Under the pieces are notes generated by a model. It made no database searches. It worked only from the letters and a program-made list of their open reading frames with translations, and had not been told where the DNA came from. 64,000 nucleotides of DNA, taken from positions 1,344,001 through 1,408,000 of the forward strand of contig NZ_CP045403.1 of assembly GCF_009363695.1 (NCBI RefSeq), written 5' to 3'. Source of the stretch: Bacillus sp. THAF10. Lineage in GTDB: Bacteria; Bacillota; Bacilli; Bacillales; Bacillaceae_I. A program made the translations under genes and the position numbers. Shown here one piece after another: positions 1 through 64,000 of this stretch (within the stretch, counting starts at the first letter, position 1; the number at the start of each line of letters is the position of its first letter).

Positions 1-243
1 CACATCCTTATAAGGTATGCCAACAATGATGGTATTGGAAATTTCTCCTGCCTCAAGTAGCTTATCCGCTGTGCTGCCAATTCGGCCGAGGGTAAAGTAA
101 TCCTTCCCATCCTGTGCAATTAGAATATTGTATTTATAAAGAGGAGAATAATTTGCAGGTGTATACACCATTAAGGTCATCTCTTCCTTTAATTCATTGC
201 TGTATAACGAAAATTCCTCGATACGCCCGATATTTTTCTTCAT
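1..243 (-). CDS. Putative esterase, alpha/beta-hydrolase fold (N-terminal part, runs off the window)
   Basis: The first 81 codons are visible, from an ATG at 243 preceded by GGGAGGT at good distance; the frame stays open to base 1. The residues (start MKKNIGRIEEFSLYS, then EEMTLMVYTP, ILIAQDGKDYF and NTIIVGIPY) resemble the N-terminal strands of the Esterase D/enterochelin-esterase family (Pfam Esterase type), in which a catalytic Ser lies further downstream, outside the window. Family assignment is from pattern memory on a third of the protein, so the substrate is unknown. It is transcribed divergently from the ABC transporter at 475. Confidence 0.6.
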   Translation of the reverse strand, partial: MKKNIGRIEEFSLYSNELKEEMTLMVYTPANYSPLYKYNILIAQDGKDYFTLGRIGSTADKLLEAGEISNTIIVGIPYKDV

Positions 244-377
244 ATTAATAACCTCCCATGATGTCTCTATGTGTAGGTAAGCGCTTTATGACTTATCTTA
301 TCATATTTTTCCTGAAGTGTAGAATTTGAGCATCCGTATGAATGTAGTGAAAAGATAAAAAATTTTCTGTCAATATA

Positions 378-405
378 TTGACCTTTGAAACATACGTTAT
401 ATAAT
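378..405 (+). promoter_or_regulatory. Sigma-A type promoter of the ABC transporter operon
   Basis: TTGACC (378-383) and a perfect TATAAT (400-405) are separated by 16 bp. The start codon at 475 follows about 60 bp later. Confidence 0.6.
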
Positions 406-425
406 ATATTTTATCAAACTAATCC

Positions 426-438
426 GATTAATTTAATC
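426..438. promoter_or_regulatory. Palindrome between promoter and start codon, possible operator
   Basis: GATTAA-T-TTAATC is a perfect inverted repeat about 20 bp downstream of the -10 box, where a bound repressor would block transcription. Which regulator would bind is not known; a sulfur regulator such as CymR is possible given the transporter family, but this is only inference. Confidence 0.35.
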
Positions 439-474
439 AGAATTATAGGAAAAGGATAAAGAAGGTGAAAACAG

Positions 475-1248
475 TTGTTTTTACAGATATCAGATATTTC
501 AAAAACTTATACACTTCAAAGTATAGAGAAGACCGTCCTTTCCAGAATAAACGTTGATATTAAAGAAGGAGAATTTGTTTCCATTCTAGGCCCGTCTGGA
601 TGTGGGAAATCCACGCTACTCTCCATAGTTGCTGGGCTATTGAAGCCAAGTGAGGGAGAAATCCGATTGAAAAACTCCGTCATTAAAAAGCCTGGAAAAG
701 ATCGAGGGATGGTTTTTCAACAAGCAGCCCTGTTTCCATGGATGACAGTGGAAGAGAATGTCTTATTTGCCATACGCGATATAAAAAATAAAGAGAAGAG
801 GCAACAAAGAGCTTTCCAATATTTAAAAATGGTGCAGCTTAGCAGCAATCTAAAGCAGTATCCTCATGAACTTTCAGGTGGAATGCAGCAAAGGGTAGCC
901 ATTGCACGTGCACTTGCAATGGATCCTATTGTCCTATTAATGGATGAACCATTTGGAGCGTTGGATGAACAAACACGGATGCGTCTTCAGCATGAGCTAG
1001 AAACCATTTGGCTGCAAACAAAGAAAACAGTACTGTTTGTCACTCATAGCATCCATGAATCAATTAAGCTATCTGACAGAATCCTTGTGATGGGAACAAG
1101 ACCAGGAACGATCATTGCAGATATTCATGTAGATATAGAGCGGCCTAGAGAGCGGACAGCTCAAGAGGTAGCAATTCTAGAGACCAGGATAAGCCGTTTG
1201 TTGGAAGAAGAAATAGAGAAGGTAGTACAGGAGGAGTTGAGGTTATGA
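475..1248 (+). CDS. ABC transporter ATP-binding protein, NitT/TauT (sulfonate/taurine/thiamine-precursor) family
   Basis: Cytoplasmic ATPase subunit of an importer. Visible motifs in order: Walker A GPSGCGKST near residue 40, Q-loop VFQQAALFPW near 86, signature LSGGMQQR near 138, Walker B LLMDEPFGALDE and the H-loop VTHSI. The 257-residue length is normal for SsuB/TauB/ThiZ-type ATPases. The start is a TTG with an AGAAGGTG ribosome site; a GTG at 464 is out of frame. It overlaps the permease gene by 4 bp (ATGA), indicating translational coupling. The substrate cannot be read from this subunit; sulfonates, taurine or pyrimidine precursors are the usual options. Confidence 0.9.
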   Translation: MFLQISDISKTYTLQSIEKTVLSRINVDIKEGEFVSILGPSGCGKSTLLSIVAGLLKPSEGEIRLKNSVIKKPGKDRGMVFQQAALFPWMTVEENVLFAIRDIKNKEKRQQRAFQYLKMVQLSSNLKQYPHELSGGMQQRVAIARALAMDPIVLLMDEPFGALDEQTRMRLQHELETIWLQTKKTVLFVTHSIHESIKLSDRILVMGTRPGTIIADIHVDIERPRERTAQEVAILETRISRLLEEEIEKVVQEELRL

Positions 1249-2000
1249 AGCCAGGTGTAAAACGCCTCATCTTCTTCACTTTGCTGTTTACCATTTGGGA
1301 GGTAGGGGTGTTAATTATTGGCTGGTCACAAGTTGTGATGCCAAAGCCAACTGATGTAGCAGTTGCTTTATACAATGGTTTTATGGATAAAACATTACTA
1401 TATGATCTTGGAGCAAGCTTTAAGAGGCTTGGAGTTGGACTTTCCTTGGCACTTATCATCGGAACTTTGCTAGGAATCTTATTAGCGAAATCAAAAACTG
1501 CCGATGAAACCTTAGGTACCTTAGTTCTTGCCCTCCAAAGTGTTCCGAGTATTGTTTGGTTGCCGCTGGCGATCATCTGGTTTGGATTCAACGAAACAGC
1601 CATCATTTTTATTGTTACTCTCGGTGGAACGCTTGTCATGACCATTAACATGCGCATGGGAATCAAAAGTGTTCCGCCATTATATACAAAAGCCGCATCC
1701 ACCATGGGTGCATCAGGAATTGAAATGTTCTGGAAAATTATTTTACCTGCATCGGTTCCTTATGCCGTAACGGGTGCAAGGCTAGCCTGGGCATTTGCCT
1801 GGAGAGCCTTGATGGCTGCTGAACTACTTAGTATGGGACCTGGTCTTGGTTATACGTTAAAGTATGCAGCTGATTTTGGACAGATGAGTCTTGTGTTTGG
1901 TGTTATTATCATTATTTGTGTCATTGGTTCTGTTGTTGATTTAGTTATTTTCCAGCGTTTTGAGAAAAATGTAATTCGCCGCTGGGGCTTAGATTCATGA
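1245..2000 (+). CDS. ABC transporter permease, NitT/TauT family
   Basis: Integral membrane subunit of 251 residues with about six hydrophobic segments. The cytoplasmic EAA loop (GASGIEMFWKIILPASVP, about residues 155-172), which docks on the ATPase, is clear, followed by the conserved AWRALMAAELL stretch of BPD_transp_1 permeases of the SsuC/TauC group. It starts at an ATG overlapping the stop of the ATPase gene and is followed after 29 bp by the binding-protein gene, so the three genes form one operon. Confidence 0.9.
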   Translation: MKPGVKRLIFFTLLFTIWEVGVLIIGWSQVVMPKPTDVAVALYNGFMDKTLLYDLGASFKRLGVGLSLALIIGTLLGILLAKSKTADETLGTLVLALQSVPSIVWLPLAIIWFGFNETAIIFIVTLGGTLVMTINMRMGIKSVPPLYTKAASTMGASGIEMFWKIILPASVPYAVTGARLAWAFAWRALMAAELLSMGPGLGYTLKYAADFGQMSLVFGVIIIICVIGSVVDLVIFQRFEKNVIRRWGLDS

Positions 2001-2029
2001 TGTAGAGCAGAGGAGAGGAAGGTATCGCG

Positions 2030-3025
2030 ATGAGAAAAGGTTGGTTAATGCTAATTGGGGTGTTTTTGCTAGTGGTGGGGATTCTTGCTGGCTGTGGCTC
2101 GAACACAGGAGGAACAAATGGAAAAGAAAAAATTGTGATCGGTTATTTCCCAAATATCGATCATGTGCCTGCCATGGTGGCACGGGAAAAGAAAATGTAT
2201 GAAAAGGCATTAGGAGAAAACTTTGAAGTGGAATACAAAACCTTTCCTGATGGTGGAGCCTTTATGACGGCACTAAAAACTGGAGACATCCATGGAGGTC
2301 TAGTAGGACCGGGTCCTGCTATGAACAACTTTGTTAGTGGAGCGGATGTGAAGGTGATAGCAGGTGCTTCCTCTGGTGGAACGGTCATTATTGCAAGTAA
2401 GGAAAGTGGAATTACTTCCATTGAAGAACTTGATGGTGCTACTTTTATCACACCAGGAATTGGCTGTACACATGATGTACAAATGGAAACCTTCTTAAAG
2501 GATTTCGGATTAACGTCTGCCCGTATTGGAGGGACAATGAAGCATGTTACCGGAAACCCAGCTCAGTATGGGGGGATGTTTGAGTCAGGCAAGGTGGATG
2601 CTGCTGCTGTACCAGAACCATGGGCTTCCCTTTTATCTATTGAGCATGGTGCGACCATTTTAGTAGATAGTGATGAAATTTCATTTGGTACGACACTTCC
2701 GAATACGATTTTTGTAACTAGTGGAAAATTAATAGAAAGTAATACCGAACTGGTACAAAAACTAGTTACCGCACATCAGCAGTCTGTTGATTTTATTTCT
2801 GAAAATCCTGAGGAAGCAAAGGAGATTGCCATCAGTTCTATAAAAGATTTGACTAACCAAGAACTGTCAAAGGAGGTAGTAGACTCCGCGTGGGAACGCA
2901 TCCGCTTTACCCATGAAGTAGATGCAGAAGTAGTTCAGGAATTTGCGAATTCGTCTTTTGATCTGAAGTTTTTAAAAGAGAAGCCGGATTTTACAGAATT
3001 TATTGATACGAGGTTTGTTGACTAG
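2030..3025 (+). CDS. ABC transporter substrate-binding lipoprotein, NitT/TauT (SsuA/ThiY-like) family
   Basis: Membrane-anchored extracytoplasmic receptor of the transporter encoded just upstream. A lipoprotein signal peptide ends in the lipobox ILAGC (Cys about residue 21). The mature part has the SsuA/NMT1-like pattern: IGYFPNIDHVPAMVA, DGGAFMTALKTGDIHGGLVGPGPAMN, then VPEPWASLL. 331 residues is a usual length. The GYFPN...HVPAMVA opening occurs in sulfonate and nitrate binding proteins; the ligand is not resolved from sequence alone. A strong terminator follows. Confidence 0.85.
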   Translation: MRKGWLMLIGVFLLVVGILAGCGSNTGGTNGKEKIVIGYFPNIDHVPAMVAREKKMYEKALGENFEVEYKTFPDGGAFMTALKTGDIHGGLVGPGPAMNNFVSGADVKVIAGASSGGTVIIASKESGITSIEELDGATFITPGIGCTHDVQMETFLKDFGLTSARIGGTMKHVTGNPAQYGGMFESGKVDAAAVPEPWASLLSIEHGATILVDSDEISFGTTLPNTIFVTSGKLIESNTELVQKLVTAHQQSVDFISENPEEAKEIAISSIKDLTNQELSKEVVDSAWERIRFTHEVDAEVVQEFANSSFDLKFLKEKPDFTEFIDTRFVD

Positions 3026-3036
3026 CATTTTCATAG

Positions 3037-3071
3037 AGTGTCAGGCTATAATAGTCTCGACACTTTTTTTG
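3037..3071 (+). terminator. Rho-independent terminator of the ABC operon
   Basis: AGTGTC-AGGCTA, loop TAA, TAGTCT-C-GACACT forms a 12-bp stem with one bulged C, followed by seven T. Confidence 0.8.
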
Positions 3072-3116
3072 TTGTTTAGGAAACCACAAAAAATTTTTCT
3101 GTGGATATCTGGAACA

Positions 3117-3181
3117 AAAGTAGCCGCTACAACTAGACAAAGTTTGTACGTCACAAAACGGGCGCATTGCGCTTTTGTTCT
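3117..3181 (+). repeat. Single partial copy of dispersed repeat A
   Basis: About 60 bp (AGCCGCTACAACTAGACAAA ... GGGCGCATTGCGCTTTTG) nearly match the last third of the 192-bp unit tandemly repeated at 54212-54595. The copy lies just upstream of the Sco gene. A short open frame across it is not a gene. Confidence 0.75.
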
Positions 3182-3201
3182 AAGTACGGAGGATTGATGA
3201 A

Positions 3202-3789
3202 ATGAAAAAGCATTGGATACTATTGTTTGTTCTTCTTGCGATGTTTATCCTAGCAGGGTGTACAGATAAGGAAATTAATTTAGATGATGAGTTCTCCATG
3301 AAGCTAGAGGTTGACGAATTAGAAGGAGTCACGCAAGATGAAGAGCCTTTCCGCACAAAGGAGCAACAAGGGGAATTTTGGATTGCCAACTTTATTTTCA
3401 CTAATTGTGATACAGTTTGTCCTCCGATGACTGCGAATATGGCAAAGATGCAAAGAGAAATGAAAGAAGCAGGAGTAGAAGTTCCGATTGTTTCGTTTAG
3501 CATTGATCCAGAGGAGGATACACCCTCTGTACTAAAGGAATATGCGAAGGTTTATAAACCGGACTTTTCTGGATGGACCTTTGTAACTGGGTATGATCAA
3601 AAAACAATTGAACGCTTTGCGAATGTATCCTTTTTGGTTCCAGCAGCGAAAGAAGAAGGCTCTGATCAATATATGCATAGCACAAGTTTTTATTTAATTG
3701 ATAAAGAAGGATTTGTAAGAGAGTCCTATAGTGGTCTTGATGTACCTTACGAGGAAGTAATAGAGGATTTAGAAAAAGTAGTAGAGTAA
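3202..3789 (+). CDS. ypmQ: SCO1/SenC family lipoprotein (copper chaperone/thiol redox protein for cytochrome oxidase)
   Basis: Membrane-anchored thioredoxin-fold protein; in B. subtilis the Sco protein (YpmQ) is needed to assemble the CuA site of cytochrome c oxidase. Lipobox ILAGC places the lipid Cys at residue 20. The Cu-binding CxxxC motif is present as NCDTVCPP (C69, C73) and the third ligand His is H159 in YMHSTSF. 195 residues is typical. The start ATG has GGAGG 8 bp upstream. No oxidase subunit genes are adjacent, so it acts on partners encoded elsewhere. A bidirectional terminator follows. Confidence 0.88.
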   Translation: MKKHWILLFVLLAMFILAGCTDKEINLDDEFSMKLEVDELEGVTQDEEPFRTKEQQGEFWIANFIFTNCDTVCPPMTANMAKMQREMKEAGVEVPIVSFSIDPEEDTPSVLKEYAKVYKPDFSGWTFVTGYDQKTIERFANVSFLVPAAKEEGSDQYMHSTSFYLIDKEGFVRESYSGLDVPYEEVIEDLEKVVE

Positions 3790-3811
3790 GGGCTTTCAGT
3801 ATCTAGCAAGG

Positions 3812-3845
3812 AAAGAGGTGGCAGCCAATGCTACCTCTTTTTTTA
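3812..3845. terminator. Bidirectional terminator between the Sco gene and the HD-domain gene
   Basis: AAAGAGGTGGCA / TGCTACCTCTTT forms a 12-bp stem (one G-U) with loop GCCAA and a T run; it lies between convergent genes. Confidence 0.8.
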
Positions 3846-4394
3846 TATGGTGTTTTCTTGAGTAGGTGTAGGAAGCTGTTGCCTTGGAAGGTAATGCTCA
3901 ACAAGTTGATCTAATTGTTGAATTTTTTCAAGCGCCGTTGCCTGGTCAATCTGCTTGTAATGATGCATGCCACCTTTTTCTTCGTCCATTTCATCAGCAA
4001 GCTTTACGACTTTTTGTAACGGACTTCTTTTCACATCCATTTCTGGTAAATAAGAATCGGTGTGAAGGAGAATGGCAACTGCTATTTGTTTAGCGTTTTG
4101 TGGATTTTCTCCGAGGCGAATCAAAAGCTTATGGGCACGTTCTGCACCCTTAATTGCGTGAATATCGTTCTCGCGGTAACGGTCGTAATCCCATTTTCCC
4201 TGACGATACCATTCATAATGTCCAATATCATGTAATAGAGCAGATTTTGTTGCCAAGTCTACACTTACATTATATTTAAAGGCAAGATGAAACGCATGAT
4301 TTGCCACTTCAAGAGCGTGAGCAAAGCCTGAGCGTTTTAAATATTTTTGTGTAATAGGGTGTTTGAAAATCTCGGTTAACGTGACGTCTCTCAT
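3843..4394 (-). CDS. HD-domain phosphohydrolase-like protein
   Basis: 183 residues. The metal-binding HD signature is visible as H27 (FAHALEVANHAFHLA), LLHDIGHYEW around residues 53-62 and a later D (VVKLADEMDEE), the pattern of small HD-superfamily nucleotide or phosphate hydrolases. Start ATG at 4394 has GGGAGAT upstream. The substrate is unknown; the protein stands alone, convergent with the Sco gene. The family call rests on the H...HD...D residues; anything more specific would be a guess. Confidence 0.75.
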   Translation of the reverse strand: MRDVTLTEIFKHPITQKYLKRSGFAHALEVANHAFHLAFKYNVSVDLATKSALLHDIGHYEWYRQGKWDYDRYRENDIHAIKGAERAHKLLIRLGENPQNAKQIAVAILLHTDSYLPEMDVKRSPLQKVVKLADEMDEEKGGMHHYKQIDQATALEKIQQLDQLVEHYLPRQQLPTPTQENTI

Positions 4395-4548
4395 TTATCT
4401 CCCTCCTAAAAAAATGTATTTCTTTACAGAATAACATATATGTACAAGTAACTTCAAGAAAAATAATCTTTAGCGCGCGAACGTATATTCTTGTTGCTTT
4501 CATGCCATATTGGCATATAATTGGAATAAAACTAGAGGTGGTGTTTTT

Positions 4549-4860
4549 ATGAAGGCATCAACAACGTTAAAGTGGATCACAGGTGGGTTAGAAGGTTTTT
4601 TGGCTATTCCTGTTATTGGTGGATTGGTAGTCATGGGAACAGGATATGCTCCTTTAGGTATTATGTTGATTTTACATATCATTACCCTTCTACTTTCGAT
4701 AAAGGAAGGACAAAAGTATCACGGCAGTATTTGGGGAATAGTAACCTCCTTTTTGGCATGGGTGTTTTTACTGGGTTGGGCGCTTCATACGGTAACAGCA
4801 ATCATCTTACTAATCGATGCTTTTTCTTCAGGGGGAAAAGAGAAAGAATATCAAAATTAA
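4549..4860 (+). CDS. Small membrane protein, three predicted transmembrane helices
   Basis: 103 residues beginning MKASTTLKWITGG; hydrophobic stretches at about residues 14-30, 33-48 and 60-85 suggest three membrane spans and a short charged tail (GGKEKEYQN). The ATG at 4549 is chosen because AGAGGTGG lies 7 bp upstream; a TTG at 4510 lacks such a site. No enzymatic motif is visible. Function unknown. Confidence 0.7.
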   Translation: MKASTTLKWITGGLEGFLAIPVIGGLVVMGTGYAPLGIMLILHIITLLLSIKEGQKYHGSIWGIVTSFLAWVFLLGWALHTVTAIILLIDAFSSGGKEKEYQN

Positions 4861-4937
4861 CTGATTGTATCTAGTTAAGAAAAAATGCTTTACAATCAAG
4901 CTCCTGCTAACTATAATAAGTTATACGACTTATTTGC

Positions 4938-5009
4938 GATCTGATAGTTCAGTGGGAGAACACTACCTTGACAGGGTAGGGGTCGGGGGTTCGAATCCCT
5001 CTCAGATCA
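4938..5009 (+). tRNA. tRNA-Val (anticodon GAC)
   Basis: A full cloverleaf can be drawn: acceptor GATCTGA/TCAGATC (7 perfect pairs), D stem GTTC/GAAC, anticodon stem CTACC/GGTAG around loop TTGACAG, T stem GGGGG/CCCTC (one G-U) around TTCGAAT, discriminator A. CCA is not encoded. Anticodon GAC reads GUC/GUU. Confidence 0.97.
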
Positions 5010-5058
5010 TTGGGTGCCAAACCCTATGAAACCCTTTCGGAACAAAGGGTTTTCCAAA

Positions 5059-5087
5059 AAAGACCACTTCCTTGGAAGTGGTCTTTT
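5059..5087. terminator. Bidirectional terminator after the tRNA gene
   Basis: AGACCACTTC-CTTG-GAAGTGGTCT with flanking A and T runs can serve both the tRNA and the minus-strand gene at 5100. Confidence 0.75.
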
Positions 5088-5099
5088 TCTTCGTGTTTG

Positions 5100-5354
5100 T
5101 TATGAAAGTGGAATAATTCCAGCTATTTTGTTGCAATCCCCATAAGCGATTAGAGTCGAACCTTCCTCGTCGAATGAAAAAGTAACACAACATGTCATTG
5201 GATCATATTTAATAAATGTTAGAATGATAGGTGCCGGTGTGCTTTGTCCTCTTAAAATTGGAGTAAATCGTTGTCCAGGCTTTGCCTCTTTAAAAAAGTC
5301 ACATAAGCAGCTATTACACTTACTTGGTTGTGATTTAGCCTTACTCTTCTCCAT
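5100..5354 (-). CDS. Small Cys-rich protein, paralogue of its upstream neighbour, possible CotY/CotZ relative
   Basis: 84 residues with the pattern C-x2-C-x-C-DFFKEAKPG near the N terminus, then TCCVTFSF and a C-terminal GDCNKIAGIIPLS. The same framework (CxxCxC-x2-FKDAKKG ... CCVTFSYL ... NCEEIAVVIPLD) is in the next minus-strand gene, so the two are tandem paralogues 17 bp apart. The CC-x-T-x-S ... C-x-x-IA layout recalls the spore-crust/exosporium proteins CotY, CotZ and ExsY, but these are longer; this relation is inference. RBS GGAGGGAAACTATGG is good. Confidence 0.75.
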   Translation of the reverse strand: MEKSKAKSQPSKCNSCLCDFFKEAKPGQRFTPILRGQSTPAPIILTFIKYDPMTCCVTFSFDEEGSTLIAYGDCNKIAGIIPLS

Positions 5355-5371
5355 AGTTTCCCTCCAACTGG

Positions 5372-5620
5372 TTAGTCTAACGGAATAACAACGGCAATTT
5401 CCTCACAATTAAGGATAACAAGCTGTACTTCTCTTTCAGCTGTTAGGTAAGAAAAAGTCACGCAACAGTTGTCTTTGAAACAGACAAATGAAAGTTCGGT
5501 TGGCCTTTCAGTTTGACCTAAAGATAATGGTTCATTACTTCCGTCTAATATCAATAAGAATGATATTCCTTTTTTTGCATCTTTAAAATAATGACAAGCA
5601 CAGCTTTTACAAGTTTCCAT
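5372..5620 (-). CDS. Small Cys-rich protein, paralogue of its downstream neighbour
   Basis: 82 residues from the ATG at 5620 (METCKSCACHYFKDAKKG...). I prefer this start because GAGGG lies 6 bp upstream and the length then equals the paralogue's; an ATG at 5704 would add 28 residues but has no ribosome site. Conserved Cys and the CCVTFSYL / NCEEIAVVIPLD strands are shared with the neighbour. Together they look like a two-gene operon, possibly expressed in the mother cell during coat formation, though no clear sigma-E or sigma-K promoter is visible. Function unproven. Confidence 0.7.
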   Translation of the reverse strand: METCKSCACHYFKDAKKGISFLLILDGSNEPLSLGQTERPTELSFVCFKDNCCVTFSYLTAEREVQLVILNCEEIAVVIPLD

Positions 5621-5773
5621 ACCTTCCCTCATTTCCTTAAGCGTTATACTACATGTATGATACGGTACTTGATATGAGAACAAATTATTAGAAAAGTTTT
5701 TCATTTGGAAAAAAGGGATTTGAAAAACTATAACGAAATAAGAATATTAACTATTTCTAAAAGGGGATAAAAA

Positions 5774-6097
5774 ATGAGTGTACAAGCAGCATTTGAAGAG
5801 TTAATTGAGAAAATGAATGGGAATCCTGAAGGTATCCAGAGGTTGAACGCAATCTATCAATTCAATTTAAGTGATGAAAAGATTTATCAAATTCAATTCC
5901 AAAATGGCCAGGTTGCGATGCAACTTGGCGAAGTGGCCCAGCCAGATTGCACACTACAATTATCGGACGAAAATATTTTAAAAATGATCGCTGGAAATTT
6001 TAACACAACAATGGCTTTTATGACAGGAAAGTTAAAAGTTACGGGAGACATAGGATTGGCATTAAAGCTTCAATCTGCACTTGAAAAGTATCAATAG
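5774..6097 (+). CDS. SCP2 sterol-transfer-domain protein
   Basis: 107 residues comprising essentially one SCP2 domain: IYQFNLSDEKIYQIQFQNG, then QPDCTLQLSDENILKMIAGNFN and AFMTGKLKVTGDIGLALKL, the family's hallmark. In bacteria such proteins bind hydrophobic ligands, presumably lipids or acyl chains; the ligand here is unknown. Start ATG has AAGGGGAT 6 bp upstream. Monocistronic, bounded by a strong terminator. Confidence 0.88.
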   Translation: MSVQAAFEELIEKMNGNPEGIQRLNAIYQFNLSDEKIYQIQFQNGQVAMQLGEVAQPDCTLQLSDENILKMIAGNFNTTMAFMTGKLKVTGDIGLALKLQSALEKYQ

Positions 6098-6101
6098 AGT
6101 T

Positions 6102-6138
6102 AATAGACAGGCGCTCCATGCGTCTGTCTATTTTTTTA
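6102..6138 (+). terminator. Terminator of the SCP2 gene
   Basis: ATAGACAGGCGC / GCGTCTGTCTAT gives a 12-bp stem (one G-U), loop TCCAT, then seven T. Confidence 0.85.
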
Positions 6139-6213
6139 TTTTGTTATATTCGTACAAGCAAAATCTATCATTTTGCATAAAATTTACTAGAAACAATAGA
6201 GGAGGTGAATCTC

Positions 6214-6393
6214 ATGGGTGTCGTTTATGTTGAGTGTAAAAAGAAATGCAAATGCTATTGTTGCTGTCATTGTCATTTCCATTCTTGTTTCAGAGATGAG
6301 GAAGACGATTCTTTTGTAGCTCCAAGGGTATTTAGAGAGGAGCGTTCTAGTAACTGTGGCTGTGGTTTTTATGATGATGAAGATGATGACTAA
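6214..6393 (+). CDS. Cys/His-rich small acidic protein
   Basis: 59 residues starting MGVVYVECKKKCKCYCCCHC. The N-terminal half holds a Cys/His cluster (C-x3-C-x-C-x-CCC-x-C, then HFHSC); the middle is FVAPRVFREERSS and the end CGCGFYDDEDDD. The ATG at 6214 is preferred over a GTG at 6205 because GAGGAGG is 7 bp upstream. The composition suits metal binding or disulfide cross-linking in a spore coat; neither is shown. No family recognised. Confidence 0.65.
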   Translation: MGVVYVECKKKCKCYCCCHCHFHSCFRDEEDDSFVAPRVFREERSSNCGCGFYDDEDDD

Positions 6394-6407
6394 ACTTGAA
6401 AAAGATG

Positions 6408-6432
6408 GACAGGTGACTTCGCCTGTCTTTTA
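6408..6432 (+). terminator. Terminator of the Cys/His-rich gene
   Basis: GACAGGTG-ACTT-CGCCTGTC (8 bp, one G-U) followed by TTTTAT. Confidence 0.7.
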
Positions 6433-6443
6433 TACTATTTCAG

Positions 6444-6764
6444 TTAAACCTCAAAATAAAGATGAGCATGCAGCTGACAGCCTGGATTAAAGGCTTCCTT
6501 GCAAAAAGGGCATACTGAATCACATTCCTTGTATTCTTCTATGCTCATTTCTGTCTTACAGCATCCACAGAGAATCGCTTTACGATGAAACTCTTGTTTT
6601 GGCCAAACAGTAGTAAGATGATCAGCATGCTCATCATGACATTGATAACACGGATAATATTCCCCACAGCAATAAAATTTAATTGCAATGATATCCTTTT
6701 TGGAATGATAATGTGTACAGCGCGTTTCGTGATCGATGGTAGAGCCGAAAACTTTAATGGACAT
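6444..6764 (-). CDS. CHY zinc-finger protein
   Basis: 106 residues. The CHY signature RCTHYHS is followed by IKFYCCGEYYPCYQCHDEH, then ILCGCCKTEMS, CPFCKEAFNPGCQLHAHLYF, the spaced Cys/His pairs of the CHY-type zinc finger. ATG at 6764 is supported by GGAGGT 7 bp upstream; a longer in-frame extension overlaps the previous gene. It follows the GNAT-like gene after 13 bp and its RBS touches that gene's stop codon, so they are co-transcribed. Role unknown in bacteria. Confidence 0.88.
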   Translation of the reverse strand: MSIKVFGSTIDHETRCTHYHSKKDIIAIKFYCCGEYYPCYQCHDEHADHLTTVWPKQEFHRKAILCGCCKTEMSIEEYKECDSVCPFCKEAFNPGCQLHAHLYFEV

Positions 6765-6777
6765 CGTTAAACCTCCG

Positions 6778-7302
6778 TTAATTGTAGGGCTGCCAGACAA
6801 TCTCTCCTGATTTTGTCTCTTTGTCCAACTCTACATCAAAATCGTGTTTTTTATAGAAATGAACCAGTCGTTCAAGGTGATCCCAGTCTCTCTTAGCAAT
6901 ATCTCCTGTAATGGTATGAACGTTTTGATCTTTGGCTACTTCTTTTAAATAGTCCATACAAATGGAGCCATAGCCTTTGTTTTCTGGGCCTTTAATATCT
7001 CCGATGAAAAGAGTACCGTTATCTTTATATGTTGCTTGGATAGAGAAGTCCCAATGGCCGCGATAGGCTGATTCGCAGTCATTAAGCATTATTTTACAGG
7101 TGTGCGGGTCATCGTTCGTATATACTACCACCCAGTTTTCTTCTTTTGTTTGGTCAATGCCAATAACCTGCCATTTTTTTGCGATTTCTTTCATGTTTTC
7201 TTTCATCCGAAACATTTGAAATTCTAATTGATCTAACTCCTCTTTCAACTCTTCTTTATCTTTTGTCTCTTCTTTTGCTAAAAGTAAGCTTGTGAAAGAC
7301 AT
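6778..7302 (-). CDS. GNAT-like acetyltransferase-fold protein with N-terminal coiled coil
   Basis: 174 residues. Residues 12-45 are E/K-rich and probably coiled-coil. The later part shows the GNAT layout: a beta strand (LFIGDIKG), then the acetyl-CoA loop equivalent ENKGYGSICMDYLKEVA, a buried helix, and LERLVHFYKKHDFDVE, as in acetyltransferase motif B. ATG is preceded by AAGGGGGG. First gene of a two-gene unit with the CHY zinc-finger gene; a sigma-A promoter lies directly upstream. Substrate unknown. Confidence 0.7.
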   Translation of the reverse strand: MSFTSLLLAKEETKDKEELKEELDQLEFQMFRMKENMKEIAKKWQVIGIDQTKEENWVVVYTNDDPHTCKIMLNDCESAYRGHWDFSIQATYKDNGTLFIGDIKGPENKGYGSICMDYLKEVAKDQNVHTITGDIAKRDWDHLERLVHFYKKHDFDVELDKETKSGEIVWQPYN

Positions 7303-7336
7303 CTAATCCCCCCTTGTAATACAAACACAGCATTAT

Positions 7337-7365
7337 ATTATACACGAATTTTACTAATGCTTCAA
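7337..7365 (-). promoter_or_regulatory. Sigma-A type promoter of the GNAT/CHY unit
   Basis: On the minus strand TTGAAG (7360-7365) and TATAAT (7337-7342) are 17 bp apart, just downstream of the RNA gene's terminator. Confidence 0.55.
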
Positions 7366-7775
7366 ATGAAAAAGGAGCCAGGTTATCTAAAAGATAAGCC
7401 TGACTCCTTATGTTTAGTGGCGCTAACTTAAGCGCTAATTAGTAACTTGCTTCTTCACAAGTATGCTATTTCAAAAGGTTATTTTGAATATCTGATTAAT
7501 CATGATTTAATCAATAGTATATAGTGATTAAAAGAATTTAAATTCGTTTGCCGCGGTTAAAATTCCATGGTAGTTTTCTTACTTAAACAACGTAAGCCCT
7601 ACCTCTCATACGTCCTTACGGCTCCTAGACCGTGCCAGATCGATTAAGCTATCTGAGAAAAACTATATGGAACGCCAGTGCATCCTTGTGAATAATTCGT
7701 AAAGCATAAGAATGTCATAACGTTCTTCCTTTCTGTATCAAGTTACTAATAATTTTTGGGTGTTTGCCCAAAACT
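7366..7775 (-). ncRNA. Candidate structured non-coding RNA of about 400 nt, no family recognised
   Basis: A near-consensus sigma-A promoter (TTGACA, 16 bp, TATAAT on the minus strand) starts transcription near 7772-7775, and a hairpin with a T run ends it near 7366. No open frame with a ribosome site lies inside. The 5' end folds as a GGG/CCC hairpin (7754-7760 with 7767-7773). A perfect 12-bp helix joins distant segments 7739-7750 and 7438-7449, closing about 290 nt. Within it, 7659-7665 and 7667-7672 pair with 7571-7577 and 7563-7568; further hairpins are 7636-7640/7651-7655, 7591-7596/7615-7620, 7493-7499/7507-7513 and 7470-7476/7482-7488. I compared it by memory with RNase P, tmRNA, 6S, SRP, T-box, cobalamin, ydaO and glmS and found no match. 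Confidence 0.65.
7369..7409 (-). terminator. Terminator of the candidate RNA
   Basis: On the minus strand AAGGAGTCAGG...CCTGGCTCCTT pairs over about 16 bp with one mismatch and one bulge, loop around TTTTAG, then TTTTTC. Confidence 0.75.
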
Positions 7776-7777
7776 CT

Positions 7778-7805
7778 ATTATACACTTTAAGTTGCAAAT
7801 GTCAA
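7778..7805 (-). promoter_or_regulatory. Strong sigma-A promoter of the candidate RNA
   Basis: Perfect TTGACA (7800-7805) and perfect TATAAT (7778-7783) with a 16-bp spacer on the minus strand, 5 bp after the stop of the PAS-like gene. It does not face any open frame with a ribosome site. Confidence 0.7.
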
Positions 7806-7809
7806 TATG

Positions 7810-8178
7810 TTAAATAAGACGGTTATTATTATCAATTACTTCTTCACTAAGAAGCTGTCGCCATTCTTTTAGTTCACTTTGCACTGTATGATAAGATGCA
7901 TCTTCAGACATACAGACTAAATGAATCATTTTATCCTTTTTCTGGTAGTTGTAAAATACTTTAAACAAAGATGTAGGAGACTCTATTGTTTTTAAATTGA
8001 CCTCCATTGTACCTATAGACGTTGTTTGAAGAATTTGCTTGAATTTACGTTTGCTCTCAAGGTCCACAAGGTCTAAGAAGTTAATTACCGGGTGAAAGAT
8101 ATGAGTGACTGGCTGGGACACATCCACAATTTTAAAGTCATCAGTAAGCTTTAAATAGGGAACCGGAATTCGGTACAT
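7810..8178 (-). CDS. PAS-like domain protein coupled to a B12-binding protein
   Basis: 122 residues starting MYRIPVPYLKLTDDFKIVDVS. The opening (YLKLTDDFKIVDVSQPV), a central helix region (NFLDLVDLESKRKFKQIL) and a later beta region (TSLFKVFYNYQKKDKMIHLVCM) follow a PAS-fold pattern; no kinase or output domain is attached. The ATG overlaps the TAA of the preceding gene (TAATG) and GAGG is about 10 bp upstream, so translation is coupled. I infer the two products act together. Confidence 0.65.
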   Translation of the reverse strand: MYRIPVPYLKLTDDFKIVDVSQPVTHIFHPVINFLDLVDLESKRKFKQILQTTSIGTMEVNLKTIESPTSLFKVFYNYQKKDKMIHLVCMSEDASYHTVQSELKEWRQLLSEEVIDNNNRLI

Positions 8179-8855
8179 TACATCATCACTCCTCTGTTCC
8201 ATTCTTTCATTTGGCTCTGATAGCTTAAAAGCCATTGATAAAGGTAATCAAGATCTTTTGCTAACAAAGTGTCTGGTAAACAGCACGACAAAAAGGCTGA
8301 CTCATCGTGCAAACGGCTGCCAACAATAAACGTGGTGGAAGGACTAATTTCTTTTAATGTATGTAAGGTTTCTTTTAGTTTTGGCAGATAATGTCTTATT
8401 GATACTGACAAGCAAACTACATCTGGTTTCCATGTTTGCAGACTGTATTTAGCGTATTCAAGTGGTAAATTATCTCCAAGGTCATACACATCCCACCCGA
8501 ACTCTTTAAACAGGGAAGAAGCCATCTTTAACCCAAGATTGTGTTCCTCGCCCTCAATACAAAATAGTAATACGCGAGGGAAAGTATCTTTATCCGATGA
8601 TTGTTTTTTTAAATTTGATTGAGCATACATTGCTAAAAGATATTCACACGTGGCGCTTGCAAGGTGTTCTTCAGCAACATTAATTTTGTTTTCCTGCCAT
8701 AGCTCTCCAACATGATACATGGCATCACGTATGAGAGAGTCGTAAATAAATGCACTATGATGACCGCAATTTATTGCTTCATTAAGTAAATCCCATCCTT
8801 TTTGAATATCTTTTTTTAGTAGATATTCTGATAGTTTTATGGAAGTGTCCAACAT
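8178..8855 (-). CDS. Cobalamin-binding protein, CarH-like sensor part without DNA-binding domain
   Basis: 225 residues. Residues 1-80 form the helical cap of B12-binding two-domain proteins and carry the W-x9-EH motif (W53, E63, H64) that in CarH-type photoreceptors caps adenosylcobalamin. The Rossmann-like domain (about 93-215) begins VLLFCIEGEEHNLG with the ExHxxG motif; H105 is the expected lower cobalt ligand. CarH and related repressors carry a MerR-type DNA-binding domain before this module; here it is absent. RBS AAGGAGGG is ideal. It could be a light- or B12-responsive partner switch, or a corrinoid carrier; the missing methyltransferase neighbours speak against the latter. Confidence 0.82.
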   Translation of the reverse strand: MLDTSIKLSEYLLKKDIQKGWDLLNEAINCGHHSAFIYDSLIRDAMYHVGELWQENKINVAEEHLASATCEYLLAMYAQSNLKKQSSDKDTFPRVLLFCIEGEEHNLGLKMASSLFKEFGWDVYDLGDNLPLEYAKYSLQTWKPDVVCLSVSIRHYLPKLKETLHTLKEISPSTTFIVGSRLHDESAFLSCCLPDTLLAKDLDYLYQWLLSYQSQMKEWNRGVMM

Positions 8856-9064
8856 GTGAGCCCTCCTTACGAAGCATTAATATTTGAAATCCATTATACT
8901 ATATACAGGCTGAAATCATATAGAGGTATTCTGAAATGTCCGAATGCAAAGATAATAGCCATGTTTTATGGCGTGAAAATCCCTTGACAAAGTCTATACT
9001 TGTGCAGGATTTTCCATTATGCTAAGAGTGATGTCATAAATTTTAACAGGAAGGAAGTGTATGA

Positions 9065-10120
9065 ATGAATTATCAGCCAAATGTGGAGGAAACCATTAAA
9101 CTTATAAAAGAGCTTGTGACCATACCAAGTCCATCAGGAAATACCGAAAAAGTTATTTCACATGTGGAGGAGTTTCTTCGAGCAAACGATGTGAAGATCG
9201 CACGTAACAGAAAAGGTGGATTAATTGCGACCATTGAAGGAGCAAATCACCAAGAGCATCGAATGCTAACAGCACATGTGGATACATTAGGTGCGATGGT
9301 GAAAGAGATTAAACCAAATGGCAGATTAAAGCTAACAACTATCGGTGGGTTTAGGTGGAATTCTGTGGAAGGCGAATATTGTGAAATAGAAACAGCGTCC
9401 GGAAAAACGTACACAGGGACAATTTTAATGCGCCAAACATCGGTTCATGTCTATAAAAACGCTGGAGATGCTCCCCGAAACGATGAAAACATAGAAGTTC
9501 GCATTGATGAAAGAGTCTCGAATGAAAAAGATGTTCGTGAGCTCGGAATCGAAGTAGGCGATTTCGTTTCCTTCGATCCACGTGTGCAAGTGACAGAGAG
9601 CGGCTACATAAAATCAAGGCATTTAGACGACAAAGCAAGTGTTGCCATTTTGTTAAAGCTAATAAAGCATATTAAAACCCAGAGAGTGAAGCTTCCATAT
9701 ACCACTCATTTTTTAATATCCAATAATGAAGAAATTGGGTATGGTGGGAATTCCAATATTACTCCTGAAACAGTAGAATATTTGGCTGTTGATATGGGGG
9801 CACTTGGAGATGGTCAATCATCTGATGAATATACCGTTTCCATTTGTGTAAAAGATTCTAGTGGACCTTATCATTATGGATTACGTAAGCATTTAGTATC
9901 TTTGGCAGAAAAAAACGAAATAGAATATAAACTTGATATCTATCCCTTCTATGGATCAGACGCTTCAGCTGCGATTCGGTCCGGCCACGATATTATTCAC
10001 GGGTTGATTGGGCCCGGAATTGAATCATCCCATGCCTTCGAGCGAACCCATACAAGCTCTATTGAAAATACGGAAAAGCTGATTTATCATTATTTGCTAT
10101 CTGATATGCTGAAATATTAA
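9065..10120 (+). CDS. M42 family metallo-aminopeptidase (glutamyl aminopeptidase/FrvX-like)
   Basis: 351-residue cytoplasmic di-metal peptidase of the type that builds dodecameric tetrahedral particles. Metal ligands and catalytic motifs are visible: TAHVDTLGAMV, SRHLDDKASVAILL, NNEEIGYGG (catalytic Glu pair), LAVDMGALG and SSHAFERTH. The length is normal for M42. ATG has GGAAGG 8 bp upstream. Monocistronic, ended by a strong hairpin. B. subtilis has several M42 paralogues (YsdC, YtoP, YhfE); I cannot say which is the orthologue. Confidence 0.9.
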   Translation: MNYQPNVEETIKLIKELVTIPSPSGNTEKVISHVEEFLRANDVKIARNRKGGLIATIEGANHQEHRMLTAHVDTLGAMVKEIKPNGRLKLTTIGGFRWNSVEGEYCEIETASGKTYTGTILMRQTSVHVYKNAGDAPRNDENIEVRIDERVSNEKDVRELGIEVGDFVSFDPRVQVTESGYIKSRHLDDKASVAILLKLIKHIKTQRVKLPYTTHFLISNNEEIGYGGNSNITPETVEYLAVDMGALGDGQSSDEYTVSICVKDSSGPYHYGLRKHLVSLAEKNEIEYKLDIYPFYGSDASAAIRSGHDIIHGLIGPGIESSHAFERTHTSSIENTEKLIYHYLLSDMLKY

Positions 10121-10123
10121 AAG

Positions 10124-10164
10124 AAATTGCCCACGTCTTGGAAAAAGATTGTGGGCAATTTTTA
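10124..10164. terminator. Terminator of the M42 peptidase gene
   Basis: AAATTGCCCAC ... GTGGGCAATTT stem of 11 bp followed by TTTAT; also suits the convergent gene. Confidence 0.8.
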
Positions 10165-10167
10165 TGT

Positions 10168-10524
10168 TTATGAAGTTATCTTTTCAATAGAAAGATTAGC
10201 CCCATCGGTTTTAAGAGTTACACATTTCCCGACCTCTAGACAAAACTCATCAATACTACCTATCGGAAGTTCCAACACAGAATAACTATTTTTTACAATA
10301 GGTGACACCCGCCATGGTTTAAAGTGTCTTATACATAGAACGATACAATTATTTTTATCAAGAAAAACGACATCGATAGGAAAACGCATGAAAAACATAT
10401 GAATACTATTGCAGGGAGTAATCAGCAACCCCTCATCAAGCAAGTCCTTTTTAAACATTAATCCCATTAGCCTGCTAAATATCGTATCTGCTGATTTAAG
10501 TATTATTTTTTTTTCAATAAACAT
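10168..10524 (-). CDS. DUF192 family protein
   Basis: 118 residues covering one DUF192 domain: SRLMGLMFKKDL, then the family core CNSIHMFFMRFPIDVVFLD, and a C-terminal VLELPIGSIDEFCLEVG. No signal peptide. The function of the family is not established. It is divergent from the Tad pilus operon starting at 10751; a functional tie to the pilus is only suggested by position. Confidence 0.88.
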   Translation of the reverse strand: MFIEKKIILKSADTIFSRLMGLMFKKDLLDEGLLITPCNSIHMFFMRFPIDVVFLDKNNCIVLCIRHFKPWRVSPIVKNSYSVLELPIGSIDEFCLEVGKCVTLKTDGANLSIEKITS

Positions 10525-10750
10525 GCTAAACCCTCCATATAAATGGTTCCTTTTTGTTCATTATAAAGAAAAACTCATTCGTTTTAAAAAACAAAATAGT
10601 TAGATATTAGAAGAAAACAAGAATAAAAGTTAGAAAATTACAAGAATTTGGCTGAAAACAACAAAATTCAGAAGTTTTCTTTTTAGGTAGTTCGTTATAT
10701 TATCAAACTAAGTTCTAAATAAAGAACAAAATGACTGGAGGAAATTGTCG

Positions 10751-10927
10751 ATGAAGGATGTAATGATTCGCTTGTTTAAAGAAGAAGATGGGCAAGGTTT
10801 ATCAGAATATGGATTGCTTGTTGGTTTAATTGCATTAGCAGTAATAAGTGCAGTTGCGACAGTTGGAGACGCACTAAATGATGTATTTAAGGATATTTCA
10901 GATCAGCTCTGGGGGAAAAAGAAATAA
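10751..10927 (+). CDS. flp: Flp-type prepilin (class IVb pilin)
   Basis: 58-residue major pilin subunit of the Tad pilus. The short positive leader ends in the cleavage motif EDGQG/LSEYGLL, with conserved Glu and Tyr after the cleavage site, followed by one hydrophobic helix (VGLIALAVISAVATVG). ATG at 10751 is chosen over a TTG at 10745 because CTGGAGGA sits 8 bp upstream. A terminator follows directly, before the assembly genes. Confidence 0.92.
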   Translation: MKDVMIRLFKEEDGQGLSEYGLLVGLIALAVISAVATVGDALNDVFKDISDQLWGKKK

Positions 10928-10933
10928 CATTAA

Positions 10934-10968
10934 CAGCTCTGCTTCAACAAAAAGCAGAGCTATTTTTT
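10934..10968 (+). terminator. Terminator/attenuator between pilin and assembly genes
   Basis: AGCTCTGCTT / AAGCAGAGCT stem of 10 bp, then ATTTTTTAA, placed 7 bp after the pilin stop and 21 bp before tadV. It should let much pilin mRNA end here with partial read-through. Confidence 0.75.
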
Positions 10969-10988
10969 AATAGTGAAGGAGGCAAAGC

Positions 10989-11489
10989 ATGCTCATCACC
11001 ATAGTATTATTTTTCGTATTAGGTATTTCTGTTCTGACAGATTTGCAAAACAGAAAAATCTTAAATGCTGTGACAATCCCAGCGATACTATTTGGTTTAG
11101 CATACAATACGTATCTTTCAGGCATCGATGGATTACTTTTTAGTGCTATAGGCCTGTTTATAGGTTTTTTTCTTCTGTTTATTCCATTTGCATTTGGAGG
11201 AATGGGGGCAGGGGATGTGAAGCTGCTGGCTTCGATAGGTGCGATGATTGGTGGAGAACTAGTATTTCAGTCCTTTCTATATACAGCGATAATCGGAGGA
11301 GTGTTTGCCATCATTCTTCTTTTGAAAAATAAGAACATATTGTTCTTTATAAGAAACATAATGTTTCGTTTCTTTTACAAGCAGCCTGCTTTGGAAGGGG
11401 AAAAAGTTTTGGCTAAACATTCCATTCCATATGGAGTGCCAATTGCTTTAGGAGTTTTAAGTCTTTATTGTTTTGGAGGACTTATATGA
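10989..11489 (+). CDS. tadV: Prepilin peptidase TadV/CpaA (A24 family)
   Basis: 166-residue polytopic aspartic protease that trims the Flp prepilin and TadE-type pseudopilins. The two catalytic Asp lie in LTDLQNRKI (about residue 16) and in the family motif GMGAGDVKLLA (about residue 75). About five or six hydrophobic segments; it lacks the N-methylation domain of long PilD enzymes. RBS GAAGGAGG. Stop overlaps the tadE start by 4 bp. Confidence 0.92.
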   Translation: MLITIVLFFVLGISVLTDLQNRKILNAVTIPAILFGLAYNTYLSGIDGLLFSAIGLFIGFFLLFIPFAFGGMGAGDVKLLASIGAMIGGELVFQSFLYTAIIGGVFAIILLLKNKNILFFIRNIMFRFFYKQPALEGEKVLAKHSIPYGVPIALGVLSLYCFGGLI

Positions 11490-11857
11490 AATCTCAAAAA
11501 GGTCAATCGCTAGTAGAATTTGCACTTATTCTTCCTTTAATCTTGTTTCTATTATTTGGGATGTTTGACATGGGGAGGGTTCTTTTTGCAGCAATCGCAC
11601 TTGAGCATGCCGCTAGAGAGGGTGCTAGAGTGGCCAGTGTTGGAAAATCAAATTCTGAGGTCATCACTTCCATTAATAATGCAACAACAGGTCTGGATTC
11701 CAATTCAGTTAGCATTTCTATATCCTCTACTGCAAGAATTCCTGGGGAAAATATTGAAATTGAGATTAGTTACCCAGTCAACATGGTAAATCCCGTTTGG
11801 AGATCCTTTCAAGAGACATTTGTTCTCTCTTCTAAGTCTGTCATGAGGGTGGAGTAA
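11486..11857 (+). CDS. tadE: TadE-like pseudopilin
   Basis: 123 residues. N-terminal KSQKGQSLVEFALILPLILFL is the TadE domain with a prepilin-like cleavage site after KGQS and one membrane helix, followed by EHAAREGARVASVG, a hallmark of the family. ATG at 11486 overlaps the tadV stop (ATGA) and has TTGGAGGA upstream. Minor pilus component at the membrane. Confidence 0.9.
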   Translation: MKSQKGQSLVEFALILPLILFLLFGMFDMGRVLFAAIALEHAAREGARVASVGKSNSEVITSINNATTGLDSNSVSISISSTARIPGENIEIEISYPVNMVNPVWRSFQETFVLSSKSVMRVE

Positions 11858-11858
11858 T

Positions 11859-12788
11859 ATGTGGAGAAAAATGATAAAAAACGACGATGGAAATGCTTTA
11901 GTGTTGATGGCATTTATTCTTTCACTATTGGTAGGTTTATGTGGTGTCGTCATTGATGGGGGCAGACTATACCATCAAAAGGGTGAGCTTCAAAAAGCAA
12001 TCGACGCAGCTGCTCTAGCTGGTGCACAACAGCTTGGGAAAGGGCAAACGGAAATAAAGAACACTGCAATTGAAATGGCAGCTAAAAATGGAATAACAGT
12101 AGCAGCCAGTGAGATTACAGTCACATCTTGGTATGTAGCAATATACAAAACAGTTCCGAAAGAGATGACCTTTGCAAAAGTATTTGGATTTTCTTCTGTA
12201 GATGTGTTTGCTAAAACGAAAGCATATAAGGACAGTTCAAAAGGACTTGCAAAACATTCTCAAGTTTTGCCGGTGGGAATTCCAGCAACGAAAGCAGTTC
12301 CAAATAAGCTACATACTTTGCATTTTACACCAGCTAGTGGAAGTGAAGGACCTCAGCAAGGGAATTTTGGATTTCTTGCAATTGGGGGACGCGGGGCCGA
12401 TGTGTTAGAGGAGAATATTGTAAACGGGATTGAAGGAGAAGTGAATACCATAGTAACTACAGAGCCAGGCCTAAAATGGGGGAAGGTTCGTAGTGGTTTT
12501 CAGACAAGAATAGCAAATGATCAAGGAAAAGCCCATTGTCAGTCCCATTCCACAGCAACAAAAGATTGTTCAAGGGTAGCTATCGTTCCTGTGGTAGAAT
12601 CTTACGGCGTTGCAAATGGTAGAAGCCAAGTGAAAATTATTGGTTTTGCTGCATATTGGATAGCTGAGGTCGAACCGAATGGAGCAGAGAAAAGTGTAAA
12701 GGGTTATTTTGTGAATATGGTGACTTCTGGAGTGTTTCGTCATGAGGTAAAAAATTATGGGATAAGTAGAATAAAACTCTACTATTAA
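11859..12788 (+). CDS. tadG: TadG-like pilus assembly protein
   Basis: 309 residues. N-terminal DDGNALVLMAFILSLLVGLCG is the Tad/TadG-type membrane anchor, then VVIDGGRLYHQKGELQKAID and AAALAGAQQL, the conserved post-helix region. The rest (about 80-309) is an extracytoplasmic domain; a von Willebrand A domain, found in long TadG proteins, is not evident. RBS GGTGGAG next to the tadE stop. Co-transcribed with its neighbours. Confidence 0.85.
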   Translation: MWRKMIKNDDGNALVLMAFILSLLVGLCGVVIDGGRLYHQKGELQKAIDAAALAGAQQLGKGQTEIKNTAIEMAAKNGITVAASEITVTSWYVAIYKTVPKEMTFAKVFGFSSVDVFAKTKAYKDSSKGLAKHSQVLPVGIPATKAVPNKLHTLHFTPASGSEGPQQGNFGFLAIGGRGADVLEENIVNGIEGEVNTIVTTEPGLKWGKVRSGFQTRIANDQGKAHCQSHSTATKDCSRVAIVPVVESYGVANGRSQVKIIGFAAYWIAEVEPNGAEKSVKGYFVNMVTSGVFRHEVKNYGISRIKLYY

Positions 12789-12805
12789 ATAGGAGGAAAA
12801 CATAA

Positions 12806-13360
12806 ATGACATTGAAAAAGGTTTGGTTATTATCCATCACATTTGGGATAGTAAGTACAGTTTGCTTCTCCCTCTTTTATATACCTAGTGGAAAAGAGAA
12901 GCATCCCTCACCTTCAGAGGTCGTTCTTGCAGCTGAAGAAACGGAAACAGAAGCACCTCAAGAAGTGTTAACAATCGAAAAAGGAAAAAGAGCGCTATCT
13001 ATCGCTGTAAGTGATGTCCAAGGAGGATCAGGAAACCTCACATCTGGTTCCATGATTGATATTTTCGCAAATATCATTTCAATGGACAAAAACTCAGAAG
13101 AAGAAGAACCAGCTGAGTTTGGAACCTATGTTTTACAAAATATTAAAGTATTAGCAATCGGCCACAATGCAGAGGACCCAGAAACTGCTGCAAGATATCA
13201 GATGATTACTGTAGAAGTAACTCCTGAAGAAGGAGCAAAACTTGCTTTTGCATCTCAACATTCTCTCTATGCGTTACTCAGACCTGAAGGAGACGATTCT
13301 GTATTAAAGGAAAACGTATTAATTGATGAAAAACAGCTGCTTAAGATTGGAGGCCAGTAA
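12806..13360 (+). CDS. cpaB: CpaB/RcpC-like pilus assembly protein
   Basis: 184 residues with an N-terminal membrane segment (VWLLSITFGIVSTVCFSLF), an acidic linker, and a CpaB-type beta domain: GKRALSIAVSDVQGGSGNL, GSMIDIFANI, VLQNIKVLAIG, MITVEVTPEEGAKLAFA. In diderms CpaB meets the secretin; here there is none, so it probably spans membrane and wall. Shorter than typical CpaB (about 260), with the N-terminal SAF part reduced. Confidence 0.8.
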   Translation: MTLKKVWLLSITFGIVSTVCFSLFYIPSGKEKHPSPSEVVLAAEETETEAPQEVLTIEKGKRALSIAVSDVQGGSGNLTSGSMIDIFANIISMDKNSEEEEPAEFGTYVLQNIKVLAIGHNAEDPETAARYQMITVEVTPEEGAKLAFASQHSLYALLRPEGDDSVLKENVLIDEKQLLKIGGQ

Positions 13361-13361
13361 C

Positions 13362-14540
13362 ATGTTGAAATGGTATGGTTTTTTAAATGAACATGACGAA
13401 AAAATTCAAGAGATGATCCTCTGGCTTTCTGAAGATGAAAATTATAATGGCTTAACAACCATTGATGAACTACTGAATGAAATGAATGCGCCAGACAAAC
13501 GTATCATTTTTATCGATAAGTCAATCTCCCCAAATTTTTATTCGCTAACCATGCAGTTAAAAAAGCTACATCCAAACAACTTTGTTATTTTGGTAGGAAA
13601 GGATCTAAAAGAAGCGGATATCAGACTAGCAATGAGAGCAGGTATGATGGACTGCATCAACCTCCAGGACGATATTGAATTAATCAAAAGTTGTTTGCTT
13701 GAATCCAAAAGACATATAAATCACATTCATAAGCAGGATACTTTCGTTCCAAGTTTTACACATAAGGAAGGGAAAATTATTACTGTCTCCAGCACTAAGG
13801 GAGGAGTCGGGAAAACGACGTTTGCGGTTAACCTTGCTTATTCCCTTCAGAAAGAGGAGCAATCGGTAGTCATCGTTGACCTTCATTTACAATTTGGTGA
13901 TGTTAGCATGTTTTGCGATGTAAAGCCCAAAAAAACGATTTATGAGTGGGTGAAAGAAGATTTTGACCGAAAAAATAGAAATGTGCAAGCATATTTAACA
14001 AAAACGTATGTAGAAAATGTCTCCATCATTGCCGCTCCATTACGCCCTGAGTTCTCTGAAATTATCACAACGGAACATATAAGAGAGCTGTTCTTAGAAT
14101 TAAAAAGATGGTATGACATTATCTTAGTGGATACACACTCTCATGTTGATGACCTCTTCCTTGAAACGTTGGAACTCTCGGATGAAATTTATGTCTTAAG
14201 CACAGGAAATCTCCCGGCTATTAGAAACACCAAGCTTTTTATTGATACGTTGCATTCTTTACAGTTGAAGGCGACTCCCCTAATTGTCCTGAATGATGTA
14301 AAAAAAGATGATCCATTAAAAGAAGAGAATGTGAAAAAAATTCTTGGATTGAATAAGCTTGCTGTTCTTCCTTCTGATGAAAAAATCGTAAAAAAATCCA
14401 TTGCTTCAGGAGTTCCTTTTGTAGCCGATAGTCCGAAAAGTGCACTGTCAAAAATGTACTTAAAAATAGCTGAAGCATGTATCCAAAAGCATGCGTCATA
14501 TAAGGCTGAACCTGTGGCAAGTGCTGGGAGGAGTAAATAA
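13362..14540 (+). CDS. cpaE: CpaE/TadZ-like pilus localisation ATPase (MinD/ParA fold)
   Basis: 392 residues. N-terminal 120 residues resemble an atypical receiver domain (IIFIDKS, FVILVGKDLKEADIRLAMRAG) without a clear phospho-Asp set. The C-terminal P-loop ATPase shows the deviant Walker A KGGVGKTTFAVNLA and VVIVDLHLQFGDVS. In Tad systems TadZ/CpaE positions the machine. ATG at 13362 lies just after the cpaB stop with TTGGAGGCC upstream; 1-bp overlap with the next gene. Confidence 0.88.
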   Translation: MLKWYGFLNEHDEKIQEMILWLSEDENYNGLTTIDELLNEMNAPDKRIIFIDKSISPNFYSLTMQLKKLHPNNFVILVGKDLKEADIRLAMRAGMMDCINLQDDIELIKSCLLESKRHINHIHKQDTFVPSFTHKEGKIITVSSTKGGVGKTTFAVNLAYSLQKEEQSVVIVDLHLQFGDVSMFCDVKPKKTIYEWVKEDFDRKNRNVQAYLTKTYVENVSIIAAPLRPEFSEIITTEHIRELFLELKRWYDIILVDTHSHVDDLFLETLELSDEIYVLSTGNLPAIRNTKLFIDTLHSLQLKATPLIVLNDVKKDDPLKEENVKKILGLNKLAVLPSDEKIVKKSIASGVPFVADSPKSALSKMYLKIAEACIQKHASYKAEPVASAGRSK

Positions 14541-15892
14541 TGTCTTTACTTAGAAGACTGAATGGAGAAAAAAACGAGATGGTTTTAGAACCAAAGGAGT
14601 TTCGCCATTCAAGTAAAAATAATAAATTAGTCTATCCATTACAATTTAAAGAAATAGAGACACTCCTGCACAATTATTTAGTAGAAGAACTAAAACGATT
14701 ATCAGTGGAGGATGGAGAAGTAGAGGATAAAGTTGCAGAGCTGAGCGATGATTTCTTCCTTAGTAGAGATGATGTATTAAACTATGAGGAAAAACAGGTG
14801 ATTATCCAAAATGTCATCTATGAATTAACTGGATATGGACCTATAACTCCGCTATTAAAGGATCAAGAAGTAACGGAGGTGATGGTGAATGGACCAGATA
14901 AAATTTATATTGAGAAATATGGCAAGATAATAAAAACTCCTTTTTCGTTTCGAGACAATGCACATGTTTTAAAGATTATTGAACGTATCGTAGCGCCAAT
15001 CGGAAGAAGAATCGATGAAAGCCTTCCTATGGTTGACGCCCGCTTACCTGATGGATCACGGGTTCATGCCATCATTCCCCCCCTTGCCATGAACGGACCC
15101 ACCTTAACCATTCGGAAATTTCCTGATAATCCATTAACCATAAAAAATCTCTTAAGAAACGAAGCGCTATCGTATGATATGGCAAGTTTCCTCAAGGCAT
15201 GTGTGGAAGCAAAATTAAATATGATGGTAAGCGGTGGTACTGGATCTGGAAAGACCACGTGTCTTAATGTGTTGTCTTCGTTCATATCTGAAGATGAGCG
15301 AATTGTTACCATTGAAGACTCAGCCGAACTTAGGCTTTCTCAAGAGCATGTTGTTACCTTGGAAGCTAGATTAGCTAATGTGGAGGGAAAGGGCGAAGTG
15401 ACAATAAGAGATCTCGTGAAAAACGCCCTTCGGATGAGACCTGACAGAATCATTGTTGGAGAGGTTCGTAGCGCAGAAGCTCTTGATATGCTTCAAGCGA
15501 TGAATACCGGCCATGATGGAAGCTTAGGGACGGGTCATGCTAACTCTCCAAGAGATCTTTTATCAAGAATTGAAGTAATGGTGATGATGGCTGGTTTTGA
15601 TCTTCCTGTCCGAGCGATTAGAGAACAAATTGCTGGTGCTCTGGATTTAATTATCCATCAGGTAAGGTTAAAGGACGGAACTAGGAAGATTACACATATT
15701 ACGGAAGTATTAGGGGTCATAAACGACACTATTGTGCTGCAAGACTTGTTTACTTTTGAAGAACAAGGGAAGAGTGACACTGGTAAAGTGAATGGGAAGT
15801 TTGTTAAAACAGGTATCCGACCGAGCTTCTTTGAAAAGTTTGAAGCCCAAGGAATAAAAATTCAACCTTCATGGTTCACAGAGGAGGGATAG
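14540..15892 (+). CDS. cpaF: CpaF/TadA secretion ATPase
   Basis: 450-residue hexameric traffic ATPase that powers Flp pilus assembly. Visible: GYGPITPLLKDQEVTEVMVNG (N-terminal domain), Walker A SGGTGSGKTTCLN near residue 232, Asp box VTIEDSAELRL, Walker B MRPDRIIVGEVRSAEALDML and His box GSLGTGHANSP. Length and order match the TadA family. Starts with TAATG overlap after cpaE. Confidence 0.95.
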   Translation: MSLLRRLNGEKNEMVLEPKEFRHSSKNNKLVYPLQFKEIETLLHNYLVEELKRLSVEDGEVEDKVAELSDDFFLSRDDVLNYEEKQVIIQNVIYELTGYGPITPLLKDQEVTEVMVNGPDKIYIEKYGKIIKTPFSFRDNAHVLKIIERIVAPIGRRIDESLPMVDARLPDGSRVHAIIPPLAMNGPTLTIRKFPDNPLTIKNLLRNEALSYDMASFLKACVEAKLNMMVSGGTGSGKTTCLNVLSSFISEDERIVTIEDSAELRLSQEHVVTLEARLANVEGKGEVTIRDLVKNALRMRPDRIIVGEVRSAEALDMLQAMNTGHDGSLGTGHANSPRDLLSRIEVMVMMAGFDLPVRAIREQIAGALDLIIHQVRLKDGTRKITHITEVLGVINDTIVLQDLFTFEEQGKSDTGKVNGKFVKTGIRPSFFEKFEAQGIKIQPSWFTEEG

Positions 15893-15895
15893 TTA

Positions 15896-16861
15896 ATGGA
15901 GACGATTGTAATATTATTTCTTTCCATTGTATTCTTTTTTGTCCTCTTCCTGTTATTGATGATGATCAAAAATAAACAACCAAGAGAAATAGCAAGGCTG
16001 TATAAATATTTGTCATTATCGAATTCATCTATACCTTCAGAGATAAATGGAAAGAAAAAAGTAAAAAGAAAGAATAAAGCAATTATCGGTATGAGCAAAT
16101 CCCTCGAAAGAAACTTTAAGCTTTCAAACTTAAGACAACAGCTTTTGTTCGCTGGATACAGTGTTGGCCCAGGGGAATTTCTTGTGAGAACCATTTTGTT
16201 GGCAGCATTGATTAGCTGTGTATTGTTTCTGATTTTTTCTTCCGCTTTAATTGGTGTCCTCTGCTTTATCATTGGATTGATTGTCCCATATATTTTAATG
16301 AAGAGAGCAATCATTTCAAGAAATAAACTGGCAAGCCTACAGTTGATTCAGGCATTAGGAATTATGGCAAACTCCCTTCGTGCTGGGTACAGTTTTTTGC
16401 AAGTAATTAAATTAATTTCGGAAGAGTCACCAAAGCCACTCGGAAAAGAGTTTGGGAAAGTAATCCAAAATGTTAATCTAGGGTTATCTCTAGAGGAATC
16501 ATTTGCTCAATTAAAATCAACTTTTAATAATCCCGATCTCGAAATGGTGTTAACTTCTATCTTAATACAACGGGAAAGCGGTGGAGACCTTTCAAAGTTA
16601 TTAGAGAGCATACAGGAAACAATGATTGGGAGATTGAGGGTAAAAGATGAGGTGAAAACCCTCACAGCACAAGGAAGGCTTTCTATGTATGTTATTATTT
16701 GCATTCCTGCTGCAATAGGAGTATATCTCCAACTCGTAAATCCTGATTATTTTCAAATGATGTTCCAACATCCCCTAGGCTGGATGATGCTCTCCATGGC
16801 ATTTATCGGCGTGTTTCTAGGATGGATTATCATAAACAAAATTGTGAGCATTGAGGTGTAA
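15896..16861 (+). CDS. tadB: TadB inner-membrane platform protein (T2SSF domain)
   Basis: 321 residues with two N-terminal and two C-terminal hydrophobic regions and a central T2SSF domain (GIMANSLRAGYSFLQVIKLI, LSLEESFAQL, LTSILIQRESGGDLSKLLE). Forms the membrane platform with TadC for the CpaF ATPase. RBS GAGGAGGGAT; 3-bp gap after cpaF. Confidence 0.92.
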   Translation: METIVILFLSIVFFFVLFLLLMMIKNKQPREIARLYKYLSLSNSSIPSEINGKKKVKRKNKAIIGMSKSLERNFKLSNLRQQLLFAGYSVGPGEFLVRTILLAALISCVLFLIFSSALIGVLCFIIGLIVPYILMKRAIISRNKLASLQLIQALGIMANSLRAGYSFLQVIKLISEESPKPLGKEFGKVIQNVNLGLSLEESFAQLKSTFNNPDLEMVLTSILIQRESGGDLSKLLESIQETMIGRLRVKDEVKTLTAQGRLSMYVIICIPAAIGVYLQLVNPDYFQMMFQHPLGWMMLSMAFIGVFLGWIIINKIVSIEV

Positions 16862-16863
16862 AC

Positions 16864-17775
16864 ATGGGAAACCTATTGTTGGTTGCATTAACGTTTATGA
16901 CGATGACTTTACTAGCCCTGGCTATTTCCATGACCATTTTCCGCTCTTCCCTTGCGATGGAAAGAAGAGTCCAAACCTTTCTTCCACTGTCTAATTTACA
17001 GCTGAAAAATGGTGGTAAAAAAGAAGGAGATTTATTTGTTATTCTAAAGAATCGCGCAAGATTATGGATTAAGAAGGCAATGAAGGAATCAACTAAGATT
17101 AATCTTGAAAAAAGGCTGGAAGAAGCGGGAAGGCCAAACGGCTGGAGTCCTGCAGATTTTATGCTTATTCAATTCACATTTAGCACATCGCTATTTTTTC
17201 TATCGTTATTTCTTTTTGTACCAGGAGCAGAATCATTTAGTTCTGTCCTTTTCCTGTCGATAGTATTATGTTTATTTGGTCTGTTCATTCCAAACTTTAT
17301 GTTAAGTGTAAAAATCAAAAAACGAATGAAACAAATTGATCGAATGATGCCAGACTTCTTTGATCTCCTAAATTTATCAATGGAAGCTGGAATGGGATTG
17401 GATGCATCCTTTCAGAAGGTTTCCAAAACCTTGGCTGGTCCACTTTCAGATGAGTTTATGAAGATGATGGAAGATATGAGCCTTGGTAAATCAAGAAAAG
17501 AGGCGTATATGTTACTTCGGGAACGAGTGAAGATTCCTGTCTTTCAACAAGCCATCACTTCATTAATACAGGCCGATCAATTGGGGATGGGTCTATCCAA
17601 AACGGTTAGTATTCTTACAACAAGAATAAGGGAACAAAGGGTGTTTAATGCACGTGAACAAGCGATGAAAGCACCGGTTAAGATGGTCTTTCCTTTAATC
17701 TTTCTTATTTTCCCAGCCATCTTTATTGTTTTACTCGGCCCGATGGTAATTTATTTAATTCAAAGGGGTTTATAA
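16864..17775 (+). CDS. tadC: TadC inner-membrane platform protein (T2SSF domain)
   Basis: 303 residues; partner of TadB. The T2SSF core reads MPDFFDLLNLSMEAGMGLDA, LSLGKSRKEAY, ITSLIQADQLGMGLSKTV, followed by two C-terminal membrane helices ending GPMVIYLIQRGL. Last gene of the Tad unit; a repeat element, not a promoter, follows. Confidence 0.92.
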   Translation: MGNLLLVALTFMTMTLLALAISMTIFRSSLAMERRVQTFLPLSNLQLKNGGKKEGDLFVILKNRARLWIKKAMKESTKINLEKRLEEAGRPNGWSPADFMLIQFTFSTSLFFLSLFLFVPGAESFSSVLFLSIVLCLFGLFIPNFMLSVKIKKRMKQIDRMMPDFFDLLNLSMEAGMGLDASFQKVSKTLAGPLSDEFMKMMEDMSLGKSRKEAYMLLRERVKIPVFQQAITSLIQADQLGMGLSKTVSILTTRIREQRVFNAREQAMKAPVKMVFPLIFLIFPAIFIVLLGPMVIYLIQRGL

Positions 17776-17788
17776 GCTGATAAGTTGA

Positions 17789-18098
17789 GGCTGAAACAAA
17801 ACTTAAAAACACGAACTAAAAGACGAACAATATTAATGCCGGCATTAAATACCGCTATTGATTTCCGTGCAAGACTTCGCTTTCCGCGGGTGACCCGTGA
17901 GCCTCCTCTGCTTCGCCTGCGGGGTCTCACTTTGGCCACTTCTTCCGCAGGAGTCTACGTCTTGCACTCCAATCAACCGCTGGTGTCATCTAAGAAGTAA
18001 AAGTATATTTTAATACTAAAAAAACCGAACTGATTTGGTCAAATACTCCAATCAGTTCGGTTTTTACTTGTGCTAAAACACTTTTGTCCCAGCCTCTT
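17789..18098. repeat. 310-bp intergenic repeat element with terminal inverted repeats
   Basis: The ends are GAGGCTGAAACAAAA (17789) and, inverted, GAGGCTGGGACAAAA (ending 18098). Inside lies a palindromic G+C-rich block (about 17867-17975: GCAAGACTTCGCTTTCCGCGG ... CCGCAGGAGTCTACGTCTTGC) that is homologous, in opposite orientation, to 53545-53640. Such blocks are common between genes of Bacillaceae. An open frame across it is not a gene. Confidence 0.8.
18019..18066. terminator. Long bidirectional terminator between tadC and splB
   Basis: AAAAACCGAACTGATT / AATCAGTTCGGTTTTT pairs over 16 bp with a 14-nt loop; A and T runs on both sides. Confidence 0.85.
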
Positions 18099-18101
18099 TA
18101 T

Positions 18102-19130
18102 TTAAGTAAAATACTCAATGCGTGCCTGAGGAAAATAGGAATGAATATAGTCAGAAAGTGTATCCTTTATTTCTGTGGCTTCATCCTTTGTATACACATA
18201 CTTTCCTATTCCGTAACGACCCCATTTGTATTGTCTTTTTGCTTCATCTAATTCAAGCTTAGTCATCGGATAATTTTGCTGAATCACTCGTTTAGCAGGT
18301 TTAGTGAAACGATGCTGTATTAACTCAAACGTCAAATCCTCTGTTGCTTTGGCTGGAAGCTTGTCATAAAGCTTTTGGAACAAGGTTTTGTATCCTTCCT
18401 CCCACCCCTCATGTAAATAAATGGGTGCTACAATAAATCCAAGCGGATAGTCAGCATCTGCTACCTTTTTGGCTGCTTCAATTCGCAAATCTAGAGAAGA
18501 TGTTCCAGGCTCAAAATTCTTTATTACGTAGTCGGCATTTACACTAAACCTAAATCTTGTTTTGCCCTGATGATCAGCATCTAACAAATGATCAACATGA
18601 TGAAATTTCGTTACAAATCTCAATAAACCGTGCTCAGATTTGCCAAAATACTCAATTGCCTTTTTTAGGGAATGAGTGAGATGATCAATACCGACAATAT
18701 CAGACGTACACGAAGCTTCAAATCTGGTAATTTCCGGTGCCCTTTCGGCCATGTATTTTTCGGCCGCATCAAAAATTTCATCTAAATTAACATAGGTACG
18801 AATATAAGGTTTACTCCCCATCGTTGTTTGCAGATAGCAATAGTGACAGTGCCCCATGCACCCGGTTGCAAAAGGGATCGCATATTCAGCAGAAGGCTTG
18901 GAGGAATCAAACTTCAATGTTTTTCTTACTCCAACCACGAGGGTTGATTTAGCGGTTCGGTACTTTTGAAAGTCATTATCTCCAGGTAAATTTCGTATTT
19001 GATTGTGCGAGGTTGTTTCGCGAATTTCTAGCCCCATTCCTTCGAATTTCTTCTTCAATTCCCGTCCAAGTGGATACTCTAGTGCGCGAGGCTCAATAAA
19101 TACTAGCTGAGGAACAAAAGGTTTCATCAA
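18102..19130 (-). CDS. splB: Spore photoproduct lyase (radical SAM)
   Basis: 342 residues. Repairs the spore-specific thymine dimer (5-thyminyl-5,6-dihydrothymine) during germination using S-adenosylmethionine and a 4Fe-4S cluster. The cluster motif C-x3-C-x2-C is CMGHCHYC near residue 91, and the conserved H-donor Cys lies in EASCTSDIVG near 141. Length equals that of B. subtilis SplB. It follows splA by 11 bp, as in the known sigma-G-dependent splAB operon. Confidence 0.96.
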   Translation of the reverse strand: MMKPFVPQLVFIEPRALEYPLGRELKKKFEGMGLEIRETTSHNQIRNLPGDNDFQKYRTAKSTLVVGVRKTLKFDSSKPSAEYAIPFATGCMGHCHYCYLQTTMGSKPYIRTYVNLDEIFDAAEKYMAERAPEITRFEASCTSDIVGIDHLTHSLKKAIEYFGKSEHGLLRFVTKFHHVDHLLDADHQGKTRFRFSVNADYVIKNFEPGTSSLDLRIEAAKKVADADYPLGFIVAPIYLHEGWEEGYKTLFQKLYDKLPAKATEDLTFELIQHRFTKPAKRVIQQNYPMTKLELDEAKRQYKWGRYGIGKYVYTKDEATEIKDTLSDYIHSYFPQARIEYFT

Positions 19131-19141
19131 ATTCTCCTCTC

Positions 19142-19408
19142 TTAATCATAAGTTGGACCGAAATAATCGTTATACAATGCTTCGGCTTCGTCTAATGAGG
19201 TGAAAAATACAAACTCATCTGATAATGGATAGTAGGTATCATAAAGAAACATCGCTAATTTTCCTCCATCATAAGGATTTGAGACAATACTAGCTTGTTG
19301 AATGGTAGCCACATTTTGCGTATGTGGGTTTCGGTAAAATAAATAAATCGTATCTCCTTCTTGTAATGAAGAAGCATTCCCTTCAGGATATATGTCCACT
19401 ACGTTCAC
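19142..19408 (-). CDS. splA: SplA, TRAP-like regulator of splAB
   Basis: 88 residues with the SplA core GDTIYLFYRNPHTQNVA, IQQASIV, LAMFLYDTYYPLSDE and EAEALYNDYFGP. In B. subtilis SplA lowers splAB expression. It precedes splB in the same unit. The ATG lies after AGGTGAACG. Confidence 0.93.
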   Translation of the reverse strand: MNVVDIYPEGNASSLQEGDTIYLFYRNPHTQNVATIQQASIVSNPYDGGKLAMFLYDTYYPLSDEFVFFTSLDEAEALYNDYFGPTYD

Positions 19409-19527
19409 CTACTTTTCTTTATTCCATACTAGTTTTAAGTACATAGTAAAAATTATCCGTGAGAAATTATGGAGAGTTCGAAAGTTTTGCTTTTATCATT
19501 TAGTGGAATGAAATGGGTAGGTGGTGA

Positions 19528-20841
19528 ATGGACATGAAAACGAATGTATTAGTCATCGGAGGTGGAGTTGGGGGACTTGCGGTCGCGCTAAAACTGGCAA
19601 AATGCGGAGTTGGAGTGACTGTTGTTGAGCAAGTAAAAGGGAGCCCACATATGTACAAAGGAGAACTTGTACAGCCAAAAACAATCGCGATTTTTAAAAG
19701 AATGGATATACTTGATAAAATCCTTGAAAATGGACACAAAATAAATAAAATTGATTTAGTCGAAAAAGATAAAACCCAAAAAAACATCCCTTCCATGAGC
19801 TACAACATCCTACCAGAACCATATAACTATGCCCTGATGATACCTCATGAAACGTTAAAAAAAATTATGTTACAGGAAGCTTTAAAGTATCCGTCTTTTA
19901 AATACATTCAACCTGCTCGATTCATTGGCTTTGAAGATAAAAAAGCGGTAGTAAAGATTAATAAAGAAGAAACACACATACAAGCGGATTATTTCATTGG
20001 CGCAGAAGGACGGAAATCGAAAGTCAGAGAATCTCTGGATATTTCTATGAAAGAAAAGAAATATGATCACCATTTTCTCACGGTAACTTTTCCAAGACCT
20101 GATCATTTATTAGAGGGTAAAATCATCTCTACCGATGACACCTTTCTTGGACTATTTCCGCTACCTAATAAATTGGTTAGAACGGTTTATCTTATCCCAA
20201 AAGGGTCATATAAGAAGATGGTGCAGGAAGGGATTGACTCATTTTATAGAAGGTACTTGGAATTATGTCCAGAGCTTGATGGATATGTTCAACAGGTGGA
20301 TTCATGGAAGAAGATTCAACTAATGATCCCCGTTCATTATCATACAGCTAGTTATTTTAAGGGAAATGTCGCATTGCTCGGAGATGCGGCTCACAGTGTT
20401 CATCCTATGGCGGGAGAAGGTATGAATCTTGCTATTCAGGATGGAGATGTTTTAGGAGAACTACTATGTTGGATGTATGACCAGAGCAATCTTGATTCCT
20501 CACATTTAACCTATTATGAAATGGTTAGAAAACCGCGTGTTAAATATGTGCTTAAACTAAGTCATCTCTCGGCTCTTGCCTATTCTAAACCTTTAAAAAA
20601 CTTTGTTTCTTGGAGAAGCAAAGTGTTGCATCAACTAACAAATGATCCTATTCTTCACAGAAAGCATATGCTTAATATTTCAGGACTTGGAATCTGGAAG
20701 GAATCGATTGTTGATAGAGCCATCCAATCTGGTGTTGTTCCAAAAAGGAAAAAAAGCAAAGGTGACGGTTTAGATATTGACCATCTATATACAGAAAAAG
20801 ATGATTATCCATGGAGAACAGAAGGAGGAACAGGTAGATGA
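19528..20841 (+). CDS. FAD-dependent monooxygenase (UbiH/PHBH-like aromatic hydroxylase family)
   Basis: 437 residues. The dinucleotide motif VIGGGVGGLAVALKLA is at the N terminus; the second FAD motif ALLGDAAHSVHPMAGEGMNL near residue 288 is that of flavin aromatic hydroxylases. A middle DYFIGAEGRKSKVRE is the family's DG motif variant. RBS GGTAGGTGG. It overlaps the methyltransferase gene by 4 bp, so the two probably modify one small molecule, first hydroxylating and then methylating it. Substrate unknown. Confidence 0.85.
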   Translation: MDMKTNVLVIGGGVGGLAVALKLAKCGVGVTVVEQVKGSPHMYKGELVQPKTIAIFKRMDILDKILENGHKINKIDLVEKDKTQKNIPSMSYNILPEPYNYALMIPHETLKKIMLQEALKYPSFKYIQPARFIGFEDKKAVVKINKEETHIQADYFIGAEGRKSKVRESLDISMKEKKYDHHFLTVTFPRPDHLLEGKIISTDDTFLGLFPLPNKLVRTVYLIPKGSYKKMVQEGIDSFYRRYLELCPELDGYVQQVDSWKKIQLMIPVHYHTASYFKGNVALLGDAAHSVHPMAGEGMNLAIQDGDVLGELLCWMYDQSNLDSSHLTYYEMVRKPRVKYVLKLSHLSALAYSKPLKNFVSWRSKVLHQLTNDPILHRKHMLNISGLGIWKESIVDRAIQSGVVPKRKKSKGDGLDIDHLYTEKDDYPWRTEGGTGR

Positions 20842-21824
20842 TTGGTGAATACTTAAGGCTTTTTAAAGCAAGGGGATATATGAAAAGAAATCTTCCTTTT
20901 TTATATAGCTGGCATGCTTATGTGGGGTATGAGTTAGACCTGTATGAAGCATTTAAAAAACCTAAAACTGTCACAGAGGTTGCAAAAGAAAAAGAGCTCC
21001 AAGAAGAGTTGCTCAAAAGGTGGGTGGAAGTTGGGGGTGTGATTGGATATTTAAAAGAAAAATCAAAGCAACGGTATCAGACGGTAAAAAAATTTATGGT
21101 ACCCTCCAGTAAACAAAATCCTAGGTCTACAGGAATACTGTTAAAAGAAATGATGGAATTACATATTCCAACATTGATAAAATATCCGAAAATGATGACT
21201 ACCGATAAAAAAGAAGTCTTTAATCAAAAGGAACATGGAATGGTGGTTGCTCAGACTTCTTCGTTATTAGAGAAGCTGGCTATACCAAGGGTGATGAAAG
21301 TGATGAAACAAACTAAGCCGAAAACAGTAATCGACGTTGGATGTGGCAGCGGTGGATATTTGCTACAGCTTTCACAGAAATTCCCGAAAATGAAAATGAT
21401 GGGTATAGAATTGAATGAAGAAGTCGCAAAAGAAGCAATGAAGAATTGCAAAAACCAAGATCAAATTGAAATAATTTGTGCAGATGTTCATCGTTGGTCA
21501 CCATCGCAAAAAATCGATTTTGTGATGCTTAATAATATTCTTCATTATATCTCTCCAGATGATAGAGAAGACCTTTTCAAAAAAATAAGTGAATGGATTC
21601 CAAATAATGGGGTGCTTTCTGTAGTCACTCCCATTCATCACTCTAAGCACGGTGGACAATTCTCCAGTGTTTTTAATAGTTTTTTTACTGCTTTTGAGAA
21701 CCTCTTCCCATTGCCATCAGAAAATGAATTAGCTTTACTTGCTAAGGCAGCAAACCTAAAGCTCGAAAAAATTCAACCTGTCATAAAAGAAGGTGGCTGG
21801 TATCAAATTACTTTTAGAAAATAG
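20838..21824 (+). CDS. SAM-dependent methyltransferase with N-terminal winged-helix-like domain
   Basis: 328 residues. Residues 1-95 (YELDLYEAFKKPKTVTEVAK ...) resemble the dimerisation/winged-helix part of plant-type and antibiotic O-methyltransferases. The class I fold follows: motif I KTVIDVGCGSGGYLLQL near 165, an acidic strand MMGIELNEE, and VMLNNILHYISPDD. Translationally coupled to the monooxygenase. An O- or C-methylation step on the hydroxylated product is inferred. Confidence 0.85.
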   Translation: MIGEYLRLFKARGYMKRNLPFLYSWHAYVGYELDLYEAFKKPKTVTEVAKEKELQEELLKRWVEVGGVIGYLKEKSKQRYQTVKKFMVPSSKQNPRSTGILLKEMMELHIPTLIKYPKMMTTDKKEVFNQKEHGMVVAQTSSLLEKLAIPRVMKVMKQTKPKTVIDVGCGSGGYLLQLSQKFPKMKMMGIELNEEVAKEAMKNCKNQDQIEIICADVHRWSPSQKIDFVMLNNILHYISPDDREDLFKKISEWIPNNGVLSVVTPIHHSKHGGQFSSVFNSFFTAFENLFPLPSENELALLAKAANLKLEKIQPVIKEGGWYQITFRK

Positions 21825-21827
21825 AAG

Positions 21828-21867
21828 GAAAGCTAAACTTGAAATTTGTTCAAGTTTAGCTTTTTTT
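21828..21867 (+). terminator. Terminator of the monooxygenase/methyltransferase unit
   Basis: AAAGCTAAACTTGAA / TTCAAGTTTAGCTTT stem of 15 bp, then TTTTTGG. Confidence 0.88.
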
Positions 21868-21955
21868 GGTTAGAAAATCCTTTGTTAGAATAGTTTTCCT
21901 TAACCTTCTATATTAAGGAAAACCCGTAACAGTACTTTAATCTAGCCGTTATCTC

Positions 21956-21972
21956 TGTAACGAAAATGTTAT
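21956..21972 (+). promoter_or_regulatory. WalR (YycF) binding box
   Basis: TGTAAC-GAAAA-TGTTAT matches the direct-repeat WalR consensus (TGTWAH-N5-TGTWAH) at every specified position. It lies about 30 bp upstream of the promoter of a LysM-3D cell-wall protein, a classical WalRK target type. Confidence 0.7.
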
Positions 21973-21982
21973 TCTACTGTTC

Positions 21983-22010
21983 TTTGAATCTAGTTCAAAC
22001 ATGTTATGAT
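21983..22010 (+). promoter_or_regulatory. Sigma-A type promoter of the LysM-3D gene
   Basis: TTTGAA (21983-21988), 16 bp, TATGAT (22005-22010). Confidence 0.5.
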
Positions 22011-22059
22011 GATAGTCAGTGAGTCAAATACATAGGCAATGCTATAGGAGGTAGTTACT

Positions 22060-22947
22060 ATGAAAAAGACCATGGTTTCCTTGGTTACAGCAGCGGCCCT
22101 TGCAGGTACTTTTAGCTTAGGTTCCAATGCCTCTGCTGCAGAAGTAACAGTAAAGAAAGGCGACACGCTTTGGGATATCGCCAAAGCAAACAATATAACA
22201 GTGGATGAGATAAAAGAGTGGAACGGATTATCTAATAACGTTATTCACCCTCAAGATCAGTTGAAAGTTGCCCTTTCTGAACGCTACAAAATTGAAAAAG
22301 GTGATACACTATGGGGAATTTCACAAAACTATGATGGTGTAAACTTTCAAAAACTTGCTGAGTGGAATGAGATTCCAAATCCAGATTTAATTTATGCTGG
22401 AGATGAAATTGTTATCTATACTGCTGGAAACGCAGATGCAGTAGAAACTCCTGTTAAAGAAGAAGCGCCAGCAGAAGAAGCACCAGCTGAGGAAAAACCA
22501 GCAGAAGAGGCTCCAGTAGAGGAGGAGCCAGCTGAGGAAGCGCCAGCAGAAGAAGCGTCAGCAGAAGAAGCACCAGCTGAGGAAGCGCCAGCAGAAGAAA
22601 AGCCAGCTGAGGAAGCACCAGCAGAAGAGGAAGACAATGCTGGAGAGCCGGAAGTAGCGCAAGAGCTGACAATGTCTGCAACTGCGTATACAGCAACTTG
22701 TGAAGGGTGCTCAGGTATTACATCTACTGGAATTAACTTATTAGAAAATCCTGATATGAAAGTAATTTCTGTAGACCCAGATGTTATCCCATTAGGCTCT
22801 AAAGTATGGGTAGAAGGCTACGGTGAAGCAATTGCCGGAGATACTGGTGGAGCTATCAAAGGTAACAGAATTGATATCTTTATTCCAGACAAGCAAGATG
22901 CAATCGATTTTGGAGTGCAAGAAGTACAAGTGAAAGTTTATAAATAA
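22060..22947 (+). CDS. yocH: Secreted LysM-3D domain cell-wall protein, YocH-like
   Basis: 295 residues. Signal peptide to about residue 27 (ASAAEV). Two LysM modules (about 29-68, KKGDTLWDIAKANN; about 73-118, EKGDTLWGISQNYD) bind peptidoglycan. An Ala/Glu/Pro-rich linker of degenerate PAEEA repeats (about 130-200) follows. The C-terminal 3D domain (about 208-295) has its Asp triad in ISVDPDVIPLGS, AGDTGGAIKG and NRIDIF, as in muralytic MltA-like folds. In B. subtilis YocH is a WalRK-regulated autolysin; the upstream WalR box supports the same role. Confidence 0.92.
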   Translation: MKKTMVSLVTAAALAGTFSLGSNASAAEVTVKKGDTLWDIAKANNITVDEIKEWNGLSNNVIHPQDQLKVALSERYKIEKGDTLWGISQNYDGVNFQKLAEWNEIPNPDLIYAGDEIVIYTAGNADAVETPVKEEAPAEEAPAEEKPAEEAPVEEEPAEEAPAEEASAEEAPAEEAPAEEKPAEEAPAEEEDNAGEPEVAQELTMSATAYTATCEGCSGITSTGINLLENPDMKVISVDPDVIPLGSKVWVEGYGEAIAGDTGGAIKGNRIDIFIPDKQDAIDFGVQEVQVKVYK

Positions 22948-22961
22948 TACGAATGAATGTA

Positions 22962-22990
22962 GGAGACCACTCGCTTTGGGTGGTCTCTTA
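22962..22990 (+). terminator. Terminator of the LysM-3D gene
   Basis: GAGACCAC / GTGGTCTC stem with loop TCGCTTTGG, weak T tract (TTATATTT). Confidence 0.65.
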
Positions 22991-23073
22991 TATTTGTGGC
23001 AAAAGGTTTATGAGTAAGAGAACGTGGAATACAGGAAAAGAGGGAACTGGACAAACTAAAATGGGAGATTTCA

Positions 23074-23751
23074 ATGGATAAAAGACATGTGATGATAAAA
23101 TACAAGCCTATCCTTTTACCGAGCTTTCTTGTTTTATTGGGACTATGTTTTATGTTTACGGCAGGAGGGCTGTTTGCAGAACTTGCAGAGGATGTGCTGG
23201 AAAAAGAAAAGTTCCTCCTGGACGAAATAACCATCCATTATTTTGAAACAATCGAGAATAACACTCTAACATCGTTATTTACCATCATTACTGAGTTAGG
23301 TTCTATTTGGGTTATCAGCACTCTTACTATTGTGGTAGCCTTGTTTCTTTGGTTAAAAAAACATGATCGTATTCATGCGCTGTTTATCGTCATTGCCTCA
23401 GCTGGGGGTGGACTTTTTGTCGTAGTTTTAAAATATTTCTTTCAGCGCGAGCGGCCTACCATTGCAATGGAATACGATGGGAGCGGCTATAGCTTTCCAA
23501 GTGGACATGCATTAGGAAGCTTTATTCTGTATGGATTTATTGTTTATTTACTTGCTAAAGAGCAGAAACAATGGAAGTTGCGACTCCTTTTCATTGTGTT
23601 ACTTTCCCTATTAATTTTAAGTATTGGCCTCAGTAGAGTGTATCTTACTGTTCATTATCCGACAGATATTTTAGCAGGCTATTCCTTAGGGTTGATTTGG
23701 TTATTGTCGTGCATTTTTGCTGCTCAGCTATGGAAGCTGCTTCGACAATAG
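23074..23751 (+). CDS. PAP2-family membrane phosphatase
   Basis: 225 residues, about five or six membrane helices. The acid phosphatase signature is complete: KYFFQRERP (K-x6-RP), YSFPSGHALGS (PSGH) and SRVYLTVHYPTDILAGY (SR-x5-H-x3-D). Such enzymes dephosphorylate undecaprenyl pyrophosphate or phosphatidylglycerophosphate outside the membrane. The ATG has GGGAGA upstream. Monocistronic; the exact substrate is not decided by sequence. Confidence 0.9.
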   Translation: MDKRHVMIKYKPILLPSFLVLLGLCFMFTAGGLFAELAEDVLEKEKFLLDEITIHYFETIENNTLTSLFTIITELGSIWVISTLTIVVALFLWLKKHDRIHALFIVIASAGGGLFVVVLKYFFQRERPTIAMEYDGSGYSFPSGHALGSFILYGFIVYLLAKEQKQWKLRLLFIVLLSLLILSIGLSRVYLTVHYPTDILAGYSLGLIWLLSCIFAAQLWKLLRQ

Positions 23752-23773
23752 GAAACAAAATAATAACAACAAA

Positions 23774-23806
23774 GAAAAATAGGACGGTAAATTTAGAGCC
23801 GTCCTA
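23774..23806 (-). terminator. Terminator shared by the PAP2 gene and the minus-strand lipoprotein gene
   Basis: AGGACGG / CCGTCCT stem (7 bp) with loop TAAATTTAGAG; on the minus strand it overlaps the lipoprotein stop codon and ends in TATTTTTC. Confidence 0.65.
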
Positions 23807-24400
23807 TTTCATTGCGTCTTCTACCTCTTTATGAAATTTTTCTCTTAGAATTTCTCCATCCTGTGTACCGTATTCCTTTTGAAGAACGGGAATTAATCTC
23901 TCATAAAGAACGGTTTGGTGATACAAGTCTTTATCGTATTCATGGTTTAATTGTTTAACAGTTAACCCTAACGCTTCAGCATAGGCGCGCTGCTGAGGGA
24001 ATTCATGTTGGTCTGGTCCATTTGAAATCCATTCATCAAGTTCCGCATCTGAAATACTAATGTTGTATTTTTCTTCAGAAACCTCCTCAAGTGCCTCGTA
24101 ATAGCTTTTAGCATATTCTGCTTGCTTTGTTGCCTCTTCTTTTGTTAAATCCCGTTTATTCGTTAGTTTTTCGTCTCCAAGGGCGCGGATTACCCATTTT
24201 TCCAACCCATTATCAACATTCATGCTTTTCCCGCGCTGAACAACATCTTCAAAAATATATTTATATTCATTATAAGAAAGGTCCAACCCTTGAAACAATC
24301 CATCTAAAGGTCCGCCTTCATTACTTTCTTCTTGTTGTTGACAGCCTATTAACATAATGAAAATACAGACGATAATAATGGTATAAAGTAATTTTTTCAT
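23804..24400 (-). CDS. Lipoprotein of unknown function with SurA-N-like helical region
   Basis: 198 residues. Signal peptide with lipobox MLIGC (Cys about residue 20), then a helical, charged domain: LTKEEATKQAEYAKSYYEALEEVS, ISDAELDEWI, QQRAYAEALGLTVKQLNHEYDKDLYHQ. The YAEALG-x5-LN pattern recalls the helical N-terminal domain of SurA/PrsA-type chaperones, but no PPIase domain follows. Function unknown. Confidence 0.7.
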   Translation of the reverse strand: MKKLLYTIIIVCIFIMLIGCQQQEESNEGGPLDGLFQGLDLSYNEYKYIFEDVVQRGKSMNVDNGLEKWVIRALGDEKLTNKRDLTKEEATKQAEYAKSYYEALEEVSEEKYNISISDAELDEWISNGPDQHEFPQQRAYAEALGLTVKQLNHEYDKDLYHQTVLYERLIPVLQKEYGTQDGEILREKFHKEVEDAMK

Positions 24401-24518
24401 GAGATCACCTAATGTTTTTCTTTTATGTTACCAATTTATCAATGTATGAGCAAAAAATACGAAAACTGTTCAGGTGAAGAATGATGATAAGAGGCATCTT
24501 TTATGGGAGTGAAGCGAT

Positions 24519-25085
24519 TTGCTAAAGGCTATCATGGCGATAATGAGTTTTTCTATAGTAGGAATTATTGGGTACCACTATGTGGATTTTGTAGATGAAG
24601 GATCTCTATTTTCCTCTACTACTCTTGCATCTGTACAGGAGATAGAGCATCTTGAGTATGAAGAATCCGTCATTTTTCAAGAAAACAAAGAAAATCAAAC
24701 ATTGGAAGTCTTGTCTCTCCAACACAAATATTTGAATAATGTGACTGGTTGGGGAGGAGCAGATACTGTAGACCTTCGAAACCTAAAAACTTCAGATGAA
24801 TGGAAGGAATTAAAATCATCTGTCAATTGGATGAAAACAGAAGGATTTGGTCCCTCAAAAGTTCGAAATGATATGGAAAACGCAAATGCATTGATGATTC
24901 TTGTCGAGAGAGAGGATGACCGGACAGCATTGAAGTATTTACATCGCATTTTTCATGACCTGGATGTGACATTAAATGAGGTAACGGAGGATGAAGGGGA
25001 AACGAATATTTGGGGAGTAACCCAAGCACTCGGGAATAACCGAGAAATCAGAAGAATCAACAACTATTTAAAGCAAAATTTTTAG
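24519..25085 (+). CDS. Membrane-anchored protein of unknown function (DUF6241-like)
   Basis: 188 residues. One N-terminal membrane helix (IMAIMSFSIVGIIGYHYV) and an extracytoplasmic domain with LSLQHKYLNNVTGWGGADTV, GFGPSKVRNDMENANALMIL and ALKYLHRIFHDLDVTLN. I associate this pattern with DUF6241 of Bacillaceae, from memory. Start is a TTG with GGGAGTG 8 bp upstream; an ATG at 24534 would remove five residues and has no site. Confidence 0.6.
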   Translation: MLKAIMAIMSFSIVGIIGYHYVDFVDEGSLFSSTTLASVQEIEHLEYEESVIFQENKENQTLEVLSLQHKYLNNVTGWGGADTVDLRNLKTSDEWKELKSSVNWMKTEGFGPSKVRNDMENANALMILVEREDDRTALKYLHRIFHDLDVTLNEVTEDEGETNIWGVTQALGNNREIRRINNYLKQNF

Positions 25086-25202
25086 AAATAGATTACCTTG
25101 CAGAAAATTCAAATAATTTGGCGTGGATACAAGGATTTTTGACTGATTATGTAGAAGTATATTACGTAGCGAAGTGAAAGGAGAGAAGGAGGAATCCCCA
25201 TC

Positions 25203-25430
25203 GTGAAAATCACAGAGTTTATGGGTAATAAAGTCTGTACAGTGATGATGGAGTCAGCAGGATATAAGGTGAAAATTGAGTTTATGTATACTGAATTGCA
25301 TCCAGAAATTCTTGACTATAGTTTCCGAATTAGTGGTAATCCTTCCTTGCATACACGTAATAATTTAAATGAAGAAGCAGAAAAGAAAATGAATGTTTTG
25401 TTTCAGCAATTAACCCAGCATGTCAGTTAA
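25203..25430 (+). CDS. Small protein of unknown function
   Basis: 75 residues from a GTG start with AGAAGGAGG about 9 bp upstream (MKITEFMGNKVCTVMMESAG). A strand-rich N-terminal part and an amphipathic C-terminal helix (NLNEEAEKKMNVLFQQLTQ). It ends in a good terminator, which supports a real gene. No family recognised. Confidence 0.6.
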   Translation: MKITEFMGNKVCTVMMESAGYKVKIEFMYTELHPEILDYSFRISGNPSLHTRNNLNEEAEKKMNVLFQQLTQHVS

Positions 25431-25431
25431 G

Positions 25432-25459
25432 AGACCCTTTTTCGGGGTCTTTTTTTCTT
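25432..25459 (+). terminator. Terminator of the small gene at 25203
   Basis: AGACCC-TTTTC-GGGTCT followed by TTTTTTC. Confidence 0.8.
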
Positions 25460-25518
25460 GCACGCTGTCCTCTTTCTCAGAAAAATGAGATAATAAAGAC
25501 TGTAAAGGGGGATGAAGG

Positions 25519-26790
25519 ATGACAATAAATTTAGAGTGTATACAAAAATGGGATCGAGACGATTCCCTAAAATCTTACAGAAATGAGTTTTACATAAATG
25601 AAGGCACTATCTATATGGATGGTAACTCACTAGGTCTTTTATCTAGAAGAGCGGAACAATCCCTTCTTCAGTTTCTAGAATCATGGAAAAAACATGGTAT
25701 TGATGGTTGGACCAGTGGTGAGGAGCCATGGTTCTATTTTGCTGAAAAGCTAGGAAAGTGGAGTGCACCGCTTGTTGGGGCAAAAGCGGAAGAGGTAGTT
25801 GTAACAGGTTCTACGACAACGAATCTCCATCAATTGCTAGCCACTTTTTATCAACCAGAAGGCAAAAGAACCAAGATTGTTGCAGACGAATTAAACTTTC
25901 CATCGGATATATATGCGATTCAAAGCATGTTAAAGCTTAAAGGGTTTGATCCCAAAGATCATCTAGTCAGCGTGAAGAGCCGTGACGGCTATACCATTTC
26001 TGAAGAAGACATTTTTTCAAGCTTAATGGAGGATGTTGCCCTCCTTATATTACCGACTGTTTTGTATCGTAGTGGCCAATTACTAGCAATCGAAAGAATT
26101 ACAAAAGCAGCCCATGAAAAAGGGATACTCGTAGGATGGGATGGTTGTCATTCTGTTGGCGCAATCCCTCACAAATTTCATGACTGGGAAGTTGATTTTG
26201 CGTATTGGTGTAATTATAAATACCTCAATAGCGGCCCAGGTGGAGTAGGTGCATTATTTGTTCATGAAAAACATTTTGATAAATTGCCAGGTCTTACTGG
26301 TTGGTTTGGTTCAGACAAGCAAAAACAGTTTGACATGGACCACACCTTTACTAAAGCAAGTGGGAGTGGGGCATATCAAATTGGCACACCGCACATTTTT
26401 AGCATGGCCCCGTTATTAGGGTCATTAGAGATATTTGAAGAGGCGGGAATTGAAAATATCCGGAAAAAATCGTTGCATCAAACCAGTGTGTTCATGGAAC
26501 TAATTCAACAAGAGTTATCAGGATACCAATTCCACATCGTAAATCCTAGAGAAGATGCTTCTCGAGGGGGACATGTAAGCCTTATGCACCCGGAAGCTGC
26601 AAGAATATGTAAAGCACTAAAGGAGCATGGTGTGGTACCTGACTATAGAAAACCTAACATCATTCGGTTAGCACCTGTTGCCCTGTATTCTACCTACGCT
26701 GATGTCTATAACACTGTACAAATATTAAAGGATATTATGACAAATAAAAAATATGAGAAATTTTCAAATGAGCGGGAAGTTGTTGCATAA
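25519..26790 (+). CDS. kynU: Kynureninase
   Basis: 423-residue PLP enzyme that splits kynurenine to anthranilate and alanine. Visible: [15 protein letters not shown] at the N terminus, [11 protein letters not shown] (PLP Asp), the PLP Lys in [18 protein letters not shown] near residue 237, and C-terminal [13 protein letters not shown]. Length is normal. RBS GGGGGATGAAGG. It is followed after 14 bp by kynB; the first enzyme of the pathway, tryptophan 2,3-dioxygenase (kynA), is not in the window. Confidence 0.95.
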
Positions 26791-26804
26791 GAAAGGAGCA
26801 CGTG

Positions 26805-27425
26805 ATGAAAATAATTGATATTTCGCGAACACTTGATAAGAATACGCCCACCTGGCCAGGAGACACCCCTTTTTCTTATCATGTTAAGTGGTCAAAGCAA
26901 CATACAGGTTCTGTAAATGTCGGCAGTATCAATATGAGTGTCCATACTGCCACTCATGTGGATGCACCATTTCACTTTGCAGAGGATGGAGAGAAGCTGG
27001 AAGAGATCCCTTTAGAGGCCTTTGTTGGTGAAGCAGTGGTAATCGATGTGAGTAACCAGAAGGCTTTTAGTTTAGAAAATATGAAAGCTAAGCTCGCTCC
27101 TCATCAAGGGAGAAGAATTCTTTTTAAGACAAATGCTTGGGAGCATGACGATGTTTTTCCTGATACCATTCCAACGCTAGATAAAGAGGTAGTGGAATTC
27201 TTGAAAAAATTAGAAATTCCACTTATTGGTCTTGACCTGCCAAGTGTGGATGTTCTGGACAGTAAGGATTTACTCATTCACCATACCCTGCATGAAGCGA
27301 GTATATTTATTTTAGAAGGGCTCCAACTCGCACATGTAGAAGAGGGGATGTATCAATTAGTGGCACTTCCGCTTAAAATAAGTGGCTCAGATGGTAGTCC
27401 TGTTCGGGCAGTCTTGTTAAAGTAA
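26805..27425 (+). CDS. kynB: Kynurenine formamidase
   Basis: 206 residues of the cyclase/formamidase fold. It hydrolyses N-formylkynurenine to kynurenine, the step before KynU. Metal-binding motif HTATHVDAPFHF and the preceding DISRTLDKNTPTWPGD are diagnostic, as is the C-terminal SGSDGSPVRAVL. ATG at 26805 is preferred (AAGGAG 6 bp upstream) over an adjacent GTG. Confidence 0.95.
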   Translation: MKIIDISRTLDKNTPTWPGDTPFSYHVKWSKQHTGSVNVGSINMSVHTATHVDAPFHFAEDGEKLEEIPLEAFVGEAVVIDVSNQKAFSLENMKAKLAPHQGRRILFKTNAWEHDDVFPDTIPTLDKEVVEFLKKLEIPLIGLDLPSVDVLDSKDLLIHHTLHEASIFILEGLQLAHVEEGMYQLVALPLKISGSDGSPVRAVLLK

Positions 27426-27494
27426 CTGCCAAAATTTGCTTTCTTTCTCTCGTTTTCATAAAATAGACCTAATCCACACAGATGAGGGATGAAA

Positions 27495-28217
27495 ATGAAA
27501 AAGTGGCAAAAATACAGTCTTGTTACGATTGGTATCGTTTTTAGTGTTGTAGCAGTTGCTTGTTTAATTTTATGGGCAACGCCTTACAAATTAGTGAATA
27601 AGGAAAGCTTGGAATCAAATGACAAAGTTTCAGTGAGTGAAAACAGCGGCTGGATTACATTTTATCCAAAAGAGGATACAGATGAAGCCGGGGTGATTTT
27701 TTATCCCGGCGGAAGAGTGGAAGCAGCTGCATACGCACCGATAGGAATGAGGGTTGCGGAGAAAGGGGTACCATTTATCATTGCAAAAATGCCCTTACAT
27801 CTTGCAGTTTTAAGCTCTAATAAAGCTGACAAGATTTTTAAACAGTTCGATGACAGAGAATGGGTCCTAGCTGGTCATTCCCTAGGCGGGGCAATGGCAG
27901 CTCGATATGTTAAGAAAAATCCTGATAAGGTTGCTGGGCTTATTTTGATGGCTGCCTATCCTTCCGAAGAGGATGATTTGAGCGATTTTAAAGGAGAGGT
28001 CCTTACTCTTGAGGGACAGCTTGATGGTGTAATTGAAAAGGAGTATCTAACCGACGCCTTTGAACGCTTGCCAGTTCAAACAAATACGATCATCATCCAA
28101 GGGGGAAATCATTCGCAATTTGGGGATTATGGCCTTCAAAAGGGAGATAATGAAGCGAAAGTTTCAAAAGAAGAGCAGTGGGATAGGATCGCAGAAATGA
28201 TTGTGAGGAGCTTTTAA
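27495..28217 (+). CDS. Membrane-anchored alpha/beta hydrolase
   Basis: 240 residues. N-terminal signal anchor (YSLVTIGIVFSVVAVACLILW) puts the hydrolase outside. Catalytic Ser in LAGHSLGGAMAARY (GHSLGG), probable Asp in LEGQLDGVIE and His in QGGNHSQFGDY. The pattern fits the Abhydrolase_5/DUF-type family common in Bacillus. ATG at 27495 has GAGGG 6 bp upstream; the in-frame ATG at 27489 is too close to it. Substrate unknown. Confidence 0.8.
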   Translation: MKKWQKYSLVTIGIVFSVVAVACLILWATPYKLVNKESLESNDKVSVSENSGWITFYPKEDTDEAGVIFYPGGRVEAAAYAPIGMRVAEKGVPFIIAKMPLHLAVLSSNKADKIFKQFDDREWVLAGHSLGGAMAARYVKKNPDKVAGLILMAAYPSEEDDLSDFKGEVLTLEGQLDGVIEKEYLTDAFERLPVQTNTIIIQGGNHSQFGDYGLQKGDNEAKVSKEEQWDRIAEMIVRSF

Positions 28218-28232
28218 GGCTCCTCTTTTTCT
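28205..28232 (+). terminator. Terminator of the hydrolase gene
   Basis: GAGGAGC-TTTTAA-GGCTCCTC then TTTTTC; it overlaps the hydrolase stop codon. Confidence 0.75.
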
Positions 28233-29370
28233 AATTTATTATTCCGGTACCAATAATTTTCACACTAACGGATGGATTTATTTTTACAGATGGATACACT
28301 TCTCTCCACTTTATTTTTTTCCAATCTTTATAGTTGTGTACTCTTAATTCTTGCCCAATCCCTAGCACATCGCTCTCTGCATCTTGTATAAGCCTAATAA
28401 CCTCTTTCGCTTTATCCTCTAGTTGCTTTGCCGCTTTTTCTTCTAACCCTTTAATTTCCTTTTTATCCACTACGCCATCCCTAGGGTATTCTACCATCGA
28501 AGTAGAAAAATGAAGCGTGATGTCTACTGTAATATCAGTTGGAGAAAGTACTGTAGTGTTAATCTCTCTTTTAACTTTATTTATTCTTAGTGCCAAATAA
28601 CGGTTTCTTATGTTTTCTTCTTCTGGATGTATCAACAAATTTACCTCTGCTATTTTCCCCTTTTTGTTCATTAACATCAGTAGTGACATGGATTGTTCTT
28701 CATCTAGCTGTACCCCTGTATATGCCTTCTCTTTAAATAAACCCATGCCTAAAACTTCAATATCATTCGACTCAATTTTTTTTATAACCGGCAAGGAAAA
28801 GTCGACATCTGGATCAAACATAATAGGGCAAACCGTTTGAATGGAGTGGTTTTCCACAATCGTGTTGTTTTCAGCGGTTTGAAGAATATCTGTGATTGCT
28901 TCTGTTAAGAGCGTTTCTTTTACTGTTTTCATTTTAATAATATCCTCTGATTTTCCGTCCGTTATCATTAACATTGCTCCTAGGGGAGACTTGGGATCGC
29001 GGTACATGATATCGAGAATAGAATAAATGTCCTCTTTTGCCAAATCAGCTCCCATCATAAATGCCCTTGTTTTACTAGGTGAAAATTCACCCGGAATTCT
29101 TCTATCTAGAGATAATCTCGTATCTCTCAATGTAACGCCTTCTCCTTTAATTACTGCAATTGTTGCCTCTCCTGGTTTTCCACCGATACTAAGTTTTTTC
29201 GTTTCTCTTACGGCGATATGAGAAACAACTTCTCCATTGTTTCCTTTATCAAAGCCAATGGTAAAAACTAGTTTTAAGTCCTTTAACAGTCTTTGATCCC
29301 AGCATCCAGTCAACAAAACCACAGAAAGAATAGTCATCATGAAACAATAAAGCTTACGACGGTGAGACAT
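28231..29370 (-). CDS. Germinant receptor subunit C, Ger(x)C family lipoprotein
   Basis: 379 residues. Lipobox LLTGC (Cys about 22) followed by WDQRLLKDL, the usual WDxR start of mature GerC proteins; domains D1-D3 are represented by VFTIGFDKGNNG, SKTRAFMMG and KVKREINTTVLSPT. It anchors to the outer face of the inner spore membrane and completes the GerA-GerB-GerC receptor. Start overlaps the gerB frame by 17 bp. Third gene of the operon. Confidence 0.95.
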   Translation of the reverse strand: MSHRRKLYCFMMTILSVVLLTGCWDQRLLKDLKLVFTIGFDKGNNGEVVSHIAVRETKKLSIGGKPGEATIAVIKGEGVTLRDTRLSLDRRIPGEFSPSKTRAFMMGADLAKEDIYSILDIMYRDPKSPLGAMLMITDGKSEDIIKMKTVKETLLTEAITDILQTAENNTIVENHSIQTVCPIMFDPDVDFSLPVIKKIESNDIEVLGMGLFKEKAYTGVQLDEEQSMSLLMLMNKKGKIAEVNLLIHPEEENIRNRYLALRINKVKREINTTVLSPTDITVDITLHFSTSMVEYPRDGVVDKKEIKGLEEKAAKQLEDKAKEVIRLIQDAESDVLGIGQELRVHNYKDWKKIKWREVYPSVKINPSVSVKIIGTGIIN

Positions 29371-30466
29371 TATGATCCTTCTCCTTCCTAACTAATTTTC
29401 TAATCATGCCAATAAGTAAGAGGAGTAATGGTAAACCAAAAGCAAACCAAAGGACAACATTTTGAAACACTTGTCCGATTTCGTCTACTAAAAATTGGTC
29501 ACGTAAAAAGAAGCTAGATAAAAATATTGGGATAACAATGATAAACACAAATGGGGAGTGGGTATCTCGTTTAAAAAGCTCTTTAAGGCCTACACTAGCC
29601 TGAAAAAGGTAGATGATAAAAGTATTGGTCATCGGTATCACCCATATGGAAAGAAAAATCAAGTCAAGGCGCTCTAATACTTCAAAGGAGATGGCCTTTA
29701 ACATATAGAGAACAGGCTCTGGAACAAGAGGCAATTCTTCTGGACTAAAATATATGAGGCTTGTAAATACAAGAAACGTATAAATAGCCATGGTGGTTAG
29801 GTTTGCTAAACTCATCGTTTTTAGTGTCTTCTTTTTGTCCGATACGCAAAAATAAATAACAAGAAGCACTTCAAAACCGGCCAAAGCAATTAAGACTTCT
29901 TTCATGCCAATAAAAATATCCAACCAACTCGTTTGCTTTATCGGGAGAATATAGTTGATATTTACGTCTTGGTAAACAGTCAGTACAAGAATAATAAAGA
30001 AGATGATAATCCCTGTAGATAGGCTGAAAAAACGGGCAATCATCAAAATATTATCAGTGGCTAAATAAACTGCAACGATAATAATGAACAAATAGATTAC
30101 CCAATAAGGCGTGAGAGGTAATATCCACTTGGTTATTAATTCAGTTTGTAAAACAGCTACAAGGCTTGCTAGGGCTGTAAAATAAAGAATGTAGGCAAGG
30201 GTGAGTATATTACCAACAAACTTACCCAGTAAAGCACGTAATGTTTGAAAAAGATTTTTTTCTGGGAACATGCGCGCAAGTTTTACTATGATGAAAATCC
30301 ATATTTGTAAAACAAACCCTGCAAGTATAGTGGATATCCATCCGTCTCCTTTTGCAGTAGTATGGACAGCAAAAGGTAAGGAAAGGACTCCAACTCCAAT
30401 TTGTGTTTGAATTATAAGGAAAAATAGTTGTCCTTGACTGATACTTCTTTCCATTACCTTTTGCAT
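29354..30466 (-). CDS. Germinant receptor subunit B, spore germination permease
   Basis: 370 residues with about ten membrane helices, of the amino-acid-permease-like GerB family. IGVGVLSLPFAVH near residue 25 is the unwound-helix ligand site motif typical of APC-fold carriers. In GerABC receptors this subunit binds the germinant. It lies 12 bp after gerA. The germinant cannot be told from sequence. Confidence 0.94.
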   Translation of the reverse strand: MQKVMERSISQGQLFFLIIQTQIGVGVLSLPFAVHTTAKGDGWISTILAGFVLQIWIFIIVKLARMFPEKNLFQTLRALLGKFVGNILTLAYILYFTALASLVAVLQTELITKWILPLTPYWVIYLFIIIVAVYLATDNILMIARFFSLSTGIIIFFIILVLTVYQDVNINYILPIKQTSWLDIFIGMKEVLIALAGFEVLLVIYFCVSDKKKTLKTMSLANLTTMAIYTFLVFTSLIYFSPEELPLVPEPVLYMLKAISFEVLERLDLIFLSIWVIPMTNTFIIYLFQASVGLKELFKRDTHSPFVFIIVIPIFLSSFFLRDQFLVDEIGQVFQNVVLWFAFGLPLLLLLIGMIRKLVRKEKDHNVSPS

Positions 30467-30478
30467 CGTTTAGTCCCG

Positions 30479-31918
30479 TTATCCTTTCGTTTTTCGTCTC
30501 TTCTTTGGTTGCGTATCTCTTGGTCTGAGAGTAAATGTTGGAGCAGGTGCCCTGATTATTGTGTCTTTTAATTCATTCCATGACAAAGTACTAAGTGGCG
30601 AGAAATAAGGGGTTCCAAACGATTCCAGTTTGCACAAATGAATTAGTACATACATTAAAAAGAAGCTGATTCCAATAAAACCAAGCATTGATGCAAGCAA
30701 CATGAAAGGAAAGCCGAGAAGCCTTATGGCAGATCCCATTTCCGTTATAGGAACAATAAAAGAGGAGATAGCAGTTATAGCGACAACAATAATCATTGTA
30801 TTAGATACAAGATTCGCTTCTACTACGGCTGTCCCGATTACAAGACCACCAACCACACCAATCGTTTGTGAAATCCGACTTGGAAGTCTTAATGATGCCT
30901 CTCTTAATATTTCAAGCGTGATTTGCATGGCAAAAGCCTCAATTAAAGGTGGATAAGGCACATATTCAAGTGATGACTTAATGGAAAATACTATTTCTGT
31001 TGGTAAAATTTCATAGTGAAAAGATACAATTGCAATATATAGTGCTGGTAGCATGACAGTAATTAAAAAACCAAAAATACGAAGAAAACGAATGAATGAT
31101 CCGAAGTAGGGCCTGTTGTTATAATCATCAGGTGATTGAAAAAAGGTAAAGAAGGTGGATGGGGCAATCAATGCACCTGGGCTACTATCAGCTATGATGG
31201 CCACTCTCCCATCCATAAGATTGGCAGCTGTTCGATCTGCACGTTCTGTGCTTAACATGGTTGGAAATATGGAAGTATTTGAACTGATAAATTCTTCTAA
31301 ATGCCCAGGGGCCATCACATAGTCTATATCTATACTCAATAACTTCTCCTGGATTTTTTGTACGGTCGATGTATTAGCAATATGGTCTAAATAAATCATT
31401 GCAACTTTTGTGTTGGATTCTGTCCCTATTGTAAAGTACTTTATCTTTAGTTTAGGGTTTTGGAGCCGCTTGCGAATAAGAGAAATGTTAGTGGAAAGTG
31501 ACTCAATAAAACCATCATGAGAACCACGAATTACCCCCTCAGATGCTGGTTCTTTTATGCTTCGCGATTCAAAAGCGGCAGCCTCAAACACTAAGAGTAA
31601 ATCAGTTCCCCTCTTAAGTAACACACAGTTTCCGTTTAATAGGCGACTAGTAATTTCTTTCACACTATTAGATTCAGTGACGAAGGTTTCTGTCCTTTTA
31701 CTTTTTTCATCAGAGCTATTCATTATGTGAAGAGGTTTAATCACGCGTTGTTCTATTGTCTTCTTATCAACAATAGATTCTATGTATACTAAGAATGCGT
31801 CTTCTCCGTTAATTGGTGTATAGTCTATGATAAAGTCCTCAGAATAAACAAATACCTCCCTAAGCTGTAAGAGATTTTCTTCTAAGCTATTTGTAAAAAC
31901 TAAGGTCTCTTTATCCAT
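30479..31918 (-). CDS. Germinant receptor subunit A
   Basis: 479 residues. Cytoplasmic N-terminal domain (1-240), then ADRTAANLMDGRVAIIADSSPGALIAP, the GerA/SpoVAF signature, and four to five membrane helices (from about 285). A basic C-terminal tail ends QPKKRRKTKG. First gene of the ger operon; GAGGAGGT is 11 bp from the ATG. A sigma-G-like promoter lies upstream. Confidence 0.95.
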   Translation of the reverse strand: MDKETLVFTNSLEENLLQLREVFVYSEDFIIDYTPINGEDAFLVYIESIVDKKTIEQRVIKPLHIMNSSDEKSKRTETFVTESNSVKEITSRLLNGNCVLLKRGTDLLLVFEAAAFESRSIKEPASEGVIRGSHDGFIESLSTNISLIRKRLQNPKLKIKYFTIGTESNTKVAMIYLDHIANTSTVQKIQEKLLSIDIDYVMAPGHLEEFISSNTSIFPTMLSTERADRTAANLMDGRVAIIADSSPGALIAPSTFFTFFQSPDDYNNRPYFGSFIRFLRIFGFLITVMLPALYIAIVSFHYEILPTEIVFSIKSSLEYVPYPPLIEAFAMQITLEILREASLRLPSRISQTIGVVGGLVIGTAVVEANLVSNTMIIVVAITAISSFIVPITEMGSAIRLLGFPFMLLASMLGFIGISFFLMYVLIHLCKLESFGTPYFSPLSTLSWNELKDTIIRAPAPTFTLRPRDTQPKKRRKTKG

Positions 31919-31945
31919 GAAACATACACCTCCTCTTCTAAGCTT

Positions 31946-31976
31946 TATTCTCCTTTAGGTAGGTGGTAATTATTCA
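31946..31976 (-). promoter_or_regulatory. Sigma-G-like promoter of the ger operon
   Basis: On the minus strand a TGAATA -35 (31971-31976) and GAGAATA -10 (31946-31952; 5 of 7 to CATNNTA-type) are 18 bp apart. ger operons are known sigma-G targets. Confidence 0.45.
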
Positions 31977-32010
31977 TTTACTGGGTAATGTTTTGCCCAT
32001 CAAAAGGCTC

Positions 32011-32046
32011 AAAAAAAAAGCACAACCCTTTTGCTAGGGTTATGCT
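32011..32046 (-). terminator. Terminator of the mscS-like gene
   Basis: Minus strand AGCATAACCCT-AGCAAA-AGGGTTGTGCT followed by eight T; it overlaps the stop codon. Confidence 0.88.
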
Positions 32047-33182
32047 CTCTCACGTTCTCTTGATCCACTATATTCTTTTACTTTTTCTTCATCTTTGCTA
32101 TTTTCAAAATGCAATGTACGTGTTGGGAATGCCACAACGACATTTTCTTCTTCTAGTATTTCCATGATTTTGAAGTTAATATCCTCTTTCACTTGAAGAT
32201 ACTCGCTCCACATTACAGATTTTGTGAAGAAATATAAAAATATATCTAAGCTGCTAGCACCAAAGGTATCAAAGCGAACCATGATGGTTTCTTGGTCAAT
32301 ATCAACATGACTGCGGAGGAGATTTTCGATTCTGCGAACAACTCTCTCCAGGCTTGCCCTTGATGTATCATATTGCACTCCAAGTTTAAATGTGATTTGT
32401 CGTTTCCCCATTTTTGACCAGTTCGTAATCGGTTCGTTAGAAAGCGTGGAATTCGGAACGGTTACGACGGCCTGTGCGAAAGTGCGAATTTGCGTGCTTC
32501 GGAAGGTAATATCCTCAACAACCCCTTCTACACTAGGTGTTTTAATCCAATCTCCAATAGTAAATGGCTTTTCGGTAACAATAATGACTCCACCTAACAA
32601 ATTCTTGATGGATTCCTGAGCAGCCAAAGCAAACGCTAAACCTCCAAGCCCCAACCCAGCAACAATTCCACCAACATCGTATTCCCACACACTAAGGATT
32701 ATACTAATAGATAGTGCAAGGAGGATAAACCGCAGCACTTTAGTAACAAAAGGCATGACGATTTTGTCCACTTCTACTTCGAGACGATGTGTAAGGTTAG
32801 AAAATAAATTGGATGAATAAGGAATAAAGTTATATAAACCCCAAGAAACCAATCCAATGACAACAGAGCGCATAATTCTACCTAATGTTACAGGCTCCAT
32901 TATGGAAAAAGGTGCTGCTTTTAAAGCAAAGAATAAACCTAGAATAACAAAAAACATCCGAACAGGTTTGTTAAAAGAAAGAACAATATACGTAAATAAG
33001 TCAGTCGGTGTCTTTTGAGAAATTGCCAAAATTCCTTTGAAAAAATACTTCGTAAAGAGTTTTCTCCATAACAGGAATAACAGGAGAATAACCAGTGCTC
33101 CTCCAAGGTCAATCCAAAAGCCCATGTCTGTCCAAAAATCTGCAGTAGCAAAATCCATGAACCCATTTATAATATCATTCAA
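32040..33182 (-). CDS. Mechanosensitive ion channel, MscS family
   Basis: 380 residues with about five membrane helices. The pore-lining helix and beta entry are clear: GGIVAGLGLGGLAFALAAQE near residue 175, then SIKNLLGGVIIVTEKPFTIGD and VVEDITFRSTQIRTF. Protects against hypo-osmotic shock by opening under membrane tension. AGGAGGT lies 12 bp upstream of the ATG. Monocistronic. Confidence 0.93.
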   Translation of the reverse strand: MNDIINGFMDFATADFWTDMGFWIDLGGALVILLLFLLWRKLFTKYFFKGILAISQKTPTDLFTYIVLSFNKPVRMFFVILGLFFALKAAPFSIMEPVTLGRIMRSVVIGLVSWGLYNFIPYSSNLFSNLTHRLEVEVDKIVMPFVTKVLRFILLALSISIILSVWEYDVGGIVAGLGLGGLAFALAAQESIKNLLGGVIIVTEKPFTIGDWIKTPSVEGVVEDITFRSTQIRTFAQAVVTVPNSTLSNEPITNWSKMGKRQITFKLGVQYDTSRASLERVVRRIENLLRSHVDIDQETIMVRFDTFGASSLDIFLYFFTKSVMWSEYLQVKEDINFKIMEILEEENVVVAFPTRTLHFENSKDEEKVKEYSGSRERERA

Positions 33183-33302
33183 AATGGAAACCTCCTATGA
33201 GCAGTGAATTCTATCATAAAAGCTCTTTTCAAAAAGATTGTTGCTTTTAACCAGAAAAGTCCGCTTTATGACTTTTTCCAATCTTAGAGCTAAGAAAAAT
33301 TA

Positions 33303-33400
33303 CCACGTGTATAAAACTTCTCCAAGAAAGAGCACGACACCAACGTTGATGACGGGTGTCTTAAAGATACGCAGTAGCAACAAACTTTGTGATAACAGCC
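33303..33400 (-). repeat. Dispersed repeat B, copy 1
   Basis: The 98-bp stretch is the reverse complement of 50843-50940 with scattered differences (shared core TACTGCGTATCTTTAAGACA and GTCGTGCTCTTT). An open frame across it is not a gene. Confidence 0.8.
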
Positions 33401-33511
33401 ATCATAAAACATAATATTACTATGGAATAGATAATAATTCAATGAATAACAAAGGAGGGAGAAAAATATAGTTATACATAGAAAATGAATTTCTTTAAAG
33501 AGGGGATGCGT

Positions 33512-33889
33512 GTGGAGAACGATAAGAACAAACATGTCATTCATACAAAGAAGGTGTTTGATAAACGACATGTGACGACAGGTATCCAAATTCAAGTACC
33601 AGTGACTGTTGAAAGAAAAATAGCAGATGTAGAGACGTATCAATATAATGCCATTGCAGCAGGTGAAAAAAGGATATATACAAGTAAAGATGAGTTAACG
33701 GAATATGGTTCTAAAGGTATTCTTAGTTCAGAGGAATATTCCTATGCAAATCTCTTTGTCAATGGTGTTTTACAACCGTGTGTCACCTATGCTCTTGAAA
33801 AAGATAAGCTAGAACTGAAAACAGAGGACGTCCCACTCCCAGGCTCTCCGATTATCATTCAATTTATTACCATTTATAACAACAAGTAA
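33512..33889 (+). CDS. DUF4183 protein, candidate spore-surface protein
   Basis: 125 residues. The DUF4183 core is clear: [20 protein letters not shown], then [20 protein letters not shown] and [16 protein letters not shown] choose the GTG at 33512, with AAAGAGGGG 6 bp upstream, over the ATG at 33485 that has no ribosome site. DUF4183 proteins are common in spore formers, often near collagen-like or exosporium genes; the role is inferred. Convergent with a second DUF4183-like gene. Confidence 0.8.
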
Positions 33890-33925
33890 AAAAGGGTTCT
33901 CCCTTGTTGTTGGTGAAGAACCCTT
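33886..33925. terminator. Terminator between the two DUF4183 genes
   Basis: AAGGGTTCT / AGAACCCTT stem with a 16-nt loop; on the minus strand it ends in TTTTTT. Confidence 0.7.
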
Positions 33926-33933
33926 ATGTTACT

Positions 33934-34317
33934 TTATGTGGTTATCGTTGTATTCACTGATGGACTGTAGTTAGCAACTTCTAGTACGATTGGAGTATTA
34001 CTTAAAATCGGATCAGACCCTGCAGGTACAGCAATATCTAAAGATCCCGTAAGTGGTGCGCCAGGAGTATAGGTTGATACAGCTTCCATTTGCAACACCC
34101 CATTAACATAGACATTAAAGTAGCTATTATTTGTCGTTAGTACTGGAAGAGCGGTAGCCGCAGCACCTGTATCATCAAAGAAATCACCTGTATCGATAGA
34201 TAAGGTATTACCTGCAGTTGTGTCAGCAGTCGTTACATAAAAAAACCTAGTAATAGTAGGATCTACTCCAACAGTCGAGTTTGCAACAATATGCAATTTC
34301 ATTAATTGAAGGGCCAT
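33934..34317 (-). CDS. DUF4183-like protein, candidate spore-surface protein
   Basis: 127 residues, Thr/Ala/Val-rich and nearly free of Cys. TRFFYVTTADTTAGNTLSID, then SYFNVYVNGVLQMEAVSTYT and SNTPIVLEVANYSPSVNTT align with the VNGVLQ core of the convergent neighbour. The composition suits a beta-rich surface protein. RBS AGGTGAAAGTATGG. A link to the exosporium is inference. Confidence 0.75.
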   Translation of the reverse strand: MALQLMKLHIVANSTVGVDPTITRFFYVTTADTTAGNTLSIDTGDFFDDTGAAATALPVLTTNNSYFNVYVNGVLQMEAVSTYTPGAPLTGSLDIAVPAGSDPILSNTPIVLEVANYSPSVNTTITT

Positions 34318-34398
34318 ACTTTCACCTCCATTCTACTGCTATTGTATGTAAGTAGAGGGAAAGTGCAGTGGACAAGAGTATATGGGGAGGTCATTAAT

Positions 34399-34683
34399 TT
34401 AAGAAATATCTTGCTTATCTAAAAAGGCATGTTCTTTCGCTTGAAGAAGCAGGGTATTTTTTAGACTTGCAAGATAGAAAGGGGAAATCATACTACTAAT
34501 GTCTTGCCAAGATGAAAGATTTGGTCGGTATACAATCATTTTTGCGACATCCAAAGAATGTTTTTGTAAAAACAACCGATATTTCCTAAATTCAGCAGGT
34601 TCTGTTTCATCCATAAATTCAATGATAATGCTATCTTCCATTTCAACAATTGGAGGGACGATGACAAAGGCTTGCACATCCAT
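34399..34683 (-). CDS. Small protein of unknown function
   Basis: 94 residues from ATG at 34683 (AAAGAAAGGTG upstream). VEMEDSIIIEFMDETEPAEFRKYRLFLQKHSLD suggests an alpha/beta domain; the end is LLLQAKEHAFLDKQDIS. It lies 43 bp after ligD in the same direction and could be the last gene of ku-ligD. No family recognised with confidence. Confidence 0.6.
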   Translation of the reverse strand: MDVQAFVIVPPIVEMEDSIIIEFMDETEPAEFRKYRLFLQKHSLDVAKMIVYRPNLSSWQDISSMISPFYLASLKNTLLLQAKEHAFLDKQDIS

Positions 34684-34726
34684 CACCTTTCTTTTTTACG
34701 TCCATCCTTCCCAATCATGTATGAAT

Positions 34727-36565
34727 CTATACCTTATCTTTCCCATTCAAAAAAGTGAGTACATCACGAAATGTTTGAGCATTAGCGACAGTCCAATAAT
34801 CTCTGAAGGGATTCATTTTGTTATTTATTCGATCCATCACAGAAAAGATCGTAAATGCCTCAGGAAGTAACTCCTCTTTTACTTCTTCCCAATACAAAGG
34901 GGTTGCCACTGTAGGTAAGACATTTTCTCGCAAGGAATAAGGCGCAACGATGGTTTTTCCTGCTGCATGCTGGATATAGTCTAAATACACTCTTTTTCCC
35001 CTGTTTTTCTTTAAGCGCTCGATTGTAAATTGCTCTGGGTAACTTTTTACAAGATAGGAAGCGATAAACTCTGTGAATCTACGGGTTTCCTCATACGTAA
35101 ATTTGTTTTCAGGAAGAGGGATATATACCTGGAGACCTTTTCTACCAGAAGTTTTCACAAATGAGGAAAGCTTTAGGGTGTCAAAAATCTCTTTCATTTT
35201 TAGTGCCCCGATAACGGCAAGAGAAAAGTAATCTTGAGAAGGTGGATCAAGATCAAAGACAATTTCTGATGGATTCGTAAAGTCTATCGTTTGATATGGT
35301 ACGTGAAATTCTAGTGCGAGCTGATTGCCGAGCCAAATCAACGTGTCTAAATTATTGCATAGAGTATAGAGGTTCCCCTCATACTCATCCGTTTGAACAA
35401 AGGAAGGTGCATAATCTGGAGTGTTTTTTTGATAAAAGCTTTCTCCATTCATTCCATGTGGAAAGCGAATAACGGTCAAGTGCCTATTTTTAATAAAAGG
35501 AAGCAGAAGGGGAGAGCATTCTAAAAGAAAATGCAGGTAATCCTGCTTTGTGACGAGTGGCTTGTCCCAAAGCGGCTTTTTTGGATTAGTAATGACAACA
35601 TTTGGAGGTAATTCCTGCAAAAACAATGAAGAAAACAAACACTCTCCTACGTTAAAGTCAAAACGAAATTGTTTAAATTCTGGATGTCTTAATTTACCTT
35701 GATAGAGCTCTAAGTAATTGAGATCGACACATATTCCAGGCGAGAGATAAAGAAAGTTTGTATCCTCCTTCATCCTATTGTTTCTGATCACCTTTAAAAG
35801 AGCCTTTCTCTCTTCTGAAGAAAGCCCATGTGAAAACAATCCCACATTTATGATGGTGCCTTCCTCATTAAACACTCCAACATGAAAATAACCATTTCCT
35901 TTTTCATAAGAAGTAATGAAGCAAGTTGCTACTTTAAAATTTTTCACTTTAATCCATTCTCCCGAGCGTTTTCCGAAATGATACGTACTGTTTTTTCTTT
36001 TAGATACCAAACCCTCTCCATTCATACTTTGCACGCTATTCCATAAAAATTCTACCTCATCATAATATGGAAGATACTGCACTCTTAACTCTGATGTAGG
36101 GGAAGGTTTAAGTGGTAAGTCAGAATCGCTTAAGAGCCTTCGTAAATGTTCTTTTCGTTTTACGTAGGATTGCTCTACTGTTGAATTCCCTGCATCTTCA
36201 AGAAGGTCAAACACTAATAGAGTTGCTGGGGCTGTCAAGGAAAGTTCTGTGATTTTATTAGCCGTTTTGGTTTTCCCCCGTTTTTGAAGTGTTTCAAAAT
36301 CAGCTTTCTTTGAGGACAAAAGAATGGTTAATTCTCCATCGAGTATTATAGGGAGACGATGCTTTAGAGTTGGTTTCAGGTTATTTAGAAAGTCAACCAC
36401 TTCTGGAAATGTTTGGTTTAATGATCTTCCGTTCCTGCTTTGTAAAAGGATGTTTGCTTCAGTGATAATAGCAATACAACGATACCCATCATACTTCACT
36501 TCATGTAGCCATTCACTACCTTCTGGTGCTTGCTGGTGCTGAGTGGCAAGCATCGGCTTGATCAT
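34727..36565 (-). CDS. ligD: ATP-dependent DNA ligase D (ligase-polymerase)
   Basis: 612 residues. The N-terminal ligase domain has the nucleotidyl Lys in EVKYDGYRCIA near residue 25, LDGELTI and EGLVSKRK, and a C-terminal LigD OB fold (EWIKVKNFKVATCFIT). The second half is the LigD primase-polymerase domain with FDLDPP near residue 445 and SGRKGLQVYIPL. It joins double-strand breaks with Ku, mainly in spores. No phosphoesterase domain, as in B. subtilis YkoU. RBS GGGAGGA. Follows ku by 52 bp. Confidence 0.95.
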   Translation of the reverse strand: MIKPMLATQHQQAPEGSEWLHEVKYDGYRCIAIITEANILLQSRNGRSLNQTFPEVVDFLNNLKPTLKHRLPIILDGELTILLSSKKADFETLQKRGKTKTANKITELSLTAPATLLVFDLLEDAGNSTVEQSYVKRKEHLRRLLSDSDLPLKPSPTSELRVQYLPYYDEVEFLWNSVQSMNGEGLVSKRKNSTYHFGKRSGEWIKVKNFKVATCFITSYEKGNGYFHVGVFNEEGTIINVGLFSHGLSSEERKALLKVIRNNRMKEDTNFLYLSPGICVDLNYLELYQGKLRHPEFKQFRFDFNVGECLFSSLFLQELPPNVVITNPKKPLWDKPLVTKQDYLHFLLECSPLLLPFIKNRHLTVIRFPHGMNGESFYQKNTPDYAPSFVQTDEYEGNLYTLCNNLDTLIWLGNQLALEFHVPYQTIDFTNPSEIVFDLDPPSQDYFSLAVIGALKMKEIFDTLKLSSFVKTSGRKGLQVYIPLPENKFTYEETRRFTEFIASYLVKSYPEQFTIERLKKNRGKRVYLDYIQHAAGKTIVAPYSLRENVLPTVATPLYWEEVKEELLPEAFTIFSVMDRINNKMNPFRDYWTVANAQTFRDVLTFLNGKDKV

Positions 36566-36617
36566 TTTCAATCCTCCCAATCTTTAATTAATAAATCGCA
36601 GAAAACATCTAACCAAA

Positions 36618-37514
36618 TTAGCTAGATGCTTTCTTTTTCTTTGTGGTTTTCTTTTTTGGTGTTGCTGAAGAAGCTGCTTTTTCCTTTGGTTGACCTTTTT
36701 CTTGAGCATTTTTTTTCTTTACAGTTTTTTGGCCTTGATCTTTCGTTCGTTCAATACTAGCTTGGAGCGCACTCATTAAATCCACAATATTATCATTGTC
36801 TGCCTTTTCTGTTGGAGTGGTCGTTCCTTCTTTTCTATTCACTTTTTCATGAACTAAACGGAGGACTGCTTCCCGATAGTCATCATGATATTTCTCTGGG
36901 TCAAACTCAGTTGTAAGTTGATCAATTAGCGTGATGGCTGTTTGTAATTCTTTTTCTGCTACTTTTTTTCTTTCCGGAACACCAGGGACATCTGTGGTGC
37001 TTCTTACTTCATCAGGATAGTGAACAGTCTCCATTACTAAACAATCTTTGTACACCCGAACAATTGCTAGCTGTTGCTTGGAGCGAATGGTGATTTCCGC
37101 TACTCCAATCTTGTTAGAACTTTCTAATGCTTCTCGAAGTAAAGAATACGCCTTACTGCCATTCTCACCTGGTCCCAAAAAATAAGAGCGGTTAAAGTAA
37201 ATAGGATCTATATCCTCTAGCTTGACAAAATCAATGATTTTAACACTTTTATCCTCGTGCTCTTCTTTAAGTTCTTTTAATTCTTTTTCGTCAAGAATGA
37301 CAAATTTTCCCTTTATATATTCGATCCCTTTTACGAGATCTTCCTGTTTTACTTCTTTATCACAGTTTGGACAGATTTTTTCATATTTAATAGGACTGTG
37401 GCATTCTTTATGAAGTGTACGTAACTTAATGTCCTTGTCCTCAGTTGCCGAGAACATTTTGATTGGTATATTCACAAGTCCAAAGCTGATGGAACCCTTC
37501 CACATTGTGTGCAT
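36618..37514 (-). CDS. ku: Ku DNA end-binding protein
   Basis: 298 residues. The Ku core starts MWKGSISFGLVNIPIKMFSA and includes RTLHKECHSPIKYEKICPNC, a zinc-finger-like CxxC pair, and YFLGPGENGSKAYSLLREAL. After about residue 255 a Lys/Ala-rich tail (KKKTTKKKKASS) should bind DNA, as in bacterial Ku with extended C termini. Recruits LigD to broken ends. First gene of the pair; a divergent SDR gene lies upstream. Confidence 0.96.
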   Translation of the reverse strand: MHTMWKGSISFGLVNIPIKMFSATEDKDIKLRTLHKECHSPIKYEKICPNCDKEVKQEDLVKGIEYIKGKFVILDEKELKELKEEHEDKSVKIIDFVKLEDIDPIYFNRSYFLGPGENGSKAYSLLREALESSNKIGVAEITIRSKQQLAIVRVYKDCLVMETVHYPDEVRSTTDVPGVPERKKVAEKELQTAITLIDQLTTEFDPEKYHDDYREAVLRLVHEKVNRKEGTTTPTEKADNDNIVDLMSALQASIERTKDQGQKTVKKKNAQEKGQPKEKAASSATPKKKTTKKKKASS

Positions 37515-37653
37515 GTTATATCACCTGAATTTTCTAAATAGTATAATAAAAGCCTCTGTTCAGCAGCTTGTTTGTAGTTTATCCTTAATGTAAAAGTTAA
37601 GCATTACTATTTTTGGAAAGTTAAAAGTGTATGTTAGAAAAGGAGTGGTAAGG

Positions 37654-38742
37654 GTGAATGGTTATTTCTTTACGGGTTTTCCTGGTTTTATTTGTCAACA
37701 GTTAGTGCATGAATTGTTAGAGACAAGAAAGGATATTCATCATCTTTTTCTTTTGGTACTTCCTACACAAAAAAATATCTCCGCTTCGCTTATTCAAAAG
37801 TTAAAAAGTGCCTATCCAAATACTAGCTTTCACCTTATAGAAGGAGATATTACCAAGCAAAATTTAAACTTAAATAACGAGGATCATTTGCTGATACGCG
37901 AAAACGTTCAATATGTTTTCCATTTGGCCGCTATTTATGATTTAGCAGTAAAAAAAGAAATTGCTACCCATGTAAATGTTAATGGTACCCAACAAGTAGT
38001 AAATTTACTGCCATCATTGCCTTATCTAAAACGATTTGTGTATTTTAGTACAGCGTACGTTGCAGGAAAGAGAGGAGGAACGATTTTTGAACGTGAACTT
38101 GTTCATCAAGAAGGCTTTAAAAATCATTATGAAGAAACGAAATATTTAGCGGAAATAATTGTTAATCAAGCAAAGAATAACCTCCCTGTAACGATTATCC
38201 GACCTGGCATAGTAAAAGGACATAGCCTCACAGGAGCGACTATTAAGTTCGATGGACCATACCTGATGTTGAATTTTTTAGATCATTTACGGTTTCTTCC
38301 TGTCATTCCGCATCTTGGGAAGGGAGAAGCAGAGTTTAATGTGGTACCGATTGATTATATTGTAAAAAGTACGTGCTATCTTACCCATTCTGAGGCAGCA
38401 CTAGGAAAAACGTTGCATCTAACGAATCCCCATCCTATTACTATGAGAGAGGCTTATAGTGTTCTGATGGAAAAACTGTTAAAACGAGCTCCGAGAGGTT
38501 CTCTTCCATTGCAAATGGCTAAATTGTTTTTACAGGTACCAAGTGCACGAAAGTGGTTGAGAGTGGAAAAAGAGGCATTAGATTATTTTACTTGGAGGGG
38601 AAGCTTTGATTGTTCTGAAGCACAGAATATCCTAAAGGATGGAGGAATTGTTTGTCCTCGTTTTATAGATACGGCGGAAACGATGGTTAAATATTATGTA
38701 GAACATAAGGATGATAACGTAAAGCATATTCATATAAGCTAA
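37654..38742 (+). CDS. Extended SDR, fatty-acyl/thioester-reductase-like NAD(P)-dependent protein
   Basis: 362 residues from a GTG at 37654 with AAAGGAG 8 bp upstream. N-terminal FFTGFPGFI is the dinucleotide motif in the form typical of the male-sterility/NAD_binding_4 family; YVFHLAAIYDL and the catalytic Y-x3-K in HYEETKYLAE (about 155) follow, with IIRPGIVKGHS after. The C-terminal part holds VVPIDYIV and LHLTNPHPIT, as in carboxylic-acid-reductase R domains. Substrate unknown. Confidence 0.8.
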   Translation: MNGYFFTGFPGFICQQLVHELLETRKDIHHLFLLVLPTQKNISASLIQKLKSAYPNTSFHLIEGDITKQNLNLNNEDHLLIRENVQYVFHLAAIYDLAVKKEIATHVNVNGTQQVVNLLPSLPYLKRFVYFSTAYVAGKRGGTIFERELVHQEGFKNHYEETKYLAEIIVNQAKNNLPVTIIRPGIVKGHSLTGATIKFDGPYLMLNFLDHLRFLPVIPHLGKGEAEFNVVPIDYIVKSTCYLTHSEAALGKTLHLTNPHPITMREAYSVLMEKLLKRAPRGSLPLQMAKLFLQVPSARKWLRVEKEALDYFTWRGSFDCSEAQNILKDGGIVCPRFIDTAETMVKYYVEHKDDNVKHIHIS

Positions 38743-39154
38743 CTTTTTTTAGGGTTACTAAAGAATTAGTGGAGCATGATGAATTGGGTAATTAGAAGTA
38801 TTCTAAAATTATTTTTTGACTCTCCCCCGCAAAAATTGAAACATTCACGTAACATTTAAGTGACTAGTCAATAACAAAGGGACAAAAAGTAAGGGAGGAT
38901 TAATAAATTCACCTAAATAAACATGTTTTTCAAGCAAATTCTGATTCACTAAATTTACTTCAATGAAATCCTTTTATTAATATTTGTAATTTTTTTACAT
39001 CCACACAAGCCTTAACAGGTTTTTACATTGACATTTTATAGATAAAAGTACACCTTTATATATAGATAGGTGACTTTTTCTATGCATGAAAAAGCCTCCT
39101 TCTTAATACATGCTTATATTACTTGAATTTTTTTATATATAAGCAAGAGGAGAG
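38743..39154. other. 412-bp intergenic region upstream of sigI
   Basis: A+T-rich, no open frame with a ribosome site. A C5 tract (38824-38828) followed 19 bp later by CGTAA (38848-38852) could be the unusual extended promoter of a sigma-I-dependent, autoregulated sigI; this would give a 5' leader of about 300 nt. A TTGACA at 39029 has no good -10. The rest shows nothing I can name. Confidence 0.3.
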
Positions 39155-39937
39155 GTGAAGCCGGTGCTGAGCCTACTTTTTAAATTTGGCAAACAACGCA
39201 CAAAGACTCTTGAAGATGAAGTGCTGGAAATACAAGCTGGCAATATAAACTTACAAAATAAATTGATTGATAAATACAAACCCTTTATTGCGAAAAGTGT
39301 ATCAACTGTGTGTAAACGATATATTAGTGAAGCAGACGACGAATTCAGTATTGGTTTGATTGCTTTTAATGAAGCCATTGAAAAGTACTCTAAAGATAAA
39401 GGGAGCTCGCTTATTTCTTTTGCAGACTTAATTATTAAACGAAGAGTGATTGACTATATTCGTAAAGAGAGTAAGAATGCAACCATTACGATGTCAGAGC
39501 AGGACGTGGAACAAGATGATTATGCCTCCAATCGCATTGAGGCAACTTTGTCTGTGGAAGAATTTAATAAGCAAATCGAACAAGAGCAACGCAGAGAAGA
39601 GATTCGGTATTATCAAACTGTTTTAAAGGATTTTGGATTAAGTTTTGCAGACCTTATTGAGTGCTCTCCAAAACATGCAGATGCTAGGCAAAATGCTATT
39701 GAGGTTGCCAATACCCTTATTCAAGAAACGGAATTAAAAAATCATCTATTTGAAAAAAAGATGATACCAATGAAGCAGTTAGAAGGGATGGTTGACGTTA
39801 GCAGAAAAACAATTGAGCGCAACCGTAAATATATCATCGCTGTTTCGATTATATTATCGGGGGATTATATATATTTGAAAGATTATTTAAAAGGGGCGAT
39901 TACGAGTGAAAAAAGGGATTGTGCTCGAAGTTCATGA
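39155..39937 (+). CDS. sigI: RNA polymerase sigma factor SigI
   Basis: 260 residues. Region 2 reads KYKPFIAKSVSTVCKRYISE and DDEFSIGLIAFNEAIEKYSK; the SigI-specific C-terminal region has FGLSFADLIECSPKHADAR and VSRKTIERNRKYIIA (helix-turn-helix). Controls a heat-stress and envelope regulon. Start: GTG at 39155 (MKPVLSLLFKFG, conserved in SigI proteins as I recall) has AGGAGA very near; a second GTG at 39164 is better spaced. Overlaps rsgI by 32 bp. Confidence 0.95.
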   Translation: MKPVLSLLFKFGKQRTKTLEDEVLEIQAGNINLQNKLIDKYKPFIAKSVSTVCKRYISEADDEFSIGLIAFNEAIEKYSKDKGSSLISFADLIIKRRVIDYIRKESKNATITMSEQDVEQDDYASNRIEATLSVEEFNKQIEQEQRREEIRYYQTVLKDFGLSFADLIECSPKHADARQNAIEVANTLIQETELKNHLFEKKMIPMKQLEGMVDVSRKTIERNRKYIIAVSIILSGDYIYLKDYLKGAITSEKRDCARSS

Positions 39938-41093
39938 CGAAGATGTCACTATTCTGACCCCTGAGGGCGAATTTTTAAAATCAAGAAAACAAAAGGGGCA
40001 TGTCGATATAGGGGAAGAAATAACGTTTTTCCCACTTCATCAAACAGAGAAAAGCAGAATGAAAAAAGTTCATTCTATTTTAATTTCAAGATGGACAATG
40101 ATTGTAGCAGCAGCAATTATTATCCTCGCACTTTCATTTTATCCAAGATATGTGAGTAACCAGGTTTATGCTTATATATCAGTGGATGTAAACCCAAGTA
40201 TTGAATTAGGGGTCAATAAAAAAATGGAAGTTATCTCTATGGAAGCTTATAATGATGAAGGCAGGAAAATCATTGAACAACTTGTTGAATGGAAGAAACA
40301 AGATATTTCGAAGGTTACAACGGACTTGTTTGATGTTATCCGGCAACAAGGGTATTTCAAAGAGAACAGAGAGGTATTAATCGCTTCTCTTATCAATAAT
40401 GAAACAAAATCGAGTTGGAAAACGGAAATGCAAGGGAAAATCACCGCATTATCTGAAACCATTAAAACGGAAAACGTTAATATAACTACGATGGAATCCA
40501 CTTTAAATAAAAGAACAGATGCCTTAAAAGAAGGACTTTCTCCTGGTAAGTTTATTCAAAAAGAAAAAGAACAGGAGACTGTGGATAGTGTAGATACCTC
40601 AAAGCGGGAGGTTATTCCAACAACACAGGTGAAGGCAAAGCCATCAGGTGTTAACATTGATGCGCCTAAATCAGAAAAAACATCTGAAATAGTCTCGAAA
40701 GCAGGCGCTGAAAAAGCTCTAAAAGCAGAACAAAAGGAAAAGAAGAAAGATCGAAAAGAAGCACGGGTAAATGAAAAAGCAAAACGCAAAACCGAGCGGA
40801 ACGAAAAGAAAGCAGAGCGTAAAATGGAGCGGAACGAAAAGAAAGAAGAACGTAAAACGGAGCGGAACGAAAAGAAAGAAGAGCGTAAAACGGAGCGGAA
40901 CGAAAAGAAAGAAGAGCGCAAAGCGGAACGGAAAGAAAAGAAAGAAGAGCGCAAAGCGGAAAGAAAAGAACGTCGACAAGATCGAAAAGAAGATAGAGAG
41001 CATATTATAAATGAGCGTAAAAAAGACTTGAAGAAAAAAGAAAATGAAGTAAGACAAAACATCAAGCTGGAAAAAGAACTCTGGCATCATTAA
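39906..41093 (+). CDS. rsgI: Anti-sigma factor RsgI with long charged C-terminal repeats
   Basis: 395 residues. The N-terminal RsgI domain (KKGIVLEVHDEDVTILTPEG, 1-55) binds SigI inside the cell; a membrane helix (about 64-80) is followed by the conserved juxtamembrane domain YAYISVDVNPSIELGVN. Residues about 270-385 are almost only K, E, R and N in 11-residue repeats (ERNEKKEERKT type), likely one long charged helix outside the cell. Clostridial RsgI proteins carry polysaccharide-binding domains in this place. Translationally coupled to sigI. Confidence 0.93.
   Translation: MKKGIVLEVHDEDVTILTPEGEFLKSRKQKGHVDIGEEITFFPLHQTEKSRMKKVHSILISRWTMIVAAAIIILALSFYPRYVSNQVYAYISVDVNPSIELGVNKKMEVISMEAYNDEGRKIIEQLVEWKKQDISKVTTDLFDVIRQQGYFKENREVLIASLINNETKSSWKTEMQGKITALSETIKTENVNITTMESTLNKRTDALKEGLSPGKFIQKEKEQETVDSVDTSKREVIPTTQVKAKPSGVNIDAPKSEKTSEIVSKAGAEKALKAEQKEKKKDRKEARVNEKAKRKTERNEKKAERKMERNEKKEERKTERNEKKEERKTERNEKKEERKAERKEKKEERKAERKERRQDRKEDREHIINERKKDLKKKENEVRQNIKLEKELWHH
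40794..40964 (+). repeat. 33-bp in-frame tandem repeats in rsgI
   Basis: About five units of the type GAGCGGAACGAAAAGAAAG + AAGAGCGTAAAACG; the middle copies are nearly identical. They encode the 11-residue charged repeat of RsgI. Open frames on the other strand are only shadows of it. Confidence 0.85.
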
Positions 41094-41143
41094 GCAGCAA
41101 TTATTTACAATTATTCTACCATCTAGATTATACATAATAAATG

Positions 41144-41174
41144 AACCCAGAGAGTTGTATCTCTGGGTTTTATC
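41144..41174. terminator. Bidirectional terminator between rsgI and the SASP gene
   Basis: AACCCAGAGA-GTTGTA-TCTCTGGGTT followed by TTATC. Confidence 0.8.
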
Positions 41175-41179
41175 CATGG

Positions 41180-41368
41180 TTATTTACCTTTAAGTTGTGA
41201 TTGAGCTTGAGCTACTAAGCGCTTAGTGATCTCTCCACCTACAGAACCATTGGAGCGTGAAACTGTGTCAGAACCAAGTGATACACCAAATTCTTGTGCA
41301 ATTTCGTATTTGATTTGATCTAATGCTTGTTCAATTCCAGGTACGAGAAGTTTATTACGTCGTGCCAT
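41180..41368 (-). CDS. sspD: Alpha/beta-type small acid-soluble spore protein
   Basis: 62 residues starting [20 protein letters not shown]. Both SASP signatures are present: [12 protein letters not shown] with the GPR protease cleavage site after the Glu of KYEIAQE..., and [15 protein letters not shown]. It coats and protects spore DNA. ATG at 41368 has AAAAGGAGTG upstream. The symbol follows position (next to sigI-rsgI as in B. subtilis); by sequence it is one of several equivalent SASPs. Confidence 0.95.
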
Positions 41369-41427
41369 TTTTATCACTCCTTTTTTGTTCAACTAAATAA
41401 TATTTTTTGGATTATTAGTTGTACCGT

Positions 41428-41456
41428 TAGTATTGTTGTTGCAAATTAATTCATAC
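41428..41456 (-). promoter_or_regulatory. Sigma-G-like promoter of the SASP gene
   Basis: Minus strand GTATG (41452-41456) as -35 and AATACTA (41428-41434) as -10, 17 bp apart; 6 of 7 to the CATNHTA-type -10. Confidence 0.45.
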
Positions 41457-41545
41457 TGGAAAGTATTAGACAAATACTGTAATATAGGTGTGGATTACCA
41501 TGAGACTAATATTGTTTATATATGCTGTTTGTTGAAAGGGAAGTT

Positions 41546-42904
41546 ATGATTAAATTTAAAGCTATTTTTAGTGAGAAAGTACATAATTTATCTCCAGCGC
41601 AGTTAATTGTAAGTTTTTATTTCATTGCTGTGCTGGTAGCTGTTAGCCTTCTAAGTTTACCCATTGCGAGATATGAAGAAGCAGAATGGAGTTTTATCAA
41701 CGCTTTGTTTACTGCTGTGAGCGCTGTAAGTGTTACTGGACTTACTGTTGTTAGTACAGCAGAAACATTTACCACTCCGGGTGTATTTATTCTTGCTTTC
41801 GTTTTGCAATTTGGTGGTGTAGGGGTAATGGCGGTAGGCACATTCATTTGGCTGTTACTAGGTAGAAAAATTGGCCTTCGTGAACGTCGATTAATGATGC
41901 TTGATCAAAATCAATCAAATTTATCAGGTATTGTAAAGCTTGTTAAGCAAATCCTTGTGCTTATTCTTACAATTGAACTTGTGGGGGCTTTCATTCTTGG
42001 TACTTACTTTCTGTCTTATTTCGATTCATGGCAGGAAGCTTATTTTCAAGGTTTTTTCGCAGCAGTAAGCGCCACAACAAATGGTGGTTTCGACATAACT
42101 GGCTCTTCTCTTGTTCCATTTGCAAATGATTATTTTGTCCAATTTATCGTGATTATCCTAATTATTGCTGGTGCGATTGGCTTTCCAGTTCTAGTGGAAG
42201 TGAAAGAATTTATTGTCCATAAGAATGGAAAATTCCGTTTTTCTTTGTTTACGAAAATCACCAGCATTACATTTGCTTTTTTAATTACCTTTGGGACAAT
42301 CGCCATCATCATTTTGGAGTTTGATGAGTATTTCAAGGGTATGACATGGCATGAAAGCCTGTTTTATGCCATGTTTCAATCTGTAACTACGAGAAGTGGT
42401 GGCCTTGCTACCATGGATGTTAGCGAGTTTACCTTACCAACTCTTCTTGTCATGAGCGGTCTTATGTTTATAGGTGCGTCTCCAAGTTCTGTTGGAGGCG
42501 GGATACGTACGACGACCTTTGCCTTAAATATTTTGTTTTTATATCATTTCGCTAGAGGGAATCGCAATATAAAATTGTTTGGAAGAGAAATTCACGAAGA
42601 GGATATTATCAAGTCTTTAGTGGTGCTAATCCTCGCCATTACCATTTGTTTTAGCTCTATCATTATTTTGTCTATTACAGAGGATTTTGCCTTAATTCAA
42701 ATTATTTTTGAAGTGTGTTCTGCTTTTGGTACGACAGGATTATCCATGGGAATTACCCCTGACTTATCCTCCTTTGGCAAGCTTGTTATTATTTGCTTAA
42801 TGTTTATTGGACGTGTAGGACTGATTACTTTTCTCTTCATTATGGAGAGTAAACAGAAACCACCTAAATACCACTATCCAGTGGAGCGTGTCATAATTGG
42901 ATAG
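41546..42904 (+). CDS. ktrD: TrkH/KtrB-family K+ transporter subunit (KtrD-like)
   Basis: 452 residues with four M1-P-M2 repeats. Selectivity-filter loops: VSVTGLTVVS, ATTNGGFDI, TRSGGLATM and GTTGLSMGI, each with the key Gly. ATG at 41546 has GAAAGGGAAG upstream; a longer frame from 41522 has no site. No RCK-domain partner gene (ktrA/ktrC) is nearby, as for B. subtilis ktrD, which works with KtrC encoded elsewhere. Imports K+ with Na+ or H+. Confidence 0.92.
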   Translation: MIKFKAIFSEKVHNLSPAQLIVSFYFIAVLVAVSLLSLPIARYEEAEWSFINALFTAVSAVSVTGLTVVSTAETFTTPGVFILAFVLQFGGVGVMAVGTFIWLLLGRKIGLRERRLMMLDQNQSNLSGIVKLVKQILVLILTIELVGAFILGTYFLSYFDSWQEAYFQGFFAAVSATTNGGFDITGSSLVPFANDYFVQFIVIILIIAGAIGFPVLVEVKEFIVHKNGKFRFSLFTKITSITFAFLITFGTIAIIILEFDEYFKGMTWHESLFYAMFQSVTTRSGGLATMDVSEFTLPTLLVMSGLMFIGASPSSVGGGIRTTTFALNILFLYHFARGNRNIKLFGREIHEEDIIKSLVVLILAITICFSSIIILSITEDFALIQIIFEVCSAFGTTGLSMGITPDLSSFGKLVIICLMFIGRVGLITFLFIMESKQKPPKYHYPVERVIIG

Positions 42905-42908
42905 AAAA

Positions 42909-42936
42909 TGAGGCCTTGAATAGGGCCTCTTTTTCT
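42909..42936 (+). terminator. Terminator of the ktrD-like gene
   Basis: GAGGCC-TTGAATAG-GGCCTC then TTTTTC. Confidence 0.78.
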
Positions 42937-43024
42937 TGTTTTGAAAGCTTTTATTAGAGTAAATATTTTAGAGCATTTGGATTCATATTAATAGAGACGA
43001 AAATGATGAAAGTAGGTCCTATTG

Positions 43025-44236
43025 ATGGAGCATGAAAAAAGATGGGCAATCGTATCATTGGCATCGATTCCACTTGTAATGACTTTAGGAAATTCGATGT
43101 TAATACCTGTTCTTCCAACGATTGAAAAGAAACTCGATATTTCTTCTTTCCAGGTTAGTATGATTATTACCGTGTACTCCATCGTAGCAATTATTCTTAT
43201 TCCTATAGCAGGCTATTTATCAGACAGAATCGGTAGAAAGGCGGTTATTCTTCCTAGTCTAATTATTACTGCAATTGGTGGTATTATTTCTGGTTGGGCA
43301 GGTTGGAAAATGGAAGATCCTTATTCGATTATACTTGTTGGGAGAACACTCCAAGGAATTGGTGCTGCAGGAGCCGCTCCCATTGTCATGCCACTAGTAG
43401 GTGATATGTTTAAGAGTGAAAGTGAAGTTAGTGAAAACTTAGGAATTATTGAGACTTCCAATACGCTTGGAAAAGTACTTAGTCCAGTATTAGGTGCCTT
43501 ATTAGCGGGGATTGTTTGGTATCTTCCTTTTTTTTCTATCCCTGTATTTTGTCTTATTTCCATTGTACTCATGCTTTTTTTAGTAAAAAGTCCAAAGAAG
43601 AAAGAAAAAGCATTGCCGTTTAAGGAATTTCTATTAGCTGTAAAAGGTATATTTCACAAAGATTCCAAATGGCTGTTTGCGATTTTCTTCGTGGGTTGCA
43701 TCCTGATGTTTGTCTTATTTGGAGTGTTATTTTATTTGTCTGACTTATTGGAAAAGAAGCATGGTATCGAGGGAGTGAAAAAAGGTGTGTTTTTAGCTGT
43801 CCCTTTAGCTACCTTATGCATCGCATCGTTTTTTACAGGTAAAAAAATTCAAAAAAACAAAGTGCTAATGAAATGGCTTATTGTCTTCAGTGTGACGGTT
43901 TTAGGGATCAGTGTGTTTGCGAATAGTTTTTTTGAGGGTGTTTGGATGACGATGGCGCTGTTTTCCGTAGGTGGACTGGGAATAGGGGTAGCACTTCCTA
44001 GTTTAGATGCTCTCATTACAGAAGGAATCGAAAAAGAAGAAAGAGGAACTATTACATCTATATATAGTTCCATGAGATTTATAGGTGTTGCACTTGGACC
44101 GCCAATAGTTGCACTGTTGATAAAAGGTGAGGACACTTTAATGTTTTATGTGTTGTCAGGAGTTTGTGCTCTTGCATTGTTTATATCCATGAAAGGAATT
44201 CATCCGGAAAATGACAAAAACAGGGCGGAAAGTTAA
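43025..44236 (+). CDS. MFS transporter, 12-TM drug/siderophore exporter type
   Basis: 403 residues, about 12 helices. Motif A in loop 2-3 is LSDRIGRKAVILPS, motif C-like GNTLGKVLSPVLGALLAG stands in helix 5, and a second A-like motif lies after helix 8. Length and motifs fit the DHA1 group of H+ antiporters (Bmr/TetA-like, including bacillibactin exporter YmfD). Substrate not decided. ATG at 43025 with AGTAGGT upstream. Confidence 0.88.
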   Translation: MEHEKRWAIVSLASIPLVMTLGNSMLIPVLPTIEKKLDISSFQVSMIITVYSIVAIILIPIAGYLSDRIGRKAVILPSLIITAIGGIISGWAGWKMEDPYSIILVGRTLQGIGAAGAAPIVMPLVGDMFKSESEVSENLGIIETSNTLGKVLSPVLGALLAGIVWYLPFFSIPVFCLISIVLMLFLVKSPKKKEKALPFKEFLLAVKGIFHKDSKWLFAIFFVGCILMFVLFGVLFYLSDLLEKKHGIEGVKKGVFLAVPLATLCIASFFTGKKIQKNKVLMKWLIVFSVTVLGISVFANSFFEGVWMTMALFSVGGLGIGVALPSLDALITEGIEKEERGTITSIYSSMRFIGVALGPPIVALLIKGEDTLMFYVLSGVCALALFISMKGIHPENDKNRAES

Positions 44237-44249
44237 GCCCTGTTTTTTA
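44216..44249. terminator. Bidirectional terminator after the MFS gene
   Basis: AAAACAGGGC-GGAAAGTTAA-GCCCTGTTTT plus TTAA; the palindrome overlaps both stop codons. Confidence 0.82.
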
Positions 44250-44594
44250 ATCTCTATCATAGCTCACGTCTTTGTCCGGGTGAGTAAATGGGACACCTTG
44301 AGGAGCCTTCGATTTTTCAATAAGCTCCCTGTTTTCAGCAGAATTCCAACCGATATCATTTGTGGGATGCACCCAATGATCTCCTGCCATGATGGCTGGA
44401 TCTACCTCGTCACTCCAATTGTTTAACGGTGAATCATCAGAATTATATAAGCTATCTCCAATCACAATTCCATGTTCATTAATGAACGGTGGCTGCATGG
44501 TAATTTTACTTCCCTTAAAACTTGGAGAATTGATTTGGTGGGGCATTGTTTCCTCTAAATATGGAACGTCTTTTGATTTTTTATTGTCCGTCAT
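44247..44594 (-). CDS. DUF3905-like protein, probably sporulation-related
   Basis: 115 residues, Pro/Asp/Asn-rich, hydrophilic: PYLEETMPHQINSPSFKGS, INEHGIVIGDSLYNSDDSPL, DPAIMAGDHWVHPTNDIGWN. I recognise the IMAGDHWVHPTNDIGW core as that of DUF3905, found in spore formers. RBS GGGAGGTGAAC is strong. It lies divergent from three tiny genes that look co-expressed. Confidence 0.7.
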   Translation of the reverse strand: MTDNKKSKDVPYLEETMPHQINSPSFKGSKITMQPPFINEHGIVIGDSLYNSDDSPLNNWSDEVDPAIMAGDHWVHPTNDIGWNSAENRELIEKSKAPQGVPFTHPDKDVSYDRD

Positions 44595-44681
44595 ACCTGT
44601 TCACCTCCCATTAAAGGTATATTTTTAGCTTTTCTATAAAATAAATAAGTATGTACAAAGAATCCAAAGGGGGTGAATGAA

Positions 44682-44813
44682 TTGCAGAAAGAATTTGAAT
44701 TAGCAAACCTGTCAGAAGATAATTTAACGAAAATTACGCTATTTGAAAAACAGCTTCAAGAGGAACTTGGGGAGCATATCGTTTTAATTGCTTATGAAGA
44801 ATGTGAAAAATAA
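44682..44813 (+). CDS. Tiny acidic protein of unknown function
   Basis: 43 residues from TTG at 44682 (MQKEFELANLSEDNLTKITL...), with GGGGG 8 bp upstream; a GTG at 44673 would add three residues but sits on the ribosome site. Predicted as two amphipathic helices: LTKITLFEKQLQEELGEH and HIVLIAYEECEK. First of three closely spaced small genes read in one direction. No family recognised. Confidence 0.55.
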   Translation: MQKEFELANLSEDNLTKITLFEKQLQEELGEHIVLIAYEECEK

Positions 44814-44848
44814 GAGCTGGGCATTCTAACAGTATGGGGGTGAAGGTA

Positions 44849-45004
44849 GTGGAAAAAAGGAAAGTCGCACATGATGCAGCCAAAAATAACAATAAAACTC
44901 CTAAGGAAAGCTTGCCAGACACAGAATTCTCTGCTGCATATGATAAGGAAGATATGATTCGTGGAGCAAACCGAAATTCAAAAAAAGGCAGACAAGGTAA
45001 ATAA
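44849..45004 (+). CDS. Tiny basic/acidic hydrophilic protein, SASP-like composition
   Basis: 51 residues from GTG at 44849 (MEKRKVAHDAAKNNNKTPKE...), with GAAGGT closely upstream. Hydrophilic throughout: DTEFSAAYDKEDMIRGANRN and a basic tail SKKGRQGK. The composition resembles minor small acid-soluble spore proteins, but no named Ssp family fits clearly. It ends 12 bp before the next small gene. Confidence 0.55.
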   Translation: MEKRKVAHDAAKNNNKTPKESLPDTEFSAAYDKEDMIRGANRNSKKGRQGK

Positions 45005-45016
45005 GGGGGATTTAAG

Positions 45017-45181
45017 ATGACACATAAGAAACAAAAGCAAGCTCATAAAGAGGAGCATGCTATTTCACAAGACAGTTTGAATGAAGAGTTTGGGCCAGAA
45101 TTTGGTGATCCCAACGCAGCAAAAGCCTTTGAAAATGCGATAGAGGCTAAAACACAAAAGAATAAAAAGGAAAAATGCTAG
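45017..45181 (+). CDS. Tiny hydrophilic protein, SASP-like composition
   Basis: 54 residues from ATG at 45017 (MTHKKQKQAHKEEHAISQDS...), with AAGGGGGA 7 bp upstream. A middle motif LNEEFGPEFGDPNAAKAFEN and a Lys-rich tail ending KKEKC. Such charged, aromatic-poor proteins are typical for minor spore proteins. The following hairpin overlaps its stop codon, which supports a real gene. Confidence 0.6.
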   Translation: MTHKKQKQAHKEEHAISQDSLNEEFGPEFGDPNAAKAFENAIEAKTQKNKKEKC

Positions 45182-45208
45182 CTGAATTAGCTAGCATTTT
45201 TTTTGGAT
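45173..45208. terminator. Bidirectional terminator after the small-gene cluster
   Basis: AATGCTAGCT-GAATT-AGCTAGCATT followed by eight T in total. Confidence 0.85.
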
Positions 45209-46950
45209 ATGTTATTAATTGGATATATTACTGTTTTGTTTTCCGATTGATTGAAATACACAAGCACATAGCCTTCCTCTTTCTTTATCTTGCCTGTTTT
45301 TCGATAAAGATCTAAGTCAAAATGAAGGGATTCAATCATGGTATGCTTGTAAAGATCTTTTTCGGTTAATTGCAGGTCGGAAAAGCTGGTACCAAGAATA
45401 CCTGGTTGTTGAGAGATTTCTTTGTAGAGCTTGGTTCTTGTTTCTTTCTCTACTCTATTTTCCCACCACGGTTTACGAGGCTTAAATTTTTGATGTAACA
45501 AGTAATCATACTTCATTAGGTTTTCTACAAGAGAAAGCGCCTCGGGAGATACCGAATGTAAAAATGCTTCCAGGCGTTTGAACAAATCCTCCAATTGGTG
45601 GCCAATTCTTGACCAACCCTCTTTATCCCAGTAGGACCCGAACTGTTGGAAGAAATCAAATGGTGTGTCAAACACGTTGGTAACTAAATATTCCACCGTT
45701 ACATCCATTCGATGATCATTCCAATACTTTTCTAAAACGTCCTCTACTTGTTTAATTCGGATAATGTCATCAAAGGAGAGCACATTATTTCCTAATATCT
45801 CGTATGGTGCTTGATCCATATATACATAATGATGATCTTCAGAACGAATTCTTAATCCAGTTCCACGAAGCATTTTAAGGAATCCAAGCTGAAGCTCCTC
45901 AGGGCGCATTTCAAAGACATCATTAAATGTTTTCTTAAAGGAATGATAATCCTCTTCAGGTAAGCCAGCGATAAGGTCTAGATGCTGATCTATTTTCCCA
46001 CCATCCTTTACCATCGTGACGGTACGTGAAAGCTTAGAGAAGTTTTGTTTCCTCATCACCAGCTCATTAGTAGCATCATTGGTGGATTGAACACCAATTT
46101 CAAAGCGGAAAAGCCCTTTTGGTGCTTCCTTGTTTAAAAAATCGATAACCTCTGGACGCATGATGTCAGCAGTGATTTCAAATTGAAACACGGTTCCTGG
46201 TAGATGCTCGTCAATTAGAAAGCGAAACATCTCCATGGCATAGCTACGACTAATATTAAATGTTCGGTCTACAAACTTAATCGTTTTAGCTCCGTTTTTC
46301 ATAAGAAAACGGATATCTTCTTTCACTTTCTCCCGATCAAAGTATCTTACTCCGACTTCAATGGAAGAGAGGCAAAATTGACAGCTGAAGGGACATCCTC
46401 TGCTTGTTTCAAAATACGTGACACGCTTTGACAGCGCTTGAAGATCTTCCTCGAAACGATATGGGGAGGGCAGCTCTTTTAAATCGACTTTATTACGCTG
46501 TGGAGAGATTTTATTTTCCTCGTTAAGGCGGTAGGCAAGCCCACTAATGCTAGAAAAATCTCCGTCTCCTTCGAGCTCTTTTAATAATTGCTTGAAGGTA
46601 ATTTCTCCTTCTCCAAGGACAATGAAATCCACATCCTTTAAGCGTTCAAGCCAATAGGAAACATCATAAGTAACCTCAGGCCCCCCAAGGACGATGACTA
46701 AATGAGGATTTATTTTCTTTAACATGCTAATCACTTTTATGGTTTCTTCAATGTTCCAAATATAGCAGCTAAAACCGATAACATCAGGTTTTTGTTGGAT
46801 AAGATCTGAAACTATATTCATCACAGGATCTTTTATCGTATATTCCGTAATATCTATCTTATACTCCGGCTCAGCATAAGCTTTTAAAAAGCGGATGGCA
46901 AGGTTAGTATGGATATACTTTGCGTTTAAGGTTGTAGCAATAATTTTCAT
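45187..46950 (-). CDS. B12-binding-domain radical SAM protein (DUF4080 type)
   Basis: 587 residues. N-terminal B12-binding-like domain (1-135: MKIIATTLNAKYIHTNLA, VIGFSCYIWNIEETIKV, IVLGGPEVTYD) lacks the DxHxxG cobalt-ligand motif. The radical SAM core has the cluster motif FETSRGCPFSCQFCLSS near residue 185 and IGVQSTNDATN. The C-terminal third fits DUF4080 (YYWD-type aromatic-rich region). Probable methyl- or thio-transfer chemistry on an unknown substrate. Convergent with the tiny genes. Confidence 0.88.
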   Translation of the reverse strand: MKIIATTLNAKYIHTNLAIRFLKAYAEPEYKIDITEYTIKDPVMNIVSDLIQQKPDVIGFSCYIWNIEETIKVISMLKKINPHLVIVLGGPEVTYDVSYWLERLKDVDFIVLGEGEITFKQLLKELEGDGDFSSISGLAYRLNEENKISPQRNKVDLKELPSPYRFEEDLQALSKRVTYFETSRGCPFSCQFCLSSIEVGVRYFDREKVKEDIRFLMKNGAKTIKFVDRTFNISRSYAMEMFRFLIDEHLPGTVFQFEITADIMRPEVIDFLNKEAPKGLFRFEIGVQSTNDATNELVMRKQNFSKLSRTVTMVKDGGKIDQHLDLIAGLPEEDYHSFKKTFNDVFEMRPEELQLGFLKMLRGTGLRIRSEDHHYVYMDQAPYEILGNNVLSFDDIIRIKQVEDVLEKYWNDHRMDVTVEYLVTNVFDTPFDFFQQFGSYWDKEGWSRIGHQLEDLFKRLEAFLHSVSPEALSLVENLMKYDYLLHQKFKPRKPWWENRVEKETRTKLYKEISQQPGILGTSFSDLQLTEKDLYKHTMIESLHFDLDLYRKTGKIKKEEGYVLVYFNQSENKTVIYPINNISKKNAS

Positions 46951-47203
46951 GGTAGATCCATCAATCTCCTATAATACTAGAATGTTTAACTTAACTATTT
47001 TATCATACTTACTATTTATACGTAACACGCTCTTTCTTCCATTATCTACACAATAGCATTAAATATTACAAAATGATTTCTGAAATGACTTTTTTATTGC
47101 GTTATATGACTAACAAAGGAATTTTAAGGAGGAACGTAGAAGAATATGGATTAGATGTGATATTAGCGTTGCTGCGAAATAATTGAAAAGTGGAGGAAGT
47201 ACA

Positions 47204-49417
47204 ATGATCCAACACATGGTGAAAGAGGAAACCAAAAAGTTGGAGGCAGAAATAGGAACACTCACTGCTCAAATTCAACGGCTTGAAAAAGAAAATAGGT
47301 TTCTTCAGCTTACATTCGAACATGCCAATGATTCCATAATCTTGTTTAATGAGAATTTAGAGTTTTTCCAAGTAAATCAAAAAGCATGTGATCTTTTTGA
47401 ATTGCCAAAAGAGGAATTGCTAAAAAGAAAGCTTCATGATTTTCTAGAATTAATGTCAAAGGAAGAAATAGAGTATCAAGAAGCACAATTAGAAGAACTA
47501 GGTGAATCGAAAAATGAATTAATCGTCCGCTTGGATAGTGGGAAAGTTAAGTTTATTGAATATTCTGCTGTTCGAAATCCGGATGAGAGCGGTTTAGATA
47601 TTTGTATCATTAGAGATATTACCCTAAAGAAACAGATGGAAAAAGAAACAAGCAAAAATAAGCAAATGTATCATGACGTGATAAATAGAGCAGTAGATGG
47701 TATTGTCGTTTTCGATAGAGATGGATACTTTATTGACGTAAATCCAGCATTCTGTTCCAATTTTGCGCTCCCAAAAATGGATCTTCTTCAGTCAAAGCTA
47801 GATGACTTTGTTGAGTCAGATTCTAAAATCAAGATGAAGAAGATATGGAATCTGCTCGAAAAGCACGGTAGAGTACGAGGAGAATTGCCTGTTTCTCTCC
47901 AAAATGGAGAAAGGAAAACTTTTGAAGTTACGATTACAGCAAACATATATGATGACTATTATTTGGCTATTATGCGGGATGTCACGGAAAAACGAAACAT
48001 GGAGCTTCAACTTGAAAAAAGTGAAAAACGTTTTAGGGAAATGTTTCAGCATGCGCTTGATGCCATTGTACTTGTCGATAATAACGGGAAGATAATGAGA
48101 GCGAATCCAGCAGCAAGCAGAGCCTTTGAATTACCACTTGAAAATTTAATACAGTCAAAGCTTCATGACTTTGTTCCAAAGAAAAACAAAAAAGTCTTTT
48201 CGATTATGAAGCAATTTGGAGCAAAAGGCGAAATTCGCGAAGAGCTGGAATTCCACATGCCTAACGGTCAAATAAAGCTTTTAGAGTTTACCGCAAATAA
48301 AGGTATTATTGATGGCTACAACATGATTATTTTCCGTAATGTTAGTGAACGGAGAAAGATGGAAAAGGACTTAAGAGAAAGTGAACAGAAATTCAGAAAG
48401 ATTTTTGATAATGCAATGGATGGTATCATTCTATGGGATGAAGTTGGAAATATTATTGACGCCAATCCTAATGCAAGCAAAATACTAGGATTTTCAAAGG
48501 AAGAATTAATAAATAATTATCTGTCATCATTTATTAACAGAGAACAAATTGATTCTATTAAAGAGAGGTGGAAGCAAAGTCCTGACAGTGATGAACTAAG
48601 TGGAGAAATTAGTTATGAGAATGATGGTTCAATTCAAATTATTGAATACTCTGCTAAAAAGAATGTCATTGAAGGTCTGCATATGACCATTTTCCGAAAC
48701 ATAACCGAAAAGAGGGAGATGGAGGAACAACTCAGAAAGTCCGATACGTTGACCGTGGTTGGAGAGCTTGCTGCAGGAATTGCTCATGAAATAAGGAATC
48801 CAATGACCGCTTTAAAAGGGTTTATTCAACTCCTCCAAAATAGCATGGAGGACAATCAGCATACGATGTATTTTGATGTCATTACCTCAGAGCTTAAAAG
48901 AATAGAGTCGATTATCACTGAATTTCTCGTCTTAGCTAAACCTCAAGCAATTTCCTACCAAAGAAAAAATGCAACTGTGATCATGAAAGAAACGCTGGAT
49001 CTCTTAAGTGCGCAGGCTTCGTTAGAAAATATCCAATTTGCGAGTTTCTTTGAAGAAAATGTTCCAGATATATATTGTGAGCCAAACCAATTAAAACAGG
49101 TGTTTATTAATATTTTGAAAAATGCAATAGAAGTCATGCCAAAAGGTGGTAAAGTTACCGTTTTCATTGAGAAAGAAAAAGAAAAAGATGATTTTATATT
49201 AATTTCCATAATAGATGAAGGAATTGGGATACCAGATGACAAGCTTAAAAAGCTAGGTGAACCATTCTATACCACAAAAGAACGTGGAACAGGGTTAGGT
49301 CTTATGGTAAGCTATAAAATTGTAGAAGAACACAACGGATGCATTGAAGTAATGAGTGAAGTAGGGAGAGGTACAACCTTTCATATTCACCTTCCAGTAG
49401 GCTCGCCAACTGCCTAG
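47204..49417 (+). CDS. kinE: PAS-domain sensor histidine kinase, sporulation kinase KinE type
   Basis: 737 residues, cytoplasmic, no membrane helix. An N-terminal coiled coil is followed by four PAS domains (about 30-140, 155-265, 280-385, 400-510; each opens with FEHANDSIILF-, DRAVDGIVVF-, QHALDAIVLV-like strands), then HisKA with the phospho-His in GIAHEIRNPMTALKGFIQL (about 532) and HATPase with NILKNAIE, DEGIGIPDD and GTGLGL. The His-box sequence is that of KinA-E, which feed the Spo0F-Spo0A relay. ATG at 47204 has GTGGAGGAAG upstream. Followed by ogt, as in B. subtilis. Confidence 0.93.
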   Translation: MIQHMVKEETKKLEAEIGTLTAQIQRLEKENRFLQLTFEHANDSIILFNENLEFFQVNQKACDLFELPKEELLKRKLHDFLELMSKEEIEYQEAQLEELGESKNELIVRLDSGKVKFIEYSAVRNPDESGLDICIIRDITLKKQMEKETSKNKQMYHDVINRAVDGIVVFDRDGYFIDVNPAFCSNFALPKMDLLQSKLDDFVESDSKIKMKKIWNLLEKHGRVRGELPVSLQNGERKTFEVTITANIYDDYYLAIMRDVTEKRNMELQLEKSEKRFREMFQHALDAIVLVDNNGKIMRANPAASRAFELPLENLIQSKLHDFVPKKNKKVFSIMKQFGAKGEIREELEFHMPNGQIKLLEFTANKGIIDGYNMIIFRNVSERRKMEKDLRESEQKFRKIFDNAMDGIILWDEVGNIIDANPNASKILGFSKEELINNYLSSFINREQIDSIKERWKQSPDSDELSGEISYENDGSIQIIEYSAKKNVIEGLHMTIFRNITEKREMEEQLRKSDTLTVVGELAAGIAHEIRNPMTALKGFIQLLQNSMEDNQHTMYFDVITSELKRIESIITEFLVLAKPQAISYQRKNATVIMKETLDLLSAQASLENIQFASFFEENVPDIYCEPNQLKQVFINILKNAIEVMPKGGKVTVFIEKEKEKDDFILISIIDEGIGIPDDKLKKLGEPFYTTKERGTGLGLMVSYKIVEEHNGCIEVMSEVGRGTTFHIHLPVGSPTA

Positions 49418-49441
49418 AAATAATGAAAGAGAGGGAGCTTT

Positions 49442-49933
49442 ATGTTTTATTATGATACGATACAAACTTCTGTAGGAAATTTATTTGTCGTATGTGATGA
49501 CAATTATTTATTAAAAGTAGGTTTTCAGGATGACTTTAATAAACACATCGATTCATCCACACCTATCTACCAATATGCTCCTGAACACCCAATTTGCCAA
49601 TTGGTAATAAAGCAATTGCGCGAGTACTTTGCTGGGGAACGGAAAAACTTTGAAATTCCACTAAGAATAAAAGGAACTGATTTTCAAATGCAAGTGTGGG
49701 AGGCATTAAATGGGATTTCCTATGGGACATTGAAATGCTACCAAGACATAGCTATGGAAATTAATCGCCCACTTGCAGTTAGAGCAATAGGGCAAGCGAA
49801 TAGAAGGAATCCAATTCCCATTATTATTCCGTGCCACCGTGTGATTGGAAAAAATAATGCCTTAACAGGGTATGCGGGAACTAAAATTGATATTAAGGAA
49901 AAATTACTAAAGTTAGAAGGGGCCATTGTATAG
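49442..49933 (+). CDS. ogt: Methylated-DNA--protein-cysteine methyltransferase
   Basis: 163 residues. Suicide enzyme that takes methyl from O6-methylguanine; the acceptor Cys is in PIIIPCHRVIGKN near residue 130. RAIGQANRRNPIP (helix-turn-helix part with the Arg finger) precedes it, and a C-terminal LTGYAGTKIDIKEKLLKLEG closes the domain. Length fits Ogt. 24 bp after kinE; probably co-transcribed. RBS GAGGGAG. Confidence 0.95.
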   Translation: MFYYDTIQTSVGNLFVVCDDNYLLKVGFQDDFNKHIDSSTPIYQYAPEHPICQLVIKQLREYFAGERKNFEIPLRIKGTDFQMQVWEALNGISYGTLKCYQDIAMEINRPLAVRAIGQANRRNPIPIIIPCHRVIGKNNALTGYAGTKIDIKEKLLKLEGAIV

Positions 49934-49945
49934 GCTACACTTCAA

Positions 49946-49982
49946 AAACGATAGAGTGACAAACTCTATCGTTTTTTTTTTT
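49946..49982 (+). terminator. Terminator of kinE-ogt
   Basis: AACGATAGAGT-GACAA-ACTCTATCGTT followed by ten T. Confidence 0.92.
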
Positions 49983-50080
49983 ACAGAATAGGCAAAGAAC
50001 TTTGTCATTTTTTTACTTAGGCTCATATAATTTACTAAGACTAAAAAAGTTTCCCTAAGTCAAAAAAACAGGAGTCGATT

Positions 50081-50194
50081 ATGATGGGAAGGGTAAATAA
50101 ATTAATTTTTTATACACACATAGTTGAAAAGTTACAAATCATTAATAATAACGAAAAAAATCAAATATTGAAAAATGAAAGTAAAAAAGATTGA
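50081..50194 (+). CDS. Possible 37-residue peptide gene
   Basis: ATG at 50081 (or 50084) has AGGAG 7 bp upstream; product MMGRVNKLIFYTHIVEKLQI... with a basic, Asn-rich tail. The size and place near kinE recall Spo0E-type phosphatase peptides, but their SQELD motif is missing. It may be spurious in this A+T-rich stretch. Confidence 0.3.
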   Translation: MMGRVNKLIFYTHIVEKLQIINNNEKNQILKNESKKD

Positions 50195-50217
50195 ATTCCC
50201 TCACTAATTAGATTATT

Positions 50218-50245
50218 CTCTAATTAGATGTAAATCTAATTAGAG
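50218..50245. promoter_or_regulatory. Perfect 28-bp palindromic operator of the ArsR-family gene
   Basis: CTCTAATTAGAT-GTAA-ATCTAATTAGAG: two 12-bp arms around 4 bp, ending 16 bp before the start codon next to the ribosome site. An extra half site ACTAATTAGAT lies at 50203-50213. Position and symmetry fit autorepression by the ArsR-type dimer encoded next. Confidence 0.75.
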
Positions 50246-50261
50246 AGGGGAGGGATTTAAC

Positions 50262-50840
50262 ATGCAATTAGATAAACTCGTTAATTTTTATAAGGTTATG
50301 GGAGATCAAACAAGAATCAAATTGCTAGTACTACTTTCTTCAGAGGAACCTTTAAATGGGCAAGAACTTGCAGAACGACTAGGTATTAAGCCTCCAACGG
50401 TATCTCATCACATAAGTAAGTTAAAAGAAATAAGTGCTGTATACGAGAGAAGAGAAAAAAACACTGTCTTTTATTTTCTTAATCAAAAATCCATAACACA
50501 GTATCATGAAGGACTTCATCATATTTTAAATCGTAGTAAAAAGGGGGAGGCTTCCATAATGGAACAAAAAGAAAGAGAAGAAATTCTGCAAAACTTTTTA
50601 ACAAAGGACGGAAGATTAAAAAATATCCCAGCTCAGAGAAAGAAAAAGCTGATAATTTTTCAACATATTATGAAGGACTTAGAAATGGGCGTGAAATATA
50701 CCGAAAAAGAAATAAACGAGCATATCAAACAATTCCATGAAGACTATGCAACGATTAGAAGAGAGTTTATTATCAACCATTTTATGTATCGTGAAGCTGG
50801 AATTTATGAAATGAATCCAAAAGAAATGTGGTTAAAATAA
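50262..50840 (+). CDS. ArsR-type transcriptional regulator with DUF2087 domain
   Basis: 192 residues. Winged helix at 1-85: KVMGDQTRIKLLVLLSSEEPL, recognition helix region LGIKPPTVSHHISKLKE, wing VYERREKNTVFYFL. The C-terminal 90 residues match DUF2087: ILQNFLTKDGRLKNIPAQRKK, KYTEKEINEHIKQFHEDYAT, RREFIINHFMYREAG. No metal-binding Cys pair of classical ArsR/SmtB. In other Bacilli the fusion is common; ligand unknown. A perfect palindrome precedes it. Confidence 0.9.
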   Translation: MQLDKLVNFYKVMGDQTRIKLLVLLSSEEPLNGQELAERLGIKPPTVSHHISKLKEISAVYERREKNTVFYFLNQKSITQYHEGLHHILNRSKKGEASIMEQKEREEILQNFLTKDGRLKNIPAQRKKKLIIFQHIMKDLEMGVKYTEKEINEHIKQFHEDYATIRREFIINHFMYREAGIYEMNPKEMWLK

Positions 50841-50842
50841 AA

Positions 50843-50940
50843 GGCTGTTTTCGTAAAGTTTGTGGCTACTGCGTATCTTTAAGACACTCGTTATCTCCTT
50901 GTTGTCGTGCTCTTTTCGTGGAGGAGTTTTAAACAAGTGG
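50843..50940 (+). repeat. Dispersed repeat B, copy 2
   Basis: Inverted homologue of 33303-33400 (see there); it directly follows the regulator's stop codon. Confidence 0.8.
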
Positions 50941-50993
50941 CATTTTTTTTAGTTTATAGCAACAAGCTTTTAGAAAAGAGCTAAATAAAACAA

Positions 50994-51021
50994 GGAGGAT
51001 CTGTCTATTACGACAGATCCT
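50994..51021 (-). terminator. Probable terminator of mtnKA
   Basis: Minus strand GGATCTGTC-GTAATA-GACAGATCC; the palindrome overlaps the mtnA stop. The T tract after it is weak (TCCTTG). Confidence 0.45.
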
Positions 51022-52069
51022 TTTGTGAGAAAAGAGAAAAAATCGATTCGGTAAAATTACCTTTAATAACACCTTCTTCGGTAATGATGGCTGTGATAAG
51101 CTCATTTGGAGTTACATCAAATGCCGGATTAAATACGTCGATATTTTCTGGTGCTATCCTCTTGTTCCCAATATGAGTGACTTCATCAGGATTTCTTTCT
51201 TCAATGATAATCGAATCTCCAGTTGCTATTGAAATATCAAATGTGGACAAGGGAGCAGCTACATAGAAGGGTATACCAAAAGCCTTTGCCAAAATAGCAA
51301 GTCCGTATGTTCCAATTTTGTTTGCGGTATCTCCGTTTGCAGTGATTCTGTCCGCTCCGACGATGATAGCACTTATATTTTTTTTCTTTATGGTATGTGC
51401 TGCCATATTGTCTGTAATAAGGGTTACATCCACTCCTGCATTTTGCAGCTCCCAAGCAGTTAGTCTTGCACCTTGTAATACAGGTCTTGTTTCACAAGCA
51501 AATACTTTTAAAGGGAAATTTCTCTCTTTTGCAAGGTAGAAGGGAGCGAGTGCAGTGCCATACCGAGCAGTAGCAATAGAGCCTGCATTACATATTGTTA
51601 AGATATGATCATTTTTCTTAAACAGAGTTAAGGCATGTTCGCCAATTTGTTTGCAGGTAGCTTCATCTTCTTGCTGAATCTGTATTGCATGATGAAGTAA
51701 GTTTGTCTTCGCTTCATTTATTGTAACTGCCTTAAGGGCGGAATGATATAATCGATCTAATGCCCAACATAGGTTAACTGCAGTGGGTCGTGAACCCGCC
51801 AGATAATTTTTATCCTCTGTTAGTTTTTCAATAAATTCGTCCAGGCTTTTTGTTTGATATGACTTTGCAGCAAGAGCAAGGCCATATGCTGCTGTTATTC
51901 CAATGGCAGGCGCCCCTCGAACCTTTAGGGAGGATATTGCATCATACACTTCGTCTAAAGTGTAAAGGTTTAAAAATACTGTTTCTTGAGGTAGCCGTTG
52001 CTGATCTAATAGCTTTATATAGGTTTCCTTCCATTCGATGGAAACAGGAAGGGTAGAGGTAAATGTCAT
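51008..52069 (-). CDS. mtnA: S-methyl-5-thioribose-1-phosphate isomerase
   Basis: 353 residues of the eIF2B-like isomerase family. Converts methylthioribose-1-phosphate to methylthioribulose-1-phosphate. Signatures: [20 protein letters not shown] near the N terminus, [17 protein letters not shown] (Cys active site) near 160, and [20 protein letters not shown] (Asp acid) near 240. Overlaps mtnK by 4 bp. Second gene of the S-box-controlled unit. Confidence 0.97.
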
Positions 52070-53262
52070 GATTCTTTCAACTCCTTCATATTAATTAATT
52101 CTTCAAGCGCTGAAGTGGAAGAAATCAATTCTCTATCTATAATAAGCGCCTTACCAAGAGAAAGCGCCTGTTTTTTGATGTTAATCCTTTTGGCATCAGG
52201 TTGTATAGAATCAAGGTCCGCGACATGAGCAAGACCGATTGTTCTCCGGATTATCTCACAACCTGCAAATCCAATAGCATCTTTAAAAATTTTCTCTAAA
52301 ACATGTTCGAAATAGTGAGGTGTTGTTGTGAATTTTTCTACACTTTCCTTGTCCCAAAGTGAACGAAAAACTTGAGAGAAGCTTTCCCACACATGATGAA
52401 TGTGTCTAGTAATATCCCCTCTGGAATCTTCGTCCCGAGTGATGGCCTGCAATAAAATATTTGCAAAAAACTGCCCGATATCAAAGCCAATTGGGCCAAA
52501 AAAAGCAAATTCTGGATCAATGACTTTTGTATCAATCTCACTGGCAAAGATACTTCCAGTATGCAGATCTCCATGAAGCAGCGCTTCTCCACTAGTTAAA
52601 AACGATTGCTTTAGCTTCGCTACTTCCAATTTTAATTTATCATTGCTCCAAATATCTTCTACAGAGTTAAGGAGTTCTGGCTCATAATCATTTGTTTCAC
52701 TATCAAAGAAAGGGTCTGTAAACACCAAATCCTCGGTGATTTTACAAAGCTCTGGATTGCTAAAAAGCTGTTGAAGCTTTTTCTTTTCTTGTTGATTCAT
52801 TCCAAAATCTGATGTGTAAAATAACGTTTTGGCTAGATATTCTCCAATATGTGAGGACACAAGAGGGAATGCCTTGCCAGAAATAAAGCCATGTCGGACA
52901 ATTTCTAAATGTGATAAGTCCTCCATTATCGTAATTGCCAGTGTTTCATTCGTATAGTAAACCTTTGGAACAAGATTAGGCACAAAGGTAGCAGCATTCT
53001 TTAAATAATTTCCCTCAATCGTCGCTCTGTGTAGAGTAAGAGGCCAGCTTTCACCTACAACCTTAGCATAGGGAAGTGCCTGTTTTACGATAATTCCTGT
53101 GTTATTTTCATCTGTAATATGAAAAACTAAATTTAGATTTCCGTCTCCAATTTCTCGGCAGGCCAATAATGATCCTTCTTTAAAAAAATTTAGCTCCTTG
53201 GCAAGTGTAACAGCGGTTGCCTCTGTTAGTGGTTCATAGTCTTTCGCTAAAGTAACTGTCAT
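52066..53262 (-). CDS. mtnK: S-methyl-5-thioribose kinase
   Basis: 398 residues with the aminoglycoside-phosphotransferase-like fold. Phosphorylates methylthioribose with ATP, the entry step of salvage. Motifs: GNLNLVFHI (nucleotide loop), catalytic [15 protein letters not shown] near 230 and metal-binding [19 protein letters not shown] near 250. Length matches the family. First gene behind the S-box leader. Confidence 0.96.
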
Positions 53263-53304
53263 GGTTTTCTCCCCCTATATTGAAATAAAATACAGCGGGG
53301 CTAT

Positions 53305-53461
53305 TACAATAATAAAAGCCCCTTTCCACAAGAAAGAGGCTTGAAGTTAACTTCTCCCCTCTTATCTGTCAGAAAAATTTCTGCAAGAATTAGCACCGTG
53401 CTTGAAAAAGTCGGTTGCCGGGTTTCATAGGGCCAGTCCCTCCACCTGCTCTTGATAAGAG
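53305..53461 (-). promoter_or_regulatory. SAM-I (S-box) riboswitch of mtnKA with terminator
   Basis: The minus strand carries the S-box landmarks in order: CTTATCAAGAGCAGGTGGAG (P1/P2), GGGACTGGCCC, ATGAAACCCGGCAACC, AAGCACGGTGCTAATTC (P4) and GATAAGAGGGGAG (P1 3' strand). A terminator AAGCCTCTTTC-TTGT-GGAAAGGGGCTT with T run ends the leader 43 bp before mtnK. High SAM should end transcription. Confidence 0.96.
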
Positions 53462-53480
53462 TAAAACAACATATTTAATT

Positions 53481-53672
53481 AGTTGGCTTTGTTAATGATG
53501 AACGGTGATTTAAAGAAGTTTCTAGCTGGTGATTGTAGCAAATGCGTAGACTCCAGCGGGATTGAAGCGAGTGACTGGAGAGCCCACAGGCGTAGCCGAG
53601 GAGGCTCCAGTATCGCCCCGCGGACGCGAAGCAATTTGCGAAAATCAACAGCGTTGTTCAACAAAGCTGATT
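53481..53672. repeat. Palindromic G+C-rich repeat (family C) with flanking inverted repeat
   Basis: The block 53545-53640 (GTAGACTCCAGCGGGATTGA ... CCCCGCGGACGCGAAGCAA) is the opposite-strand relative of the block in the element at 17789. Here the borders are another inverted pair: GGCTTTGTTAATGATGAACG (53485) and GTTGTTCAACAAAGC (53653-53667). Open frames on both strands are not genes. Confidence 0.75.
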
Positions 53673-53794
53673 ATTTAGAAAATTATCACTTGTTGAAAAT
53701 AATAACAAGGCACTTGGAAAAATGTCAACATCTTTTTGCAATCTGATTATTTTGAAAAATAACAAAAGATAATATGAATAATTTGGATTTAACC

Positions 53795-53823
53795 TTGAAA
53801 AAAACATAAGTACCTGTTATTAT
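53795..53823 (+). promoter_or_regulatory. Promoter of the cold-shock gene
   Basis: TTGAAA (53795-53800), 17 bp, TG-T-TATTAT (extended -10 at 53818-53823). The transcript would have a leader of about 110 nt, as usual for cold-shock mRNAs. Confidence 0.6.
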
Positions 53824-53922
53824 TAAACTATTATTTTTGTTCGTGAATATGGAAAGTCAGAAACAAAGTTTTCGTCTTGAAATGTTTGAAAGAGCAAGAA
53901 TAGTAATATTTACGTGGGTTAA

Positions 53923-54138
<216 letters not shown>

Positions 54139-54152
54139 TGCTAGCCAAATAG

Positions 54153-54186
54153 AAAGGACCCTAGTGATAGGGTCCTTTTATTTTTT
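54153..54186 (+). terminator. Terminator of the cold-shock gene
   Basis: AAAGGACCCTA-GTGA-TAGGGTCCTTT followed by TATTTTTT. Confidence 0.88.
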
Positions 54187-54211
54187 GTTCAATTTTTCGA
54201 TTTTAATACGA

Positions 54212-54595
54212 CAAGCTCCATGCGCCTGCGACTAGCAAACTTCCCTCGCCTCCTTACGATAAGGCAACATCGACGCTCGAGCTCTTCGTGTTTTCTTTAT
54301 CTCATACGGTTCAGTGCCACGAAAAGTGAAGCGGCTTGTTCAGCCGCTGCAACTAGACAAAGTTTGTACGTCGCAAAACGGGCGCATTTCGCTTTTGATA
54401 CATCAAGCTCCATGCGCCTGCGACTAGCAAACTTCCCTCGCCTCCTTACGATAAGGCAACATCGACGCTCGTGCTCTTCGTGTTTTCTTTATCTCATACG
54501 GCTCAGTGCGACAAAAAGTGAAGCGGCTTGTTCAGCCGCTGCAACTAGACAAAGATTGTACGTCGCAAAACGGGCGCATTTCGCTTTTGATATTA
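54212..54595 (+). repeat. Two tandem 192-bp units of dispersed repeat A
   Basis: Units 54212-54403 and 54404-54595 differ at only a handful of positions. Each starts CAAGCTCCATGCGCCTGCGA, includes the hairpin AGCGGCTTGTTCAGCCGCT and ends GGGCGCATTTCGCTTTTGAT. The last third also occurs at 3117-3181. A 152-codon open frame across the array follows the 192-bp (3 x 64) period and has no ribosome site; it is not a gene. Confidence 0.9.
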
Positions 54596-55375
54596 ATAGT
54601 ATTGTGGTCTTCTATCTTCAAAGATTGGAATTTTTTTTCGTACTTCATCGACTTTTGCTAAGTCTACAGTGGCTGTAATAATTTCTTCTTCTTCACCTGC
54701 TTCAGCCAAAATTTCTCCCCAAGGATCAATAATCATGGAATGCCCTGCGAAGGTGTTTTTCGGATCTGCGCCTGAACGGTTGCAAGCAATCACATAACAT
54801 TGATTTTCAATTGCTCGTGCAATTAGTAACGTTCGCCAGTGTTCCACGCGCGCAAGTGGCCATTCTGCAACGACGAAAATCGCTTTTGCCTGTTTCGTTG
54901 TATGGGCGCGAATCCATTCAGGAAATCTTATATCATAGCAGATGAAGCCTGCACAAGCTTCGCCATCTAGCTCAAAAAGCCCGTCTGTTTTTCCGGGTTG
55001 TAAAAAGTGGTGTTCATCCATGAGTCTGAACAAGTGAAGCTTGCTATATTCTCCGACCACTTCTCCGTCTTTATTTACTGTTAACATCGTATTATAAATT
55101 CCCTTATTTGTTTTTTTGGCAACAGAGCCCCCAACAATATGTGCACCAACTTCTTTTGCAGCTGATTTGAGTAACTTTGTTGTTACGAAACCACCAGAGT
55201 CCGCTATTTTATCAAGTCGTTCTAAATCATAGCCTGTCGACCATAGCTCAGGAAGCACGATTATATCAGGGTGTTCTTCCCCAGCTTTCTTTATTAATTC
55301 ACACACTTTATCAATGTTTTTTTCAGGATCTCCAAAAGCTATATCAAATTGAATACAAGCAATTTTCCAGCTCAT
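54593..55375 (-). CDS. mtnU: Omega-amidase/nitrilase-family hydrolase of methionine salvage
   Basis: 260 residues of the carbon-nitrogen hydrolase family. Catalytic triad: Glu in VLPELWSTGY (about 42), Lys in YSKLHLFRLMDE (about 111), Cys in GFICYDIRFPEW (about 145). It probably cleaves 2-oxoglutaramate, the product of glutamine-dependent transamination by MtnE. Its 3' end touches the tandem repeat. Divergent from mtnE, 100 bp apart. Confidence 0.93.
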   Translation of the reverse strand: MSWKIACIQFDIAFGDPEKNIDKVCELIKKAGEEHPDIIVLPELWSTGYDLERLDKIADSGGFVTTKLLKSAAKEVGAHIVGGSVAKKTNKGIYNTMLTVNKDGEVVGEYSKLHLFRLMDEHHFLQPGKTDGLFELDGEACAGFICYDIRFPEWIRAHTTKQAKAIFVVAEWPLARVEHWRTLLIARAIENQCYVIACNRSGADPKNTFAGHSMIIDPWGEILAEAGEEEEIITATVDLAKVDEVRKKIPIFEDRRPQYY

Positions 55376-55475
55376 AATCTTTCCTCCCTTATAGAAAAAA
55401 ATGCTTTACAAGTTGATTCTAACAATATATGATTTGTGACTAGGATTTCAAGAATTTTTTAAGTAGGTGGACTAA

Positions 55476-56648
55476 ATGAAGAATTTCCAACAATCTGAAC
55501 TTTTAGATTCCCTTCCGGTACAGTTTTTTGCCTCTTTAGTGAAAAAAGTGGGAAAAGTAATGGCTCAGGGTCATGATGTTATTAATCTAGGACAGGGAAA
55601 TCCTGACCAGCCAACGCCTGAACATATTGTAAACTCCTTACAGAACGCTGTTCAAAAGCCACATCACCATAAATATTCCCCGTTTAGAGGGCACTCATTT
55701 TTGAAAGAAGCCATCGCGTCATTCTACAAAAGGGAATATGACGTGGATCTTGATCCAGAAAAGGAAGTGGCAGTTCTTTTTGGGGGGAAAGCAGGCCTAG
55801 TGGAAATCCCTTTATGCTTGTTAAATGAAGGGGATACCGTCCTTGTTCCTGACCCAGGTTATCCTGATTATTGGTCTGGTGTCGCGCTTGCAAAGGCAAA
55901 AATGGAATATATGCCGTTACAAGAAGTATATCATTTTTTACCAAACTATGAAGAGTTAGAGGCAGATGTTTTAGAAAAAGCAAAACTCATGTTTCTTAAC
56001 TATCCAAACAATCCAACAGGAGCGGTTGCGAACAAACAATTCTTTGAACAAACTGTGGAGCTTGCCACCAAGCATAATATTTGTGTGGTTCATGATTTTG
56101 CTTATGGTGCCATAGGCTTTGATGGAGAAAAGCCAATTAGCTTTTTACAAACAGAAGGTGCAAAAGAAGTGGGGATTGAAATCTATACACTATCTAAAAC
56201 TTTTAATATGGCAGGGTGGCGTGTAGGTTTCGCAATTGGAAACGAAAATGTTATTTCAAGCATAAATCTTTTGCAAGATCACCTTTATGTGAGTTTATTT
56301 GGAGCAGTTCAAGAGGCGGCAGCAACAGCGCTATTAGATTCACAAAAATGTGTGATGGATTTAGTGAATTTGTATGAGAAAAGAAGAAATATCCTAATCG
56401 AAGGTCTTCAACAACTTGGTTGGGAAGTTACAGCTCCTAAGGGATCTTTTTTCGCTTGGTTAAAGGTTCCTGATGGGTACACATCTGTTACCTTTGCAGA
56501 CAAGCTTTTACATGAGGCGCATGTTGTAGTTGCACCTGGAGTTGGATTTGGGAAGTACGGAGAAGGGTACGTCCGAGTGGGATTGCTTACAGAAGAGGAA
56601 AGGCTGAAAGAAGCAATAAAAAGAATCAGAGAGTTGAAGATATTCTGA
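55476..56648 (+). CDS. mtnE: Methionine-salvage aminotransferase
   Basis: 390-residue class I/II PLP enzyme. Converts 4-methylthio-2-oxobutyrate to methionine, with glutamine as likely donor. Motifs: INLGQGNPDQPTPEHI, LNYPNNPTGAVA (PLP Asn), VVHDFAYGAIGFDG (PLP Asp/Tyr), Schiff-base Lys in YTLSKTFNMAGWRVGF near 235 and YVRVGLL (carboxylate Arg). Stands between mtnU and mtnW, with no S-box of its own that I can see. Confidence 0.93.
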   Translation: MKNFQQSELLDSLPVQFFASLVKKVGKVMAQGHDVINLGQGNPDQPTPEHIVNSLQNAVQKPHHHKYSPFRGHSFLKEAIASFYKREYDVDLDPEKEVAVLFGGKAGLVEIPLCLLNEGDTVLVPDPGYPDYWSGVALAKAKMEYMPLQEVYHFLPNYEELEADVLEKAKLMFLNYPNNPTGAVANKQFFEQTVELATKHNICVVHDFAYGAIGFDGEKPISFLQTEGAKEVGIEIYTLSKTFNMAGWRVGFAIGNENVISSINLLQDHLYVSLFGAVQEAAATALLDSQKCVMDLVNLYEKRRNILIEGLQQLGWEVTAPKGSFFAWLKVPDGYTSVTFADKLLHEAHVVVAPGVGFGKYGEGYVRVGLLTEEERLKEAIKRIRELKIF

Positions 56649-56727
56649 AATTTCTGTTGACATCCACGTGAAATGATGGCATAATCGCAACTAGATTTTA
56701 TAAAAAAATGATCAAAACCTAATTCAA

Positions 56728-56876
56728 TCTTATCAAGAGCAGGTGGAGGGACTAGCCCTATGAAACCCGGCAACCGACTTTTTACAAGCACGGTGCTAAT
56801 TCTTGCAGCAAATCGCTGATAGATAAGAGGATGTTAGATAACCTAACCTCTTCTTTAGCGAAGGGGTTTTTTGTTT
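56728..56876 (+). promoter_or_regulatory. SAM-I (S-box) riboswitch of mtnWXBD with terminator
   Basis: Same landmarks as the mtnKA leader: CTTATCAAGAGCAGGTGGAG, ATGAAACCCGGCAACC, AAGCACGGTGCTAATTC and GATAAGAGG, followed by the terminator AACCTCTTC-TTTAGC-GAAGGGGTTTTTTG. The mtnW start codon lies 30 bp after it. Confidence 0.96.
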
Positions 56877-56906
56877 TTTATAGAGCATGTTGAAAGGATG
56901 AAGAAC

Positions 56907-58151
56907 ATGAGTGAAATAATCGCAACTTACCTGATTCATGATCATAAAGGAAACCTTGAAAAAAAGGCAGAAGGTATCGCGCTTGGCTTAACAATCGGAT
57001 CTTGGACCGATTTACCGCAGCTTGAAAAAGAACAATTAAAAAAACATAAAGGAAAAGTGGTAAGTGTAAAAGAGCTAGAACCGAGCGAAGTCGTTAACAG
57101 CTATTTGCATAAGAACATCACGAGAGGAATTATCCAAATTGCTTACCCTGCTTGGAACTTTAGTAATGATCTTCCAGCAATTCTAACGACAGTTTTCGGA
57201 AAGCTTTCCTTGGATGGGGAGATAAAGCTGATAGACTTAACGTTTAACGAGCAACTAAAACAAGCATTTCCAGGGCCAAAGCTTGGCATTACTGGTCTTA
57301 GAGAATTAACTGGCGTTTTTCATCGGCCGTTTGTCATGAGTATTTTTAAAGGTGTCATTGGCAGAGATATGAACTATCTTATCCACCAGTTAAAGGAGCA
57401 AGCAAAAGGAGGAGTAGATTTTATTAAGGATGATGAGATTCTTTTTGAAAACGACTTCACTCCATTTGAAAAAAGAATAACAGAAGGGAAAATTGCGCTT
57501 GAGGAAGTTTACGAAGAAACAGGTCACAGGGCAAGATACGCCGTTAATTTAACCGGTAGAACATTTGAGTTAAAAGAAAAAGCAAAGCGCGCAGCTGAGC
57601 TTGGGGCAGATGCACTTTTGTTTAATGTTTTTTCCTATGGTTTAGACACTCTACAAGCGCTTGTAGAGGAAAAGGAAATTTCTATTCCAATCATGGCTCA
57701 TCCTGCTGTAAGTGGGGCCCTTACTCCATCTGAATTTTATGGAATTTCAAATGAATTGCTACTAGGAAAGCTTTTGAGGTACGCAGGTGCAGATTTTTCG
57801 TTATTTCCGTCCCCATATGGAAGTGTCGCACTACCGAAAGAACAGGCTTTAGGAATTCGTGATGCCCTAACCTTGGAGGAGGCACATGTGAAAAAGACAA
57901 TTCCAGTACCATCTGCAGGAATCCATCCGGGTCTTGTACCTCTTTTATATCAAGACTTTGGGAAGGATGCCATTATAAATGCAGGCGGAGGAATTCATGG
58001 ACATAAGCTTGGTGCAGCTTCAGGAGGAAAAGCATTCCGTCAAGCTGTAGAAGCGGTGTTAGCTGGTGAGCTGTTAGAAAACTATGCCTCTACTCATGAG
58101 GAATTGAAAATTGCCCTTGAACAATGGGGTAATGTTGAGGTCGCACAATGA
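56907..58151 (+). CDS. mtnW: 2,3-diketo-5-methylthiopentyl-1-phosphate enolase (RuBisCO-like protein)
   Basis: 414 residues. Enolises the diketo compound in methionine salvage. The RuBisCO-like barrel shows [29 protein letters not shown] (Lys of the metal site with the DDE motif), HPAVSGAL and [10 protein letters not shown]. Start: ATG at 56907 (MSEIIATYL) with GAAAGGATGA upstream; a longer open frame from 56871 runs through the riboswitch terminator and is not translated. Overlaps mtnX by 4 bp. Confidence 0.97.
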
Positions 58152-58813
58152 CAACCAAGCAACCAATCATTTTTTGTGACTTTGATGGGACAATTACTAA
58201 CAGTGACAATATTATTGCCATTATGAAAGAGTTTGCTCCCCCAGAATGGGACGGTATTAAGAATCAAGTGTTAGCCCAAGAAGTCTCCATAAAAGAGGGA
58301 GTTGGCAAGATGTTTGCTTTACTGCCTTCCTCTAAGAAACAGGACATTAAGAATTTTATTATGAAACATGCGGAAATAAGAGAAGGCTTTGCTGAATTTG
58401 TTTCTTATGCAAAGGAAAAGAATATTCCTTTGTACGTTGTCTCAGGTGGAATCGATTTTTTTGTAGAACCCATTTTAGCCAGCTATATCAGTAGTGAGGA
58501 CATCTATTGTAACAGCTCTGATTTCTCACAAAATCAAATTAGCATCGTTTGGCCGCACACCTGTGATAATAGTTGTGAAAACGATTGTGGGTGCTGTAAG
58601 CCAACTATCATAAGAAGTCTATGTAAGGAAAATGACCGTATCATTGTAATCGGCGATTCGATTACAGACTTAGAGGCTGCAAGGCTTGCAGATCAAGTAA
58701 TTGCCAGAGACTTTCTAGCAGACAAATGCAAAAACTTGGGCATTCCTTTTTCTAGCTTTGAAACGTTTTTTGATGTGATGGAAATCCTTAAAAAGAGCGA
58801 GGTGAGGGCATGA
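58148..58813 (+). CDS. mtnX: 2-hydroxy-3-keto-5-methylthiopentenyl-1-phosphate phosphatase
   Basis: 221-residue HAD phosphatase. Nucleophile motif [15 protein letters not shown] at the N terminus, motif II VVSGG, motif III Lys and [17 protein letters not shown] (motif IV). A Cys cluster [14 protein letters not shown] (about 137-150) is typical of MtnX. Acts after MtnW and gives the acireductone. Coupled to both neighbours by 4-bp overlaps. Confidence 0.96.
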
Positions 58814-59448
58814 GCACCTTCATTCAAAAATGGAATGAGCTTAGTGAGGTAAAAGCAGAGCTTGCCCAAAGAGATTGGTTTATGGGTACAAGTGGAAATT
58901 TGTCAATCAAGGTATCAGATGACCCCTTACGTTTTTTGGTATCTTCAAGCGGGAAGGATAAACGGAAACGAACAGTGGAGGATTTTTTATTAGTTGATGA
59001 GCATGGAAAGGCAATTGAAACAAGTACGTTAAAGCCATCTGCTGAAACACTGCTTCATTTAGAAGTGTATCAACATACAAATGCAGGTTGCTCCCTGCAT
59101 GTTCATACAGTAGACAATAATGTGATATCAGAACTGTATGGTGACCGAGGGAAAATTACATTTAAGGGGCAAGAGATAATTAAAGCTTTTGGAATTTGGG
59201 ATGAGGATGGAGAAATCACCATTCCTATTATTGAAAATTATGCCGATATCCCTAAGCTAGCTTTAGCTTTTACAAGTTATGTAAACAAGGATAATGGGGC
59301 TGTTTTAATAAGAAATCATGGCATTACGGTGTGGGGAAAAACAGCATTTGAGGCGAAAAAACAGTTGGAGGCATGGGAGTTTTTATTTTCCTACCAATTA
59401 AAGCTACTAAGTCTCCAAAACTTGTTACCAACTAAAATATCAATTTAA
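58810..59448 (+). CDS. mtnB: Methylthioribulose-1-phosphate dehydratase
   Basis: 212 residues of the class II aldolase/adducin fold. Dehydrates methylthioribulose-1-phosphate. Zinc ligands in [14 protein letters not shown] and the later NHGITVWG; phosphate site [11 protein letters not shown] near the N terminus and [11 protein letters not shown]. Third gene of the mtnWXBD unit. Confidence 0.96.
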
Positions 59449-59466
59449 TAGAAGGAGGAATTACTA

Positions 59467-60000
59467 ATGGCAGAAATAAGAGTACATAACACTGGTGAGA
59501 GAATAAGTGGCAAGGAGCAGGTAGAAGCATTTCTAAGCAGGAATGAGGTTATTTATGAAAACTGGGAAATTGCAAAATTGCCTGGGCACCTCCAAGAAAA
59601 TTTTACTTTAACCGATGAAAACAAAGAGGAAATTCTAGAAGTGTTTAAGGAAGAAATTGCGGCCATTTCTCTAAAAAGAGGCTATAAATCACAAGATGTT
59701 ATTTCGTTATCTGAAACAACCCCAAACTTGGAACAACTATTGAAAAACTTCCAGCAAGAGCATCACCACACTGATGACGAAGTTCGATTCATTGTGAGTG
59801 GACACGGTATTTTTATTATCCAGGGTAAGGACGGCTCTTTTTTTGATGTAGAATTAGAGCCTGGGGATCTTATATCTGTTCCACCAAATGTACGTCATTA
59901 TTTTACCTTAATGGAAGACAGAAAAGTGGTAGCCATTCGCATTTTTGTTACAACAGAAGGATGGGTTCCGATTTACGAAAAAGAAGAAGTGAAAAATTAA
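59467..60000 (+). CDS. mtnD: Acireductone dioxygenase
   Basis: 177-residue cupin. Oxidises the acireductone to 4-methylthio-2-oxobutyrate and formate (Fe form). Metal ligands H-x-H...E...H are in EHHHTDDEVRFIVSGHG near 97-103 and VPPNVRHYF near 140. RBS AGAAGGAGG. Last gene of the unit; its terminator is now split off by an IS insertion, but a copy stays directly behind the gene. Confidence 0.96.
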   Translation: MAEIRVHNTGERISGKEQVEAFLSRNEVIYENWEIAKLPGHLQENFTLTDENKEEILEVFKEEIAAISLKRGYKSQDVISLSETTPNLEQLLKNFQQEHHHTDDEVRFIVSGHGIFIIQGKDGSFFDVELEPGDLISVPPNVRHYFTLMEDRKVVAIRIFVTTEGWVPIYEKEEVKN

Positions 60001-60005
60001 GTAAA

Positions 60006-60029
60006 AAGACCTCCACTTAAGGAGGTCTT
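60006..60029. repeat. Left copy of the 24-bp target duplication (mtnD terminator hairpin)
   Basis: AAGACCTCCACT + TAAGGAGGTCTT is itself the palindromic terminator stem of mtnD; an identical copy is at 61593-61616, on the other side of the IS element. Confidence 0.9.
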
Positions 60030-60135
60030 CAGGCTGTCGAGAAAGTCTCGACAGCCATTTTTATATTCAATAACTTCAACAAATTACCGCGTTAATATGT
60101 TATAATATAGTTAATACATATAGGCGGTGATTCTA

Positions 60136-60708
60136 TTGTTTAATACAAGAAATACAACGCAAAATGAAGTTGAGTTTGTCTCAATTGAAGACCTCGTTCC
60201 CCAAGATCATCTACTCAGGAAAATTGATAAGTACATTGATTTTTCCTTCATCCTAGAACGCGTTCGCCCCTACTACTCTGAAGATAATGGACGTCCCTCT
60301 TTAGACCCTCTCGTACTTTTCAAAATGATGTTTATTGGCTACTTTTATGGAATTCGCTCCGAAAGACAACTTGAAAAAGAAATTCAAATGAACATCGCGT
60401 ACCGTTGGTTTTTAGGATTACGTTTAACCGACCCTGTTCCTCACCACTCCACAATTAGTTGGAATCGACGCAAACGTTTTAACAAGACGAATATTTTCCA
60501 AGAGATATTCGATGAAATCGTCCTTCAAGCCATGAACCACAAAATGGTTGGTGGACGCGTATTGTTTACGGATTCTACCCATTTAAAAGCAAACGCCAAT
60601 AAGCATAAGTTCACAAGAAAAACCGTTGAAGTAGAGACACGAGAATACATAGAAGAATTAAATCAAGCTATCAGCGAGGATCGAGAAAAGAACGGAAAAA
60701 AGCTCTAA
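60136..60708 (+). CDS. IS1182 transposase, N-terminal part (frame 0)
   Basis: 190 residues from a TTG at 60136 ([20 protein letters not shown]), with AGGCGGTGA upstream; a GTG at 60127 is the other option. Carries the DUF772 domain ([39 protein letters not shown]) and the first catalytic Asp in [15 protein letters not shown]. Stops at TAA 60706, right after the slippery run. Confidence 0.88.
60696..60702 (+). other. Slippery heptamer A AAA AAG for -1 frameshifting
   Basis: In the reading frame of the first part the bases are GGA AAA AAG CTC TAA. A -1 slip on A AAA AAG continues as GCT CTA AAA GAA CGG and enters the frame of the second part with no stop. GAGGA about 15 bp upstream could act as a stimulating Shine-Dalgarno-like site. 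Confidence 0.6.
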
Positions 60709-61487
60709 AAGAACGGGAGGAGGTGAAAGAGACCAAAGAAATCCGCAAAAGTTTAACGGATCCGGATTGTGGCTTTATGTCACGAGATCAAAAGCAAGAA
60801 ATGTTCTGTTACCTTGACCATCGTACGACGGATATGAAATTTAACATCATTACTGATGCCTTTGTGACTCCTGGAAACGTTCATGACTCTGTTCCTTATC
60901 TCTCACGTATAGACCGCCAAATGGAACGCTTTGAATTTAAAGTGGAAGCTGTGGCACTTGACTCTGGTTATCTTACCAATCCCATTTGTAAGGGATTATC
61001 GGATAGGAACATCTTTGGAGTAATCGCACATAGAAGGTTTCACCCTATCAAAGGTCTCTTTCCAAAATGGAAATTCACCTATCAACCAGAGAACAATCAA
61101 TACATTTGCCCAAACGGAGATGTCTTAACCTATCGAACCACCACGCGCGAAGGCTATCGAGAGTATAAATCGGATCCTTCGAAATGTAAGGTTTGTCCTT
61201 TACTTGATCAGTGTACACAATCCAAAAATCATCAAAAAGTGGTCACCCGTCACGTATGGGAAGATCATAAAGAACAGGTTCGATTAAACAGGCTTTCTAA
61301 GTCTGGAAAAATGCTTTATAAATACAGGAAAGAAAAAGTGGAGCGAAGCTTTGCAGATTCAAAAGAACTGCATGGGCTTCGCTACTGTAGGTTGAGGGGA
61401 GAAGGCAATGTGAGTGAACAAGTGTTACTCACAGCAGCCTGCCAAAACATGAAGAAGATTGCCACACACCTAGCCCGGCTAGGCTAG
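60703..61487 (+). CDS. IS1182 transposase, C-terminal part (frame -1)
   Basis: About 260 residues in the -1 frame: [20 protein letters not shown], the second catalytic Asp region ([20 protein letters not shown] and VALDSGYL), a Cys motif [13 protein letters not shown], and the catalytic Glu in [20 protein letters not shown]. It has no good start of its own except GGGAGGAGGTG near 60714, so it is probably made as a fusion by frameshift. A recent 1-base loss is the alternative. Confidence 0.85.
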
Positions 61488-61592
61488 GTGTGTGGGAACC
61501 TTTTTCTCTCAAGTGTGATGCAAGATAATATCACATGGTCCACCAAAATAAAAAAGCTTGTAGAGAAAAACATAGGGTTTCTCTACAAGCTG

Positions 61593-61616
61593 AAGACCTC
61601 CACTTAAGGAGGTCTT
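61593..61616. repeat. Right copy of the 24-bp target duplication
   Basis: Identical to 60006-60029 and followed by TTTT, so this copy is the full original terminator with its T run. Confidence 0.9.
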
Positions 61617-61687
61617 TTTTAGATATATGACTACTAAGTGAGGCGTGTGGGAATATAAAGAGAGAAAACAATATAGGAGGCGCTAAG

Positions 61688-63025
61688 ATGGAACATGTCA
61701 TCATCATTGGTGGAATTGCTGGGGGAATGAGTGCAGCATCTAAGTTAAGAAGATTAAATGGTGATATAAAGATTACTGTTTTTGAAAAGGATTCCCATAT
61801 CTCCTATGGTGCCTGTGGTCTTCCTTACTATATATCAGGAGTCACGCCATCTCATGAAGAACTACTAGCAAGAACCGTGGAGGATTTTGAAGAAAGAGAG
61901 ATACGTGTTCATATAAATCATGAAGTCACTAAGGTGGATCCATTAAAAAAAGAAGTGCATGTTATAAACCTTCAAACAGGAAAACAATTCATCGCTGCTT
62001 ATGATCAATTGTTGATTGCAACAGGAGCCATTCCAGTTGTGCCTCCATTCGTCCCAAAAGAAGCAAGTAACATCTATACATTAAAAACGCTTGAAGATGG
62101 TATAAGAATGAAAGAATATTTTAAAGAAGAGAAGATTAAAAAAGTTGGAATTATTGGTGCAGGGTACATAGGCATGGAATTGGTGGAAACAATGCTTGAG
62201 CTTAAAAAAGAAGTAGTTGTCATTGAGCTTCAAGATCAAATTCTCCCAAATTATGATAAAGACGTGGCAGATATATTAGCTAAGTCGCTACAAGAACGAG
62301 CGTTGATTCGAACAGGTGAAGAAGTGAAAGAGTTAAAAGTATCAAGAAATCAAGTAACACATATCCTTACTGATAAAGGAAGCTATGAGGTAGATGCAGT
62401 AGTAATTAATGTTGGCATCAAACCAAATACCGATATTGTCAGTGACATCGGATTAAACATGCTTGATAATGGAGCAATTATTGTGGATAAAAAGCAGAGA
62501 ACAAGCGTCGAGAACATTTTTGCTGCAGGAGATTGTGCTACAAGTATGCATTTGCTTTTGAATAAGCCTGTCAATATTGCGCTTGGTACAACCGCTAATA
62601 AACATGGAAGAGTAGCGGCAGAAAATATTGCCGGAAATTCCAAAGAGTTTCCCGGTATTTTAGGTACTAATGTTGTAAAAGTAATGGAGTGGACCGCTGC
62701 GATGACAGGCTTAACGGAAAAGGAAGCGGAGAAAGAAAAGATTGCGTATGAGTCGGTAATGGTGGAAGCGGGCAGTCATGCTTCTTACTACCCTGATGCG
62801 GAAACAATTCATATAAAACTTGTCTATGAAAAAGACGCCAAAACAGTCTTGGGGGTCCAAATGCTTAGTAAAGACCCAAGTATAGCAAAAAGAGCAGACG
62901 TATTTGCTGTAGCTATTACGAATGGTATGACAACTGAGCAAATTGCCATGCTTGATTTGAGCTATGCACCTCCTTATGCTACTGTATGGGATGCCGTGCA
63001 AGTTGCCGCTAATGCGGCGAAATGA
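61688..63025 (+). CDS. cdr: CoA-disulfide reductase (single-Cys flavoprotein disulfide reductase)
   Basis: 445 residues. FAD motif IIGGIAGGMSAASKLRR at the N terminus, the single redox Cys in SYGACGLPYYISG (about 43), NAD motif VGIIGAGYIGMELVE near 155 and FAD motif IFAAGDCATSMH near 280. Keeps coenzyme A reduced, the main thiol role in many Firmicutes; NADH oxidases of the same family look alike. RBS AGGAGGCGC. Confidence 0.9.
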   Translation: MEHVIIIGGIAGGMSAASKLRRLNGDIKITVFEKDSHISYGACGLPYYISGVTPSHEELLARTVEDFEEREIRVHINHEVTKVDPLKKEVHVINLQTGKQFIAAYDQLLIATGAIPVVPPFVPKEASNIYTLKTLEDGIRMKEYFKEEKIKKVGIIGAGYIGMELVETMLELKKEVVVIELQDQILPNYDKDVADILAKSLQERALIRTGEEVKELKVSRNQVTHILTDKGSYEVDAVVINVGIKPNTDIVSDIGLNMLDNGAIIVDKKQRTSVENIFAAGDCATSMHLLLNKPVNIALGTTANKHGRVAAENIAGNSKEFPGILGTNVVKVMEWTAAMTGLTEKEAEKEKIAYESVMVEAGSHASYYPDAETIHIKLVYEKDAKTVLGVQMLSKDPSIAKRADVFAVAITNGMTTEQIAMLDLSYAPPYATVWDAVQVAANAAK

Positions 63026-63135
63026 TTTATTATAATATTATGAATTTTCTTTACCTTGTTAAGGGATTATGCTATGGTAATAGTAGTTTTATCGATTACA
63101 TAGTATAGAGAGAAAACGATTGGAGAGTGAGTTGC

Positions 63136-63774
63136 GTGAAAGTACGTTACAATTTTGTGCCGAAAATCAATGTCCAATACTGTGAACCAAGTTACACAGT
63201 GAAAGAGGCTTATGAAAAAATAAAAGATACAGGCTTTAGATGTATCCCCGTCTTATCAAATGATGGACATGCATTTTTAGGCCTTGTGTATAAGGTGCAT
63301 TTACTAGATTATTTATATGAAGGAAAAGGCAGCGAGACTGATTCGATTGAAGTGCTTATTCAAAATAAAGATGCTTTTATCTACGAGGAAGACTCGTTTT
63401 TTACAGCATTTTTTACAATTAAACGCTTACCTTTTATCGCAGTTTTAAATGAGGAAAATGAGTTTCTAGGTATCCTTACCCACGCTAATGTAATGGATGT
63501 TTTAGCAGATTCATTTGGCATGAAGACAGGTGGATATACTCTAACAATAGCAACCATTGAGCATAAGGGAGCAATAAAGGACCTTGTGTCTATGATGAAG
63601 GATATTAACATAGATGGAATGTTAACACTAGATAATGGTGAGAAATATTTGAGGAGGGTTATCGTCAACCTCCCAGCATCGCTATCTCAAGAAAAATTAG
63701 ATAAGCTTGTCAAAAAGCTTGGAGAAAAAGAATTCAGAGTGACGCATGTGGATCAAATTGATGTAACAAAATAA
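63136..63774 (+). CDS. CBS-pair and ACT domain protein, possible c-di-AMP sensor
   Basis: 212 residues from a GTG at 63136 with GGAGAG 8 bp upstream; a TTG at 63127 is too near. Two CBS repeats (about 1-125: RCIPVLSNDGHAFLGLVYKV; PFIAVLNEENEFLGILTHANVMDVL) and an ACT-like C-terminal domain (GGYTLTIATIEHKGAIKDLV ...). The domain order is that of listerial CbpA, a c-di-AMP-binding protein; ligand here is inferred. Confidence 0.8.
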   Translation: MKVRYNFVPKINVQYCEPSYTVKEAYEKIKDTGFRCIPVLSNDGHAFLGLVYKVHLLDYLYEGKGSETDSIEVLIQNKDAFIYEEDSFFTAFFTIKRLPFIAVLNEENEFLGILTHANVMDVLADSFGMKTGGYTLTIATIEHKGAIKDLVSMMKDINIDGMLTLDNGEKYLRRVIVNLPASLSQEKLDKLVKKLGEKEFRVTHVDQIDVTK

Positions 63775-63779
63775 GATGG

Positions 63780-63816
63780 AAATGGCCACTCTCCATAGAG
63801 AAAGTGGCCATTTTTT
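63780..63816. terminator. Bidirectional terminator after the CBS-ACT gene
   Basis: AATGGCCACT / AGTGGCCATT stem with loop CTCCATAGAGAA, then TTTT; it meets the stop of the minus-strand gene. Confidence 0.85.
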
Positions 63817-64000
63817 ATTCGTGCAAAAGTTCTTTTTCTACCAAGAGATTGGATAGTGTTACAATTTGAGCATGCTTTTGGATCATGGGAATGTATTCTT
63901 TAAGAACACTAGCCGTTTTTTCACCTGCAATTCCCACATGCCCGATAGCAATAATGGAATCATCCACCTCTGTTTTTTTTATCAAATGGTTGGTCTGTTT
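63815..64000 (-). CDS. Divergent polysaccharide deacetylase (YibQ-like), C-terminal 61 residues
   Basis: Partial; upstream part lies beyond the window. The visible end reads DDSIIAIGHVGIAGEKTASV, then EYIPMIQKHAQIVTLSNLL, the characteristic end of the divergent polysaccharide deacetylase family (AIGHVG...T...L...IP...VxxSxLL). Such proteins are exported and presumed to act on wall polysaccharides or related glycans; activity is unproven. Confidence 0.75.
   Translation of the reverse strand, partial: KQTNHLIKKTEVDDSIIAIGHVGIAGEKTASVLKEYIPMIQKHAQIVTLSNLLVEKELLHE

Follow-up and report, generated by a model that had tools for sequence, protein, structure and literature searches.

A putative full-length BsrC RNA of Bacillus sp. 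THAF10, lying on the strand opposite to its Rfam model

OLE, ROOL, GOLLD and raiA are large, highly structured RNAs without conserved coding, and their functions are obscure or partly known. The RNA described here shares with them its size, its structure and the lack of conserved coding. None of the four families gave an Rfam match at the gathering score in the window (the whole stretch of 64,000 nucleotides of Bacillus sp. THAF10 DNA that was analysed), nor in 7300-7900 at E values up to 10. FsrA, SR2/BsrF and RsaE are built as a short seed plus a terminator, whereas the BsrC RNA is about four times longer and has a covarying three-way core. The original report on BsrC is said to be that of Saito et al. 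in 2009. In the published sources, bsrC is a B. subtilis RNA located between ydaG and ydaH (PMC3574147), and BSGatlas lists an additional copy between cspC and ydeB (PMC8208703), which makes two copies on record for strain 168. In the Hfq co-immunoprecipitation of stationary-phase B. subtilis cells, bsrC stands with 53.6-fold in the first row of the putative-sRNA table, in the same table as FsrA, SR2/BsrF and RsaE, and the data carry no strand information (PMC3574147). A BsrC transcript of 322 nt was found in Paenibacillus riograndensis (PMC5670726). The FZB42 study did not detect BsrC and cites it as expressed in vegetative cells and undetectable in the stationary phase (PMC4634765); the stationary-phase Hfq result fits poorly with this cited absence. 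'BsRC' in PMC11805744 is a strain name, and PMC7154689 does not deal with BsrC. Among the open-licence papers listed, judged by title and abstract opening, none addressed what BsrC does or which strand its Rfam model represents.

To identify the RNA, we scanned the whole window with cmscan and obtained five gathering-level matches, of which only BsrC (RF01410) overlapped 7366-7805. The match reached 75.4 bits, the gathering score being 38, and covered positions 1-87 of the 87-nt model, so the locus is homologous to B. subtilis bsrC of the ydaG-ydaH interval over all model positions and has the same core. The model differs from the window copy in that it lies on the opposite strand, takes in 87 of about 405 nt and omits the helix P5, while the window copy belongs to the long forms and has the helices P1 and P2 and the motif ACCGCGGC. 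The RF01410 consensus structure, laid on the window, had four positions (two pairs) that were non-standard and left P5 unpaired. RNase P, tmRNA, 6S, SRP, T-box, glmS and the other Rfam families had no match at the gathering score in 7366-7805, and a relaxed scan of 7300-7900 (E up to 10) gave five further matches, all far below their gathering scores. The earlier note had called the RNA unassigned, and this did not hold, as a known family matches 87 of its roughly 405 nt, although on the opposite strand; formally, this is the kind of hit that the note had named as refuting its reading. Its picture of a discrete, structured, apparently non-coding and probably trans-acting minus-strand RNA has stood. 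With somewhat better than even confidence, we read the window RNA as the species' full-length BsrC RNA, about 405 nt long and on the minus strand, which would work as an Hfq-associated trans-acting ribonucleoprotein or regulatory RNA. The features are as follows.

7800..7805, minus strand: -35 hexamer TTGACA (sequence, promoter scan)
7778..7783, minus strand: -10 hexamer TATAAT, 16 nt from the -35 hexamer (promoter scan)
7369..7773, minus strand: putative BsrC RNA of about 405 nt, its start predicted by the spacing from the promoter and its end placed at the T-run of the terminator
7754..7773, minus strand: 5' hairpin on the initial transcribed bases (fold, promoter scan)
7739..7750, minus strand: P1 5' arm of the 12-bp long-range helix (direct reading, fold, long-form comparison)
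7644..7718, minus strand: 24-codon frame with AAAGGAAG upstream of its ATG, judged non-coding (codon-position test)
7667..7673, minus strand: P2 5' arm GUUCCAU, pairing with 7568-7562 (covarying across long forms)
7577..7663, plus strand: Rfam BsrC (RF01410) match by cmscan, on the strand opposite to the RNA
7576..7651, minus strand: three-way core (model R1), 83.5 bits to R1, the window being one of the 77 sequences from which R1 was built
7649-7645/7585-7581 and 7642/7588, minus strand: core helix P3 (pair counts)
7638-7637/7616-7615, minus strand: core pairs (pair counts)
7633-7629/7622-7618, minus strand: core helix P4 (pair counts)
7614-7607/7596-7589, minus strand: core helix P5 (pair counts)
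7597..7606, minus strand: near-invariant P5 loop AGAGGUAGGG, exact in 50 of 75 matches and variant in the other 25
7562..7568, minus strand: P2 3' arm AUGGAAU (covarying across long forms)
7547..7557, minus strand: ACCGCGGCAAA, conserved, immediately 3' of P2 and marking the long form (long-form comparison)
7438..7449, minus strand: P1 3' arm of the 12-bp long-range helix (direct reading, fold, long-form comparison)
7369..7409, minus strand: intrinsic terminator, hairpin 7409-7372 plus T-run 7373-7369 (minimum-energy fold)

On the minus strand at 7805-7778, TTGACA-16-TATAAT matches the consensus at 12 of 12 positions. Promoter-like sites numbered 6 in the 751 scanned bases, compared to 2.8 +/- 1.6 in shuffled sequences, and the site at 7805-7778 was the single perfect one. 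The minimum-energy fold formed the 5' hairpin at 7773-7754, several internal helices and, at the 3' end, a 17-bp hairpin (7409-7372) with one bulged base that runs into TTTTT (7373-7369); the simple terminator scan of the region did not list this 3' hairpin. The perfect 12-bp helix between 7739-7750 and 7438-7449 could be read directly in the sequence and was also formed in the fold. The promoter, 5' hairpin, long-range helix, internal helices and Rho-independent terminator described in the earlier note were thus all recovered on the minus strand of 7366-7805. These sites suggest that transcription would start at the RNA's own near-consensus promoter and end at its own terminator. Both strands folded better than shuffled sequences, with z -4.76 for the minus strand and a slightly stronger z -5.19 for the plus strand, so energy alone is no guide to the strand.

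To determine whether the core is conserved as a structure, we aligned 77 cores less than 90% alike, chosen out of 179 records (alignment A1). The results showed that 95.1% of 1617 cells were paired and that 18 of the 21 pairs changed on both sides. Covariation was 0.421 compared to 0.211 in shuffled alignments, and 0 of 500 shuffles reached the observed value. Structures slid along the alignment paired at most 51.1% of cells, a control that leans in favour of the structure, which was taken from a 160-sequence alignment. For a second, model-fitted alignment (A2), R1 was run on 75 sources, 44 of them earlier and 31 out of 34 later ones, with one match per source; all 21 pairs changed on both sides, and covariation was 0.567 compared to 0.233 shuffled. 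Two matches left out of A2, L183 (87.2 bits) and L192 (43.3 bits), look close to included ones. A third, L191 (E 5e-4; 24.9 bits), lies by eye in an apparent coding gene, was judged spurious and was dropped from A2 and from the terminator count. The strongly diverged copy L184 (37.6 bits) has the P3 letters UCUAG with CUAGA and keeps the pairing, and in L185 and L190, also diverged, P3 is unpaired in the model alignment. Conservation and covariation in relatives, which the earlier note had proposed to look for, were therefore strongly positive in a core that it had not singled out.

The P5 loop read AGAGGTAGGG in 50 of the 75 matches and AGAGGCAGGG in 10, and the remaining 15 had other letters or lengths, chiefly near the central GG. 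Its pattern can be written AG, N(1-2), GG, N(1-2), A, GGG, where N is variable and T replaces the A in 3 of 75; the centre accepts U, C or A, and length changes fall beside GG.

Outside the core, the long forms share three elements. In P2, CUGGCRUUC pairs with the segment directly upstream of ACCGCGGC, and in the 53 of 55 long forms that have the first motif (all but L044 and L096) the best helix averaged 6.96 bp, compared to 5.98 bp with partners swapped, the maximum of 50 swaps being 6.23. The P1 arms AGUAACUUG and CAAGUUACU paired perfectly over 9 bp in 25 of the 55, against 1-11 of 55 in 20 shuffles, and 18 of these 25 pairs share identical arm sequences. The 12-bp helix that had been put forward for a covariation test thus showed few compensatory changes and is mostly conserved as sequence. 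The motif ACCGCGGC, or a near form of it, was the selection criterion for long forms, which makes its own conservation a matter of construction; its flanks were not selected for, and among 50 distinct stretches the preceding base was A in 94% and the following base A in 82%. The distance from inferred start to first terminator was 206-401 nt in the 29 long forms with both ends found by script, of which at least two (L055, L123) rest on weak promoters; the window, whose bulged terminator was not taken, is not among them. GAACGUUA and UGGCGUUC can form a local hairpin that looks good in the clade of the window; across 44 long forms its support is weak (a mean of 6.16 bp, compared to 5.65 bp after swapping partners and at most 6.02 bp in any of 100 swaps), and we did not retain it. 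ACCGCGGC also looks complementary to the 16S 530 loop and similar to the T-box sequence, but we judged the 8-base match compatible with chance and dropped it. Short forms were seen downstream of a CarD-like gene (ydeB) in L078, L001-L005, L007 and others. CarD-like upstream neighbours numbered 26 in a cluster of 27, with one member, L078, confirmed by Pfam, and the short form near ydeB has a long conserved 5' part and lacks ACCGCGGC.

The RF01410 model had matches in 53 of 61 genomes (our own and 60 relatives) and, among 14 control genomes, in Bacillus subtilis alone, strain 168 having been entered solely as its positive control. R1 matched 129 of 150 genomes drawn from the order, in 67 of 83 genera; 15 genomes carried two matches, one second match being the spurious L191. 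In wider samples, R1 matched 98 of 200 genomes of the class and 10 of 299 genomes of the phylum, all ten within the window's class; absences in these counts are soft, as the filters in the genome search drop weak matches.

To determine which strand encodes the RNA, we aligned 160 distinct cores from 178 fetched loci and the window. The P5 pair 58-80 (UA 70, CG 47, UG 43) was standard in 160 of 160 cores on the minus (RNA) strand and in 117 of 160 on the other, and the P5 pair 60-78 (AU 72, GU 39, UA 36, CG 7, GC 5, UG 1) in 160 of 160 and 120 of 160, respectively; pairing is lost on the Rfam strand because G-U pairs turn into A-C. One P3 pair was standard in 156 of 160 cores on the RNA strand compared to 87 of 160 on the Rfam strand, and RNAalifold gave the 160-core alignment -25.8 on the RNA strand and -16.8 on the opposite one. 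Promoter-like sites (at most one mismatch per hexamer) were found on the RNA strand in 44 of 57 long forms, defined here by an exact ACCGCGGC no more than 160 nt away from the core, compared to 3 of 57 on the opposite strand, and in 33 of 113 short forms compared to 16 of 113 (loci not de-duplicated); the other 80 of the 113 short forms had no RNA-strand promoter-like site under these rules. By the script rule, 81 of 168 distinct loci had a terminator within 290 nt on the RNA strand and 87 had none there, compared to 7 of 168 within 270 nt on the opposite strand. Gene order was also informative. In L078 (Bacillus halotolerans), L102 (B. tequilensis) and L150, a PNPOx-family gene, the BsrC core and amj follow each other on the RNA strand, and by its position and family we take the first gene to be ydaG. 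In L150, L216 and L217, such a ydaG-like gene runs in the same direction as the core and amj, and R1 found two copies each in the genomes of L078 and L102, two close relatives of B. subtilis, one of them between the ydaG-like gene and amj. Because these flanking genes are co-directional, a bsrC segment that strand-specific arrays joined with its upstream gene should be on the same strand. As covariation, promoters, terminators and the ydaG-amj order all favour the minus strand, RF01410 would model the complement of the RNA, and its strand appears to be an error of the family rather than a sign that the window RNA is not a member.

The opposite view, that Rfam is correct and BsrC is a short plus-strand RNA, with the minus-strand features incidental or belonging to an antisense partner, could draw on the curated plus-strand model and its 75.4 bits, on a plus strand that folds equally well (z -5.19) and on the promoter-like sites of the plus-equivalent strand counted above in 16 of 113 short and 3 of 57 long forms. 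It would have to accept A-C mismatches for G-U at two P5 pairs in 43 and 40 of 160 cores, a family structure that lacks P5 and has two non-standard pairs in the window, and the scarcity of terminators (7 against 81 of 168), and we regard it as hardly credible. A minus-strand RNA could also encode a small peptide, either as a messenger only or with a second function as RNA. The earlier note had stated that no reading frame with a ribosome site lies inside, which was incorrect: a 24-codon frame at 7718-7644 has the ribosome site AAAGGAAG and an ATG, and the segment from ATG to AGTTTT is 60 nt in 16 of 17 clade members of three genera. Variable sites in this frame are spread evenly over codon positions 1, 2 and 3 (8, 10 and 9 in the clade comparison), and pN (0.182) is close to pS (0.206), with 0.199/0.152 and 0.187/0.250 in the other frames (11 distinct sequences). 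It is frame-shifted early in L029 and late in L022, L023 and L024, was not seen by eye in the other long forms inspected, and in all five clade members that were folded the 60-nt segment forms a hairpin whose stem is the conserved part. The frame thus appears to vary like RNA rather than protein; we judge it non-coding, and the messenger reading very unlikely. A type I toxin-antitoxin RNA is about as improbable as the plus-strand view. No frame of at least 20 codons kept a constant place and length in 16 of 16 clade members on either strand, among the five longest frames of each member (an antisense 31-codon frame occurs in 8 of 16, the 24-codon frame in 12 of 16), and such a broad spread across the order is unlike mobile toxin systems. 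In its favour, BSGatlas gives bsrC this label (PMC8208703), and other Bsr RNAs are toxin systems, bsrE being so marked in the Hfq table (PMC3574147).

Neighbouring genes bear on whether the RNA acts in cis or in trans. They fell into 190 similarity clusters, a number that includes spurious short frames. In the 83 distinct pairs of neighbours with frames of at least 100 aa on both sides, the downstream gene shared the strand of the RNA 46 times and lay on the other 37 times, and the upstream gene 40 and 43 times, respectively. A compact core with near-invariant loop residues looks like a ligand-binding or tertiary fold, and the 174-aa gene at 7302-6778 lies downstream on the same strand, as would suit a cis-acting leader or riboswitch. 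That gene has its own promoter-like TTGAAG-17-TATAAT at 7365-7337, the RNA has its own terminator hairpin, and the downstream gene is opposite in those 37 of 83 pairs and of many kinds, so that we consider a leader very improbable. Since unrelated genes flank it in different species, the BsrC RNA most likely acts in trans, as judged from gene order. A trans-acting RNA might pair with mRNAs, the P5 loop serving as the seed for antisense contact, and both the exposure of this near-invariant loop and the co-purification of B. subtilis bsrC with Hfq (PMC3574147) speak for it. We nevertheless give it a lower weight, as a rather unlikely reading: the genome itself shows no enrichment of the loop complement CCCTRCCTCT (9 occurrences, the RNA gene included, against 17 of the reversed pattern), and the variability of the loop at its centre and beside GG fits a tertiary or protein contact better. 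Somewhat less likely still is an order-wide, housekeeping-type large RNA like 6S or SRP, whose three-way core would carry a D-loop-like hairpin that docks on a conserved machine binding the tRNA elbow, or would be the core of an unknown ribonucleoprotein or ribozyme. The loop table can be read as resembling a tRNA D-loop, a likeness that we offer as a lead only.

Our best guess remains that BsrC is a trans-acting, Hfq-associated ribonucleoprotein RNA. The RNA would fold with P1 as an outer long-range helix and P2 as a second helix around the covarying three-way core of P3, P4 and P5, and this core would hold out the near-invariant purine loop of P5 and present it to one conserved partner that reads it. 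Hfq would be a probable associate, and the product a stable ribonucleoprotein or regulatory RNA. We assume a single mechanism for all forms, though the short forms lack ACCGCGGC. The hfq gene was present in our own genome and in 150 of 150 sampled genomes; since the latter comprise the 21 without a BsrC match, co-occurrence is uninformative for Hfq. So far as the open-licence papers listed show, the strand, size, architecture and order-wide breadth of BsrC appear to be new. If RF01410 does represent the wrong strand, annotation pipelines and over-expression designs built on it would target a molecule other than the RNA. Now that its strand, limits and structure and a near-invariant loop are described, function is directly testable in B. 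subtilis 168, and should BsrC turn out to be a general ribonucleoprotein, it would be one of very few.

The window holds several other features. Upstream of the RNA on the same strand, 8178-8855 (minus) encodes a B12-binding protein with Pfam B12-binding and B12-binding_2 matches, and the gene is overlapped by that of a 141-aa protein at 7810-8235 (minus) with no Pfam or NCBIfam match. The 174-aa protein of 6778-7302 (minus) is by eye GNAT acetyltransferase-like and likewise had no Pfam or NCBIfam match. A cluster at 10745-16861 (plus) resembles by eye a Flp/Tad pilus locus (pilin, prepilin peptidase, and TadE/TadG-, CpaB/CpaE/CpaF/TadB-like proteins). Two SAM riboswitch aptamers were found at 53359-53461 (minus, 89 bits) and 56727-56829 (plus, 81.6 bits), and 53747-54182 (plus, 436 bases) gave a marginal match to the cspA thermoregulator, 81.2 against 78 bits.
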